Positions 1-64,000 of a stretch of DNA of 64,000 nucleotides are shown piece after piece. The first letter of the stretch is position 1, and every line of letters begins with the position of its first letter. A program made the translations under genes and the position numbers. Source of the DNA: Calvatia gigantea (taxonomy: Eukaryota > Basidiomycota > Agaricomycetes > Agaricales > Lycoperdaceae); NCBI GenBank assembly GCA_025093985.1, contig JACAAK010000003.1, positions 4,154,001 to 4,218,000 on the forward strand, read 5' to 3'. The notes beneath the pieces were generated by a model. It was not told the origin of the DNA. It worked only from the letters and a program-made list of their open reading frames with translations, and made no database searches.

Positions 1-880
1 AGAGATGGGGGACGCTAGTATTGCGTTGAGGGAAGAAGAGTGAGTCTGGGGCCGAGAAGGCGGCGGGGGGATCGGGGTAAGTGGAGACGGTATATATTCT
101 GAATGATACAATTAAATTGGGAAGTGAAGGACGAATGGACTGACGTACGAGCAGTCGATGCAGTATGCTGCCTGTAGTATCTTGAAGGGCCAGTATCCTC
201 CAGGCGAGGGAGTTCGCGATCTTTCCTGTCCTTCTCCCTGCGTTCCTTGTCCTTCTCCTGTGAAGGTCGAGGGGACAAGCTGCGCAAACTACGACTTCGT
301 GTTGATCGTTCTGAAGAGTTGCTAGCCGTCTTGGTCTCCCCTAACGTAGTCCCAGACTCCTCAATGAATGCATTCGTGTTGCGGGAAAGGGCCCGAACAG
401 CATGGTGCCTGAAGTGAGCACCCGTGAAAATTTAATCCGCGGATCCCACCCTTGTGATAAACGACCCCCTACCTTGACTTCTGATGTCGCCTGAGAGCGT
501 CAGTCTATAGTACACGTTAAGCTAAGGTGAACGTCGAAAACTCCATCACTAAAGGCGCACCCTGGTAAAACTGGCATCACACTCTTCACATGTACTGCAA
601 CACAACGGTGAGCAAACGATCTGGATGCAGAGGGTGGGGGAAGGGGGAACGCACAAACTTGGCATAGAGTGCGTCTTCGTCGTTCGTTGATGTCGCTTCA
701 GGTCCGCCTCCCGCACAAAAGTCTTACCACACCCATTAATCTTACAAGGCCACACTGGCGCAACATAGGCTTCGGGCTTCGTCGCCGCCCGCCTCCGAGA
801 ACTAGGAGCGTCCTTTCCGCTGCTCTATAAAAATACAGAATAGGTTCCAATTCAGCGGTTTCATGGTGGTAGGCACTAAG
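1..880 (-). CDS. C2H2 zinc-finger protein, 3' part of gene off the left edge
   Basis: Two classical C2H2 zinc fingers can be assembled on the minus strand. The first lies near 640–755 (CKINGCGKTFVREADLKRH then H). After a ~68-nt intron with GT/AG ends follows CEECDASFTR, which continues across a second intron (around 480–545) into TDALRRHQKS. The spacing C-x4-C-x12-H-x5-H then C-x2-C fits tandem DNA-binding fingers. Downstream residues (about 1–400) are a charged, Ser/Arg-rich low-complexity tail running to the window edge, so the C-terminus is missing. The N-terminal exons upstream of about 850 are not resolved. A nuclear DNA-binding regulator is the natural reading from the family; the target genes cannot be inferred. 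Confidence 0.72.
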
Positions 881-1307
881 GGACCCACCTGATCGTCTGT
901 TCTGGCCATTCTTTCTGATAGTTCCGTGTTCCTGTTTCCTGCAACCCTCCGTCCCTTCCAAGTGCGCGTATGGATTGAGTAGGCACCAAACCAAGGCGCG
1001 ATTGTGGTCGCTGAACGATGGATGAGATTGCAAAAGTTGGCCTGTGCGAAAAGGACCCTGGTTCGCGTCCACAGTGTCACTCCTCCAACAGCACCAACTC
1101 TCCTCCAAACTCAGGTTAGCTCGGCCCGATACTCCGGCCCACAAACTTCGAGCGCTCTGTCAAACATCACAAGCGCTCAGCATATCTACCTCATCGATCA
1201 TCCATTAAAGTAGTAACCAGTCATAAATTAATGAGTAGTGTAACATTCTTCATGGTATCTCAAATAAAATGTAACAGGTATCTCATGTAATCCCCCCGCC
1301 TCATTTA

Positions 1308-4300
1308 TCACAGCCTTTCGCTCAATACGCTCGCCCGTTCCAACAACCCTTGCACTCGCCTTCCCAGCCTCTCAGCCTGCATCTTCCTCTCCAAAACCTG
1401 TGCAGCAGGCGTCTTCCTCTTGGGCATCCACCCCCTCCCACCCGCATTCTTCGATTCTTGCCTTTTCGTATTCAATGCCGATAGGTCCACCACCCTCGGT
1501 GATGATGAGAACCGGAGAACGTCCCGATACAACATCTTCGTTTCAGTTGTAAGCGCCCGCAGCGTCGGCGGTGTCCTTGTCACATCCCTATCCTCGTCCG
1601 AATCGCCTTCCGAATCCGTGTCCGATAATCCTGAAGGGACCAACGGAGGTGTCGGCGGTCGTTGTGCAGGGACGGGAAGCGGGGGCAGGGCCTCAATTTC
1701 GCGAAGGAGGTCCTGACCCTTGAGATACGAGTTCTCGGTTCGGAGGAAACGGACGGTTCCACGAAGCGCTTCGATCTGTACGTATTGAATGGGTCCGTTA
1801 GTGTCAGAGAGAGGGCCTGGAACGAGGTCAGGGGCTCGTACCTGTTCCAATAGATATGATGTTTCCAGGCTACCCTCGATCGCCACGTTTTCTGTTTCAA
1901 TGGGTTGGACACCGGGTGCTGTATCCACTCCTGCAGTCAGCAAAAACACGTTCACAAGGGATATAAGGTGAACGGAAACCATACCTTGTTTCTCCTGTCC
2001 GGCAGTCAACGCTTTCAGCTTGGCGTTATCCTGTTCCAGACTATCCAAATCAACCTGTAACTGTTCCATAGCCTCCTCGTACTCCCTCTGCTGCTTCTTT
2101 GCGTCTAACAACTCCTTCTCCAAATTCGCAATCACCTCTGCTTGCTTCTTCGCTGCCTCCATACGCCGCTCCATCAACTCAATCTTCACCGAAGATTCCT
2201 GAATGTTCTGATCTTTACTCTTCAGTGTCCGCATCAATCCCTGCATCTCATCGTTCAATTTGGCGACTTTGCGCTCCGCTTCCACGTTCACTTCGAGCGC
2301 CGCCTTGATTTCTTCGATGCGAACGACCCAGGGTGGTGTACCCGTTACTAGATAAGTTGGGTAAATAGCCGAGACAGAAAGTGATAAGCGTGAACCCCTA
2401 CTCTTAATCACGTTCTCATTTTCGAGAACCAGGGGGAGGAGTTTCGTGCCTTCTTCGACAAGTTGGGAGATGGCAGTGCCAACAGCGTCCCAGGGGGACT
2501 CGCCAGGTTTCAGATCCTTAGCGACAGTACTTGTAGCTGTGTTCTTCACGAATCCGAGGACTGTAGTTAGCTGGAAAGATGATTTCGAGCTTCGGGCATC
2601 GTTGGTGTGGCTCATAATCAGTTGAGCGAGCTACCAAAATGAGGGATCATGCATGCCGTCTCCGGGGAGATAAGGACCTACCGAGATACCAAAGTTGACC
2701 AACTCGGCAACAGGATTATTCAGGCTCTTAAGTTGGGGAATGATGGACGCCTTCAAGGCTGATGATTCTTGTGTCAGGTCTTCCAAACGTCTCGTCAGTT
2801 TCCTGTCAAATTTCAGTCTCACGAATCCAGAAGTGACGAAAGATGGCATCAACCCACTTTGACAAAACCTTGGCACTCTTGCATTGGTTCAGTAATTTCT
2901 GTAACGGCTCGAGCAGTTCGACTTCAACGTCGTATCCACCCAGATCAAGATCGACATCTGCAAAGCGATTTAGATAACCCGCTCAATAGAAATAGTGGAT
3001 GATAAATGTTACCTTCATCTTCCATGATGGTAGCAACGCAGGTCTTCGCCAGCGCGACAGACGCGGAAAACATATCCAAATCCAAATCGAACGAGACCGC
3101 ATATCCCAATTCGCGTTCCGCAAGGTCATGCTCAAAGCCCTCAAAGTACGTCTCCGCAAGGTGATCAAACTGGGCTTGGATCCTGTCCCAATCATAAGAG
3201 AGAAGTCCAGTAATACCAGGAGAAAGATTAATCCACTCACTTAGCAACATCACTAACACACTCCATCTCCCTAAACTCATCCCTCCTCAACAAATCCACA
3301 TGCATATCAATCCTCTTCTCAAGCGGTGCAATCTCCGGATAAATCCTCCCCACATTCAAAAAAGCCTCCACATCCGCATGTTTCAAAATCGTAGCAAACC
3401 TCTTGCACAAAGTCGACAATCCAGCAATACGGCTACGCATTTCGCATATCCCGACGAGGACTTCGGATACGGGTCCAGGGACCGTTGAGGGATTCGGGCA
3501 TGTTGTGTTTGTGTGCGACGATGGTGTTGATGAGGTCCATTTTGTGGGAGAGGCGGAGGAAGAAGAGGTAGCAGGATGTGGCGTCGGAGTCGGATTGGAC
3601 GTAGAGTTGCGGGAGGTAGGGCTGGTTTTGATGTTAGATTTTAATTCCGGTTTGGTTGGAAAGGGACCGTACTTGGATGATTGTTAAGAGCTCCTTTGAT
3701 TCTCTGGCCTCTAATTTCTTGATCTCGAGGTCGATGTTGCGAGCTTGGTTCTTGGCGGCGGAGGATTGTAGTTTCATATTCAAGGAGATCATAGCAGCTG
3801 CTTGAGAAGCGGCTGTTGCAGACTCGTTCTGGGCAGTTTGAGTTTGTGCGCGGAGAGTATCAAGTTCACTGCAAAGATTGAGTCAGGTTTTATTGAAAAG
3901 ATTGACGAGGCCGAGATCGTACGTCTGTAGCTGAAGAACGAGTTCACGGAACTGCGTAACAGTTCCTTCAAGGTCTTGGTATGCTTCTTCCAGTGAACCG
4001 ATCTTACTCAAGTGTTCACGAATTTGAGTATCTCTTTGTTCTGCGATGAGATATCAGCGATGATAAGTCTTACAGTTGTTTGGGGAACGCACCGATATCC
4101 TCATACAACTGCTTCTCAGTCTCTATATGATTCTCTTCCAGCTCGTCATTGAGCTCCTTCAGCGATTCAAGATCCTCAATAGTGATGCGCATTTCTTCGA
4201 TTTTCTACAAAGAAAACGGCTGTCAAGCAACTTGCGATGCTGAAAATCATCGTATCACGCACCTCCCCTAGTTCCAAGTTCCGTTCAGTGAGTTTGACGA

Positions 4301-6095
4301 GAAGATCCTCTGCGTGCAACGCGTCGTCCAGTTGGAGTTTGAGACCCTCGATCTCAGTTTCTGCGTTGGCGAGTTTGATCAAGGTCTCATCGTACTGGAC
4401 TGCAGTCGCGGTAAGATGACGGAGCAACTGAAAGGTAATGGGTGTTGACCTTGGATCTCGTCGAGAGTCTCAATGTCTTTTTCCATCTCTTGTATCCTCC
4501 TACGTTGCTCATGTTCTGTGTCTTGTGACAAGTCGCGTAGCCTATGGATAGATCAGCTATTGGTACCACCTTGCACGCAGCAACGCGTGACTTACTTGAT
4601 GAGGGCCTCTTTCAGTCTCTCATTCTGTTTCTCAAGTTGAATGAACGCGAGAGAGCCCTTTTCTGGAGATGCGCCGATAGCAGCAGCACCTCCATCTAGC
4701 GAAAAAAAAAAAAAAAGGAATATAAACCCAAATCCGAGGACGAAAACTCTCACAAAACGCACCTTCACCACCCTTCAACACACCCATCTCAACCTGCACC
4801 ACCGCCAACTTCTCCTTCAACTCCTCCACCTCCCCCTCAGCCGCCTCCGCCCTCTCCTCCGCCATCTCCTTATCAAGCATAACCATCTCCAACTGTTCCT
4901 GCGCATCCAAAATCCTGCCCTCCGACAACTGACTCAACTGTTGCGTATCAGCCAGTTCACGTCTAGTAGCGATGAGATCTTGTTGGAGTTGGTTTAGTTT
5001 GAGTTGGAGTTTTGGTTTGGCGGCGATGAAGGTTTTGGCGTCTTCGAGTTGTTTTTCAAGTTCACGGATGTGGCGGGTGTCGTCTGTGCGTTTGGTTTCG
5101 AGAACGCGGACTTTGGCGCGGAGTTCTTGGAGTTCTTTGTCGTCTTGTGGAGGCTGTCAGGGTAACAAATTATCAGATGAAGGGGGGAAAAAATCAAGGA
5201 AGGGATGGTTTACGCACAGGTACTGGTGCGACTGGAGATATTAGCTGTGGACGTGAAGATTGCACGCTGCTCTTTGGCAGAGGCGAGAGCTTGAAAGGGT
5301 GCGGAAGGAGAAGAAGGGGAAGGTCCTGGCTCAGGCTCTGGTGGTAGACTGAGAGGAGAAGACGTTCTGGGTGCATTGGTCACAGATCCAGCTACACCAG
5401 ACGCAGAAGACGGCAGCAGCAACAGCGGGCATCTTCGCAAACATTGGGCCTGGAGATTTCGGGCTGGGAGGTACATCCGAATTAGGGGATTGTCGTAGAG
5501 CGAGAGATCGACGAGGTTGGAGACCGAGGGCTGGAGGACGCCTAGTAGGAGAAGCGACATTAGTTCGGGCGAACTTGTTGGCTGTGGGTGTGGCTTGTGT
5601 GACTGGTGGTTGGGGGAGGTCTGGCAGGACTTTGTGAACGGGGAGAGGACGCGTTTGAGGATGAGCTGACTGGCGTTGTGCCCGGTCGTAGAGTACTACT
5701 GCGTAGGACACTGTTGCTGTTTGTACGTTGATGACCTGGAGGACGTCCAGCTACAGGAGGAGGACCAGGTGCAGGTCGTTGAATAGGTTCTTCGTCGAGA
5801 AGAAGTGATTCAGAATACAGACGTTAGTGAAGCTAACAAGCAACATACTGGTATTTGTCGCGGATTCAGTCTCCATGCCATGGATATTCTTAATCTGACT
5901 CTGACGCACAAAAACACCGTAATGCATCTTGCAGGAAAAGTAGGCAACGCCATTGACGGTTCCATCGTTCTTGCCGTTTGGTTCCTCGAGTTCAATGCCG
6001 ATCCACTTGCCCACCGCGAAGTCAGTTGTACCGGAGAACCGGACGACACCGCGGCCTTGTGGGATGGTTACGATGGATCCCACAGGCGGGTCCAT
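1308..6095 (-). CDS. NIP100: Dynactin p150-Glued type subunit (NIP100/ssm4 family)
   Basis: The first exon (6095 down to about 5855) encodes a CAP-Gly domain: VGSIVTIPQGRGVVRFSG, then GKWIGIELEEPNGKNDGTVNG, ending in the microtubule-tip groove segment YGVFVRQSQIKNI. This is followed by a Ser/Pro-rich linker (about 5750–5240), then long coiled coils spread over many exons (about 5200–3700), and the conserved dynactin body (about 3700–1311) with a second coiled coil near 2240–2030. This is the domain order of p150-Glued, which tethers cytoplasmic dynein to microtubules and cargo. More than ten introns of 50–60 nt interrupt it; the one near 2825 restores frame between KVLSK and LTRRLEDL. An adenine run (about 4709–4722) sits in an intron. 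The ATG at 6095 directly precedes the CAP-Gly fold. Exon phase in the linker around 5400 was not fully resolved. The gene diverges from raptor. Confidence 0.92.
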
Positions 6096-6409
6096 GGCTG
6101 GTTCAGGATGCAGAGGCTGACACTGACAGAGGATGAGCTCATTGGAACAAAACGTGACACACAACACATCACAATTCCATCATATCCACACATCCTCACT
6201 ACATACACACCTAACAAAACACAACACCTCTCAATCGCTGTTCTTTTCTGTGCAAGCTCAGCGCCCGTGCGTCAACTTGGCCAATTAGGTGGATTTTTAT
6301 CGCAATCAGCATCGTTAAAAAAAAAACTCACTTTTCCTCTGCCACGCTTACGTTTTGCAGTTGAAACTCTGACGTCCCACATACGGCTGAGCGATGCACA
6401 GACAATCGC
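6096..6409. promoter_or_regulatory. Bidirectional intergenic region between dynactin and raptor
   Basis: About 314 bp separate the two inferred start codons, so promoters for both genes must lie here or in their leader regions. The stretch is CA-rich near 6170–6230 and holds a run of nine to ten adenines near 6319. No specific factor-binding site can be assigned with confidence. Confidence 0.4.
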
Positions 6410-9400
6410 GTGCATCACAGAACGGCACAAGCTACGATAATGGTGGGTTTTTGTTCCAGAACGTTTCCATGTCCCGTTTTATATAATTTCCTCCCCCTCC
6501 CCGCGAACCAAGGCGTTGTCTGGCCTCCAGGTCCTAATTCTAGAATCGATACCCAGAGCTCAGATTCAGATACCGAACGCGAGTATCATTCTACATCCTT
6601 CTCAGACCCTTCCGCGCGAAATTTTCAAGGAAGTAGCGATATCCATGCCGGTGTTAGCCCCCCAGAAAACAGCACCCCATCCATAGATGACATCCCAGAC
6701 TCCGGACCTCCTATTCCATATTGGTCCGTCAAACGACACCTCACATGTGGCAATCCAACTCCAGGTCCTCCATGGTCCCAGCAATTTATGCCCTGGCGTG
6801 GTTCTGCGCCTGGAAAACTCAAGACTGCCAATGCTGCGCTTGTTTTGTGTCTCAACATCGATGTCGACCCTCCAGACGTCGTAAAAACCAACCCTTGCGC
6901 CGTGTTGGAAAGTTGGGTCAACCCTCATACCCTTCCATCGCATAAAGCACTGGAAGCCATCGGATCCAACCTTCAACATCAATTCGAAGGTCTTAGCCTC
7001 AAGATTGCTTACAAACCCATACTTGACCCTTCGTTGGAAGATCTCCGTCGTTTCTGCCAGACCTTACGTAGGCAGGCTAAGGACGATGCTGTTCTGTTTT
7101 ACTATAATGGCCATGGTGTCCCTAAGCCAACCTCAAGTGGCGAACTATGGTGCTTCAACCGCAACTACACGCAGTACATCCCAGTATCACTGCAAGAGGT
7201 ACAAAGTTGGATTGGGTCCCCAGGCGTTTATATTTGGGATTGCTCAGCGGCCGGTTACCTCCTCAACAACTTCAATACCTTTGCTCGACGACGTGATCAG
7301 GAAACGCGGGCGGCTCGTGGAGAATTTCCCGAGGGTGTGCATCCCTTTACAGATTCATTGCAACTGGCAGCTTGTGGCCCGAACGAACAATTACCTTCAT
7401 GTCCAGAGTTACCCGCGGATGTCTTCACGGCCTGCCTCACCTCTCCTATCGACATCGCCCTTCGCTACTTCATCATGAACAACCAACTCCCCAATGGTAT
7501 CTCTATAGACATGGTTATCCAACTCCCCGGAGACCTCAAAGACCGTCGCACGCCTCTTGGAGAACTTAATTGGATTTTCACCGCGATCACAGATACTATT
7601 GCTTGGACGACCTTCCCTCGCGATATCTTCGTGAAGCTATACCGCTCCGACCTTCTCATTGCCTCCCTGTTCCGCAACTTCCTTCTCGCAGAACGCGTCA
7701 TGAAGAATTATCATTGTACACCTCTCACCGAACCACGCCTCCCACCTACAAACACCCACCCGCTATGGGATACCTGGGACCTAGCCGTTGACGCGTGTTT
7801 GCGTCAGCTCCCTGACCTCCTCTATCGACCTCCAGAACTCAGGGGCGGCAACCTCGCAAAACTTGGTGTCACCGCGGACAAGTTAGGTCAACCGGGGAAA
7901 GACCCATTCGGTGGCCTCTTCAAACCACCCGATGCTAAACCCTACGTTTACGTTCCCAACCGATTCTTCGCTGACCAACTCACCGCATTTGAGGTCTGGA
8001 TATCACGAGGTGGATCTGCGTTGACCAAACGGGGACCAATGGCTCTACCTCTAACAAGTCCCAGTCTAGATGCCACACCTCTGCCCATTACACCATTACC
8101 CACCGCCGGAGATATCAAACCAATAACAATACCCACCACTCCACTCACCGACAAGCACGCACTCCACCAACGTTCCGTGGAAGACTTACGGCAAGTACGT
8201 CCCAAGCTAGACGGGATCAACGACCAACGTCACCTCGTACCCCGTAAACCACCCGACCAACTCCCTATCGTCCTCCAAGTTCTCCTTTCCCAACCTCACC
8301 GCCTCCGCGCACTCATCCTCCTCTCCCAATTCGTCGATCTGGGTCCATGGGCAGTCCATTTGGTTCTTACTATCGGGATCTTTCCTTACATCTCTAAACT
8401 CCTCCAAGCAGCCGGTCAAGATTTACGTCCAGTTCTCATATTCATCTGGGCGCGCATTTTAGCCGTGGATCAATCCGTTCAAGCCGATTTATACAATTCC
8501 TCCGGATTCAAATACTTCTCCACGGTTCTGGGATTAAAAAGCGACGATGTCCTACCGAAACAGTTCCTGAACATAAAGCAATGTGCTCCTTCATCCTCGC
8601 CGCAGTCTCTCGCGACTTCCCACACGGTCAAGCAGCCTGTTGGGCCGAACGCGTTTTCGATAACTGCTACGACCGTCTCGAAGAGCCCGATTTCCTATTA
8701 AGACAATGGACGGCTTTGTGTATCGCGCAGATGTGGGCTGGGAACGACGAAATCAAAGTCTATGGCGTCGATCATGGTACACAAGATAAATTAATCAGAA
8801 TGTTAGCTGATGATTCGGCGGAAGTGAGGTCTGCGGCTTTGTATGCCCTTGGGACGTTCATGGGAGCGAGCGGGTCTGCAGGATGTGAATAGACCTGGAG
8901 GAGGGGGGACTGGGACTATGTATCAGTTGGATGAGAGAGGTGCATTTTAGGATGGAGGTGGCCGTTGCTACGGGTGCCACGCTCGCTATTAAGGATGATG
9001 CGAATCCGATGTGTAGGAAGGAACTGTTAGTCGTGGTGAGTTGTTTGGTGAAAGAATGGAGAGGGTATTTCGTAGTGTGTGCGTGGTTGTATTGGGAGGA
9101 AGATAGGAGGTGGAGGGCGGGTGCGACGGGACATAGTTCGACGGCGTATATCCATGAAGATGATGTGACGAATCAGGCTGTGCAGGAGTGGTTGGATAGT
9201 TTTGGGGATGATGATATGTTGAGGGAGGAGAATCGTGTGTTGTTGTCGTCCTTTTTTACGATCTTTGTGGTGCTTTTGGATCTTTCGGTGGACCCGTATA
9301 CGGAGGTTGCGGCTTTGGCGCAGACGATTGTGGATTATATCATGGCCTTGTTGCTGGAATCGCCGTTTACGAAATTGGATAGTTCGACCCTCGACGTGCC

Positions 9401-11740
9401 ACCGACAGTACCGAACGAGAAACGTTCTGGACCAGCGCTGCATATAGGCCTTGAACGACCAAGGAATCATTCTGCTGCTGCTGCTGCTGCTGCTGTTGCG
9501 GCTACTCCAGTCATTGCACCTCCTTCACCGAACCCCGAGCGACCTGCATTAACAAGAAGTGATACCCACCCGAATCCACTGTCCAGCACTCTCAAACGTA
9601 CATCATCTTTCGCCAATGCGACTTCTTCGTTCATCAAATCTTTTGCTTTTCCTTCGGGTGTATCAGACGGGGGTAGACTGTCACCTGCACCTCCTCTTTC
9701 CGGATCGACAAGCTCCCAAGACCCAATTGACCTAACGAGCGCACCTCCACCTAACCTCAATGTCGCGAAATACGAATCGCCATATCCCTTACCCGGCTCA
9801 ACCATATTATCAAGTGAAAGGAGGTTCACCACAAGCGCGACAAACTCACCGGGTCAAACACAAGATGTCCCTCAACATCACTCACATAACTTCCAGCCCT
9901 TCGACGTCATGGAAGCATTGATGGAGGAAGATATGGAACGATTACGTGCGAGGCGACGGACGGGATTGTACCCGAGGAAGAATCATCACCAGAGTCAAGG
10001 ATATGGTAGCGGCAGTACTGGGATGCCAAGTCCAAGCAACAGCACGTTCTCGAGGGATTCGGGTGATAGTAATGTGATTCTGGGGTTGGGAACGGGAACA
10101 GGGATTAAGGATGTGTTACCTTTGAGGAGTACGTTTTTTGACTGGTGCTGTGAGTACTTCAAGGAGCCCCAGATGCGGGTGAGTTGTTTCCTTTGCCTTT
10201 TTTTTTTCTTCTCTAGATAATTTTGATTGGGTATTACATTTAGCAAACGGAGGCGGATGAACCTGGTAGCATGCAATACAACTACCAAGTATGGAGGAAT
10301 GAGAGAAATGACAAGGTTACGAATTTGACGAGGGAGCAGGCGCAGAATGCTGGTGAGTCGGTGATTGCTGCTCTGTATAAAATTTGCTATAGGCGTTGGG
10401 CCAGATTTCTGTCGTTGGGATAGACCTGTGGCGACGATACCAACCAGTGGATACCCGTTAACAATGGCATTCCATTCATTCGACCAACAGCTCGTAGTTG
10501 CGAATGAGAGTGACATGATCAAGTGTGTGCAGTTCCACTCTTCGTGAAAGGGCTACAAACTGATGGTGACCGAAGCGTATACGATTGGTCAACACGGAAA
10601 CGGTTGAGCCAGTGGTGTAATGGAAACCCCAAGAGCGCGGGCATCACCTCCGTGCTTATCATTAACCAGCATGTTGGTGGTATCATCGTTGTAGGATCGT
10701 CGGAGGGCATTGTTCGACTATATCGCAATTATGACCCGGTCCTGGAGCAGGGTCCTGTGCAGATGGTCAGCGCATTCCGGGCGCTGAACGAGGTTATTCA
10801 GGTCCGACAGGGGACCGGCATGGTTCTCGATTGGAAACAGTCTGCTGGAACACTTCTTGTAGGAGGCGACTCGCGGGTTATCAAAGTGTGGGATGCGCAA
10901 ACAGAAACCCAAGGACTGGTAGGTCTTCTCCACTACGTATCCACGGTTGGGAAACTGAATATCGGCGCTTTAGGATATGGATACCAACTCGGAGTCTCCT
11001 GTTACCGCAATAGTTTCCGATATGGGCAACTCGCAGACATTTGCTGCCAGCTTTGCCGATGGAATGGTCAAGATATTTGATCGGCGGATTGAAGAAGAGG
11101 ATTCCATTGTGAGGACATACTCGGATCATTCATCTTGGGTGCAAAATGTGCGTTGGCACCCGAAACAAGGGTTGCAGTTCATGTCAGCCAGGTCCGTCAA
11201 TTGTTGGTTTCTCTATTGGCTACCCTTAACCATTATTCGTGGCAGCCTGGACGGTCAGGTCAAGCTATGGGATATGCGAGGGCCTCCTCTACCAATCAAG
11301 ACATGGCAGATTCTGCCCCAGGGTCTTTCTGCATTTGATACACATCCCCTGACAGGTGTTTTTGCTGCGTAAGGCCATCCTTTCCTTCCCCATTCCCAAT
11401 TACTGACTGATCCTACCTCTTAGGTCGTCCGCCATCGGTCCAACTAATTGGCGCGCACAGAAAATTGTTGTGAATTCATTAAGCCAGCCCGAACCTCTTT
11501 CCGCTTTCTACATCCAGACTGGTCTATCCATGGCGCCTCTACGTTCACCACCGTCTCAGTACATCCCTAGACTCAGCTCGTTGGTCTTCCATCCCAAAGA
11601 AATGCTTTATGGTATGGGCCTGCCTGATGGTACAAGTAAGTATTCCACCTTTGCCTACTGTTCACGACCGTGTCTGATCCGCTTTATTAGTTCGCATTAT
11701 GGGATGCAAACTCCCCGAGCCGGAACTTCCATCAATGTGA
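6410..11740 (+). CDS. KOG1: Raptor homologue (KOG1/Mip1), TORC1 scaffold
   Basis: The N-terminus carries the raptor-specific caspase-like (RNC) domain: KIAYKPILDPSLEDLR, FYYNGHGVPKPT, then ELWCFNRNYTQYIPV and VYIWDCSAAG. HEAT/ARM-like repeats follow (about 8250–9400), then a Ser/Pro-rich linker with an alanine run, and a seven-blade WD40 C-terminus (about 10420–11740) with DWSTRKRL, VIKVWDAQT, MVKIFDRR and VKLWDMRG. Raptor recruits substrates such as S6K and 4E-BP-type proteins to TOR kinase. Introns of 50–60 nt interrupt the 3' half, and the final exon ends at the TGA at 11740. The start may be 6410 or 6440. Conserved reading passes through three single-nt frame breaks near 8564, 8881 and 8934–8942; for example, the HKAMCSFILAAVSRDFPHG block is in a different frame from the preceding exon. 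As raptor is essential in studied fungi, assembly indels are the likelier cause. Confidence 0.94.
9471..9498 (+). repeat. GCT trinucleotide repeat coding poly-alanine in raptor
   Basis: About eight GCT units follow HNHS-type sequence and code an alanine run in the disordered linker between the HEAT and WD40 parts. Such runs vary in length between strains; no functional claim is made. Confidence 0.8.
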
Positions 11741-11876
11741 ACAGCCAAGTCATACTACATATCCTGCTCTTTTTGAATATTATCACACTGCAATATGTTT
11801 TATCTCAAGCCATATACAATCTTCTGACGCTGTTGTAGAGTAATGTAATGAAATAGTCTTTCATTCCTGCTCTCTG

Positions 11877-13628
11877 TCAAGGAGCTATTCCCTCACCATC
11901 CGAATGACTCCAAGGCGGTGGACTGAACGTGTAATCTACCATTTGGAAAGCATGTTCGGGAAGAATCAACTCACCGCCCACTGCCCCATCCGGTCGTTGC
12001 ACTTGGGTTTGATGAGAGTAACAAGTTGCATTCCGGAGAGGCTGGGAGTCTCCAACTGCATCCCGACGATAGGTGAATTGGCGAGAGGAATTCGGTTGGA
12101 AAGTTGGTCGCGGTCCCATGTCGGGAATATCAAGGGCCTCCATGACAACCATTTTCCAGCCCCAGCCAACGACTCGTAGGCAAGGAGCTTCGGAGCGTGC
12201 CCCTTCTCAGCACACAGACGGTGCACCTCAGGGGAATACTGTCTTACGAACTTGAGGCAAATTTCTTTGTTATCCTGAGTCTTCACAAAAGAATATAAGC
12301 ACTTCACTGTTGGGTTGCCTTTTGTTATAGACAAAGCGACGCCGTTCTTGGATCTCGTCATGATAGAAACCGCGATACGGGTAATCCAGGTTGAAAGGGG
12401 GTGCGCCAGGATCTGACATTGTTGGGCTAGATGCCACAAGCCAGGTAATATTCCCGCAACTCGTTGAGCGCGATCTTTAAGGCACCGAATGTTCGCGCAA
12501 TCAACTCCTGGATCGCCTGGTCTGTGGGATGGGCGAAGAGAGGTGGAATGGGGCCGAGTATATCCGAGTGAACTTTACTGGTGAACACACCAGCAGAAAA
12601 CGCGATGCACGGTCCTACAAGTGATGAATAGGCACGGAAACCAAGATCCCAATTCAAACTTTACGGAAGACGATGATCTGGAAGCAAGGAAGGACAGAAC
12701 GGTGTTTCCAGGATCGGGGAGATTGTTTCAGGAAGTTCGCGTAGTTGCAAATTGCCTTCAGGAAGGGATCAGCGCCCCCTTTGCCGCCAATTTCATTTTT
12801 CTCTTCCACGATGACCAGAACAAAATCACGGAGTTGCAAATACCCATTACCTGAAGCGCCAGTGGAACTATCGCGGACTTTAATGCCATACCTTACCAAC
12901 GTGTCGCAAAGCTGAGAGGCGCGGAAGCTTCATCTGAACAAGATATAGACATTTTCATCAAGAAATCCAGCGCCAAATGATTGTCTTCAGTCGTTGGCTT
13001 GTGGGCGTTGCAGAGGTCGACACACCTACCAAAAACCCAATGGAGAAGCGTTGCCAGGAAGGCCGATGACTGCGCCGCGAGGTCTGTTGCAAAGAAAAGG
13101 AAATTGCTTCTGGTGTTGGTGCTCCCAAAATCCACTGGGAATCGCAGCCGAGGAAGGGGCCCTCTTCGGTAGGTCATTCTCACTGTATCCCTTACGCTCT
13201 TCAAGAACTGTGTTGACAGTCGAAAGCTCCATGGGCTCCTCTGCTTTGAAAGGTCAAAGAATCTTTCGAGGGGGAAGGGAAGTAACGAACCAGGTTTGGG
13301 AATAGTCATGACAACCTGGACCTTGTCCCCCTGCCAGACGCCAAAGTCCGACAAGCGTTTGGTGGGGTCCATAAGGACAGCAACCTTGGAAGAATTTCGT
13401 ACATCAAAGTTCCCATTGCTGATATCGTCCGGGGTGGTGGGTTCACGGAGCTTCAGGAAAGTAGGTTAGTCCAGGTTGGATACTCCCCAAAAGACAAAGC
13501 ATATACCTTCCAAACCCCCTTATCATCTCGTTCAACTGGCCCACCAAAGCATTCTTGCCGATTTCAATTTTTATCGTCGAAGCGAAGGGGTTTTTCTCCT
13601 GAGCGACCATACAGCGTCTAAGGGTCAT
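11877..13628 (-). CDS. Crinkler (CRN)-like protein with kinase-like C-terminal body
   Basis: The start at 13628 gives an N-terminus (MTLRRCMVA...FASTIKIEIGKNALVGQL) that, after an intron near 13490, reads KLREPTTPDDIS and LMDPTKRLSDFG..DKVQVVM. This matches the layout of the CRN ubiquitin-like header (VxVxIxxxxxVGxLKxxI, LxPxxxLSDYF, IHVVV). The body has the pattern of fungal CRN-associated kinase-like domains: VIVEEKNEIGGKGGADPFLKA (about 12830), GPCIAFSAGVFTSK and FGALKIALNELREYY (about 12600–12450), then a nucleotide-fold-like block with EICLKFVRQYSPEVHRLC and KMVVMEAL (about 12300–12150). A clear HGDLR and DFD catalytic pair is not visible, so it may be truncated or inactive. Frame breaks occur near 12350 and at a G-run near 12160. 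In fungi this superfamily is thought to act in the nucleus in conflict or signalling; that role is not shown here. Confidence 0.68.
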
Positions 13629-14308
13629 CTTCCGGCGGTGGGGGAAACAAACGTTTGGATGAAGGGAATTGAACCAGCCACTCCAATTCAAACTCAGACC
13701 CCTTGTGTTGCCTTGTGACAAGGAGGCTGAAGGTAATAACAAAGAAATATGTCTCACTCCTACTTGGGTGGGTCGCCCACTAATTGCACAGTCGTCGCGT
13801 CGGGATGGCGGCTAGCCCCCAAAATGGCTACGTTGGGTTACTTATGGGGTATCGTAGTCGCGCATGTGCGCCAATCCCCGATGCGCAAGATCTTCCTCCA
13901 GCCACTGCAACGCGGGGCTCGGATGAGACACCACAGATTGATTTCTGGATTGAGTAAGGAGCCGGAGGTCGTGGACTGCGTTTCAAAGATCATGCAGCGT
14001 GAAATAAACTTGACTGTCAGACGCTTTTGATCCACTCAGCAGTTTCCCATGCACTGACCGCGAATATCAATTACTTCTGTGTTAGAATCGCAGATTGCAG
14101 TCGCGGAGCCCGCAGGCGCAAGTATTAAACTCGACCTCACCATTCATATGTTCATAAGTCATCTTTTGAAAGGGTTGTTCGCCACAGGTGATTCTTGGAC
14201 CTTTTCAAAGTTTGGATGTTGCCCAATCACATCCACTCAAAAATTCCAATTATTGCTGTTACGCTGATAAACCCAACCAAAAGTGGGTCGACATAATTTA
14301 TTGTAAAT
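13629..14308. other. Intergenic region upstream of the CRN-like gene
   Basis: No coherent coding exon, structured RNA or repeat was recognised. It should contain the CRN-like promoter and the 3' end of the RNA-repair transcript. Confidence 0.4.
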
Positions 14309-16912
14309 CTAATAACCTGTATGTGTTGATATAATTCCATTGGGACTGAGTCCACCCTTCGTCCAGTGCTCGTTGCCAGCTATGAAATCCCCGCGAACAA
14401 CTTTCCCTCTTGTTTGCACAATTCCATGATTTTCGACTTTGACATAAACCCCTTCTACTCTTCCATCATAAAATTGAGATGTCGACTCGATGAGCTTCAG
14501 CAGTCTCTCCTGTGAGGGAATCTCATTTTGCAGTTCGCAGATTATCGGAACAATAGCAATTGATGTGGCTCGCAACAAAGCTTCTAGTGTATCCCGGTCC
14601 ACAAATTGGCGAGTGCTTCGATCATACAAGTCGAATGCGATGAAAAGATCCGGAACGTGTGTGTAGGCAATAGAATGGGTCGCGTACATCCATTCTCCGA
14701 ACAAGATATAGCGTTCGGCGTAGTAAGGGTCACGGTCGAGAACATGATAAAGCTCCGAGCGATGTTGTTCAACCCACTTTCCCAACTTCTTAAACTGCTC
14801 ATGGGTTTGAGGGTTAACGAAATGGGAACGGTTTTGAATAAGGATATTAGAGCAATCAGGGGAAAGCGAAAAGCCCATGTTAGCACCGTCGATTTTCTCC
14901 GTGATGATCACCCGGCCAGAGACTTTTCGACTGGGATTATAGTCCTGGGAAATAATGTCGTCGGCCGCAGCGCCTCCAACGTCCATTAAATGTGCCGTAC
15001 GAGGAAACTTGAACACAGTAGTGGGTGATGGGGACAAATGCTGGACCAATTCTAAAGCAGCTTGGAAGGACCTGATCTTGACAATTGCAACAAATCCTTC
15101 AGACAATGTTGGCCTGGCAAACTGCTGTTGCATCTGAGCGATTCCATTGCGGACGCGACCACCAGGTGGGAGAGTGGGGTGTCCTATTCGCATCTGGGCT
15201 CTTGATGTACAGAGTTCACGATCATAATCAAACCAGACACACACAGGCGAGGTCGCCCAGTTTGACGCCAATCCCAGCCATTCTTTCCTGTCTGCACCCG
15301 AGGTGTTGCAACGGTCCAGCAATGTTATCTTGTGTCCGGAATTTTTCGACATTGTGCTCTTGCATGAAGCACGGCTGCCGGTCTCATCTTGGGAAATACT
15401 CCGGTAGTGTTGTGGGGCTCGTGCGACTAAGGCATTGGAAAACCATGATTTTCCTGAGCCAGGCAGACCAACAAGAACGAAAAGGTTGCACTCTGCCGGG
15501 ATCATCCCTTCAATTTCCATTGGGCAAGGGGGAGGTTCAGGGGGTCTTTCGGGGTAAATAGCTTGTCGTTTCCATATGGTGCTGCACCACTTAGAAACAA
15601 ACCCTTCCTGTTGTGATGTTTCTATGCTTCCGGGCCTGATAGAGCGCAGCACCTTAACTGCTTCTGAAGCAGCCATTTCGGGCTGGGTAGCGTATGGGTT
15701 CAGTTTCTTGAAACCACAGGCAGCAAGGTAGCAAGCAACTACCGTACCCGCCCTTCCTTTCCCACCGCCGCAATGAACCAATACTGGAAGCTTTTTATCA
15801 TCGCTCATGAGCTGCATGATTATATCCATCTGCTCAATTGACGGTGGATAATAGTTGGGGATGGGTAGGAACGTGTTGGATATCGACTTGTTCTTGAACC
15901 AAGAAGGAGGGAGTGGGGTTTCTTCTGTAAGAGTCAACACATGCCGAATGCCGAGGTGGGGTGATGCAAGAACGTTTATGTCTTCGTCGTTCCTGGGCGT
16001 GGACATAACGGCTAAGTGATATGGAATAATCCAGCGAAAGAACCGAGGTAACTTGTGGTAAACACCGGAGCTGGTGGGGACCAACAAGGCGTCCCGTGGT
16101 TCAAGACAAAGGGAAGGAGTCGCTTCCAAATCACTGAGTTTCTCTCGAAGAGGCGTTGACCAGGGTGTGAGCAGTAGACTCGGTATGTCGGTTGCCTTCT
16201 CTTGTTCTTGCAAGATGGTGCCCCATTCCGTTCCTTGAGAGCAATCTAGCATCTTCTTAATGCAGTAGCCCTGCAACTTGTTGTCGTCCGTTCGGTCATG
16301 GGCTTGCGCATAGGCAAGCATAGCGTCCTTTAGACACCCCATAGCAAATGATGCGTCACCATAACGAAAGAACCCTTTCTGTGAGTCAGGATAGACGGTC
16401 ATGAGCTCCAGGGCGGAATCTCTGGCATCCGAATAACGCGAGAGGATAAAGGAAGTGAAAGATGAATGATCAAGGAATTCTGCAGCGAGTAAGGGAGGTT
16501 GGCCGGGAAGAAGTGAGCGGATGCCCTTGTCCATCTCGTGATCGTCATAATCAGTCAGGGTAATATGGAAATGTTTCGGTGGAAGTCCAAGTCGTCTTCG
16601 AAGTTGCTGACCCGCAGCCCAGATGATAACGATGAATAATACGTCATCTTTTCCCCCTCCAATACCTGCAGCAAAGACGTGTTTGGTATCTAATTTGGTT
16701 GATTCCTCGTTGATTTGTTCCAGACGGGCTGGTGGCAAGCGTTTTAACTCGTCTTTGGAAATGAGGGTAATATGATATAGCCTTTGGGGATGCGGCCGAG
16801 CAATTTGTATACGAGAACATTTCGAGATTGCTGTATTGGCCATCTCGGTGAGGGAGGGTCCAACAAGGGCCCAAACGCCGAGTAGTTTGCGCAAAGAAAG
16901 AGCCATGCGCAC
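14309..16912 (-). CDS. Five-module RNA repair enzyme: 2H phosphoesterase–TPR–DSP phosphatase–PNK kinase–Rnl2-type RNA ligase
   Basis: This single uninterrupted exon codes 867 residues. Residues 40–150 hold two H-x-T motifs (H47-I-T49 and H116-I-T118), the signature of 2H phosphoesterases that open 2',3'-cyclic phosphates. Residues 150–220 look like TPR helices (KGFFRYGDASFAMGCLKDAMLAY is the core; only the pattern is claimed). Residues 285–450 form a dual-specificity phosphatase with the C-x5-R loop HCGGGKGRAG (C381, R387). Residues 475–630 are a P-loop kinase: Walker A GLPGSGKS (K488), then LLDRCN (531–536) and RIGHPTLPPG, like polynucleotide kinases. Residues 635–860 form an Rnl2/REL-type RNA ligase with motif I EKIDGA (K673 as the nucleotidyl lysine), motif III FGE (E740), motif IV EGVYVK (820–825) and motif V KVVR (837–840). 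Together these could heal and seal broken RNA ends. The order differs from fungal tRNA ligase Trl1 (ligase–kinase–CPD). It diverges from the Kti13-like gene. Substrate is unknown. Confidence 0.88.
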   Translation of the reverse strand: MRMALSLRKLLGVWALVGPSLTEMANTAISKCSRIQIARPHPQRLYHITLISKDELKRLPPARLEQINEESTKLDTKHVFAAGIGGGKDDVLFIVIIWAAGQQLRRRLGLPPKHFHITLTDYDDHEMDKGIRSLLPGQPPLLAAEFLDHSSFTSFILSRYSDARDSALELMTVYPDSQKGFFRYGDASFAMGCLKDAMLAYAQAHDRTDDNKLQGYCIKKMLDCSQGTEWGTILQEQEKATDIPSLLLTPWSTPLREKLSDLEATPSLCLEPRDALLVPTSSGVYHKLPRFFRWIIPYHLAVMSTPRNDEDINVLASPHLGIRHVLTLTEETPLPPSWFKNKSISNTFLPIPNYYPPSIEQMDIIMQLMSDDKKLPVLVHCGGGKGRAGTVVACYLAACGFKKLNPYATQPEMAASEAVKVLRSIRPGSIETSQQEGFVSKWCSTIWKRQAIYPERPPEPPPCPMEIEGMIPAECNLFVLVGLPGSGKSWFSNALVARAPQHYRSISQDETGSRASCKSTMSKNSGHKITLLDRCNTSGADRKEWLGLASNWATSPVCVWFDYDRELCTSRAQMRIGHPTLPPGGRVRNGIAQMQQQFARPTLSEGFVAIVKIRSFQAALELVQHLSPSPTTVFKFPRTAHLMDVGGAAADDIISQDYNPSRKVSGRVIITEKIDGANMGFSLSPDCSNILIQNRSHFVNPQTHEQFKKLGKWVEQHRSELYHVLDRDPYYAERYILFGEWMYATHSIAYTHVPDLFIAFDLYDRSTRQFVDRDTLEALLRATSIAIVPIICELQNEIPSQERLLKLIESTSQFYDGRVEGVYVKVENHGIVQTRGKVVRGDFIAGNEHWTKGGLSPNGIISTHTGY

Positions 16913-17109
16913 GGGTGGGAATATAAAAAAAGGGTGACAGTGGTTGACGCGTTTGACGACCGAAAACTCGCGAGATATAAGCCTGGCAATGCCATGTCGT
17001 GAGTCACCCTTACAATGAGACGTTTGTTGTTGAGGATGTGTGAGCGGTGTGGCTGTGCTGCTCCGGTCCCGCTCAGCTTGAAACCAGGTCCCGAATCATC
17101 CAACGTAAC
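16913..17109. promoter_or_regulatory. Short divergent promoter region, RNA-repair gene / Kti13-like gene
   Basis: Only 197 bp separate the two opposing start codons (16912 and 17110). Both genes must share this space for initiation, making co-regulation plausible. No named motif was identified. Confidence 0.5.
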
Positions 17110-18487
17110 ATGCTCAGTCTGTTATCCGCAGGTTCAAACGCACAGGGTCAACTTGGCAATGCAACAGTTGATGACTCGCATATTTTCCAGACTTGTTCGT
17201 TCGCTGGAGCACCACCCGGTACCATTCCTTCAAACACCATCCGTGTCCTTGACATTGCGAATGGTTCCAATCATACGCTTGTGCTTTTGGAGGTTACGGC
17301 CAAGGATAACTCAAACCAAAATGAAGTGTGGGGCTGTGGTGATGGGAGGAAAGGCCAGCTAGGACCAGTATACCAGAGGCAATGCACAGATCAGCACTCC
17401 ACAACAATCTTCCGGCCCTTGGTTTTCAATGAGGCTCTTGAAACACTGGGCCTGGCGGGCTATGCTATTGTTGGTGTCGGAGCAACATGGGAGACGTCGT
17501 ACTTGGCACTTGCGCAACCTGGAAAACACGATGTCATTGTATCTTTTGGTTCAAATGAGTTCGGAGGCCTGGGTGCAGGGAAGGATAGCGGCGACAAGTT
17601 GATGGTGAAGGGACCGGGTGCCCATATCGTCGACTTCTCCCATGTTGTCGTAAATGGGAGAGTAATCAATTCTGCGCAAACCATTACAATTGAGAAGATT
17701 CGAACCGGTCAGAGACATGTCATCGCGTTGCTGGAAGTTACCTGGGCAGGAAAGGAGCCTACTCAAGTGCTGGTTGGGTGGGGTGCTTGTCGGCATGGTC
17801 AGCTCGGTAATGCGCCAGCCTCTGCTAGAAGTCAAGCCAGCGGTTCTAAAAAGGAAGGAACTGGTGCTGTACCCCAACCTGTCTATCACTCCCATCCGAC
17901 ACTCATGTCGACAAATACACCGTCAGATCCCGTCATTGAATATTCCCTAGGCATTCAACATAGTGTCTTCCTACACGCATCCGGACACGTGTCAGCCCAA
18001 GGTTCCAATCGAAAGAACCAGACTCAATCACTCGACAGTCTTCAGGATATCCGTGATATTAAATGTACTTGGAACGGAACCTACGCACTCACAGCCGACA
18101 ATCCTCCTCGCATTCCTCTCTACGGGTAGTAACTCGCACGGCCAGTTGGGGAGACTAGATGACGCTCAGACGCCAGAGGTTATGGGTGTACCGCTGGCGG
18201 AAGCCGGTGTAAAGATTAAAAGTATGGTGTGCGGGAGCGAGCATTCATTACTTTGTCTATCAATTGTCGGACAAGAGGATGAGGTTTGGGGCTGGGGTTG
18301 GAACGAGCATGGAAATCTGGGTATTGGAAATACTATCGACTCGCCGACACCGCTGAAAGTCTGGCCACTACCACAATGGCCGAAGGACATTGAAATTCAT
18401 CCCGTCTGCAGTATTTGGGCTGGAGCTGGCTCAAGTTGGATACTTTGTGGCATGCCACTGGTTGACAAGGCAGAGAACACGACTTGA
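17110..18487 (+). CDS. ATS1: RCC1-repeat protein resembling Kti13/Ats1
   Basis: Repeated RCC1 blades are evident: SAGSNAQGQLGN at the start, VWGCGDGRKGQLG, VSFGSNEFGGLGAGK, VGWGACRHGQLGN, STGSNSHGQLGR and VWGWGWNEHGNLGIGN. The protein is short (about 455 residues), starts straight with a blade and has no kinase, FYVE or HECT partner, which fits Ats1/Kti13 better than the nuclear GEF RCC1. In yeast Kti13 pairs with Kti11/Dph3 and supports Elongator-dependent tRNA wobble-uridine modification and diphthamide synthesis on EF-2. The start ATG at 17110 precedes the first blade. The reading frame breaks by one nucleotide near 18100–18108 (before AFLSTGSNS); a 30-nt GT–AG stretch nearby is too short and does not change phase, so an indel is likelier than an intron. 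Other RCC1-only proteins remain possible. Confidence 0.74.
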
Positions 18488-18752
18488 GGATCCCTTGATG
18501 GTGTCCAAAGTTTGCCCCATCTTGCATCGCCCTGAGAGACCTGGTTTCGGCTTGATTTTTTTGTGGGTTTTGCGCAGTCGGTTCTCCAGACACGCACACC
18601 AAATACCATTGCGCAACACAGACCATGACAAATAGATAACATACCCCTTCACGGGCAACAATCAAATAATGCCCACCAGTGCCTCGGACAACCACACGGA
18701 CCTCCCCTGCTGTGCTTTACCGCCTCGGATCAGATAAATCCTCTTGTAACCA

Positions 18753-20190
18753 TTATACAACTTTCTCAATCGTTTCCTCCGACAATGGGTTTAACTTTGC
18801 ATGTACCACATGTCGAAACGCCGAAGGAGATAGATATTCTTGATCGTCTACCGGTCTCGGATCTTGTAGTACCCCATCTGGGCCTAATCCCGATACGGTT
18901 TTGATGATTCCCTTAGCAGAAGGCCGCCGTTCGACATTGCCTTCCCAGCACTGTTCCATCAGGTTCCAAATCCCCTCGTTTAACCCCTACTGTGTCCAGG
19001 CTGGATGCGTAACGGTTAATCAGCATGCCTTCGAGCATCATTTCCATCACCCTGACTTGACGAGTTATCTCGTAGAAAGGAATTTCGCCCGTGAATATCT
19101 AATATCCTCTCAGCATACATCCTTCCCCTACGGTCATTTTCGTGAAACAAAAAATCCTTACTTCATACATGACACAACCGAACGAATACACATCCGAGCT
19201 TGTCGTTGGCTCCTCCACCTCGGACTCCAATAATTCTGGAGCCTGCCAACGAAGGGTTCCACCAACGGCCACAGAACTCCGTCGGGATGTCCAGTTTGGC
19301 TTCATCTCATAGTTCATCGTTGCCAGTCCAAAGTCTGCGATACACGCCCTCCCCGCTTTTGTGACCAAAATATTCGACTATCAACCATCATGTCAGCGTC
19401 CTGCTCAGATTAAGCAGGAGGCTGGATGTACCCCTTTGAGGTCGCCGTGGACGATACTCTCTTTGTGTAAATGTACAATTCCTTGGATGATATCGAAAAT
19501 CTGTCCAAAAATAGGAGGATTCCAGACCACGTCCACTGCAGAAGAAATGATTTGTACCAGCAGTAACCTGTCCGCAGTTGGGTAATTCTCCAAGTACACA
19601 TTCACATTCCCATTCGCTAGCCAAGGTGATACAAGGTTCAGTCGATTATATTTATCCTACAACTGATATATTCCGTAGAATGGAAGGATATTTGGATGAT
19701 TGATTTGACCCCACGTTACGCCTTCTTTCAGGAATGCCTGCGGACAAGAACAGTTGATATGAGAAAGTATCTCAAGCTCGGATTTACACCCACCTTGACA
19801 GCTTTATCCATGTTTGCTTTATGCCGCAGTTTGGCGACCTTGATGCAAAGGCGCTGTTTATGGAAAGTACCACTGTAGATCTCGCCGAAACTACCATCGG
19901 GAGCATCCGAAGGAGAAAAACCGTCTATATTGAAGCCGCATATCGAGAAACACGAAGGCGGGGAGGGAGGATTCTCCGGAGAGCCTGATCAAGGCTTGTT
20001 TGAGTTTGAGTCTGGAGGAAGGAAATGATACCTGGGACATCCACGAGCTAACACTGTGATGAGTATTCCGAAGGCAAAAGCCATAAACAATCAATCATAC
20101 CTGCTTGCATGGTATCTAAAACAAGTTGCGCTTTTTCTTCCTTGTATTGCATCAAACGACGACGCTTAACTCGGTTCGAAAGCATGTCAG
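18753..20190 (-). CDS. TKL-like protein kinase, possibly disabled
   Basis: Exons assembled on the minus strand give a full kinase fold. The Gly-loop is GSFGEIYSG, followed by the VAIK-like LCIKVAKL (about 19900–19830), αC AFLKEGVTWGQINHPNILPFYG, hinge LVSPWLANGNV, HGDLKG plus SNILVT across an intron (about 19450–19380), DFGLA, APE as WQAPEL, SSDVYSFGCVMYE and MEQCWEGNVERRPSA. A helical segment upstream (KRRRLMQYKEEKAQLVLDTMQ, about 20130) is typical of the expanded agaric TKL-type kinases. HGDLK replaces HRDLK, common in this group. Two lesions were seen: an in-frame TAG at 19657–19659 in the linker after GIYQL, and a one-nt break in an A-run near 18980. It could be a pseudogene or carry assembly errors. 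N-terminal exons beyond 20190 are unresolved. Confidence 0.75.
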
Positions 20191-20534
20191 TAAAGAGTGA
20201 AACGACACCAGCGGACTGTGAGCTTCTCGTGTGGCGTTAATGGGACTGAGGCCAGTTGGGACCCCCGCACTAGAGGCTTCACTTTCTCTTTTCAGTCTAA
20301 TCCTCTATACGTTCCTGTTCAACGTAGTTCACCGGTTGCAACAACCCAAGGAGGGACCTTACCTTCGACTGGCGGGTTGAGATCGAAGCGCTAATCATCT
20401 CCACAGCATCCTCAGAAAAAACGACTGCTGCATCCCTCAGCTTGATATTCGTTGACCGCTTTCTCTTCAAAGCAGACCTCCCAGGTGTTAAAGCATGTTT
20501 CGGCGTTGGGCCCGGATGACCGAAGAATCCGATG

Positions 20535-20680
20535 CTTTCCTGAGGCACCTGACGGCAAATGATATGTACAGGTACGGTGGATATTCGCTAGAATACCTGA
20601 GGGTGACATTAAAGCACCCGCTTCTGCTAGGTTGCTGTACTTCTAGAAGACAATCTTGTGGAAGGATAGTTGCAGAGCCG
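20535..20680 (+). repeat. Dispersed repeat segment T1 (direct copy at 21450–21620)
   Basis: The segment starting near ttcctgaggcacctgacggc and running through gcaaatgatatgtac and cttgtggaagga recurs as a diverged direct copy about 0.9 kb downstream (21450–21620). It sits next to the longer repeat R1, so the two may be parts of one nested element. Confidence 0.6.
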
Positions 20681-20699
20681 GATATAAGGTCCGGCGAAC

Positions 20700-21212
20700 C
20701 ACTCAGTATCTCAGCAATTTTGCGGACGAGAAATGGGAGGTCGGTGCTAGAAAACGCTCACAGTTAGGTTTGTGGAATAAAAGGTCCAACCTAAAATTAC
20801 CGCCCATCCTTTAACTCCTTCACGTTGCGCAAAAAACCTGTGAATAGCCCTGATTGTTGTAGATGATCCCGGACCCTCAGTAAATAAGCACTGACCCCCA
20901 TGCGACTTTCGCGCGTAATTTCATTGAATAAGGTCGAATCATCGTTCAAAGTTGGATCAGCTCGGATCCCTTGTCCGTCACCGACAGGGTTCCTGAAAAC
21001 GACACTGGACCGGCGGGTAAGCATATGAGCGGAGTTGAGTGTTGAAGGAGAGCTGGGGAGGTCAAGATTAGCAGGCTATGAAAGTCAAAATTAGCGGGTG
21101 ATATTCACCAGCAAAGCGTGTTCTCCGTGCTGTTACATGCAGTGCGATCAATATCGTAAACGTTGATACCTTCGTTCCAGAATCATCCAGAGCCCCTATC
21201 AGTCGATCTGGG
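20700..21212 (+). repeat. Long dispersed repeat R1 (direct copy of R2 at 26720–27178)
   Basis: This stretch aligns in the same orientation with 26720–27178. Shared landmarks in order include tagaaaacgctca, ttgcgcaaaaa, cccccatg with gactttYgcgYgtaattt, gcgggtaagcatatg, aattagcaggc, gttgatRcc and the end agaatcatc. Copies are diverged by substitutions and small indels. A minus-strand open frame of 75 codons inside R1 is not conserved in R2, so no protein is claimed. The two copies bracket the EF-2 relic. Confidence 0.75.
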
Positions 21213-21224
21213 GGACTGGCGCCT

Positions 21225-21345
21225 ATCTACTGAGGGTCCGGGATTACCTACAGCAATCAGGGCCATCCGTGGCTTTTTTAATGAAGGAATTGAAGGATGG
21301 GTGGTAAGCTTGACTGGAAGTGTTTGCTCGGCAGGTTAAGCTATG
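21225..21345 (-). repeat. Inverted partial copy of R1
   Basis: The sequence ctactgagggtccgggatta and the following ggaattgaaggatgggtggtaa read as the reverse complement of R1 around 20797–20890 (gatcccggaccctcagtaaa; accgcccatcctttaactcc). R1 and this copy could fold back on one another. Confidence 0.6.
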
Positions 21346-21449
21346 AGAGTTTTCTAGCGTTAACCCGCCGCTCTTCACATCTGCGAAATGCATGGTTTTC
21401 TGTCCCTCGTATCCCGATAGGCCCTGCGACGGTACTTTTACAAGGTTGT

Positions 21450-21620
21450 CTTCCTGAAGCACAGAAGCCTAGCAGAAGCAGGGCCTTTGATGGCAAATGA
21501 TATGTACGGGTACAGTGGCATTTGCGTCATTTGCGTGATACATTGAGAGCGATGTTAAAGGTCCAGTGCCTGCTATGTTTTCGTAATTCCAAAAGACAAA
21601 CTTGTGGAAGGACCACTGTA
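21450..21620 (+). repeat. Dispersed repeat segment T2 (copy of T1)
   Basis: Shares gcaaatgatatgtac and the downstream attaaagc/gttaaagg, ctagaagac/caaaagac and cttgtggaagga landmarks with 20535–20680 in direct orientation. Confidence 0.55.
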
Positions 21621-21753
21621 TTGGAGTAGAGGGATCACCGGCCCTCAACGGCTCCTCCGCCTGTAGCTACTTCTATTATTTGAAATTCTTTCTCCAACCC
21701 TTTACCCGATAGCTCCGTAGAAATACCTAACAAGACCTCTCGTCACCTCAGTC

Positions 21754-22391
21754 GTCAACCTGCCCATTGACACTGAGGTGAACGGTAGGCCAGCGTCCGA
21801 GGTTCATTTGCACACTTTCACTGTTCTTGTGACGGCTTTCCTGGTCACGTGACATTCTGAGCACGGCTTATACACCCAAGATTCTACTCTACAGAAATTT
21901 CTTGAGTACATATTAAACACCCAGCCTTCTCTGGACATACAGAATTTTTTGGGGAAACCTAATGAAATCTGAAGTATTGGAACAGTGACCTAGTGATGGC
22001 TACTTAAGTAAGTGAAAGTTTACACAGCAGATATGTGGGGTTCAAAACTTTGATCAGCCATCACTAGGTCACTGTTCCAATACTTCAGATTTCATTAAGT
22101 TTCCCCAAAAAATTCTGTATGTCCAGAGAAGGCTGGGTGTTTAATATGTACTCAAGAAATTTCTGTAGAGTAGAATCTTGGGTGTATGAGCCGTGCTCAG
22201 AATGTCACGTGACCAGGAAAGCCTGTCACTACTGAACAGTGAAAGTGTGCAAATGAACCTCGGACGTCTGGCCTACCGTACTGAGGTGAGCATACCTGTA
22301 TTTTTACTTCCGTAGATACCTACTTACAGCTTGTATTAGCTCTTATATTCTTTAGGTGAATATAGCCATCAACCTGCCCGTTGACACTGAG
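21754..22391. repeat. Near-identical 23-bp direct repeats bracketing the palindrome
   Basis: The string tcaacctgcccRttgacactgag occurs at about 21755–21777 and 22369–22391, one mismatch apart, on both sides of the large inverted repeat. It may mark the element boundary or a duplicated insertion target, though it is longer than usual target duplications. Confidence 0.55.
21783..22278. mobile_element. Foldback/MITE-like palindrome with ~220-bp arms
   Basis: The left arm (about 21783–22001) and right arm (about 22056–22278) are near-perfect reverse complements. Landmarks include cggtaggccag, gtcacgtgac, gtacatattaaacacccagc and tcactaggtcactgttccaa. A 54-bp unique loop lies between them. The arms differ by only a few substitutions and a small indel near 21833/22226, implying recent origin or gene conversion. 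No transposase is encoded, so it would be non-autonomous. Confidence 0.85.
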
Positions 22392-22547
22392 CTCTTATGT
22401 TCTTTGCACTGCAGTCTGCAGACCGAGATATGAGGTTCAGTGGACCGCACAACAGTGAGGAATCTTAAATTTGCTCTATCAACATATGACTTGCTATCTA
22501 CATTGTACAGTCGACTGCCCTTGATAATCCAGTGAGACTGCATGTCA

Positions 22548-23226
22548 CTAGAGCTTATTGTAATAGGTATCGAGGGGAGGAATCTCAGGCTGCAAAGATG
22601 GGATCAGCACGAGGCATGGGCAACGTTCACCCAACAAACATACTCTGAGACCTTTCCAGATACGGACGCTCCTGACGAGTTCCTCCATCTTGCTGCCCCT
22701 CTCAAGAGGATCCCCGCCCATTTGCTCTCAGTGGTCAAAGACAGATTGTGGGAAGGCCTGGCCAGAGGTGTGCCAGCGCAATTCTTCGTTGAAACCGAAG
22801 GACCTAGCGATATGGAGGTAGGCCTTGATGGTGTACATGGGTGTTCCAGGGCGTTGTTCTTCGCTGAAGACTTGTCCACGGCGCTTATTCAAACAACTGT
22901 GAACACCACCAATTTCATATTCTTGGCACTGCACGAGATCATGAGAAACGTGGAAGATGACAGAGCTCCCGGACAACATACCAGGGGGGACAGGTTTTTG
23001 AAGGGTAGGGTGAGCAAGTAGAGCAGCCGCATAACAGCAACGACGCATCGTAGGGATGATCTGTCCTCCACCACGATTGATCGCATCATCTTGTAATTGT
23101 TGCAGAAACGTTAAAATGTGCAACAACCCCTCGAACATAAATACCTGCAGTTACATCGAGGACGTTGAAACGAGCCCCACGCATATCCTCTCCGCACAGT
23201 ATACCCTCCTCCGCTACCTACCGGGG
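22548..23226 (-). pseudogene. Elongation factor 2 relic, 3' part (domains IV–V end)
   Basis: Reading the minus strand gives the EF-2 carboxyl end: [23 protein letters not shown], intron, [21 protein letters not shown], then [44 protein letters not shown] and, after an intron, PEIPPLDTYYNKL followed by TAG at 22548. The conserved Trp after VFDH is TGA (22728–22730), and a segment matching YLVEIQCPEN is degraded. EF-2 moves tRNA–mRNA during translation; this fragment lacks the GTPase domain and the diphthamide loop. It is oriented like the 5' fragment at 24.9–26.6 kb, from which it is separated by about 1.7 kb. Introns are kept, so it is not a retrocopy. Confidence 0.9.
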
Positions 23227-23445
23227 TGAGGGTAATCACTGGTATATTTTTTGTCCTCCCGGGGTGTTTGAATATAACTGCTGTAGGAGCTCATTCGATC
23301 CAAGCCGAATTGTGCGATTTGGATTATTCCCCTTGACATGGGTTAAAGTACTTAAATAGGAGTTATGTAGGAATATGCTACCCCGTGCGTATCACAACTG
23401 ACAAAAAATCCTTCAGAAAGGATGGGCGGCCATGCAAATACTGCA

Positions 23446-24200
23446 TCAGACTTGCAGAACAATATCCTCCATCTCGATTTGCCAGATCATGACTTCCTCC
23501 CCATCGTCCGCATGTTCAACAACAAACCAACCTCCCTTCCTCACGCTCACACCGTATTCGTGAACGGTGCATTCTCTAACATTCCCCGCCTTATCCCGGT
23601 ATTGAATTGTCTTCCCAACAAGGTTTGCCCCAGACTCGGTCTTCCCTGCGCCAGTACGGTCAAGGTCGGCCGGATCATCCAAATTCTGAGGGACTTGGAA
23701 GCCTTTCGATTCAATCGCCTTTGCCATACTGGAACAACATGGATTTGGTGAGAGCAGAATGAAGGAGATGTGGCAATTACGCACACATAATCGTTACTAA
23801 TTCGACTGATCCGGCCATGTTGTTCATCTGTTATATCTTGCATATCCTGGTCGATGATAACCTGAACAGCTGCCCCCGCCATCATGGCTGAAAAAATGCA
23901 GCTGGTTCACAAGTATAACCATTCGTCATTTAGGTAGATGCAGTTGAGAAAGCCATACGTACGCTTGTGGTGTAGAGGGGTTATCATCACAAAGTTCCTT
24001 GCAAAAAGCAAAGTAATCCTTTCTTTTCTGTTCGTCGCCGCGTGGCGGGTGCATTAAATTGAGCACATTGAATTGTTCGAGGGCAACGTCATAGTGGCGT
24101 TGGTAACCAGGCAAACCCCGAATTTTATCCGAGTTTTTTCTATGATCCAAGCGTATTCACCCACAACCATGGCTAGACGGTCAACCTCAGACTGTTCCAT
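23446..24200 (-). CDS. Hypothetical protein within the split EF-2 relic
   Basis: Three exons join cleanly on the minus strand: MEQSEVDRLAM... from 24200, then MAGAAVQVIIDQDMQDITDEQ, then MAKAIESKGFQVPQN...EMEDIVLQV with stop at 23446. Both introns have GT–AG ends and consistent phase. Codon reading shifts by one in a six-A run at 24134–24139. The protein is about 210 residues, soluble and acidic at its end, with no signal peptide or membrane helix. The C-terminal part (GKTIQYRDKAGNVRECTVHE) resembles a small beta-barrel surface, but I do not recognise a family. It occupies the space where the middle of EF-2 should lie. Confidence 0.6.
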
Positions 24201-24887
24201 GTTGAAGGAAGGAGTTGATGCATGTTCACGCGAGTGAGTGCAAACATTTGGGTTTATTTAGGCTGTGTGATATTACATAATATCTAGATCTGCTGCATTT
24301 GGAAGTGGTAATGCAATTGACGATCGCAATGCAAAGTGGTGGCACCGAGATAATGTGTCCAGATAGGCGTTTTTGCCCAGGAGCACCGATGCAGGTTTAG
24401 GTACACCATCAAGAATTCCGAAACTGCTGTACATTCGAAACCGGTGCGTATTCAGCGATCTCCACAGTAACATAGACCTGTGACAAATTTGGTGAGTAAA
24501 AAATATCTCCGTTAAAAATAGGTGGGTTCCTGGCCGTTCAAACGTTCATGGGTTGCCTACAATACTGCGAAGCACAACAGGCAGAAATCAAAACTTCAGG
24601 TTATTACCTTAAGGTACGCATTTGGTGGTCGTGATGTCGACTGGTTTGTTTAATAGAGAATGTATGGTATCAGACAACGCTAAGCGCGACACTGTCGACG
24701 CTTAGAGCTTTTTCCCCTCTTCTCTTTTCTTTCTTTTTTCTTCCTTTCTTTTCATAGACACTTTCTGTTAGTGACTCCATGACTCGGTGCCAGTGCGGGG
24801 GCTCTGTCCTGTACAATTTGTCTCGTCTCGGACTTCCCCAAGAGTAGTACTTAGGCTACGTATGTTTGTGTTCACGCAAGCCGTAGT
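24201..24887. other. Intergenic, with a pyrimidine tract
   Basis: No coding exon seen. A 40-nt C/T-rich tract (about 24713–24757) reads as tttccc/ctttcttttttcttcc-type sequence on the plus strand; its role is unknown. Confidence 0.4.
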
Positions 24888-26590
24888 TTAGGCGCGGACT
24901 GCCTTTGTGCCCCGCGAATAGAATTGTTGATTTTTTTTAACAAAAAGCAAGAACTGGTCAATACCGACAAGACCAACAATGTTGCCGGCAGGGCAGTCCC
25001 CAATGGGCTCAATGTCACGACCAGTCATAAGAACAACACGCTGGATGGATCTGATAAATAGATCGTCCTTGCCAGGAACGTATTTGGGACCTTGGATACG
25101 GATCTCAGGACCAGCCTTGACAGAACCAGAGAAGACACGACCGAAGGCACAGAACCGTCCCTCATCGGAATTTGGCACCATCTTGGAAACATAAAGGACG
25201 AGAGGACCATTAGGATCGCAATCTCTAATACCAATAGCAGATTCATCATCCATAGGACCCTGGTAGAGGGTTTGGACGCGATATCGCTGAGCGGTTGCAG
25301 GAGAGGGGAGGTTGATGACAATAACCTCCAAGAGTGAATCACCAGCAGGGAGGAACTTGCGCATGATGGCTTTAAAAAGGGCCTCGCCTTCAAGGTCACG
25401 TCCATCTGAAGTAAGTTTGACGTTGAGCCTCTCGCAAAAGGTAGCGAAGGCGTCCCTCCTAAAGTTCATGGCGGCATCGAACACTTTGAAGATGGGGTCG
25501 AGGACGAACTGGTTGAAGGCGCGCTCGAGGGGCTTGCCAATAGCATCTGTGCCACTCAAGGTCCACATGCGGGTTTGGGGGTTGAAGTAGTTGTCACCCC
25601 AGAGTTTGTTCATCATTTTGTCCCTGTCGACGCCGAACTTCTTGCTGTAGCGGGTAGCGAACTGGCGAAGGGTGAAACACCACCCATGAAGACCCGAACT
25701 GAAGGCAACGTTGCCCTTGCCTGGATAGACCTGGACATCACCAAGAGCTTCGTCGTGGTAGGTGGAGATGATGACATTAACTGATTCGATGGTTTTTTTG
25801 AAAGATTGGTAAAGGGACTCCTTGTCGACTTGGAGCTCAAAAAGAGCGCGATCGACCATGTTGACGATAACAACAGGTTTAACGCGTTCTGCGAGGGCCT
25901 GGCGAAGCACCATTTCGGTCTGTATACAGACACCCTCAATGCAGTCAACAACAACAAGAGCACCATCAGTGACACGGAGAGCAGCAGTAACTTCAGAAGA
26001 GAAGTCGGCGTGTCCTGGGGAATCAATTAGGTTGATCAAGAATTCGTGGCCTGAAAGCCAAATTTAGCGATCTCTGATTCACAAGCGAAGGGACTTCAGA
26101 TTTGCCCGAAGTGACATACCTTCAGTCTTTTGCTTGATCGAACTAACCTCTTCCTTGCTGACCTCGAAGTACATCGGGATAGCGGTAGATTTAATGGTAA
26201 TATCACGTTCTTTTTCGTCCTCTCGTGTATCTGCGAACTGCGTATCACCAGCCTGGGAAGCAGCAATGGTCCCAGCTTTGGACACGAGGGAGTCATGAGA
26301 GTGGACTTTCCGCGACAGACTACTCGCATGTCAAGGTCTGTCGCTTGGGTACAGAGGTCGAGGGCAACTCACAGTGAGCAATGACACTTATGTTACGAAT
26401 GTTGGTCGGACGGCCCATAAGGGTCCGAATCTTATCTATTGGTGTGGAAACTCGTGTAAGTACGGTCCATGAGTGGCGGTTTTTTGCTCACCAACTGCGA
26501 AGTCACTGTAAGAGTCGATAGGGATGTTGATCAGTGAGATGAGGATATTGACTGGGAGTTTAAACGCACACCATAACGAGGTACTGTAAT
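24888..26590 (-). pseudogene. Elongation factor 2 relic, 5' part (GTPase domain and domain II)
   Basis: On the minus strand the conserved EF-2 amino end appears: DKIRTLMGRPTNIRNISVIAH (about 26440–26385), [36 protein letters not shown], then after an intron [32 protein letters not shown] and finally [17 protein letters not shown]. Homology stops at about 24945 and reads out through unrelated codons to a stop at 24888. The P-loop motif HVDHGKST is damaged (CRGKST), with a one-nt deletion right after it near 26295, so GTP binding and frame are lost. Intron positions are preserved, arguing for a broken genomic copy. Domains III–IV, including the diphthamide region, are absent here. Confidence 0.9.
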
Positions 26591-26719
26591 TGCACTCAGG
26601 TATGGAATGGGTGTCGGGAGGAATCTCAGCTGGGGGACATTGCCCTTTGGGGGCAGGTACTTCAGTGCTGGCAGTGTAATGTTTGACAGATCCTTGCCTT
26701 AAAGATCACTTCGGCGCTT

Positions 26720-27178
26720 GGACAGCACCTCAGCGATTTAACAGACGAAAAATGGGGGGTCATGGGTAGAAAACGCTCATGTTTGAATTTGTTGAGTGAA
26801 AGGTCCAGCCAAGCTTACCGCCCGTCCCCCAATTCCCTTGTTGCGCAAAAACCGCGAATAACCCACAGTAAATAGGTGTAGCCCCCATGTGACTTTTGCG
26901 TGTAATTTCTTTGAGTCAAGCCAAACCTGCAGTCCGGTTAGATGTCTTGTTCGTGACCGATGGGATTCTTCAAAACGAGGCTGAGCTGGCGGGTAAGCAT
27001 ATGGACGGAAATATTGTTGAAGAGAGCCGGAGAGGTCAAAATTAGCAGGCCATGAAAGTTAAGGTTAGCGGGTGGTATTCATTGACAAGGCGCGTGTTCC
27101 ATGCTGTTACACGTATTGCGATTAATACCGTAAATGTTGATGCCTTTTAGAATCATCAAGAACCCCCGTCAATCAATC
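26720..27178 (+). repeat. Long dispersed repeat R2 (direct copy of R1)
   Basis: Diverged direct copy of 20700–21212, sharing tagaaaacgctca, ttgcgcaaaaa, gcgggtaagcatatg, gtcaaaattagcaggc and the terminal agaatcatc. It lies just upstream of the EF-2 5' relic. Confidence 0.75.
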
Positions 27179-27353
27179 CAAGTCCAACATCGCCTTCTGT
27201 GTGGGTGGGATGGTGATGGTATCGCTACCAGCATTTAACGGGACCGAGAAAAAGGGACCCGCATATTCGGTGCTTGACAGTTGACAGGTGTTGAGTGATG
27301 TATGATGCTGTGGACAAGAAGGTACCAAAATCCAGGATTCTACTTGGAAAGGG

Positions 27354-28021
27354 TCAGTCCGAGTCTTTGAGGTCATAGTCTTCGTGGATTCGTCTGATCG
27401 TCGTATTCTGTAGAGTGGCCAGCTAGAATGACTTAGTACATCTGTAACGCGTTGATTTGTATCTTAGTCATACGCGTCCAATGAGTATCTGAGAAAAGAT
27501 CCAGCATACATCTGACTGAGGAGGTTGATAATGATTACCTGTGTAGCATCTTTTGCTTCGTTATAACGGTGAAGGAGTTTGATGTGCGTTTTGACAATAG
27601 CCTCCGCGTCCTCGTTGACGCTGAATGATTGGGTGTATTCAACATGACAAGGATACGTAAAGCGCAGTCATGATGGGCACCCTAGAGTTTTCTGGAGGGC
27701 ATCAATTTCGCCTTGGAGAGCAATAACACGGGCATGAGTATCCTGAACAACGGGGTCGATGTGAAACGTTTGAGTTTACAGGTTGCTAAGGAGGCTAGTT
27801 ACCTTGGCTGATGTAGAGGCATACATGTCGTAAGTAGTGGAATAAAAAGACGAGGCGTGAATCTCGTCTCGAGTCGTGGCGTGTAGTGTGGTCGTGTTTG
27901 TTAACAGCTTTTCAAGATAGCAGACAGAAGAGACAGAAGGCACAGAACACGTTCCGTGGTGCTCGCAATCCCGTCCGTCCTCCTCAAGATGAAGACTCCG
28001 GGGCCCGCGCGTAATCAGCAC
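27354..28021 (-). CDS. SWI5: Swi5/Sae3 homologue, recombination mediator subunit
   Basis: Five exons assemble without frame conflict. From the tail of exon 1 (STSAK), the reading continues DTHARVIALQGEIDALQKTLG, VNEDAEAIVKTHIKLLHRYNEAKDATQ, ILIGR, and LATLQNTTIRRIHEDYDL to TGA at 27354. This matches the Swi5 coiled coil and its conserved IKxLHxYNExKDxxQxLxGxLA core. Swi5 with Sfr1/Mei5 stabilises Rad51/Dmc1 filaments. Introns are 27743–27802, 27621–27680, 27489–27538 and 27423–27473. The exon coding ILIGR is only 15 nt (27474–27488). The N-terminus is uncertain: the Met at 28021 gives a long lead, while an internal Met (MYASTSAK, about 27826) would give the ~83 residues usual for the family. 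It diverges from the ABCA gene. Confidence 0.85.
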
Positions 28022-28374
28022 GACGTTGGTGATCGCAGTATTTGACGAATATCTGCCTATAAGGGGAAGATCTAGGTGATGTTTTTCCGCAAATTTCTAT
28101 ATATGGCTCGAAAGTCCGAGTAGCCGCAGTGGGCCGTAGTGCCGGGTGCATGTCAGTGTTCCTCTACACAGCTCAGCTGGCCTCAGGCTGTTGTGCCTGC
28201 AACTCCGGAGTTTATTTCTGGACCCAAGTTTCGCATGGACTGCGACTTTTCGCTTATCCTCCAGCTTCCTCCAACTACCTCGAGCCATACTTAACATGCT
28301 ACTCCTCTGAACTATACCAATCCGAATCGTCCCTTTTTCTGGAGTGACATCACAACGCGGAATCAAACGCCACA
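28022..28374. promoter_or_regulatory. Divergent intergenic region, SWI5 / ABC transporter
   Basis: About 350 bp lie between the opposing starts. No motif is assigned; both promoters are expected here. Confidence 0.35.
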
Positions 28375-31300
28375 ATGGCCGGTCTCTTCTGGATTCAATT
28401 GCGTGCTCTAATTTGGAAGAATTGGATTGTGCTTTCCAAACATTGGTTTGTGAGTATTACGTCGTCCTCGCCTCCCCCACCCACTGAACGCATCCTCTCA
28501 ATACGTTAGCTCAACCTTATACGCTGCTTCATACTCCCAGTCGCGTACGGTGCCTTCCTTGCAACAGCACAAATATTTCTCAACAAACCCAATAATGTAC
28601 GTTGTTGATCGTCTTCCATAGCATCACGTTCTCACTTACTTTAGTATGGACTTGGTCAACCTGTTCCCATCCAAAATCTAATGAATCTTTATGATGGCTC
28701 AGAAGCGCTCATATGGGCTGATGGTACGAACGGTACAAGTAATCCATCACCCCAGGCCATCATGGCGCACATCACGTCCGGTTTTTCTGAGAAGCAACTG
28801 AGGGGCATCCGCAGAGTCGACACCGTCGCTCAGATCCCTTTCGCCTGCCCCCAGAACTTCAATCTTCGCTCAACGTGTTTTGCCGCTGTCGCTTTCAATG
28901 ATATACCCTCACCCAGCGAGGGTCGTTCCATCAACTATACGATAAGAGCAGATGGCGGACTGGTTTTCGTAGACGTAGAGAAGCATATGAGTGATTATGA
29001 GGTGCGACTGTTCCCGCTGCAATGGGCTATTGATAAGGTTTGCTTCATCTTCTCCCCAATCTGTGCCTTAAAGTTTCAACCCTGATACACAGGCTATCAT
29101 TGAATTACAAACGGGCGTCTCTCCCCAAACACCTCGCGAATGGCCATATTCGAAGGAAACCAATGAGGAACAGGCTACCGACACTCGGCTAAGTGAGTTG
29201 TGTGGGTATCTCAGAGGTACTGTCCTGATTAGTCGTAGGCTATGTTCGAGGTCTCCGCGAGCTGCTTGTCCTGGCTCTGTGAGTTTTCCCCTTCTTATTG
29301 GCCTTTACCTTTCTTATGAATTATAGTTTCGTCTGTTACATCGGCATTGGATATCAGCTTCCCGGAGCTGTAGCAGCTGAACGCGCGACACTTCTGACGT
29401 CTCACATGAAGGCTATGGGCTTATTGGACTCCGCCCGAATTATGTGAGTGTAATTTCGCACCTTCCTGCCCTCGAGTACCCTAAACATCGAGTCCACTCT
29501 AGCTCCTGGCACTTGAGCATTTCCCTCCCTTACTTGCCAGCATGGATAATCGTTTCCCTAATATGGCGTTTCCGTATTTTTGCAAAAACAAGCGTGTTAC
29601 TAATGCTCGCCACCCATCTTCTCCTCCCTCTCTCACTGGCATCATGGACATTCTTCGTTGCCGCTCCCTTTGGAAAGTCACCTCAACTGGCCGCTGTCGT
29701 CTCGACGTTCCTCGCCATCCTCTTTGCGATCTTCGCTCTGGTTTTCGGACATGCAAGTGACGGCGGAGCCTTCATCTTCACCCTCATATTTCCACCCGGT
29801 TTTTACATTTTCGCTGTCAGGGCGATGGCTGGTTGGGAAAATAGTTTGCACCCTACCAATGCTTTGAAGGGTGATCCGGATAACGGACTGAGGTTGTTAC
29901 CCCTCCTTATCGCCGCCTTGGTGAGCCTTCCCTGCGATACCCAGCCTGGGCACCAGTTCCTGACGGTTATTATTTATAGATCAACGTGTTTCTCTGGCCT
30001 TACCTTGCGGTCCTTCTCGAGCGTAAAATATTCGAAGTCCCTGCACCCAACACCAAGAGCTGGTGGCAATTTTGGAAGAAGAGCCAGAATGCCACATCTG
30101 AACCAATAGATGATAACCTCGCTATATCGGTCAAAAACTTGAACAAGACTTTCAAAATGTCCTTGTTTAATAAAAAAAACGTTGTCACTGCTGTTGGAGA
30201 TCTGAGCCTTGACATCCCAAAGACTGGTATATTTGTTCTTTTAGGATCAAATGGGTAAGCAAAACCGGTCCATTGTGTTAGATATCAACTGACCATCCGT
30301 AGGGCCGGCAAGTCGACCGCTCTCTCTATCATCGGCGGTCTCCTCGGTCGCACAAGTGGAACAATCGCATTCGCAGGTGGCGTTCCTCGGCCTCCTCGTG
30401 GCACAATGGGCATCGTTCCACAGAAAAATGTCTTATTCCCGGAATTAACCTGCCTCCAGACTCTTCAGTTGTGGCGTGCAGTAAAGTGGTCGGATCGGAC
30501 GGACAAAAATGAAGATCTTGAGCAGTTATTGAAGGATTGTGATCTAGGAACCAAGATACGCGCTAATGCAAATACACTGAGTGGAGGTCAAAAGCGGAAA
30601 CTGCAACTTGCGATTGGTTTACTTGGTGGTTCCAATAGTACGTGATTTGGTTTGTATTCTCTATCCAAACTCATCACTTGATTTAGTCGTCCTTGTCGAT
30701 GAATGTACTTCTGGTGTTGATCCTCTGAGTCGCCGTGCCCTCTGGCGGACATTGACGTCATTTAAAAATGATAGGGCGATCTTGTTTACAACTCACGTAC
30801 GTCTCGTTGGGCCGCGTGATCGTTCTTTCTCTGATGCTTCATAGTTCCTCGATGAGGCGGACCTCCTAGCAGATCACATTGCCGTTCTCGCCCCTCCCGG
30901 AAAACTTATCGCTTCTGGTTCACCTGTTACTCTTAAGCGAAGCCTTGGTGAGGGATACTCGATCATCGTCACTTTCAAAACAGCCCCCAGCGAGGCGAAG
31001 GGTGAAACATCCCCCCGGGAAGAAGTGCTGCGTCGTATCCGAGCTATTGCACCCCATGTGCATGTCTCAAATCCTTCCCCGTACCAGGCCTCTTACGCTC
31101 TCAAGACCAAAAACGACACGGTAGTGCAACAGGTCCTTCGATTGCTCGACTCGGAGAAAGAGACTTATGGGATTCAATCTTACGATATTTTGGGCACGAC
31201 GATCGAAGACATCTTTTTGGATCTAATGAATAAAAATGTGGCCGCTCAGCTCGAACACAAACTGGAAGACGTCGAGAACCGCTCCAGAGACTCCCACTCT

Positions 31301-34066
31301 GTAACACCACCCTTGAAACTCGAAGAGTCCGGGAATTCCATGAAACTTGCCACGGGACATCGTGTATCACCATTCCGCCAAGCCTTTACCATCTTCCACA
31401 AACGTATGCTGATCGCACGAAGGAGTTGGTTGACACCACTGTTGACTGTGCTGATAGCCATTGCTGGATCGTGTATACCCATGATCTTCTTGTCTCATCG
31501 ACCTGTTGCCTGTGGCAGGCGACTGGGAAACTCCACCACTGTACCACTATACCTCCCCGATTCGCCGATTGTGCCGTTCACGTTTGGTTTTTCTTCACGA
31601 GTGGTCAATAGTCCTCCGGGCGTCATCAGGAGTCTCGGTTCCGCAGCAAATGGTCTCCGTGTTACGGATGAAGTTGATATGACAGCCTTCAACAATTACA
31701 TTAACCAGAATTATCGGAATTTGTCCCTTGGAGGTGTCGCATTCGATTTTGACCGAGGGGAGACGGTGGTTGCTTGGGAGGCAACGCCTCCAGGTCTTAT
31801 GGGACTCTCAATGTTGAATATGGCGAGCAACGTGCTATATAATCGGGCATTGAATCAAACGAGAGGGGGGAATTCCCAAGCGACGGTTATCAAGGCGAAC
31901 TATTCATTGTTCCCACCTATTGCTTCTGGAACCTTAGCTTCGTTAAGGTGGCTGGCCTTCTTCGCTGCTGTTATGGTAAGTTTCCACTGCCTTGTTCATG
32001 AAAATGCACTGCCAAACATATCTGTACTATCTTACAGGCGGTGTATCCTGCGTTCTTTGCACTATACGTGTCAAGAGAGCGGAGGTCGTCGGTGCAAGCT
32101 ATGCAGTTATCAAATGGGCTTACCGATCCGATTGGGTTGTGGCTTGGACATCTAATGTTTGACACGATTTTCTCGGTAATTCTGACAACAATTATCGTCA
32201 TCGTCTTCGCAGCGGCGTCCAACCAGTTCCATGGCACTGGAGAATTGGTATGTTCGGACTAGAATTTCGGGCCATTGCTTTACTGATATCGAATGTAGTG
32301 GTTCGTCATGGTTCTTTATGGTATCACAGGTGCCCTGTTCTCGTATTGCGTATCGCTCGCTGTGACGTCGCCGCTTGCTGCCTTTGCTGCCGTTGCAGGG
32401 TATCAGGTCATCATGTTCATTGTATGTATCGTGACCTTTCTGCCGGGAAATCTTACTCACAAGATTTGGCAGTTGTACCTCGCCGGATATCTCCTGGTCC
32501 TTACCTATGCCAAAACATCCGACGCGCCTTCCCTGTTGGTCATCATCCATTTCACAATCTCTCTCGCGGCTCCTGTTTGCAGTGTGGTACGTCCGACTTC
32601 TCTTATCGGCCATTTACATATCACCAATCGTCCCCTAGGTTCGAGCAGCACTCGTTTCCATCAACATGTTCTCCTTACTTTGCAACGGCAACGAACCTGT
32701 CACCACAAGTTCGTTAGGCTCGATCCATCGTTATGGCGGCCCCATCCTCTACCTCTTTGTCTATGCCTTCGTACTCTTAGGCATCCTGGTCTGGGTCGAT
32801 TCTGGCTCGATAATTCCTCGGAAGTCAGGAAAAAACAAACCAATAACGACAGTAACAGTGGATGAGAAAGGCGACAGCTCAAACAAGGAGGATACCGCTG
32901 CCGAGGTAGAAAGAGCTCTGAGTTCCGAGGGCTTGCTTCAAGTTCTTGGGGTGACAAAAGCATACAATGGGACGAAAGTCGTAGATGACGTTAGCTTGGG
33001 CGTTTCGCAGGACATGCTCTTTGCATTGCTTGGACCGAATGGTGCCGGAAAGACTACCGCTTTTAATATGATCCGTGAGTTCCCCACTGGGCCAACAGGG
33101 GTGCTCACAACTAACTTTGATATTCCCACAGGGGGAGACGTCGTACCTGATACTGGAGACATCCTCATTGCTGGTACATCCGTCATCCGCAGCCCTCGGA
33201 CGGCCCGACTCGCGCTTGGTGTTTGCCCACAGTTCACCGCCATCGATTCTCAGTTGACTGTCCGAGAACACCTGATGATCTACGGTCGTCTTAAAGGCTT
33301 GAAGAAAGGTCCCGAGCTGGACGAAAGTATAAGCACAGTACTGAGGGGTACTGCGTTGGACATGTACGCGGACCGTTTGGCGAGCAAACTCTCGGGCGGT
33401 AACCAGAGGAAATTAGCCTTGGCTATCGCTCTTATTGGTACGCTTTCATTAGTGCCTTGTCCCGTCACACCGTTGACACCCTATTTATAGGCAATCCCTC
33501 CGTTATCTTGATCGATGAATTCTCCACCGGTATTGATGCTAAGATGAAGCGAGATATGTGGAAAACGTTGCAGAACGTGGCCCATGGAAAGGCTGTAGTT
33601 ATCACAACTCGTATGTATCCCTTATTCCGCGTAGATTTTCGTAGTCAGCATCAGCCTTCTAGATTCGATGGAAGAAGCATCGGCTTTGGCGACCCGAGTC
33701 GGCATCCTAGCCAAACGCCTTCTTGCTGTCGGGACGACTGACTCCCTTTCAAGTCGTTACGGAACCTACGAGGTTCATTTTACATGTCGAACCCGAGAAG
33801 AGGTCGCCAAGGCCCGAGAGCTTATGGCACGGATCCCTGGATCCAGGATGGCCGATGACGTTGCCACACGATTCGAAGTTCCTATTGAATCCGCAGAAGG
33901 CATGTCCCTTGCCCAACTCTTCCACACGCTCTCTACCCATGGGGATTTTACGGAGTATACTGTAGAGAAAGCATCGCTGGAGAGTGTGTTCCTCAAGGTC
34001 ATTCGGGAGAACAATGTTGTGGAGGAGGATAGCCGGCGTAAACGGACTTCATGGAAGTGCTGGTAA
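28375..34066 (+). CDS. ABCA-subfamily ABC transporter, full length
   Basis: The start MAGLFWIQLRALIWKNWIVL is followed by a membrane helix, a large extracytoplasmic loop (about 28680–29220) and a six-helix block (29230–30000). NBD1 has Walker A GSNGAGKST across an intron, signature LSGGQKRK and Walker B VLVDECTSGVDP (30200–30800). A second helix with a large loop (31380–31960) and a second helix block (31960–32830) precede NBD2: Walker A GPNGAGKTT, signature LSGGNQRK and Walker B ILIDEFSTGID. The end is the ABCA-type regulatory domain to 34066. Layout TMD1–NBD1–TMD2–NBD2 is that of ABCA lipid transporters. NBD2 is cut by an intron (about 33074–33131) directly after the Walker A block. About 15 introns are present; no frame breaks were found. 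Substrate unknown; lipid transport is the family expectation. Confidence 0.93.
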
Positions 34067-34418
34067 TGGTGGACCTTTTTAGCTACACGTTAGATGATAA
34101 TCTATGTGATCATGAACCAATATTTTGCGTTTATCAAAGCGATCAGGATAACGTGTCCAATAACGGGATTAATGTTTTACGTCGACGCAGTGTGACGCAC
34201 CGCACATGATGAGGACAAAAATTGTGACAGCAATGATATTTTCTGTTCCTTTCCGCCCAGCATCGTTCCAGTCGCCATAGAATGTCCCCCCAAAGCCATT
34301 CCCTACTTCCATCAATGACGCAGCTATGGGCGCTTATTTTATTCCCAAATCTGTCTCCGGCGCTTCACACAACAGCCACACAATCTCAACTTTGTCCAAC
34401 AGCTGCACCGCCAAGATA
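34067..34418. other. Intergenic between ABC transporter and PAH protein
   Basis: No coding exon or structured element recognised. Confidence 0.35.
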
Positions 34419-34870
34419 ATGAACACACCCCGCCCTCCTCTCGTCCACACTCCCTCAGAACCAATAACCAGAGCATACGAGTACCTCAACCAAGTGAGAG
34501 CACAGTTCTTGAATAATCGTGAGGTCTACGACTCGTTCCTTGAAGTGATGGGACGGTTCAAAGAGCGAACGTGGGTCTCCTTTATTCATGTCCTTTACCT
34601 GCCGCATGGTGATTTTCAGACCGACATCTCACCTTACTTAATTGCAGACTAGAATGGATGGAGGTGATTGAGCGTGTCGCAGAACTATTTGCAGGGCACC
34701 ATCAACTGCTTAGTGGATTCAATCAGTTCCTTCCTAAAGGTTATCGCCTTGAACCCTCTGATGACCCTTCACGCTCCAACGACGTGGTCATCATAACACC
34801 AGAAGGACGACGCGAATCCCGGAGACAGACAAAACCCCCTGCACCCCCCGCGGGACCTGAGGCTCACTGA
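34419..34870 (+). CDS. PAH-domain mini-protein (Sin3-like paired amphipathic helix only)
   Basis: Two exons (34419–34570 and 34648–34870) join in phase to give about 125 residues. Residues 18–85 read AYEYLNQVRAQFLNNREVYDSFLEVMGRFKE, then VAELFAGHHQLLSGFNQFLPKGY, which is a complete PAH domain of the kind repeated in Sin3 co-repressors. The rest is a short basic/proline-rich tail (RRESRRQTKPPAPPAG). Sin3 itself has three to four PAH domains and a histone-deacetylase interaction region; none of these is here. It may bind Sin3-interacting factors as a competitor, but this is inference. An upstream in-frame Met at 34326 exists; the later Met fits the domain better. Confidence 0.82.
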
Positions 34871-37347
34871 ACGTCACTTGGCTCCAGCGCCCCCTCGACC
34901 CAATAAAACTCAATGAATAAGCAATATGTTGGACGCCACGAAACCTTACACACGGGGTCTACGTACATATGTGATCGACAAAAGCATATTGGATGCATGA
35001 ATAAAGTGGACGGCATTGGAATATTGGCAATAACGCATTTGTATGTTGCTTAATTTGTTTAATTCCCTTACGACAGGCTTGTACATTGTGATTCTGTCGT
35101 TTACCTTGTTTTGATACATCAATAATGTTACATCCTTGTCTGATTTATAATAACAGCCTCTTATTGCTCAAGCGCTCAGCACTCACAGGGAAATTACTTG
35201 GCTTGAGATCGAAGTCGCGTTTGGTTCTATTTGCTTAATGATGGTGGCGGTGATCTACCTAGGCCGGCAACCATCTCTGAAGATCCAGGACAGGGGATCC
35301 GGTGTCCAACAGAACCGTTCCTCCCACCCAGTGATATATATAATGGCCTTCGAGAAACCCAATTCTCGCCCCCCAAGCTCCAGAGCCTCCGCTATGATAA
35401 CACGCCATAAGTGTGCAGCAGGAATTGGTATCAATGGTTACAGGAATAATCTCTGTGATTATTCACGAATGACAGATCACAATACACAGATCACAATGTC
35501 GATCGTCCAATTAATCGGGCACCCATCAAGAAATACCAAATTCGCAAACCACGATCTATCCAAGATCTAAATTCCAACTGGCTGCCCAAAACCGATGCCC
35601 ATTTTTCACACCCACCGAGAGCGATAAACCGAGACAGCCGTCAAGTGACGAAAATCTGTTGGAAGGGCTCCCCGAGGCCGTACGAAAATAACATTTCCGG
35701 CACAGGACTTGGCCCCCCCTACATGAGCTCCTTATGTGCGTCACAGATTTGGTGAGACGGGATTTGAGTGCTCAGATAGTATGCGGGCATGAAGACTGTC
35801 ATAGAGGTGGTTCCACCAGTCCTGCCAGGATTTGTCGTTCGTTCTCGAGTTTCGTTGAGCCGTAAATACTCATCCGCTCCCACCCATCTACCCATACTGG
35901 GACACATGCCCATCCAAAATATGAAGAAATAGAGAGGGAAGCCTTTCCAGAGGTTGTTAAACCGGATAACGGAGAGGATAACGGACAAAGAAAAATTTGG
36001 GCTGGTATGGGGTATCCGCACTGCGACTACCCCGCCAAAAAGAGACCATACACGAGTCACCAGAAGCGACACAACCCAAGCGACTTGTGGCATACCAAGC
36101 CATAATGCACGAACCTGGCGACATCAACGTCCAAGACGTCCTATGCCCTGAGTGGTAGATTTTGGGCACCCAGAAGACTGGGAAGCAGAAGGGAACCACG
36201 AGCTTGTCGTGAAGATGAGCTTGGCAAAAAGGCCGTTATGAGATGCATCATGTACCGAGTTCTCGTGACTCCTTTATACTCGGGTTATGTTCAAGGGATG
36301 TCGTACGGGGTTTTTCGCGGATGACTGAGATATATTGTTCCATTTAGCGTCTCTACTTACCGTAAATTGCTATTCTACTTTTCGCGTACCCATCGTTATT
36401 GCCGATAGTTGATGTTCTGTTGTCGAGGTGCACTCCGAGCAAGTCACGCCCGCGCTGGTGGATTGGGCTCGTGGTAAGAGCGCAAAATCTAAAGCCTCCA
36501 AAGGACTGGAACACCCAAAGCAATTGGTAGGCCAACTTGGCAGCCAGAGGCCGGTGCCGAGTGGTAGTCCCAATCACTAAGGGTGTAATAGGCGGGTACA
36601 ACAAGAATAGTAAATCGGGAGACTAGATAACCTGTTTTGTCCAGGTGAGATAGGAACCCATTGCCTGGTGATCCAAAGTTGGGCGATCACTTTGAACGTG
36701 CTCAAGGGCCGCATTATCTTATTCTCTCCACATCTTGAAGGTCATAGGATAAATAGGCTGATGCCACCGTCAAATAAATCAACTTATTATGTACACACTA
36801 TGCTATATATGTCTGTCCCAAAACTACGGACACAGCCCAAGGAAGAGGCACATAAGTGCTTCCGTCTGTGCCCAACTCTGAAGAGACGATCCATTCCTGG
36901 CCCTCGTGAGTCCATGCACCAACCAAAACGGTGATGCATAGCGGGGGTAAACTCGAAATAGGTTAATTTTCCATGAACGTAACAGGCTTTGAGCGTCGAG
37001 TGTCGCTTGAAGCCTTGACTGTGTTCATGGTTGCTACTTTGCACAGGATGAAGATCATAACGGAAAAAAAGGTGTAAATAGTCAATGGTCCGAAACGTTG
37101 TCCGGGGGTTCTAGCGACGATGGTCATTTGGAGCTATGGATGCATTTTGAGAAATGATATGTGTAGTATGAAGATGATAAGAAGGCGTTCATTTTTTTCT
37201 GCTCCATCCATTTTCATTACGTAACAGTATCTCACGATCAAACTCCACGAGATAAGATTTGACTTGGAGCTTGGTGCTTAAGGAAACGAGACAGGGTTTA
37301 TAAAGGTCGTAACCGCTCTTGAACATAATACTTGAGAACGTTCAACA
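34871..37347. other. Gene-poor stretch with short hydrophobic open frames
   Basis: No confident gene was found over about 2.5 kb. Minus-strand open frames near 35719–36250 and 36353–36604 are hydrophobic and could be exons of a membrane protein, but no family motif, consistent intron phase or start was recognised. The region is otherwise AT-rich near 35000–35150. Confidence 0.35.
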
Positions 37348-38144
37348 ATGTCAGCCAACGTGGCCGTACCCCGTTGGAAAAAAATCCTTGACAGAGCCCT
37401 TGAGCAGTACCCGAAATCAACTAGTGAGTGCCTCCCGCCCAGGCCTATATCCCAGCACCTCAGGGAACGTCAATAGCATTCCAGTTAGCTACAATCGCCG
37501 ACACGGCAATCCCAGTTCCTCGTGTTCGCTCACATATATTCCGTCAATTCCTATCGAGTCCAAAAACGCCATATCTTCCTTTGCTTATCACCTCTACGGA
37601 CGTTCGCATGCCTAAAGTCCGAGAGATACTCAACAACCCAAACATCGAAGCAGCTTGGTGGATCGAGGGAACTCAGGAACAATTCCGCCTCGCAGGTAGG
37701 GTCAGTATCGTTACGGCGCCTAATAGTCAGTTGTACAAAGCGACGCGGGAGCAATTGTTGAATAATGCGAGTGTGGATTATGAAGGTGGTTTAGCAGCGC
37801 TCAAACCTACGGAATATGATTGGGAAGGTAAGAGGGTGGACGTATTTAATAAGATGAGCGCGCGTATGAAAGCGACTTGGTGCTGGCCCACACCTGGGAG
37901 TGTGTTGGAGGGAGGTGAGGCGGAGGCGAAGAAATGGCCTGAGAGGATTGAGGAACCAAGAGAGGGGTCTGAGGGTTATGAAGGGGCGAAGAAAAAGTGG
38001 GAGACGGCATTAAGCAATTTTGTGTTGGTTGTCATTGAGCCAAGCGAGGTCGACTACCTCAACCTGGGGGTTGTTCCCAACAAAAGGTTCAAATTTGCTA
38101 GGGACGTCGAAGGCGGGTGGAATGGGGTCGAACTCGTACCATGA
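37348..38144 (+). CDS. Pyridoxamine 5'-phosphate oxidase-like FMN-binding protein (Alr4036 type)
   Basis: Exon 1 (37348–37423) codes VPRWKKILDRALEQYPKST; the intron 37424–37476 ends in TAG, giving TFQLATIADTAIPVPRVRSH in exon 2. The start RWKKxLxxAL, then FQLATV..xPRxRxxVFR, and a split-barrel pattern through AAWWIEGTQEQFRLAGRV and the end VVPNKRFKF match the fungal Alr4036-type flavin-binding family of the PNPOx superfamily. The protein is about 247 residues, soluble, without a targeting peptide that I can see. Family members are thought to bind FMN and act as oxidoreductases or cofactor-handling enzymes; the precise reaction is unknown. It starts in open chromatin-like AT-rich DNA with no close partner; the acidic protein gene converges on it from the right. 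Confidence 0.85.
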
Positions 38145-38286
38145 GGCTTTGAGGATGATGGAACCACTGTTAGCTTGTACAACAGAAATGAACATTATAT
38201 TATAGGACATCTACTAGATATCGCAAACAGAAAGATTACGGTCCGGAAGGATACAAACACCAGCTATTTACAACAGAAGATAGACA

Positions 38287-38943
38287 CTATGCTTTCACTT
38301 TCTTTGCGCCTTTCTCAGTGTCCTCGTCGTCAACTTCCTCGATGGGTCTCTTTCTGTTGTTGGCGCTGTCGTTGCCTTGTTGTTCTTCGGCATATTCTTC
38401 ATCTTCATCTTCATCTTCTTCCTCATCTTCGGCTGCACCGGCTTCGTTGGGCTACAGGCTGTGATAAGCATCACGCGCGCCAAACAAAGAAGAGAAAGCT
38501 TACATCTGCTAACAGCATAGCAGTCAAATTCTTTTTCTGTCAGACGGGAGTTAGTTCAAGAAATATTACAGAAATGCGAACGAGATTGCCGCGAACCTTG
38601 CCGGCTCCACCTCCAATATCCGCTTCTTCATCTTCCTCGTCTTCATCATCTTCGTCACCAACATACTGTCTGTCTTCCTAGAACCGGGTGACACGTCTAA
38701 GCATACACATCTCATATGAAGGAGCGGCCCGGAGAAACAACATACCTCAGCGTCCTCTTCCTCGTAATCGTCGTCGTCGTTGTCGTCCTCAGCACCGTCG
38801 GCGACTGCGTCATTGGCATCATCGCCCTCGTCTTCGACAGCATCCACGCGTCCTTGTTCCTCCTGTACTTCCTCCTGTTCTTTCTCTGGCTCCTGGTCCT
38901 CGACATTATGGGGCGAGACAGCAGCAGGAGCAGGCTCGGACAT
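38287..38943 (-). CDS. Small highly acidic nuclear-type protein
   Basis: Four exons join exactly: 38746–38943, 38597–38677, 38504–38536 and 38287–38451, with introns of 68, 60 and 52 nt. The product is 158 residues. It starts MSEPAPAAVSPHN, is dominated by Asp/Glu ([36 protein letters not shown]), has one non-acidic patch KKNLTAMLLAD, and ends with basic clusters NNRKRPIEEV and KGAKKVKA that look like nuclear-localisation signals. The design recalls prothymosin-like or histone-binding acidic proteins, but no family was recognised. It converges on the flavin protein, with 142 bp between stops. Confidence 0.78.
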
Positions 38944-39569
38944 TATGGGGATACGACGGTTGCACGGAGGTGGAGGGGAAAAGGGAAGAAGGTTGAAAGC
39001 AGAAGGGAAGATAGTGTGAGAGTGCGAAAAAGTGAAAGGGATTGGTTTGGGTTTGGAAAGTTTCGTGGATTCGGATTACTGACAACGTCCCTCAGCTTAG
39101 GGTTCCAGGGTCGAACCTGATTTCCGGACGGACGGACGGACGGACGGAGAACGGAGCGCGATCACCGTTTTGGATCAGCTTGGATCGTTGCTCCTCGATT
39201 CGTCCGGTGCGCCACGCGAGTGACGTCCATGTCAGGTGATCGCGAAGTGTCAGGGGTTGTCAAAGCCGAGAGAGAGCGATCTCACCAAAGCTCTCACGAC
39301 TCTTTGTAATGTTGCGCAAGTTTTGCGGTTTGATCATTGATGGGAAGACTGACATTCATCCTGGTCACGGCTTGTGATGACACCCGAAACTGTCATTGGT
39401 GAGGTGCAGAGTGAGAACAGATAACGCATGTAAAGAGACAATAAAGGAGTGACATATTTTACCCAAAAATAACAAGGAGAGACTCGGTCTATTGAGAGAC
39501 ATAAGGATGCGTAATCGATTGCAAACAGGGCCAGCCTGCCAAAAAAACCTAGGAAGGGAGTATAATTTT
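38944..39569. other. Intergenic between acidic protein start and CorA end
   Basis: Contains a GGAC tetranucleotide tract at 39126–39148 and purine-rich leader sequence just upstream of 38943. Nothing else was recognised. Confidence 0.4.
39126..39148. repeat. GGAC tetranucleotide microsatellite
   Basis: Five perfect GGAC units plus a partial one, followed by gagaacggagcg. A likely length-variable locus. Confidence 0.9.
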
Positions 39570-42083
39570 TCAATCGTTCTTCATTTTCTGTCGAAAAAGG
39601 GTCAATTCAACGAAAATACAACACAAAATATTGGTCTCACCATCTGAACTGCTTGCTTGGCCAGCAGCTTCTTGGATGCATAATGGTACATCCCAACGAA
39701 GTCTGACCAAAGGGCCCAAGTTGTTGTGACAATAAAGATCGGAATCGCGAGCTTCCAAAAACTGAGATAAATATCGTGAGCTTGCTGTACAATTTGAGGT
39801 ATGGAGAAGGAACTGACAATAAATCGGAGTTTTGTTCAACAGACCACATTTGGCCAAAGTTCATACCCTGAGACATAAATAAGCAAGGCCACAAGTACGG
39901 AAAAAATAAAAACATACAAAGTAACCCGTCAGGAGAGTCAGTGGAAGACCAATGATGGTGAAGAGCGTCAAGCGCCGCCTAAGAGGTCCATAAGCTTCAG
40001 CCAGTAGCTTTAAAGTGAAATGAAACATACATGACAAGATTCATGTCATATGAAGCAGACTGAATCACCTAAATCAGAACCAAACGGTTTTTGGACTGGG
40101 GGAAAATAACGTACATTGAACGAGTAATTGATCAGATTCTCTGCGATACTTGCGAACATGTCCAGGCTACTAAGAATATACTCCATGTGGTCAAAAACGT
40201 CCGCCTACGCACGTGTTGTGAGTAATCATCACCACGAGGAGGCGCAATGTGTACATACCAGGTAAATTTTAGCCTTGTGGCTCATAAAACCCACGACAGC
40301 GGTGTTAGCATTCGCCGGGTCGGACATATCAATGAGCGCAGCACAGCGATCAAGGTCATAGCGCCTCAAGCCGTAAATGAGGGTTTTGATGGGTTCGAGG
40401 GTACGTTTATGAAGGATTAAATCACCCGAAAGGATGTGAACTTGATATGTAATGGCTAGAACGGTTTGAACGAGATAAAATGAGTAGGGAAAACGTACGA
40501 CGTCGAATTGTTCTGACTTTCGGTTTCAACAAGATGTCCCTTTCGAACTTGTTGAGCTTGTTGTGATACGCATCGACGACTTGGAGGGACCTGTCAACGA
40601 CTAAAAATATGCCTTAAAAAAAAGCAGGCGGAAGAAAGAAAGGATTGAACATACTCAAGTCGAGAAGAGCATGAATGAGAATCGACGGATCAGGAGATTG
40701 GCGAAGGACTGTGTCCGGTTGGCGCAATCGGTGTGTAATTGGTGATGTAAATTGCAAGTTAGTCTTGGGATGAATGGAAATAACAGTCCCTGTTAAGTTG
40801 GAGTGGTAGAGCTTCAATAAATGGTCCAGACGCAATGACAATACCATACCATCCCTGAATAAGAAGAGGAACATGGGCGACACATCAACATCAACACGTT
40901 CCCCCTGAGCGCTTGATTAATACCCATCCCGGCAAGAGACTAGTTAGGTACCTACGCGCTTAAGTGCATCCAGAGTGATTTCCCATCGGCTCTGAGCCTC
41001 TTTTCTCTGGTAGATCAATGAGCACAAAAATGACATCGATGGGAGGGTGATGCTCACATCGTTTTCCTTCTGCACAAGGCGGCTCAAATGATCAGGTTCA
41101 GGTTTGACGTCGCTCTTGTGGAAAGGAAGAAGCGGCCTTCTGCGCTTTTTTCGAGAAGTGACATGTTTTGAATCAGGAGAAGGTACTCCATGTAGAGTTC
41201 TTTCGTCGTCTCCCCCGACGGGTTCAGGGGATGTTACTCGATGCAGACTTGGAATGAACATGTTTTCGTCTTCAACGTCATGTTCGCTCAACTCGTGGCA
41301 CAGCACGCGAAGGAAGAGGTGACGGCCATAGTAATCCGCCTTTGACCTGTTTTGGCTATGCCCATGGAAAACATCCTCAAGTGCAAGAGGGTGAAGGTCT
41401 GCCGAGAAAAAAAATCTTGAGAAAAGGACGGAATTTCCGCAGTAAATGAACGTACCATATCTGAGTGATAAAGCCTTGATGACGTCCCAACTGACGCCCC
41501 CAATATTAATCCACCTAACCCTCACCCAAGCAGGCCTCTGACTCTTCCCATCGTCGCACATCAAGTCAATGAACTCCGCATTATTCATCCTCCGTACATT
41601 CGTCCTCACGGAGGAATAGTCCATGATTTCAATCGCACATTCCTTGGCGATATGCCCATACTGCATATCCGCAGAGGCACGCCTTACATCAACACCGGGC
41701 TCTGCGCCAACACGTTCCGACGCTCCTCCGAGAGCCATGTAGGACATTCCGCGGTGCAGGGAGATAACTTTGCGTACTGCGGCGCGGAATTTGTCCTTTG
41801 CTGTTGGTTTTGCCCATTGCGATACCCGAGATGTGTGCGTTTTTGCGGAACGCCCTGCTGGGGATTTTACGCCGCGCGCCCTTGCATTAGGGGAAACGGG
41901 TGAGGTTGTCGAGGCCACCTCTGCTGCAAGGGCAGCAGTCGGTGAAATGGTGTATGTAGGGGCAATTACTTGTGGCGAAGGGGCGCTGGGCCTTGGCTGT
42001 GTCTGGAAGGCTCCTTCTTCATCCTCAAGGTCAGGAGTTAACGAACGGCCTTCAGAATCCGTAAAACTATTTTCGCGAGGCAT
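39570..42083 (-). CDS. CorA-type Mg2+ channel/transporter
   Basis: A Ser/Pro-rich cytoplasmic lead (residues 1–110, MPRENSFTDSEGRSLTPDLE) precedes the CorA soluble domain with RWINIGGVSWDVIKALSLRY joined across an intron to DLHPLALEDVFHG and YYGRHLFLRVL. Long helices follow (DRSLQVVDAYHNKLNKFERDIL, LILHKRTLEPIKTLIYGLRRYD, YILSSLDMFASIAENLINYSFN). The membrane end has RRLTLFTIIGLPLTLLTGYF, the diagnostic GMN motif as QGMNFG (about 39860–39845), and a second helix FWKLAIPIFIVTTTWALWSDF. The last intron (about 39587–39639) joins QAVQM to KMKND with TGA at 39570. CorA pentamers conduct Mg2+. About ten introns; no frame break was found. Plasma-membrane Alr1-like versus vacuolar location cannot be told. 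Confidence 0.92.
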
Positions 42084-43504
42084 GTCGTCAATGGATGTGC
42101 AAGCTTCTGTAGAGTTGTTGTAAGTGGGACCGAGGATAGTAAAGAAAGGGAAAGGAAATGAAGTGAACGCGGTCCAGGTACAGGTACAGGACCGCCTCGA
42201 GGCAACTAAAACTGCTCGACGTCAACAATAAAGACCAGCAACTAGGGCTCCGCCTGGTGCATGTCGGCTCGTGGAATGGCCTTTGATGCCATCATAAACG
42301 TATTTTTGGAGGCACGGGGATAGTAACCACAAGTGTCATAATTCCTTCCATTCAAACGTTCAGGTGGTTGCGTCCTCAGGAGGCCTCAGGGACCACTGAG
42401 ACTGGCGCCCATAAAGCTTGCTTCCAAATGAACGCGAATAGCAGAAAGGACGGAGATCATTCGGAGTGTGGCCAGACAATTCTCACACTCGCGACGCCCG
42501 TGGAGGACAGACACAACGTCCGACTGACAGATTTTTGACCGACTTCACGATAGCCACGCTCAGGTGGTCTGTAGCTAGAGCTGTAACTGTAGCCGTAGCA
42601 CGGCCAAATAGTGCCAAATACCACACAACCATAGCTACAGACCATCTGAGCGTGGCCTATGACGGTCGCATATATTTCCACCAACCACAACGGACCTGGC
42701 AACTCAATTTACAAAATTCCTACACACGGTCTCCGCCGCTTATTGTTGTTCCACATGATATTTGTGTGCTACCTTGTCGAACGTTGTAATCATGCGAGAG
42801 GAGGGTGCCGTTGAGCGCTCCAAGGGGGAGACAGGTGACACTGTCACCGTTATGCTCTCCCACATTAAGGGAACAAGGGACGAAAGTTCTGAGTGCCAAC
42901 AGCGGAACCAGACACGCTCATAAGGTGTTTTGATGAACTTCCAGACGCAGAGGCTGACCACCACACAAGCAAAGGATCACCCCGAGGATCTTTCGGAGGC
43001 GGCTTGAGGTCCAACCCAACCCAACAAGGAAAAAAATGCGAAAACACCCACCAGGATACGAGGAGCTTCATTCTTAGCTCAAGACTTTGGTGTTTCGCTC
43101 ATCACGATATTGATGGTGTTGCTAGTTATCCACCCCGACCCCGACCTCGCCCACCTAACTTACCAAAAGACCAACAATATGTTTCCCCTCCACGGCCCAC
43201 TACCTGGTAGAGCCTAGGATCTGATTCCTAGGAACATGAAAGTTGACACGAAAGGCAATCAAAACCAAAAAAACTGAACGTTTGAACAGACAAGAAAAAA
43301 TTGTGAGTGTTAATTGTCGAGCGCAACTCGTCGGCATACTTCTTGATAGCTCTGCGCTCTATGACCTTACAACCGGGGAATCAAAAACATTTGACTTGCG
43401 TGACTCCGCAAACTTACAGAAAAAGAAGCAGTCCTCGCCTCACTTCCAGCACCTGTTGAATGCAATTAGTCCGAGATTTTCAATGCATAGCCAAGCGGTT
43501 CGAC
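42084..43504. other. Intergenic with a small terminal-inverted-repeat element
   Basis: No coherent gene. The inverted repeat at 42551–42658 is the only structured element seen. An 83–97-codon open frame near 43243–43533 lacks any recognisable feature and overlaps the 3' end of the DM9 gene. Confidence 0.4.
42551..42658. repeat. 108-bp element with 26-bp inverted termini
   Basis: tagccacgctcaggtggtct at the left (42551–42576 with gtagct) is matched by the reverse complement agctacagaccatctgagcg...tggcc at 42633–42658 with about two mismatches. The interior has further short inverted strings (ctgtag/gtagcc). It looks like a small MITE or hairpin. Confidence 0.65.
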
Positions 43505-44573
43505 TTACAAAATCCGATATTCCTCGAATGTAAGCTCCTTACCATCAAAAGGTACTTTGGCGCTCCCACTAAACCCATCAGAAAAGATCAGAGACTGATT
43601 ACCACGAGCAGGTATAAGTAGCATACAGATGTTCTCCAGTCTTTCCGGGAACAACCAGACCATTCATATTGGCGAGTGCATGATATAACTTGTCTCCTTT
43701 TTCTTCGTGACCACCCTCAATTGCACGTCGACCTGGAGGAATGTGACCACCAGAGGTAGGAATCCACTCCATCTGGTCGGGGATAAAAGGGAGGAGATCA
43801 TAGTGACCATCATGACAGTATTCCCTTCCATCATACGGAATGCACACTGGCGGTTGAAGATGGTACCCGATCTTGCAAGGGTGAACCGAATTCTTGAAAA
43901 AAGCCGACCCAACAAAAAGAGGAGAGATGCCACCAACATCGTATGTGACAGGAGGGCCGGTCTGGTTAGGCGGGGGAGTGCCGGAATCAGTCCGAAGTGA
44001 CAGACGATACCCCGAGGGTGGCGTGGCCTCCACTGTTGATGCTGGTGCGGTAAGAGGTTTCGGAGACGATTTAGTATCTATATCCACTTGTTGATAGTCA
44101 GGTGATGGCGCAGGGGGCTTAGTGAGGTCATCAACTTTGGTTGTAACGTGCGCCTGGGAGTTGGCCGGGAAAGGTGGACCCTCAGCCGCAGTTTGCGGTG
44201 CTTCATCAACGACGGTGCAGTACTCTGATCCTTTGTGACCAGACCTCGAATTGGACGAACTGTTGTGCCCATCTGGAACCCCCCGTTTCTTAGTTATACC
44301 TTTGTCCTTCTTCTCTTTGTCCTCAGCCTTCCCTTTCTTGTCATTTTTGTCTCTGCTACTGTCCGTATCTTTTTCCTTCTCCTCCTTCTCGTTATCATTC
44401 TTCCTATCTTCGCTCTCAGGTTTCTCTATCAGAATGAACCCCTGCTCTTCCTCGGAATACTCCTCATTGCAAGAGTCCCACCCAGAATCAGAGGGGCATG
44501 CTGATGAAGATGGATGAAAACGAAGAAGTGAGTAACAGGCGGTCAAGGCGATGGGTTGTGAATGTGGTGTCAT
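43505..44573 (-). CDS. DM9-domain (DUF3421) protein with charged low-complexity N-terminal half
   Basis: The C-terminal part reads MEWIPTSGGHIPPGRRAIEGG, then EEKGDKLYHALANMNGLVVPGK, and after an intron GSAKVPFDGKELTFEEYRIL with stop at 43505–43507. The pattern W-I-P-x-S-x-G-x-I-P-P-G...A-I-x-G-G and L-x-P-G-K is the DM9 repeat known from fungi and animals, in some cases carbohydrate-binding. A preceding copy-like block (PLFVGSAFFKNSVHPCKIGYHLQP..PYDGREY) resembles the second DM9 repeat. The N-terminal half is Lys/Glu/Asp-rich (EKEEKEKDTDSSRDKNDKKGK) then Pro/Thr-rich. The 5' exon may hold an unrecognised intron; the Met at 44573 is provisional. Confidence 0.72.
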
Positions 44574-44744
44574 TGAGGTAATAAGCTAATATAAACACGT
44601 GGAAGCTACGATCACAAAGTTAGAGGAAAATAGGATTCTCCTCAGTACCCAAGTTGACTCTTTGCTATTACCATTCGTCATGTCATAATTCTGAGAGGGA
44701 CATGATCCAAGTCCATCCAAGTGGCCCAATCCCTAAGGTATAAC

Positions 44745-44896
44745 TACACTGCGCCAGCGAGTTGGTGTGGCACAGGTCATATCGAAATCACATTGGTTTC
44801 AAAAAGTGTAAAGCTTGTCATATTGAAGATTACACTTTTTGGATTTAATATGATATTGATATGACGAATGTCACATCAACTCGTCGGCACAGTGAC
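44745..44896. repeat. Foldback repeat, ~54–66-bp imperfect arms
   Basis: cgagttggtgtggcacaggt...aaaaagtgtaa (44758–44812) is matched by ttacactttttggatttaat...catcaactcg (44830–44883) as an imperfect inverted repeat with an ~18-bp loop; weaker pairing continues to about 44745 and 44896 (gcgccagcgag with ctcgtcggcac). It lies outside genes and resembles a diverged MITE. Confidence 0.7.
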
Positions 44897-45633
44897 TACT
44901 AACCCACACACTATGGGCTTGCTGTCGACGGTCGACGCTACCAATGGAGATCATTTGCCTCGTGCTGAAGTTTACCATCGTCAGCTTTCCGCTGCCGTGA
45001 GTAACCACTTCGCGCTTCTGCCCTATGCGAATCAAAGCAAGATTGAGCACGGCCACCGTATGACACCATGCTGGCAGGCATGTTCGTAATAGGCGCATGA
45101 TTATCGTACTTTCAGCCGAAAACAGGTAAATGGCGAGTTGGTAGGCGGCTGAGCCCAAATATTTAGATTAAGGGCGTGGCAGCGGCGAATGCCCAGCTAG
45201 TGCGCTTTAAGGTCTATCCCTCATCCGAGGGGATTGGGCAGCATACACAGTGTCCCGCAATGCACAATGGAATGCCCAAAATCAGAGTTGCGGCGAAAGG
45301 GAGTGTAAATTCCTGGTTGATATTGACGACAATAACTTGTTTTGGCGCTTGGGTCAACTCCCCAGAACATATTCAACCGGTCAGGGGGGGCCTCCAGTGG
45401 TATATTCTAGCCGGTAAGTTCCTTGAGAATGACGAAAATTGGAAAAGAACAGCGATTTCCATCGAATAGGTATGATGTATTCAATTATAATATATACAAG
45501 GTCCAGGACGTCACTGGGCATTGAGTTGTTCGCGGCTGAGGCATGCTGGAGTTCAACCTGTTCTTCATCCTCTCTGCGACCTGGAAGAATGACTGTAAGT
45601 TGACGGCAGTGCGGTTGGAAAGTTGCTCGGCAC
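44897..45633. other. Intergenic 3' of 7-TM copy A
   Basis: No supported gene, RNA or further repeat was found. Confidence 0.35.
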
Positions 45634-46845
45634 TTACGAAAAACTGGATCCCGTCAGTTCAGACCTATCATCAGTATTGTATTTTGTGATGATGAGGACT
45701 TGTTCGGGTTGGTGTTGAGGTAAATTGGGAGTCGGAGAGCTCATGGACGCAAATTTCATGGCTGAGACTTCACCGACTGGCTCCCTCCTCCATACTAAGG
45801 CATTTTGTGACACCCTGATAATGACGAGGTGGAAGGCAATCGCTATGACGGGGGCATTCTTTCCGGAAGATGACTTGGTAAACGTCTTCAGTGAAATATA
45901 ACTGCATCCACTCACAAGGGAGCTGATAAACCGGATCGCGAATCCGTCGTCCGAGAACCATACAAAGAAATGTGCCAAGGTAATGGAAAGGTAGAGGAGT
46001 CCGGATTCTGCCAGAATTCTCATGATTGACCGCAGCTGCTTTGAAGACACCTCCTCTTCTCGTGAAAGGCGATACAACCGACGGATGAGCAGGGCTAGTC
46101 AAGAAAGGCAGATCAGCCACGATCAGGCAACTTGAGCCAGATTGGGGGTTCACTTACAGGTTGTGTAAGCATTCAAGAGCACTGTCGTGCCCCAGAACGG
46201 TGCTAGGGCAATTCCAGGACCAACTGACATGTTTATTGGGCCCCAGGAGAAGGGTCCAGTCGTAACGTCATGAACGTGAACGATCTGGAGATACATTTGC
46301 ACCCCTGTGCATGTCCAACCCACAAACCAGAGGAAGATCGGGAATATCACGACCCCGAGCGAGCGGGAGTAGATCACCCAACATCGGAAAATCCAGTGTT
46401 GCTTTAGTTCGTATCGTGTGTACCAGTGAGTGTGTGACATACAAGAGTAGCATCAGTCAACAAGGCTACCGTGTTGGATGCTGCACACTGACGACCGACA
46501 AAGTTAACGCAGCCGACGAAGAGCGGGGGGCCAGGGATTATACCTTGACAATTGACCTCCATATTGGTGTTTCGTACATGCTTCCCGTTTGGTTTTCCGA
46601 TATAAAGAGTACCCTTTCCATAAGGCTCCGAATATTCAAGCCGAGGCATAAAGCATTGAGCACAGCAATAATGACTGCCGCAATGACGAAGGGCCAATTA
46701 GCGTGTCTTTTGAGCTTCTATCCCCGTTCTACAAAGAGTAACCAGCGAGACAGTGCACCAAGGTTACGAGGGATATTCCAAATACGAGAGAAGAGAAGAC
46801 GACAACGGCCACCTCTTTGTGGGCCGGGATATTGTCCGATAGCAT
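45634..46845 (-). pseudogene. 7-TM membrane protein family, copy A (broken)
   Basis: The exon layout matches copy B: an N-terminal helix pair, CAASNTVALLTDATL, the helix VVIFPIFLWFVGWTCTGVQM, NMSVGPGIALAPFWGTTVLLNAY, RRLYRLSREEEVSSKQLRSIMRILAESGLLYLSITLAH and a last helix NAPVIAIAFHLVIIR before a polar tail ending at 45634. A start at 46845 gives MLSDNIPAHKEVAVV, but the first helix is read through two opposite frame shifts and the conserved Trp of the DEGW-like motif is TAG (46718–46720). The copy therefore looks like a young pseudogene. It keeps the intron after DATL that copy B lacks. Family function is not known to me; a membrane receptor or sensor is only inference from seven helices. 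Confidence 0.75.
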
Positions 46846-47356
46846 AGCTCCGCTGAGAGGAAGAAACAATCCCAAGTGGTCTGGGCGATATTGTACGCCT
46901 TAATACATACTTGCACACTGAGAACGGGTCCAAGAAGTCAGTCGATTATGGGCATAATGTACACACAATTCCGAATTAGAATAGATGAAACAGCTACATC
47001 AGTGTCAACCCTCGACAGCAGGAGCTCTTTTTTTCTATCCAGCCAATGGGGAGGGGTGGGGGGACCACAAAAATACAACATGACAATATTTCCGCCTCAC
47101 TGATATGAGCACGTTTTCTAGCTACCAATGAATCCTGGGCAGGACACAGTCGCGCAATAAGGACATTTTGCACGCATGTGTGCACTTTCTGTGAATTTTG
47201 ATTGAACGGGGTATAATGGTCGGCACATGGAAGAACTCCCAGAGAACTCCGGCATATCAAGACTTTGAAACTGCCGCTTGTTGCTGATTGTCATCCATCA
47301 GCGCTGGCGGACAGGGGAAGCGATCGTAGGAAATATTCATACTTAGCGGACAGTGG
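46846..47356. other. Intergenic between 7-TM copies A and B
   Basis: No coding or structured element recognised; this should hold the copy A leader and copy B 3' end. Confidence 0.35.
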
Positions 47357-48453
47357 TCAATCAATGTTAACCGTTAGTGATTGATGAAATCGCATTTCCG
47401 AAACTTGAGAAAAAGGTTGTTCTTCCACTTCCTTCAAACCCTCCGCTCTTTTCTGAGCCGCACGAATTAAGACAAGGTTGAAGGCAATCCCAATCACGGG
47501 CAGGTGCTAATCATAACACCCAACAATCATTACTTTGATAGAAGTCCAAGAATGATCGTCCACTCACGATCATGCTGAATATTTGAATCGCAACATTGTC
47601 CTTTGTGAACCATGCCAATAGGTGTGCAATCGTAATCGAAAGATAAAGGAGACCGGACTCCGCCAGAATGCGCATGATGAAGCGGAATTGCCTCGCAGAT
47701 GTAGCTCTATCGCATTTCGTCGCCACTTGGTAAATTCGTCGAATCAACATGTCTACACATTACCCCAGAATCAACGATCGGTGATGGTCGGACGAAAAGA
47801 AGCAAAAATCCCACATGTGCAATAACCGTTCAGAACGGCAGTGGATGCCAAAAATGGGATAAGGACAATCCCGGGTCCAATGGACATATTTACGGCGCCC
47901 CAAATGCGGGGGCCAATGAGCGGATTGTGGAGATGGGCGATCTGGAGGTAGATCTGGAGAGCGGTGCACACAATTCCGCCAAGCCAGAGGACGATTGGGA
48001 GGATGACGACTGCGAGGGATTCCCCATACATGACCCAACAACGATGTATTATAATGCAGTCTGCAAGTAAAGCCGTTAAGTTTGCAGAGGTGCACTGTGT
48101 TCAGTCGATCGTCAGCGGGACAAAATGTTGGGTAGAAAATTGGTGGAACTAACTTTGATAATAGAGTCCCACGGCGGACTTTGGTAGCCAGACCCATTAG
48201 GATGGTCCGCCAAGTACTTCACCATGGCCATAGTGCTACGGAGTGACAACACGAGATAGACCAGGTTGAAAGAAAAGATAAGGAATGCAGTAGTGACGAC
48301 GGCCCAGTTGATGCGATTTTTCGGCCCCCATCCTTCATCGGAGAAAAGTAGCCAGCGGAGACAGAAAAGCAATGTTATGAAGTACATCCCGAAAATGAGA
48401 GCCGAAGTAAAGACGACCGCTACTTCCTTGAACGCTGGTATCGAGTCCGCCAT
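47357..48453 (-). CDS. 7-TM membrane protein family, copy B (intact)
   Basis: Four exons join in frame. MADSIPAFKEVAVVFTSALIFGMYFITL starts at 48453. A second helix INWAVVTTAFLIFSFNLVYLVL, then CTSANLTALLADCIIIHRCW, helix VVILPIVLWLGGIVCTALQI, GAVNMSIGPGIVLIPFLA, IRRIYQVATKC, ESGLLYLSITIAHLLAW and a final helix HLPVIGIAFNLVLIR follow, ending in a polar tail with TGA at 47357. Seven hydrophobic segments are visible and no signal peptide precedes the first. The intron found after the ALLTDATL-type motif in copies A and D is missing here. I know this as an unassigned basidiomycete-type 7-TM family; ligand and pathway are unknown. Confidence 0.75.
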
Positions 48454-50953
48454 CTTTGGTTGAGTGTGTGGACCCCTACAAGAATTTGAGGGTGGTAGGT
48501 GAGAAGCTACGCGTTTGCGCAGGGTCTTATATATCGAAGAGCCGACCCGGAACTACGGATTCTGAAAAAACTAAAGCGTTTCTAGATATCATATCAGTGT
48601 GTGTATGTGGCTGAAACACTGAAGCCAAGTTTAGACACATGATTTGGCCATCAGGCTAGGACAACGCTGCCTCGATGTTGATATCCTGCTGAAAATCACC
48701 ATATAGTCATCCTGCCAGCCACTGGTCTTCTTCACCAGGTTCCGTTGAAGGAAGGCATGGCGCAGGTAGGGAAACTCGGACGATTGAGACCGACAGGTCC
48801 GTCGCCATGCATACCTGTCAGATCCTGCCTGCCCTTGGGGTTCCACCATGTGTTTTTACGGAGCTAACGCATGGGCGGGCCGTGCGGATAGTGCTGTAAA
48901 GAAACTCAGTTAGCAATGCTATTTTCAACATGAGAGATGGTTACCTCTGGACTAGAAGTTGATCAACTATGAGCAACGATGTTCGGATTGTTACCCCACT
49001 CGGCAACATTTCAATGTCCCACCAGCGCTACGCTGGGTGATGGTTCGCGTCTATAGCAACAAAAGCGGTTAGATAAGGATCGACAGCGGTTCCCAGCTAG
49101 GTAATTGTCGAGAAAGGCTGGTCACCGAGCTGGGATATTGAGCGCTAGACGAGCCTGAAGCTTTGGGGAACTTCAAACAAAAATTAAGATACGTTGGGTA
49201 GAGCATTGGGAACTAAATGGATGGCGGAGGTGGTCATTGCAAAACAGGTCAGACGGTGTCCCGTCCTCCGAGCGCCGCTCCTCGTGGTAAATCATCATAA
49301 CGTTAAAACATGAGCAAACAACTACGATCTCAGCTTCCCACCTAAGTATACTTATGAGCCTCTTCCAGACTCAAGTATCAAAAAACCACTTCCGTGGCAA
49401 CCGGTCTACGTTATCTTTGCTACGAATGGTCAAATATCCAGACGCTTGATACTGAGGAATTGTTTCAGAAAATTTGCCTCCGCATATCTTGAGCTGCTCC
49501 CTCGGAAATCGTTTTGTTAAAAAGCGGATGAGTCAACGAGGTGTTCGAGATCCTTTTTGGAAAACTGTCGTAATTTCGACATTGTTAGAGACGATTTCCA
49601 CACAATTCGATATGCTGCGGAAACGAGTCAGTGTAACGCCGTGTCAATCAAACTGTTGATGTTCGCAGTGTGGGGATGTCGCGCCTGCAGGTCGACTTCA
49701 CTCAAGGAAGAACTTCGGGGAATGCAGTCAACTTGAGCGTATATTCGTAGATTGTAGTAAAAGACTTAAATTTGTCATGTCCGTCCAACTCGCCTTTCTA
49801 GTCTGTCCGTAGTTCTAATAATGCTTGTCTTCCGATCTCTGGTGTGTAAGCCAGGGCTTACACATTGGATTTGGGGAAGGTATTCTTCAATACAACTCAC
49901 CCAACCCTTTTCCAGGTCGATTTGTTATTGATGTAACCTTTATCACCTCAACCCATTGACGCAGCATATAAGTGGTCATGTCGCCTTACTGACTTGTGGA
50001 CGTTTGCAAGGGGTAGCAATAAGCTGTGGTCCATGTCATATACGATCTGCCCACCGTCAAGCGCGGAATCGCAACGTTTCAAATCACACCGAGGACGCGA
50101 GGCACGACTACGTATGCCCAAATTCCAAGATGCAGCGATTACTACCACAAACAACTCACAAACCAACCAATCGCAATAGATGACAGGTAACAGGCTCACG
50201 GCGAAATTGTATACCCGTTACCGAAATACTGACGCAACTCCCACCAAAACGCCAAGACCAAAATGTAGAACTGTCAATCACGAAGGGTGCCTTATACAGT
50301 ACATAGGTCAGTCGTACTCGACAGGTTCTTGTGATATCATGAAGCCCGTTGCCTTGAATTTGCATCATACCTCTCGAAAATAAACCGCTGTGAGGCGGCC
50401 TGCTTCGGCCCCGAAATTGTGCCTCCTCAGACAGGTGTACTCGTACTGGATCTGTTATTTATCCTGTGTGTTTCCGTGTTTAGTTCGCCAAGATTTTATT
50501 CTGGTGTTTGTCGGATATGAAAGAAGTGATAAGAATGATCGCGAGATCCTCTCGGGCGACGCAAAAATGCACTACCCGTAGCCGGCCTCCGTGAGAAGGT
50601 GGATGACGAAATAGAACTTCGTCGCAAGAAAAGAGTTTTGAGGCAGGGCGAAGGTAGAGGTGGAACCTGAAGATCTCAAGAGTCGGGCTTTGGCTCTAGG
50701 GTTGGACGGGTTTGAGTAGGGAGCTGATCGCGGGGTATTGCTCGGTGGGTTTCGGGATTGGAGTTAGAACGAGAGTGGGGTGGGCGTGTTGTATTGAATG
50801 GCGATTAATTGGAGACAGTTCGTATAAGAATCGAGGTGAGTGGGGATGACCATGAGTGGTAAGTTCCTAACGGCGACGAGAGAAAGAGAGGGCTCGGACT
50901 TGGTAAGGCTGCGAGTTCGGGTAAAGCAAGACGGGTATTGAAAGCAGTGACGA
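48454..50953. other. Gene-poor 2.5-kb stretch
   Basis: Only short open frames without family features, consistent start or intron phase were found. No repeat with a clear partner in the window was recognised. Confidence 0.35.
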
Positions 50954-51870
50954 TTACGATCGCGAGAGATCCTCCACTACGCAAGATACGCTACCGTGCT
51001 GAAGAAGACAAAGACCCAGCCTCCGTAGGAACGCGGATGACGAAACAGAACTCCGTCGTCGAAACCTTTTGTTCCCCTGCGCATTTCGTAGCCGAGCTTG
51101 CATAATAGCACAAGTGAGACTGGGCAACATTAAACTAGTTTGACCTGGTGTGAAGTGGGCAATGTGGAAAACGGCACGTCCTGGTGTAGTCAGTAGGCGT
51201 TCGATACAGTCCGAACCCCAGAACAGTGTCAATACGGTTCCAGGCCCATTGTGATGGATTAATATGAAACTAGTTCGGTCCGAGTCGCGGACAGAAGGTG
51301 TGTTCACTCGATCTGGAGAGGAAGGTTTAGAGGACTGCGCAAACTATGACACCCTAGCCAGAGGATGAGTGAGAAGAGAGTAACCTGGAATTCGCGGTCG
51401 TAGACGGCCTTGCAGCAATACGTCTTTACTCCCAGTATCGTTGTAGGAGGTAATAAGGGTAGGGAGTATTGAGACGAGCTTACGAGGCCAGGGTCGGCCA
51501 AGAGAGCCGTCAGATTCGCTGCGGTACACCGAAACAGTGCAGCCACCTCTCGCAACAAATTCAGGGGGTGAGAAGTTACCTGAAGGATCTCATACCGAGG
51601 TGTCTTTTGCGTAATACCGTCAGACGTGTATGAAGTACCAGAGATCCTGTTCCATCATTCTCGCAAGCGAAACTGCAAGATGGGCCGCGGTCGACAAAGA
51701 GTTGCACACATTGTGACAGCAGCCACGGGCTGATTAATGGCTATCATGAGAGAAAAAGAAGCTAGCGGAAATAGAAGAGAGGAGACCAGAGGAGTAGAGA
51801 CCATGGAGGAAAGCCACTGCCAAGATCGCAGTGACTTACTTTCGTGAGTCTGGACCGTGGCGACAGTCAT
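50954..51870 (-). pseudogene. 7-TM membrane protein family, copy C (degenerate)
   Basis: Family landmarks survive in scattered frames: CTAANLTALLAD (about 51530–51490), the helix-like FQVTLFSLILWLG with ICAV-type sequence in the next frame, and GPGTVLTLFWGSDCIER (about 51255–51190). Stops and frame shifts separate these pieces, and no C-terminal tail or first helix is intact. It is an old relic in the same orientation as copies A, B and D. Confidence 0.68.
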
Positions 51871-52447
51871 CGCTGGGAAACCGGAGAGGGGGGTAACAAA
51901 AGAAGCCTAATGTGGCCTTTTGTCTGTGAGGTACCATGCATGCGTCATAGTGGGTGCCCAAGGGGGGCGCTTCTGGGTGGTGGATCATGTTGTCACCTGG
52001 GGGTGTGAGTACTTGAGTTTTAGATCCGAGCGAGGAGAACGGCCCACCAGTTCGAAGTGCATTCCTTCAATGATGGAAGAGGAGAATTTTGGTCAGAGTT
52101 TCTGGGTAAGGTGAGAACACGGAAATCAACGTTCATGAATTCCGTGGGCAATCCGCAGACATAAAACGGCGAGGAGTGTCAGACACAAGGAATGAAACAT
52201 GTGTATGAATAGATAGATAGTAATCGCATCAGAGGAATATTCTAGGATGGTTCTGTCCCTACGGGAAGCCGAGAATGACATCTCGCGTGCAAGGGAAGCC
52301 TCGTTGCAGCTGACCTATCTTTGAATCAAAGGGGGGAGAAGCTGAAAGAAATGTGATGATTGTTTGTAGTCGTTTGGGCGTCATGGACCTGGTAAGGGGA
52401 GTTGTTGTTGCCGAGGACTGTCTTCCCACCAACACATCTCTTTCAGC
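51871..52447. other. Intergenic upstream of AGC kinase
   Basis: Contains a TAGA-type short run (atagatagata near 52208) and presumably the kinase promoter. No gene seen. Confidence 0.35.
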
Positions 52448-55400
52448 ATGGATACCAGCATCCAGCGGCGACCTCCTGTAAGGCTCGACGCCCAGGACGG
52501 GCCATGGAGTGTCAGTGTCGCGGAATCACTCCACGATTCACGTTCATATTCACTCTACATCAAGAGTCAGTACACACCCCTTCCCTTCCCCTCAAGGCTT
52601 CCAGGCCCCCATCGTCATCACATCACACGTTGCTCACTCTTTTTCTAGCCCCAACCCACAACCTTACTCTCACTAGAACTGCCATGGAGATTCTTGACCT
52701 TGACCAGAAACTCCGCGAAACAAATCCAAACCTCAAAATCCCCCCGCTCCCCATCAACGCCGACTCCATCCTTCCACCTCCAAAGCGCAAATCCAACTTC
52801 CTCAACACCCTCTCCCGCCTCGCATCCCCCACCTCCAACAAAATAAACCGCAGAGGTACCAATAGTACCATCCTCCCAACTCCGATCGCCTCCCCGTCAG
52901 GCGAGATCAACGATCCATTCACCTTGTTCAGCCCCAACAACGTCAACTCTCCCTCTGTCGTTGCTGCTCCCTCCACCACTAGCACTGGTATTGCTGCTTA
53001 TCTCACTACCATCTCCAATGCCACCGCTCTACGTCAGACTCGCGTATGGAAACGCTTTGTTCGCGTACGCACTGACGATTTGGAGAGTGTACGTGTAGAG
53101 AGAGCCATCAAACGTGTCCGATCAGACCTCGCTGCACATGTCGGCAGTCTTCCAAAAGGAAGCGATACAGAACAAGAGGATGAGCCTGCTGTTACTAACA
53201 CGGATTCTGAGTACTCTCCTATCCCTGTCGAGGATCATCACCCTGTGCATGAAAAGCCAGTGCATGCAGAGTATGACGACGGAGCTACTACCGACCCTTA
53301 TACACCTGTCGAAGATTCCCTACCCACGCCGGTTCAATCACCGAAAGAGCTCGACGAAGATGACCGAAATGAGGCTCAGGCGCAGGTTACCGAAGGCGCT
53401 AATACTAATACGATCAAGGACCAGTCACATTCCCTACTGCTGGACGATGAGGTAACTTCTCAAAGGAACGCCGAAGGTGAGGATTCCATCTTGCCTCTCT
53501 TTTTTCTTTTTTGCTTTTGCCCAGGTTGCCACTGAACTCAATTTGTTATGCATCTTGCAGAACCTTCCACCGCTGCTACTGCTACGACTACGGCCACGGC
53601 CGTAGCTCCTGAGGATATCCCCGTTCCTACTACGCCCACAGCTTCCGAAGCTCAAGCTCAAGCTCAAGCTCAAGCTCAGGCCCAGCCGCAGCGCATAGTC
53701 CGTTCTCAGTCCGCAGATCCGGACAAATCCTCCCGTCTCGCCCGTGCCTTTGCCCAATCCGCACCAGCATCCCAACTCCTCAACAACAACACCACCACGA
53801 CCACCACGACCGAAATGGACGGCGGAGCCTCCTCCGCCACCGGTGACGAATCCTCAATATCCACCACAAACCTCAAACGCAAGAAACGGTCAAAATCCAC
53901 AACGACTAACTCTCGTGAAACAAAGAGGCTTAATAAAGACAAAGAGCCCAAAAAGAGTCAGAGGAAAGTCAATGTGAATGATTTTGAGATGATGAGAGTG
54001 TTGGGGAAGGGTTGTGCGGGGAAGGTGTTGCTCGTGAAGCATAAACCGACGACGGATCTGTATGCGCTCAAGGCTATTACCAAGAGACACGTGTTGGCAC
54101 ATCAGGAGTTGCAACATACCCTTACTGAACAGGCTGTTTTGAAACGTATGGCTGCTGAGGGTAAAGACCCTTTTGTCGTCAAGCTTTGGTGGAGTTTCCA
54201 CGACAAAGAAAACTTGTTTTTAGTCATGGTGGGTTTACCCTTCTTTTTGACGTCATCCAATTAATAACTCACTAACATCTTTTTTGTTGTTGTTGTTAGG
54301 ATTTCCACCCAGGCGGCTGACCTCGCAACCCAACTCGCAAGGTGGGGCCGTCTAGGCCGAGACCGCGCAAGATTCTACGCCGCCGAAATCGTCGAAGGGG
54401 TCGAAGGTCTCCACGCCGCAGGCGTAATCTACCGAGACCTCAAACCCGAAAACATCCTCATAGGCGCAGACGGTCATATCGTCCTCACCGATTTCGGACT
54501 ATCCAAAGAATTCCCTCGTCGTTCTACTTCCTCTTCTGGATCTACACCACTCACCTCCCCTTCTGGCACTGAGATTAGTGCTACTAGTGCTGCGTGGATG
54601 AGGAATGGTGCGGGTGTGGGTGCGGGTGCGGGGTTGAGCGCAAGCGCGAGTGAGCAACAGGTCGTGGGTGGTGGTGGTGGTGGTGGTGGTGGTGGTGGGT
54701 GGCCTGTGCAGGGTATGGATCAGACGGCGACGTTTTGTGGGACGGCGGAGTATCTTGCGCCGGAGGTTATACAAGGGTTGCCATATAGTTATGAAGTGGA
54801 TTGGTGGAGTTTTGGGACGATGTTGTATGAGATGTTGACTGGCATCGTGAGTCTCCCCTCCTAGTATCGCTCATTCCCTTTTCGTCTGAATGAAGATTTT
54901 TCTTTCTTTTAGACGCCATTTTGGGCAAACAATCATTCGGATATGTATGTTCGAGTATTGCAGGACGAGCTGCAGTTCCCCGAGGATAGAGCTATAGATC
55001 AAGATACCAAGAGTCTTATTCGAGGGGTGAGTGATATGTGTCCAATCGCATTACCTGTGCCCTTACAGGGGTTTGGCAGTTGTTGCAAAAAACTCCTGCG
55101 CTGAGGATTTGCGAGCCGAGGATCAAACGACACCCGTATTTCTCAATGATGTACGTCCTCCCAACGAAGATATATTATACCCAGATTAACTTTGGCCATG
55201 CAGAGACTGGTCTCACGTATACTTCAAGCGTTATATCCGTAAGTCCAACCCCTTACCACCCATTTTGTCCAACATCTCAGTGTGAAATCTAGCCCCATAC
55301 ATACCACCCATCGACCCCTCCAACGCAAGTGATACCCAAAACTTTGACGATACCTTCCTCGATATGGAACCCGTACTCGACGAGTATGTCGATGAGCAAA

Positions 55401-55547
55401 CTACGGATACGGACCAAGACATGCAAACCGATACCGACCGTACGGATGGAGAGGATACAGCTACAACGCCATCACAATCCCGCAGTTCGTCCATCCGTCC
55501 CTGGGCAAGCACAAGCCCAGGTAACTCCTCCATCTGTTGCAGTCGTA

Positions 55548-55586
<39 letters not shown>

Positions 55587-56984
55587 GAAGATACAGTTGA
55601 TGTGTTTGATGGATACTCGTTCAAGGGTAGACATTCAGTTTTGATTGGTAGTAGTGATGAAGATGAGGAAGAAGACGAGGAAGGGGAAGACGAGGAAGGT
55701 TCTGGATCGGAGAGGACTGGAACAACTGGAACTGGCTTTGGTACCGAATCTTCAGAGGCAGGTGATGATTCCTCCGTGCTTGGGAGTGTTGTCGCTCCGG
55801 ATACTGCTAAGCCGGAGACGATCGAGGAGGAGGAGGATATGGCGGAACCCAAGACTCCTGAGGCTAGACCCGTCGTACCCGTTGCACCCGAACCCGAGCC
55901 AGAGGACATCGAGCAGCTTTTGGCGAACGCTCAGGAATTAGAATCCAAATTGGAAGAAGGGGAGCCAGCAAAGACGCCTACGGAGGAAAAGTCGATTATC
56001 AAAGAGCTCGAAGCACCCGTTGCGGAAACTATGAAACCTGCAACTGTTACTCATGCCCAGCCACAATTCCAGCAGCTTCCGCAGAAAGTTGCCGCGGCTA
56101 CAGGGGCTGTCCCTCGTCCAGCGGCCAACCGCATCAAACGACGCGAACGCTCTGGAATTCCGGCACTCGACAAAGACCTTCCAGAAGATGCGGAAGCAGG
56201 CGAAGATACCGGTGCAGGGGGTCTCGATGACGAGGATGACGATTGGGACTTTGTTGAAGCTGCTGATGGAGAGGATCGGAACGGGGCCAAAGGCACGAGT
56301 CTATTCGCTAGAGGAGTCGTTGATCGGTACAGGTTGGCGGTGGTGTTCCGCAAAGCGTCCACACCTTCAAGAGCACATCAACAACAGAGAAACGTTTCCG
56401 GGACGTCGAAAACCTCGGGAACCACAGGTGGAGATGGCGGATCACCACAGAGGGTTGGAAGAACCACATTGGCGTTTACGAGGAAGGGTCCAAGACAATT
56501 CTTGCAGCCAAAGAGTCAGACGAGGAATGATACACCACCATCATCGTATTCATCAAAACAGTCGAGAAAGTCGTTTGGAGCGTTCCAACAGTCATCGTCG
56601 AATGGGAGTAGCAGTGCGACTGCTTCGGCTGCGGCATCGAGTTCGACCGCTGGGTTGTTGACACCGTCGATGAGCTCAGGAAGTCCGGCGTTGATGTCGC
56701 CTTCGCTCAAGTCTAAAGAGTCGGCTGTGAGCGTTAGCGCACAGAGTTTATCTTCGGATCAGTCTGGTGGAAATGGTAACAAGACGAACGGTGCAGGTGG
56801 GGAGAGCGAGCATGGCGTGGCAGGAGGCTATGATACCATGAAAATGACTTCGCCAGTCGTACCAGAGGAAACACCCGAGAAGATGAAGACAGCGAAGAAG
56901 TTGAAGAAATACAAAGAGGGGGCAGAGAAAGTTTTCTCCTTGTTTTCAGTTACGTCATCGCCCCGCGGACATCACGGAAATTAG
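52448..56984 (+). CDS. AGC-family Ser/Thr kinase with PX-like N-terminus
   Basis: [15 protein letters not shown], then across an intron [35 protein letters not shown] (about residues 40–75) has the strand/helix and PPLP pattern of a PX phosphoinositide-binding domain. A long disordered part follows. The kinase (about 53970–55160) shows [46 protein letters not shown] and the [11 protein letters not shown] lobe. Downstream lies [10 protein letters not shown], a poly-Gln tract, then VFDGYSFKG, an AGC hydrophobic-motif match. The tail to 56984 is Ser-rich. An AKT/SGK/Ypk-like TORC2 or PDK1 client is plausible. The activation segment carries a ~65-residue Ser/Gly insert. Frame breaks occur at 54315–54318 (after DFHPGG) and between 55455 and 55500. 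A splice at 54312 could bypass the first break at the cost of the conserved hinge. Confidence 0.85.
53651..53688 (+). repeat. Hexanucleotide tract coding Ala-Gln repeats
   Basis: Several gctcaa units code alternating Ala-Gln in the disordered region of the AGC kinase. Confidence 0.8.
54664..54700 (+). repeat. GGT repeat coding poly-glycine in the kinase activation segment
   Basis: About eleven consecutive Gly codons, mostly GGT, lie in the inserted loop between DFG and the [12 protein letters not shown] segment. Confidence 0.85.
55548..55586 (+). repeat. CAG/CAA tract coding 13 glutamines
   Basis: Thirteen Gln codons (CAG and CAA mixed) precede [14 protein letters not shown], the hydrophobic-motif region of the AGC kinase. 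Confidence 0.9.
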
Positions 56985-57742
56985 AGCAGAAGAGATTGTT
57001 GGGCAAGAATTGGAACGATACTATGAAGAGCAGGTTCTCCCTGTCAATCCGCTCTTGGAAATACCCTCAAAGTATGGGATTCTTTTCTTCTGTGTGTCTA
57101 CACGCGTTCTCGTTCTCTTTCTGGAAATATTTTAATGCAGTTTCCTGCCCTTTTTTCTATGGCAGTGGTGGAGGAGATAATTACATTTGCATCATATTCC
57201 CGGATATCCTTTGTTTTCTTCGGTCTTTCAACGAAATGGAGCCTTTTCATTGCTCTCGACTTTCTTTGGTTTTTGTGATTCTTTGTCATATACACGTGCC
57301 TACCACTCCTTTCACTTTCCTCGTATGACTCCTCGGGGCGCCCATGCCGGCTTTGAATGTGGCCAGTGACGCACCCCAGCTATAGACACTTCAAACCTTC
57401 GCGGGTCACAACCGCGTGTTCATCAACACCCTTAATTTCATAGATTCCTCCCTGTGTTTCGTACACTCACACTCCTTACCATTCCCCCATGTTAGTAGCA
57501 CCCTCATTTTTTTCTACGTAATACCACCTACCGAACATCCGTATTAGAGGATTCATTTTTCGACTTCTTCCTTGACATATACGCTAATCTCATTCCACTT
57601 GATGTTTTCAGTGTCGTATAGGGTTTATTTGCTGTTGGCGTTCTTTGCTTTGATGGTGATTTTGATTACTACTTGGTCTATTCTGTTCTGTTGTTGGTAG
57701 AGTAAAAGTAAACAAATAATTGGACGAGAATATGAATTGGTT
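56985..57742. other. Convergent 3' intergenic region, AGC kinase / DBR1
   Basis: T-rich and without a coherent gene; probably holds the 3' untranslated regions of both convergent transcripts. Confidence 0.45.
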
Positions 57743-59559
57743 TTACAATCCAGGTATACTTAACTTCCATCTACACCATCTCGCAAACCTACCAGGATTG
57801 ATCTTATTCTCGATATCCAACATCCGACAAAATGCTTCGGTCTGTGGATTCGAGTAGGCCGGTGGTTGAGGGTCATCATTGCTCAGTTGCTTGTTCAGGG
57901 AAGAAGGATCCTGGACCAGGAGCCGTAGGTGCGAACGTTTGGAATTTCGTGAACGGGCAATGAACCCTGTTGCGTCGTTTTCTTTGTAACAATACGATGA
58001 GCAACAAATTTTGTATCCCATACAGTGGACCAAACGTACTCTGTAGATTCTCGACAACCCACTGCATAGCACTTGCAACTGCAGCTCGTGCCTCCTCTTC
58101 ATCAGGGAACGCAGGGTTGCTCGCGGGCAGTGGAGAACCATGGGTGAAACGCGCGCGTGATAGCAAGCCATTCGGGATCGAACTCGAGGACTGGAGGCTC
58201 ATTTGTAGAATGTTGGTATATCGACGACCTACAAACACAAATGAACATTTAGTGGCAGGCTTGGGAAGGAAAGAACGATTGACAAACCTCAAGAAATTGG
58301 CGTTTTGGCAGGCACTTGTCGAGGGCGAGGAAGCGCGTCACTTGACCTTGGGACGTTTCAGGTGGGGGGTGTGACTGCGCAGGAGCCGCTGGTGGGAGAA
58401 CGTCAACCGCGTCTTCTTCGTCCTCAAGTGTAATTTCTTCTGGGTTCTGTTTGGACGGTGCCGGTGCTGTCACAGCCGCGTGCGGTGTTTGGGGCTCGGT
58501 GCTTCCAGTTGCAGGACCATCAAATTCATCATCGTCGAATGGTGATCTCGTCAGGATTTTTTGCTTCCTCCTTCCCAGGTCCAACCACAGCACCACTCGC
58601 TTGATCCAGTGAATCATCCGGCGACTCGTGGACAACTACCGCCTCGTATCTTACATGTAAATGGGCCGCGAACCACCAATTAGGTTTCAACTGTCCTCAA
58701 CAGACCCATAAGCGGTGGCGAACCAAGAGTGCTACTTTTGATGTCCTGACGGAGGAAGGATTTACGGGCGAGAAGGGAGCCGAGGTCTCCGTAGTGTTCA
58801 ATGGATTGAGGCCAGTCGTGTGAGAGGAAGATTGTTGGTTGGCTGAGCTGTAAAATGTCGTAAAGATGAGGCAGTGGAAGACGGATGAAGAACGTACAAG
58901 TGATAACCGACGGACATTGAATTCGCGTATGTGATATATACTTCGGAGGGAGCTAGGTATGTATGGTAGTCGTTCGTAGTTGCCTGTGGATCATTACAGC
59001 TGGCTTTAGCGTTCGGGGTAGACAGACTAGTAGATACCCACCTTGACGGAAGTCGTGACCTTTGAAAATGCCTGACGCACCAGCAATGCGGAGACCATTC
59101 ACCCTCACACACCCTGCATGGCCTAGAAAGTATATATTGGGTGCGAGCCAGCCGCCATGGTATCTGCAGTTCATTAGTGATATGATACCAAAGAAAAATT
59201 GAGGTGAAACGCACAGCTCCCACATGTAATTTGAAGCTTCATGGTTTCCTCCAATTACAACGGTCAAGATTGGCGCTATCTTCTCGCCTGTGTAATACCT
59301 AGATCACAACACAGATGAATATTAGGGCAACATAAAGGTTTCGAGCGCACACGCACACCTACTTGTAAAACCCACCTAGCGCTTTATATTTTTGTGGGAC
59401 GGCCATACATTGCAGATCTGCATGGTTCCTGATGGCTTGGAAGTCGCCGCAAATCAGTAAGAGGTCAACTGTGTAATTGTGTTGGACCTCCAGATTCCGA
59501 ATATGACTATAGATTTCGTCGAGTTGGCCGTGACAACAGCCTTCGACCGCGACCTTCAT
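57743..59559 (-). CDS. DBR1: RNA lariat debranching enzyme DBR1, with multiple frame breaks
   Basis: From 59559 the metallophosphoesterase reads [29 protein letters not shown] and, after an intron at about 59305–59362, [58 protein letters not shown] and [13 protein letters not shown] follow. The C-terminal DBR1 domain has [31 protein letters not shown] and [22 protein letters not shown]1 hydrolyses the 2'-5' bond of intron lariats. Exons 1–3 are clean, with correct splice phases. From about 58690 on, conserved reading jumps frame at least five times (near 58690, 58540, 58203, 58118 and again at about 57930–57890), each fixable by one nucleotide. Either this part of the assembly is poor or the gene is decaying. 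A second partial copy lies at 62.6 kb. Confidence 0.88.
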
Positions 59560-60438
59560 CGTGTTCTGGATCGCGTTCTTGATTCGTTTCAATTTTGTTT
59601 CGGAGAAAACCGCTGCAAAATTTCGTGGACTACGATGGCTAGATATTGGGGCTGCCAAAGTTGCAAGGCAGCTTTGTCCTGGACAATTTCCCCTGAGTCA
59701 CATGAGCGCCATTGCTGATGCTGGTGACTAGTGACCATGACAGATGACCCTGACGCTCTGTGACTCCCCATCAGCCCTATCGTGCGACAAGGGTCGCGAG
59801 TCGCAACAACTCCTCATGCATCGTCACTTATAACCGCTTGATCTGAAAAGTATATCGCACGGAGAGCCACCAAATCACAGTTTTTACGGACTGGATCACG
59901 CGGAGGCAACACCTACGTCCCAAGCCTGGGTATTGAATATTGAGTTGTGACCCGGCAGAAGAAGCGACAGGTCGTTCCAAGATCGGGCGGGAATGGCCAC
60001 GTCCTTGATGAGCTTGGCCTTCTGGGATCACCGTCGCTGGTTTTTATAATTCCAAGTGTATGAGGATTGTAAAAACGAGGAAGTGCCACGCCCGAGCCAA
60101 TAGGCATGATTCGTCAAAGTGTTCAAGGCCCCCATCCCATCTCATCAGAAGTGGCATTCCATGAGTCAGGGATATCCCCCAACTTGTCGAAAACCTGAGT
60201 GGTCTGTATCCCTCTGATCTTGCTGCCGCGCCCTGGTGCCCTGTGTGTCTGGTAGTCTAGTCAAGTCTGCAGGTTGACTGGTCTGTATATTCCCCGGAAA
60301 TACTAGACAATGGGACGATGGTGAAAGTACACTAACGTAAATATGGTACGCGGACAATACTACTTAATACCAGGACCAAAGAATACCCCGTGCTGCTCGA
60401 CTCTTTCATCTGTTTCCATTGCCAATTGCCACGGGACT
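59560..60438. other. Intergenic between DBR1 start and 7-TM copy D end
   Basis: The first ~160 bp upstream of DBR1 are shared with the partial DBR1 copy at 62.6 kb. No further gene seen. Confidence 0.45.
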
Positions 60439-61655
60439 TCAGCCTCTGCTTTTCATGAAATCCATCCTGGCTTCTTCAGGGTCGTAGGACCCCAAAGCAG
60501 TCTCAACACTAATTTGCACGTCGGGCGCCGGTTTTGTATTGAAATGGACATTTGTCTGCACCCCGCCGAATTCCTCGCCCTCTGCTTTATTCTGGGCTGT
60601 GCGGATCAATACCAAATTGAACGCAATCGCCACCACAACTGTATTCTGCACCATCTTAACATCAGCCTTTCTCCGGAAAACATGCTTCCAGAAAACGCAC
60701 AATCGTTTCAAGGAGAGAGATGGCAAAAGCATTTTTGCCAAATCATACGAAGAAATGTGCAAGACTAACCAACAAGTACAAAATACCGGACTCCATGAGG
60801 ATGCAGACAAGGAACTGAAGTTGCCTTGTCGTGCTTGCAGCAGCTCCCCTCTTTGAAGCCCGCCAGATTTTCCAGATTAATAAACCTTGGCGCGAAGAAT
60901 GTCAGCGTGCTTACTACTCGCCCATTGTCAGCGAACTTACCCGTACAGTAGGTGTTCAACACTATCGTTGAAAGCCAGAACGGGACCAATACAGTTCCGG
61001 GTCCCACACTCATGTTCACAGCTGCCCACTCGTAAGGGCCAAAGTCTGGGTCGTGGGTGTGCACCACCTGAAGGAATATCTCGAGGATGGTACAGACAAG
61101 GCCTCCCAGCCAGAGAAGGATCGGAAGCCACATGATCCACATTCTTCTCCCATAAACGACCCAGAGGCGATACATCTGGGGGACGATGCATGTTAGCTCA
61201 TACGTTCCTCAAGTAAACCAGTTGAAAACCCTACCAGGACGATATCTGCAAGGAGAGCAACCATATTTGCTATCCTACACTGTTCACCGCACCATGATTG
61301 GACTTCCTTGGGTCAAGTTCAGGGCCCAAAAGCTGTCCTTTACGATAGGACTCCAGGGAGGGTCTGCCCACGCTTCAGGCCTCAGGCTTGTGTCCATCAT
61401 CTATGAAGTCCATTTGAGACATTAGAACTTGTACAAGCTTGCCACATCCGCAAGTAACAGTATCCCAATTACGTTCGTTATGGCAATCATAAGCCAATGA
61501 AACTGCATCCTCAGCCTCCAGCCCTCGTCTGTGAAGATTAACCAGCGATTGGCATAGCCATATGTGACGAGGTAGAGGCCGTACAGAAGGCCACTAGCAA
61601 ATGTCATAGATACAGCCACTGAAATGTGGGGGGGAGTAAATTTGGGGCCTGCCAT
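60439..61655 (-). pseudogene. 7-TM membrane protein family, copy D (nearly intact, nonsense mutation)
   Basis: MAGPKFTPPHISVAVSMTFASGLLYGLYLVTYGYANRWLIFTDEGW starts at 61655. NMVALLADIVL, then across an intron MYRLWVVYGRRMWIMWLPILLWLGGLVCTI, NMSVGPGTVLVPFWLSTIVLNTY, LMESGILYLLVSLAHFFV and a final VVVAIAFNLVLIR with polar tail to 60439 complete the fold. The conserved Trp after AHFFV is TGA (60743–60745), and the end of exon 1 needs one or two frame corrections near 61435 and 61365. Promoter-proximal sequence is close to that of copy E. It is either a recent pseudogene or an allele with assembly errors. Confidence 0.7.
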
Positions 61656-62604
61656 ACTGGAATGGTGAGTTGAGGTGACGATATCATGTTTGCCCTTTTA
61701 TCCTGAAGATAGATGATTTGAGGACAGTCGCCTTACGATCTCAAAGTATTCCAAATTAACTTCCATGGGAAATGATATCGCCGAATGAGGCTAGTCGTTT
61801 CAAACAGCGCCCACATAACTTTATCCCCCAGTTCCAAAGAATGATATCAACCGGCAACAACATGTAGGCAGTGTCTTGGGGTCGAGTGGAATGGCCACCT
61901 GCCCCACTCATGATTGATGCCAGCTTGAAGATTCTCTCCCCGCGAACCATCACTCCCACCGAACACTCTTAAGGGTGCGCAGTGCACATTTTTGCCGGCT
62001 GTACGTGCATGGTAGACGGTTCAGATTTACAGGTTAAGCTCCAAGCCTCAAGCATCGCGGCTAGCGTTATGGTCTCGAGTCTGAAACAGTTGGGTTTTCA
62101 ATCAGAATTCGTTGCAAAAGTAGCTTTGCAAGGCGGTTATTCAAGCCGTCCAGCTCTAAACAAAGAATAAATCTCGGCGCGGTTGGCATTGTTTGGGTCC
62201 CTATCCCATGGTGCTAATTGCGGCTTCTTGCGATCGTGTACCGGATCAGGAGCCAACAAGAGCTGCATCATAGAATGAAAGTGATACATCAAACAGGCTT
62301 AGCCCATTTTCCCAAGCATCAGTGATTCTCTTAGGCGACTCAAGAATGACTCTTATGGTAGCGAAGGTATCCTGGTTGGCTCCTTGCTACTTGGGGCCAT
62401 ATCAAGGATTTTTATCCTTGTGGTGATTGGAGAAAATTATAATACGGTGGCCTATGCTGGACGGGTAGTGCTCGGGTTCTATATCATCCATCAAAGCTCT
62501 CACCAAGGGGTTTCGTAAATTGTTTTCTTAAAAAAAAGATGGCATTACGGTCGCTGTCGCAGGGTGGAATCACGAGACGGGCGCTCTGTATTTATGCAGA
62601 ATGG
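61656..62604. other. Intergenic between 7-TM copy D and the DBR1 fragment
   Basis: No supported gene or repeat recognised. Confidence 0.35.
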
Positions 62605-62930
62605 CCATACAGTTGCAGGTCAGCATGATTCCTGATGGCTTGGAAGTCCCCGCAAATCAGCAAGAGGTTAACTTTGTAGTTGTGTTGGACCTCCAGATCC
62701 CGAATATGACGGTAGATTTCGTCGAGGTGGCCGTGGCAACACCCTTCGACCGCGACTTTCATCGTGTCCCGGATCGCGTACTTGATTCGTTGCGAGTTTT
62801 GTTTCGGAGACAACCCCTGCAAAGTTTCGTGGACTGCGGTGGCCAGATATTGGGGCCGGCCAAGTTGCAAGGCGGCTTTACCTCGCCGATTTCCCCTGAG
62901 TCAGATGAGCCATTATTGATGTGCCGGAGC
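62605..62930 (-). pseudogene. Partial DBR1 copy: upstream region and first exon only
   Basis: Aligns at clear but imperfect identity with 59401–59720. It keeps [19 protein letters not shown] and [17 protein letters not shown], then ends in a one-nt shift at the point where exon 1 of the full gene continues. The metal site is incomplete, so it cannot make a working debranching enzyme. Confidence 0.85.
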
Positions 62931-63897
62931 CGGAATGACGGCCGCTGCCAGTGCAACGAAACAAATACCCGTTCCTATTAAATGAAAGGTCCCTGAAGTA
63001 TACTTACGAAACCCGAACCCTCGTCACCACCGTATACCCTACTCAGGTCCGAAGTGTGCAGCGTGTCTCCGTGTTGTATTATTTTGGCACGTAAATAACC
63101 TCAAAACTATTTTGACAACGATTGAGAGCTATTTGGAATATGCTGCTGAGTCCAAATGCTTTCACTGGATTTAACCCGGTTGAGGACTGGTACTGCCTTC
63201 CTCTGTTGGATGAAGCGGCGGTGGACATCCATGACGGAGATATGTCAACGCTAGTTTGCATCAAACCCAAGATTAGAACTTGCTAAGATTGGTACGTGAC
63301 CTGCGAGCTCAAGCCCAAGCATGCAGTAAAGTTCATCATACCTTAATGTGTGCCCCAAAAACAAAGAAACACTATTCATGCTTGGGGGGATCCGATCCTC
63401 AATTTCCAGTTTCCCAAGTGTGACTGATGAATGCACAAATACTAAAGTATCTCCCTGGTGCAAATGCACTGCTACCAGTATAGCCCATCATTCGTAGCAC
63501 CTCTGCACAAAACCCCTCACAAGTGGTGCCGGCTCGTGAGGAGAAAAGATCCTAGATAGCCCACAAGCGACAAGCATCTAAATGCACCCAAATATACGCA
63601 TGCCCCTAAGCTGCATGTCCTTGCACAGTAGCGGAACTGCCTAAGTCTCCCTTAGGACTTCGGGGATACGGATGACATTTTCTAGGTTTGTATGATCTTC
63701 CCAGGCGTCCAGCATTCCTATCTCCCGAGTTAATAGTGTTAAGTGATTCGGGTTTCAGTTATTTAGAATAGCGGGTGCAAAGCTTAGGCGGGTAGTGGTC
63801 CACAGGATAAAAGGACCAGGAAACGGAGACACCAAATAATCATCGCCGGATCCCCCCCATAACTCCCAGCGCTACTCAGCTCTCCCCTTTCTAAGAA
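62931..63897. other. Intergenic upstream of 7-TM copy E
   Basis: No gene recognised. The last ~100 bp should carry the copy E leader. Confidence 0.35.
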
Positions 63898-64000
63898 TGC
63901 CGGGACGTGGGTTACTGCCACTCCAACAGAGTGTAGCTATTATGTTCACCGTTGGCATCCTTTCTGGCCTTTATGTAGCAACAGTTGGTTTTGCCAATCG
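63898..64000 (+). CDS. 7-TM membrane protein family, copy E (5' end, runs off window)
   Basis: ATG at 63898 opens MPGRGLLPLQQSVAIMFTVG, then LSGLYVATVGFANR up to the window edge, matching the first helix and FANR/YANR turn of copy D. It is the only copy on the plus strand. Completeness cannot be judged. Confidence 0.7.

What the first reader, a model, noticed from the sequence alone, without database searches (positions are those of the whole stretch)
14309..16912. Single-protein RNA healing-and-sealing pathway: 2H–TPR–DSP–kinase–Rnl2 ligase
One intact 2.6-kb exon joins five modules that together could repair any cut RNA: a 2H domain with two HxT motifs (47–49 and 116–118) to open cyclic phosphate, a C-x5-R phosphatase (C381/R387), a P-loop kinase (K488) and a full Rnl2-type ligase (K673, E740, EGVYVK, KVVR). 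Known fungal tRNA ligase Trl1 has the opposite order (ligase–kinase–cyclic phosphodiesterase), a different ligase type and no tyrosine-type phosphatase. A DSP in place of the usual 2'-phosphotransferase step suggests that the 2'-phosphate, or another phosphate, is removed within the same chain. I do not recall a characterised protein with this architecture.
Basis: partly seen in the sequence, partly recalled or inferred. Interest (0 to 1): 0.88.

Follow-up and report, generated by a model that had tools for sequence, protein, structure and literature searches.

The report
Five-module RNA repair enzyme
A mushroom gene encodes one protein that appears able to clean up both ends of a cut RNA and rejoin them; it belongs to a widespread family that protein databases already name but that, as far as could be found here, nobody has tested in the laboratory.

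Summary
On the minus strand, 14309-16906 (first ATG) is one intact exon encoding 2H - TPR-like - DSP phosphatase - P-loop kinase - Rnl2-type RNA ligase. It is not a new design: Pfam names two of its domains "Swiss Army Knife", and the same order occurs in many other fungi, a moss and a fern. So it is a new member of a known, apparently untested family. The genome also carries pieces of all three Trl1 domains and of Tpt1, so this is an extra pathway.

Most likely role: full RNA repair. 2H opens the 2',3'-cyclic phosphate, DSP removes the remaining phosphate, the kinase phosphorylates the 5'-OH, the ligase seals. None of this is shown biochemically.

What was added: across 246 aligned proteins (window included) the DSP has Asn at the usual loop-Asp acid (234 of 246) and Ala for the Ser/Thr after the catalytic Arg (245 of 246), but keeps the Glu equivalent to DUSP23 Glu134 (245 of 246). 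A dedicated RNA-end phosphatase of modified DUSP23 type is the testable new idea.

The parts
14309..16906 (-).
16538..16807 (-). 2H phosphoesterase domain (2H-SAK, PF22547), residues 36-125, HxT at 47-49 and 116-118
   Evidence: Pfam E 1.8e-18; all four H/T kept in 98 of 121 aligned proteins
16127..16492 (-). TPR-like helical region, residues 141-262
15566..16057 (-). DSP/PTP-type phosphatase domain (PTP-SAK, PF22784), residues 286-449
15746..15775 (-). Phosphatase P-loop HCGGGKGRAG (residues 380-389): C381, R387, A388
   Evidence: C381 246 of 246, R387 244 of 246, A388 245 of 246
15854..15856 (-). N353, at the position of VHZ loop acid Asp65
   Evidence: alignment, counted by hand; N in 234 of 246 rows
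15620..15622 (-). E431, at the position of VHZ remote general acid Glu134
   Evidence: alignment, counted by hand; E in 245 of 246 rows
15029..15490 (-). P-loop polynucleotide kinase domain, residues 475-628, K488, D509, R575
14369..15022 (-). Rnl2-type RNA ligase catalytic domain, residues 631-848, K673, E740, E820, K837

Best explanation
It is an orthologue of the 'Swiss Army Knife' (SAK) family: a single-chain RNA end-healing and sealing enzyme working beside the genome's ordinary Trl1/Tpt1 pathway. Proposed cycle: (1) the 2H domain opens a 2',3'-cyclic phosphate left by a metal-independent RNase to a linear monophosphate; (2) the VHZ-like DSP, through a phosphocysteine on C381 with E431 as likely proton donor, removes that phosphate to leave 2'-OH/3'-OH; (3) the kinase adds a phosphate to the 5'-OH; (4) the Rnl2-type ligase adenylates itself on K673, transfers AMP to the 5' phosphate and seals, leaving no 2'-phosphate scar. 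The TPR-like segment probably positions modules or binds a partner. Shown here: the domains, their order, their intact catalytic residues, predicted folds and wide conservation. Inferred: every reaction, the order of steps, and the substrate. Most likely job (inference only): repair of RNAs, tRNAs among them, cut by ribotoxins, antiviral RNases or stress RNases.
For: Four Pfam domains above cut-off. Full-length model pLDDT 92.6, pTM 0.87, matching VHZ, polynucleotide kinases and T4 Rnl2/Naegleria RNA ligase in the expected stretches. Near-absolute conservation of kinase and ligase catalytic residues (K488 245, D509 245, R575 246, K673 246, E740 246 of 246 aligned proteins). Same five-module order by my own profiles, built from these proteins, in 120 of the 121 proteins of the first set (window included) and 66 of the 74 proteins first listed by the distant search. 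In bacteria, archaea and phages the nearest ligase relatives are separate ORFs, with a kinase-like ORF in the held flanks of 37 of 226 loci. In jumbo phages 2H enzymes are proposed to open cyclic ends and other phosphatases to remove the linear phosphate before ligation (PMC7824862, passage). Trl1 and Tpt1 exist separately.
Against: No biochemical or expression data. 13 of 121 aligned proteins have another residue at one or both 2H histidines. Of 120 proteins listed by the kinase-ligase piece search, only 1 shows all five modules; 46 are DSP-kinase-ligase, 27 TPR-DSP-kinase-ligase, 44 kinase-ligase, 2 ligase. That search excluded proteins over about 721 aa and many of these look like partial models, but the bdelloid rotifer and Phytophthora proteins start at or shortly before the DSP. 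The DSP lacks the usual loop Asp and the Ser/Thr after Arg, so activity on a plain phosphomonoester is not certain. The model says nothing on which phosphate it accepts.
Confidence: 0.68

Rival explanations
1. The DSP is an RNA 5'-end polyphosphatase (DUSP11/PIR1, baculovirus phosphatase, Mce1 type) that turns 5'-ppp or 5'-pp ends into ligatable 5'-p ends, so the enzyme handles two classes of 5' end.
For: The loop Asp is replaced by Asn in 234 of 246 rows; MCE1, baculovirus RNA 5'-phosphatase and DUSP11 are listed among PTPs whose host loop lacks the WPD motif (PMC9038691, passages).
Confidence: 0.12
2. The DSP acts on something else: a protein phosphosite, an ADP-ribose phosphate such as arises from the Tpt1 reaction, or it only senses a phosphorylated end without hydrolysing it, because Ala replaces the Ser/Thr that helps break down the phosphocysteine (that role is recalled).
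For: A388 in 245 of 246 rows; N353 in 234 of 246. Two other PTP-like stretches of the same genome keep RTG. Rhodanese-phosphatase enzymes are coupled to ADP-ribose processing in bacteria and phages (PMC9503650, passages).
Against: C381 246 of 246 and E431 245 of 246 argue for catalysis; the recurring fusion to kinase and ligase argues for an RNA-end substrate.
Confidence: 0.15
3. It is the fungus's tRNA-splicing ligase, doing the job of Trl1.
For: Carries the activities that Trl1 has, plus a phosphatase.
Confidence: 0.04

Closest known systems
'Swiss Army Knife' (SAK) proteins, Pfam PF22784 PTP-SAK and PF22547 2H-SAK
   Same: Both domains above curated cut-off, plus kinase and ligase; same order in fungal, moss and fern relatives
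   Different: Nothing that sets it apart; 51-75% identical to the 120 best relatives listed
Fungal tRNA ligase Trl1
   Same: 2H-type cyclic phosphodiesterase, P-loop kinase and ATP-dependent ligase in one chain (recalled)
   Different: Opposite domain order, ligase of RNA_ligase (PF09414) not RNA_lig_T4_1 type, extra DSP and TPR-like region; Trl1 domains lie at another locus here
T4 Rnl2 / Naegleria RNA ligase
   Different: Protein ends 27 residues after R840; the T4 Rnl2 alignment (2hvr_A, length 319) covers chain 0-231 only, so nothing matches its C-terminal domain; fused to healing modules
DUSP23/VHZ
   Different: Asp65 equivalent is Asn353; Thr after Arg is Ala388; fused to RNA kinase and ligase
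Polynucleotide kinases: Lichtheimia 9drz and Rhizopus 9d8a kinases, mammalian PNKP, Clostridium thermocellum Pnkp
   Different: PNKP and CthPnkp carry HAD or metallophosphoesterase phosphatases (recalled), not a cysteine phosphatase
Giant-virus proteins A0A3G4ZM97 (Terrestrivirus, 859 aa) and A0A2H4UUE0 (Bodo saltans virus, 649 aa)
   Same: Foldseek matches over 922 and 739 alignment columns, E 1.7e-62 and 8.3e-36, 26% and 24% identity
   Different: Viral; sequences and domain order not examined; rmsd over the whole length is large (30.8 and 21.0 A), so module placement in the models differs

Membership tests
SAK family | PTP-SAK domain above Pfam cut-off | tested here: met
   195.7 bits against 27
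SAK family | 2H-SAK domain above Pfam cut-off with two HxT motifs | tested here: met
   67.5 bits against 27; motifs at 47-49, 116-118
SAK family | 2H-TPR-DSP-kinase-ligase order shared with relatives | tested here: met
   120 of 121 in the first set (window included), 66 of 74 first listed by the distant search, but 1 of 120 from the length-limited piece search (profiles built from the same proteins)
SAK family | 2H fold by structure comparison | tested here: inconclusive
   TPR matches fill the lists for the N-terminal model; a viral 'Swiss Army Knife 2H' protein matches the full model at E 2.7e-5 over 158 columns, place not shown
SAK family | Biochemical RNA healing and sealing | not testable with these tools
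   no assay; no held paper found (10 paper searches)
Trl1 | RNA_lig_T4_1 (PF09511) ligase N-terminal to kinase and CPD | tested here: not met
   not among 17 families listed up to E 10; PF09511 matches of the genome lie on C77
Rnl2-type RNA ligase | Nucleotidyltransferase motifs I, III, IV, V | tested here: met
Rnl2-type RNA ligase | C-terminal domain after the nucleotidyltransferase domain, as in T4 Rnl2 (recalled) | tested here: not met
   protein ends 27 residues after R840; T4 Rnl2 alignment covers chain 0-231 of 319
DUSP23/VHZ phosphatase | CX5R and VHZ fold | tested here: met
DUSP23/VHZ phosphatase | Loop Asp65 and Thr after the catalytic Arg | tested here: not met
   N353, A388
PNKP | HAD 3'-phosphatase domain beside the kinase | tested here: not met
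   no HAD/PNK3P family among 17 listed up to E 10; TIGR01663 match confined to 463-614 and at 49.1 bits against a cut-off of 502.8

The most novel reading that the evidence does not exclude
The SAK DSP is a dedicated RNA-terminal 2'-phosphatase of the cysteine class, metal-free and NAD-free, using a remote Glu instead of the loop Asp. Together with 2H, kinase and ligase it forms a one-protein, scar-free RNA repair route distinct from Trl1/Tpt1, T4 Pnkp/Rnl1, CthPnkp and RtcB, spread patchily (probably in part by horizontal transfer) among fungi, plants, rotifers, oomycetes and giant viruses.
Probability: 0.4. Interest if true: 0.75.

Novelty: new member of a known kind. Interest (0 to 1): 0.42.

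Why it matters
If the inferred chemistry holds, one polypeptide carries a whole RNA repair pathway with a phosphatase class not known to me in RNA 3'-end healing. It would give fungi a repair route next to Trl1/Tpt1, a useful ligation tool for RNA work, and a test case for how RNA repair is used against ribotoxins and RNA-cutting immunity. The gene itself is an ordinary family member; what the family lacks, as far as I could find, is an experiment.

Tried and rejected
Rejected: 2H as an agaric-only addition. I noted this from the 413-aa kinase-ligase piece search, whose length limit (about 227-721 aa) excluded full-length proteins; the A3 search found 2H-bearing members in other Basidiomycota, Ascomycota, a moss and a fern, so I withdrew it.

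Rejected: gene-fusion artefact. The frame is one exon and the same fusion recurs in the first set.

Not found: the fusion in prokaryotes or phages. Of 226 locus entries scanned with my profiles (146 viral, 80 bacterial/archaeal; some are the same contig fetched twice), 189 had the ligase alone and 37 the ligase plus a kinase-like ORF; none had a SAK-type DSP, TPR or 2H hit at E <= 1e-3 within the 3-4 kb flanks held. The bacterial loci are the best 80 of 212 and the second viral set the best 80 of 115, so this is not exhaustive. It does not bear on the two giant-virus proteins, which I did not fetch.

Led nowhere: PADLOC gave no hit up to E 0.1; NCBIfam gave only matches under cut-off; no paper on PDB entries 9drz/9d8a (its 14 listed papers are unrelated by title); the 'Swiss Army Knife' paper search returned one paper, where the phrase is in a reference title about another protein. 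Foldseek of the N-terminal model gave no PDB hit at E <= 0.001, and I saw no 2H structure in the lists.

Not done: codon-substitution rates, expression data, giant-virus sequences, fitting of RNA ends into the DSP pocket, assembly of the Trl1 and Tpt1 genes, look-up of the taxonomy of named genera (their groups are recalled).

Full report
WHAT IS THERE. The frame lies on the minus strand, stop-to-stop 14309-17095 (928 codons), twice as long as the next on that strand (440). Pfam finds 2H-SAK at 38-125 (1.8e-18), PTP-SAK at 289-439 (5.8e-58), AAA_33 at 477-511 (4.5e-10) and RNA_ligase at 667-838 (6e-32), all over the curated cut-off. No intron-like GTRNG...CTRAY...AG triple lies inside (0 candidates). 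An RCC1-repeat frame runs the other way from about 17.1 kb, so the two genes are divergent neighbours.

RELATIVES. A whole-length search gave 399 proteins at E <= 0.001 among 7994 scored; the best 120 were listed, at 51-75% identity, and the named ones are Agaricomycetes by my reading of the genus names. The nearest named relatives are Macrolepiota, Leucocoprinus and Leucoagaricus, so the window probably comes from that part of the Agaricaceae. A search with a profile of distant members gave 166 proteins at E <= 0.001 among 7996, best 120 listed. Named ones with the full set include Cryptococcus sp., Vanrija, Kockovaella, Tilletia, Myriangium, Elsinoe, Bisporella, Choiromyces, Aureobasidium, the moss Ceratodon purpureus (on a 16-Mb contig) and the fern Adiantum. 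With my own five profiles (built from the same proteins), 120 of 121 in the first set (window included) and 66 of the 74 proteins first listed show 2H-TPR-DSP-kinase-ligase. Of the 120 listed by the kinase-ligase piece search, limited to about 227-721 aa, 46 show DSP-kinase-ligase, 27 TPR-DSP-kinase-ligase, 44 kinase-ligase, 2 ligase and 1 all five. Many look partial, but the bdelloid rotifer and Phytophthora infestans proteins begin at or shortly before the DSP. Against a simple loss in rotifers, an unnamed full-length member with 2H (P0253) groups with the rotifer rows (100/100).

In the BFVD library of viral models the two best matches are giant-virus proteins: Terrestrivirus A0A3G4ZM97 (859 aa, E 1.7e-62, 26% identity over 922 columns) and Bodo saltans virus A0A2H4UUE0 (649 aa, E 8.3e-36). 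A 46-row tree of the DSP-kinase-ligase core, rooted at the midpoint for drawing only, does not follow species: the moss joins Ascomycota, Tilletia and tremellomycete rows (99/98), the fern joins Aureobasidium (98/86), and Kwoniella joins the window and Leucocoprinus (100/98). Horizontal transfer would explain this; contamination of single assemblies was not excluded.

CATALYTIC RESIDUES. In the 121-row set kinase K488 and D509, ligase K673, D675, E740, E820, K837, R840 and phosphatase H380, C381, K385, R387, A388 are invariant; N353 is N in 119, D in 1, gap in 1. In a 246-row set (119 near, 127 distant; 69 of 315 proteins dropped by a 520-1060 aa length filter) K673, D675, R695, E740, R575, H578 and C381 are 246 of 246; R387 244; K488 and D509 245; K385 209 (Val in 32). 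The 2H site is less constant: 98 of 121 keep both HxT motifs, 13 of 121 have another residue at one or both His positions, and four more have gaps there. In the 246 rows H47 and H116 are His in 170 each, with 62 and 61 gaps.

THE ODD PHOSPHATASE. The alignment with DUSP23/VHZ, counted by hand, puts N353 at VHZ Asp65, E431 at Glu134 and A388 at the Thr after the catalytic Arg. In VHZ, Asp65 is subservient to the remote Glu134, the primary general acid; CDC25, PTEN, MCE1, baculovirus phosphatase, DUSP11 and Siw14 are named as PTPs without a WPD motif (PMC9038691, passages). In the 246 rows position 353 is N in 234, D in 7, R in 1, gap in 4; position 388 is A in 245 and T in 1; position 431 is E in 245 and K in 1. 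As a small control, two other PTP-like stretches of the same genome keep RTG in the P-loop, and the one that reaches the loop shows an Asp there by eye. So the family keeps one proton-donor candidate and has lost two canonical helpers. I read this as a specialised, still active enzyme; an inactive or phosphate-sensing role is not excluded.

OWN GENOME. The window lies in a 46-Mb assembly of 77 contigs. It has one RNA_ligase (PF09414) match, this gene; pieces of the Trl1 ligase, kinase and CPD domains in a row on C77:2179934-2182404 (one ligase piece reads through a TAG, as an intron would cause, and the gene was not assembled); Tpt1 pieces spanning the domain on C45:670628-671409; and no RtcB match (the same search found RtcB in 9 of 14 control genomes). 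A 98-aa piece of that Trl1 kinase matches two PDB 'tRNA ligase' sequences (E 0.0006 and 0.098) and not 9drz or 9d8a, so the SAK kinase looks like a different, PNKP-like one. The SAK protein is therefore most likely an additional pathway.

PROKARYOTIC AND PHAGE RELATIVES. The stand-alone ligase relatives in bacteria, archaea and viral contigs are 23-42% identical over their best segments. 223 ligase ORFs (profile E < 1e-10) have a median of 258 residues. A kinase-like ORF lies in the held flanks of 37 of 226 locus entries (34 viral, 3 bacterial), but no SAK-type DSP, TPR or 2H. So the fusion is known here only from eukaryotes and, by structure match, giant viruses; it may have been assembled from parts like those of phage repair systems (inference).

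MECHANISM. Recalled from the families, except as cited: 2H enzymes open 2',3'-cyclic phosphates; Trl1 seals ends that carry a 2'-phosphate (PMC11071452, passages); T4 Pnkp makes 2',3'-diol and 5'-phosphate ends for T4 Rnl1 (PMC3400036, passages); in jumbo phages 2H enzymes are proposed to open cyclic ends before other phosphatases clear the linear phosphate (PMC7824862, passage). A phosphatase beside 2H and kinase would likewise clear the 2'- or 3'-phosphate so that the seal carries no scar. This is inference.

PRIOR KNOWLEDGE. The Pfam names 'Swiss Army Knife', and a viral protein named 'Swiss Army Knife 2H phosphoesterase', show that the family was described before. From memory, the likely sources are Burroughs and Aravind 2016 and 2023; both titles appear in a reference list I saw (PMC12419801) but neither is held, so I have not read them. 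Ten paper searches found no held paper that characterises such a protein; most subscription papers are outside that library. Papers seen as passages only: PMC9503650, PMC7824862, PMC3400036, PMC11090510, PMC12419801, PMC9038691, PMC11071452.

VERDICT. The novelty claim falls: this is a new member of a known, apparently untested family. The value left is the unusual phosphatase, the wide and patchy spread, and a clear, cheap set of assays.

Noticed in passing
window 17044-18129 (+): RCC1-repeat frame (PF00415, 2.8e-13) divergent from the SAK gene; its first ATG is about 0.2 kb from the SAK ATG.
   Followed up: no
window 6365-8701 (+): Frame with a Raptor N-terminal caspase-like domain (8.9e-63); frames at 10514-11372 look WD40-like by eye, so probably the TORC1 subunit Raptor.
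   Followed up: no
window 43599-44585 (-): Frame with a DM9 repeat (8.5e-24).
   Followed up: no
window 24888-26063 (-): Exon of an EF-Tu/EF-G type translation GTPase.
   Followed up: no
relatives P0006, P0064, P0079, P0100 and nine others: 2H histidines replaced by Tyr, Arg or others in 13 of 121 aligned proteins while DSP, kinase and ligase residues stay intact: the cyclic-phosphate step seems to be lost repeatedly.
   Followed up: partly
BFVD A0A3G4ZM97 (Terrestrivirus), A0A2H4UUE0 (Bodo saltans virus): Giant-virus proteins matching most of the SAK model, suggesting viruses that repair RNA with the same tool.
   Followed up: no
P0261, P0309, P0132 in the 46-row tree: Moss, fern and Kwoniella members sit among distant fungal lineages: horizontal transfer or, for single assemblies, contamination.
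   Followed up: partly
PDB 9drz (Lichtheimia) and 9d8a (Rhizopus): Short solved kinases from Mucorales are the closest PDB relatives of the SAK kinase; no paper on them found.
   Followed up: partly
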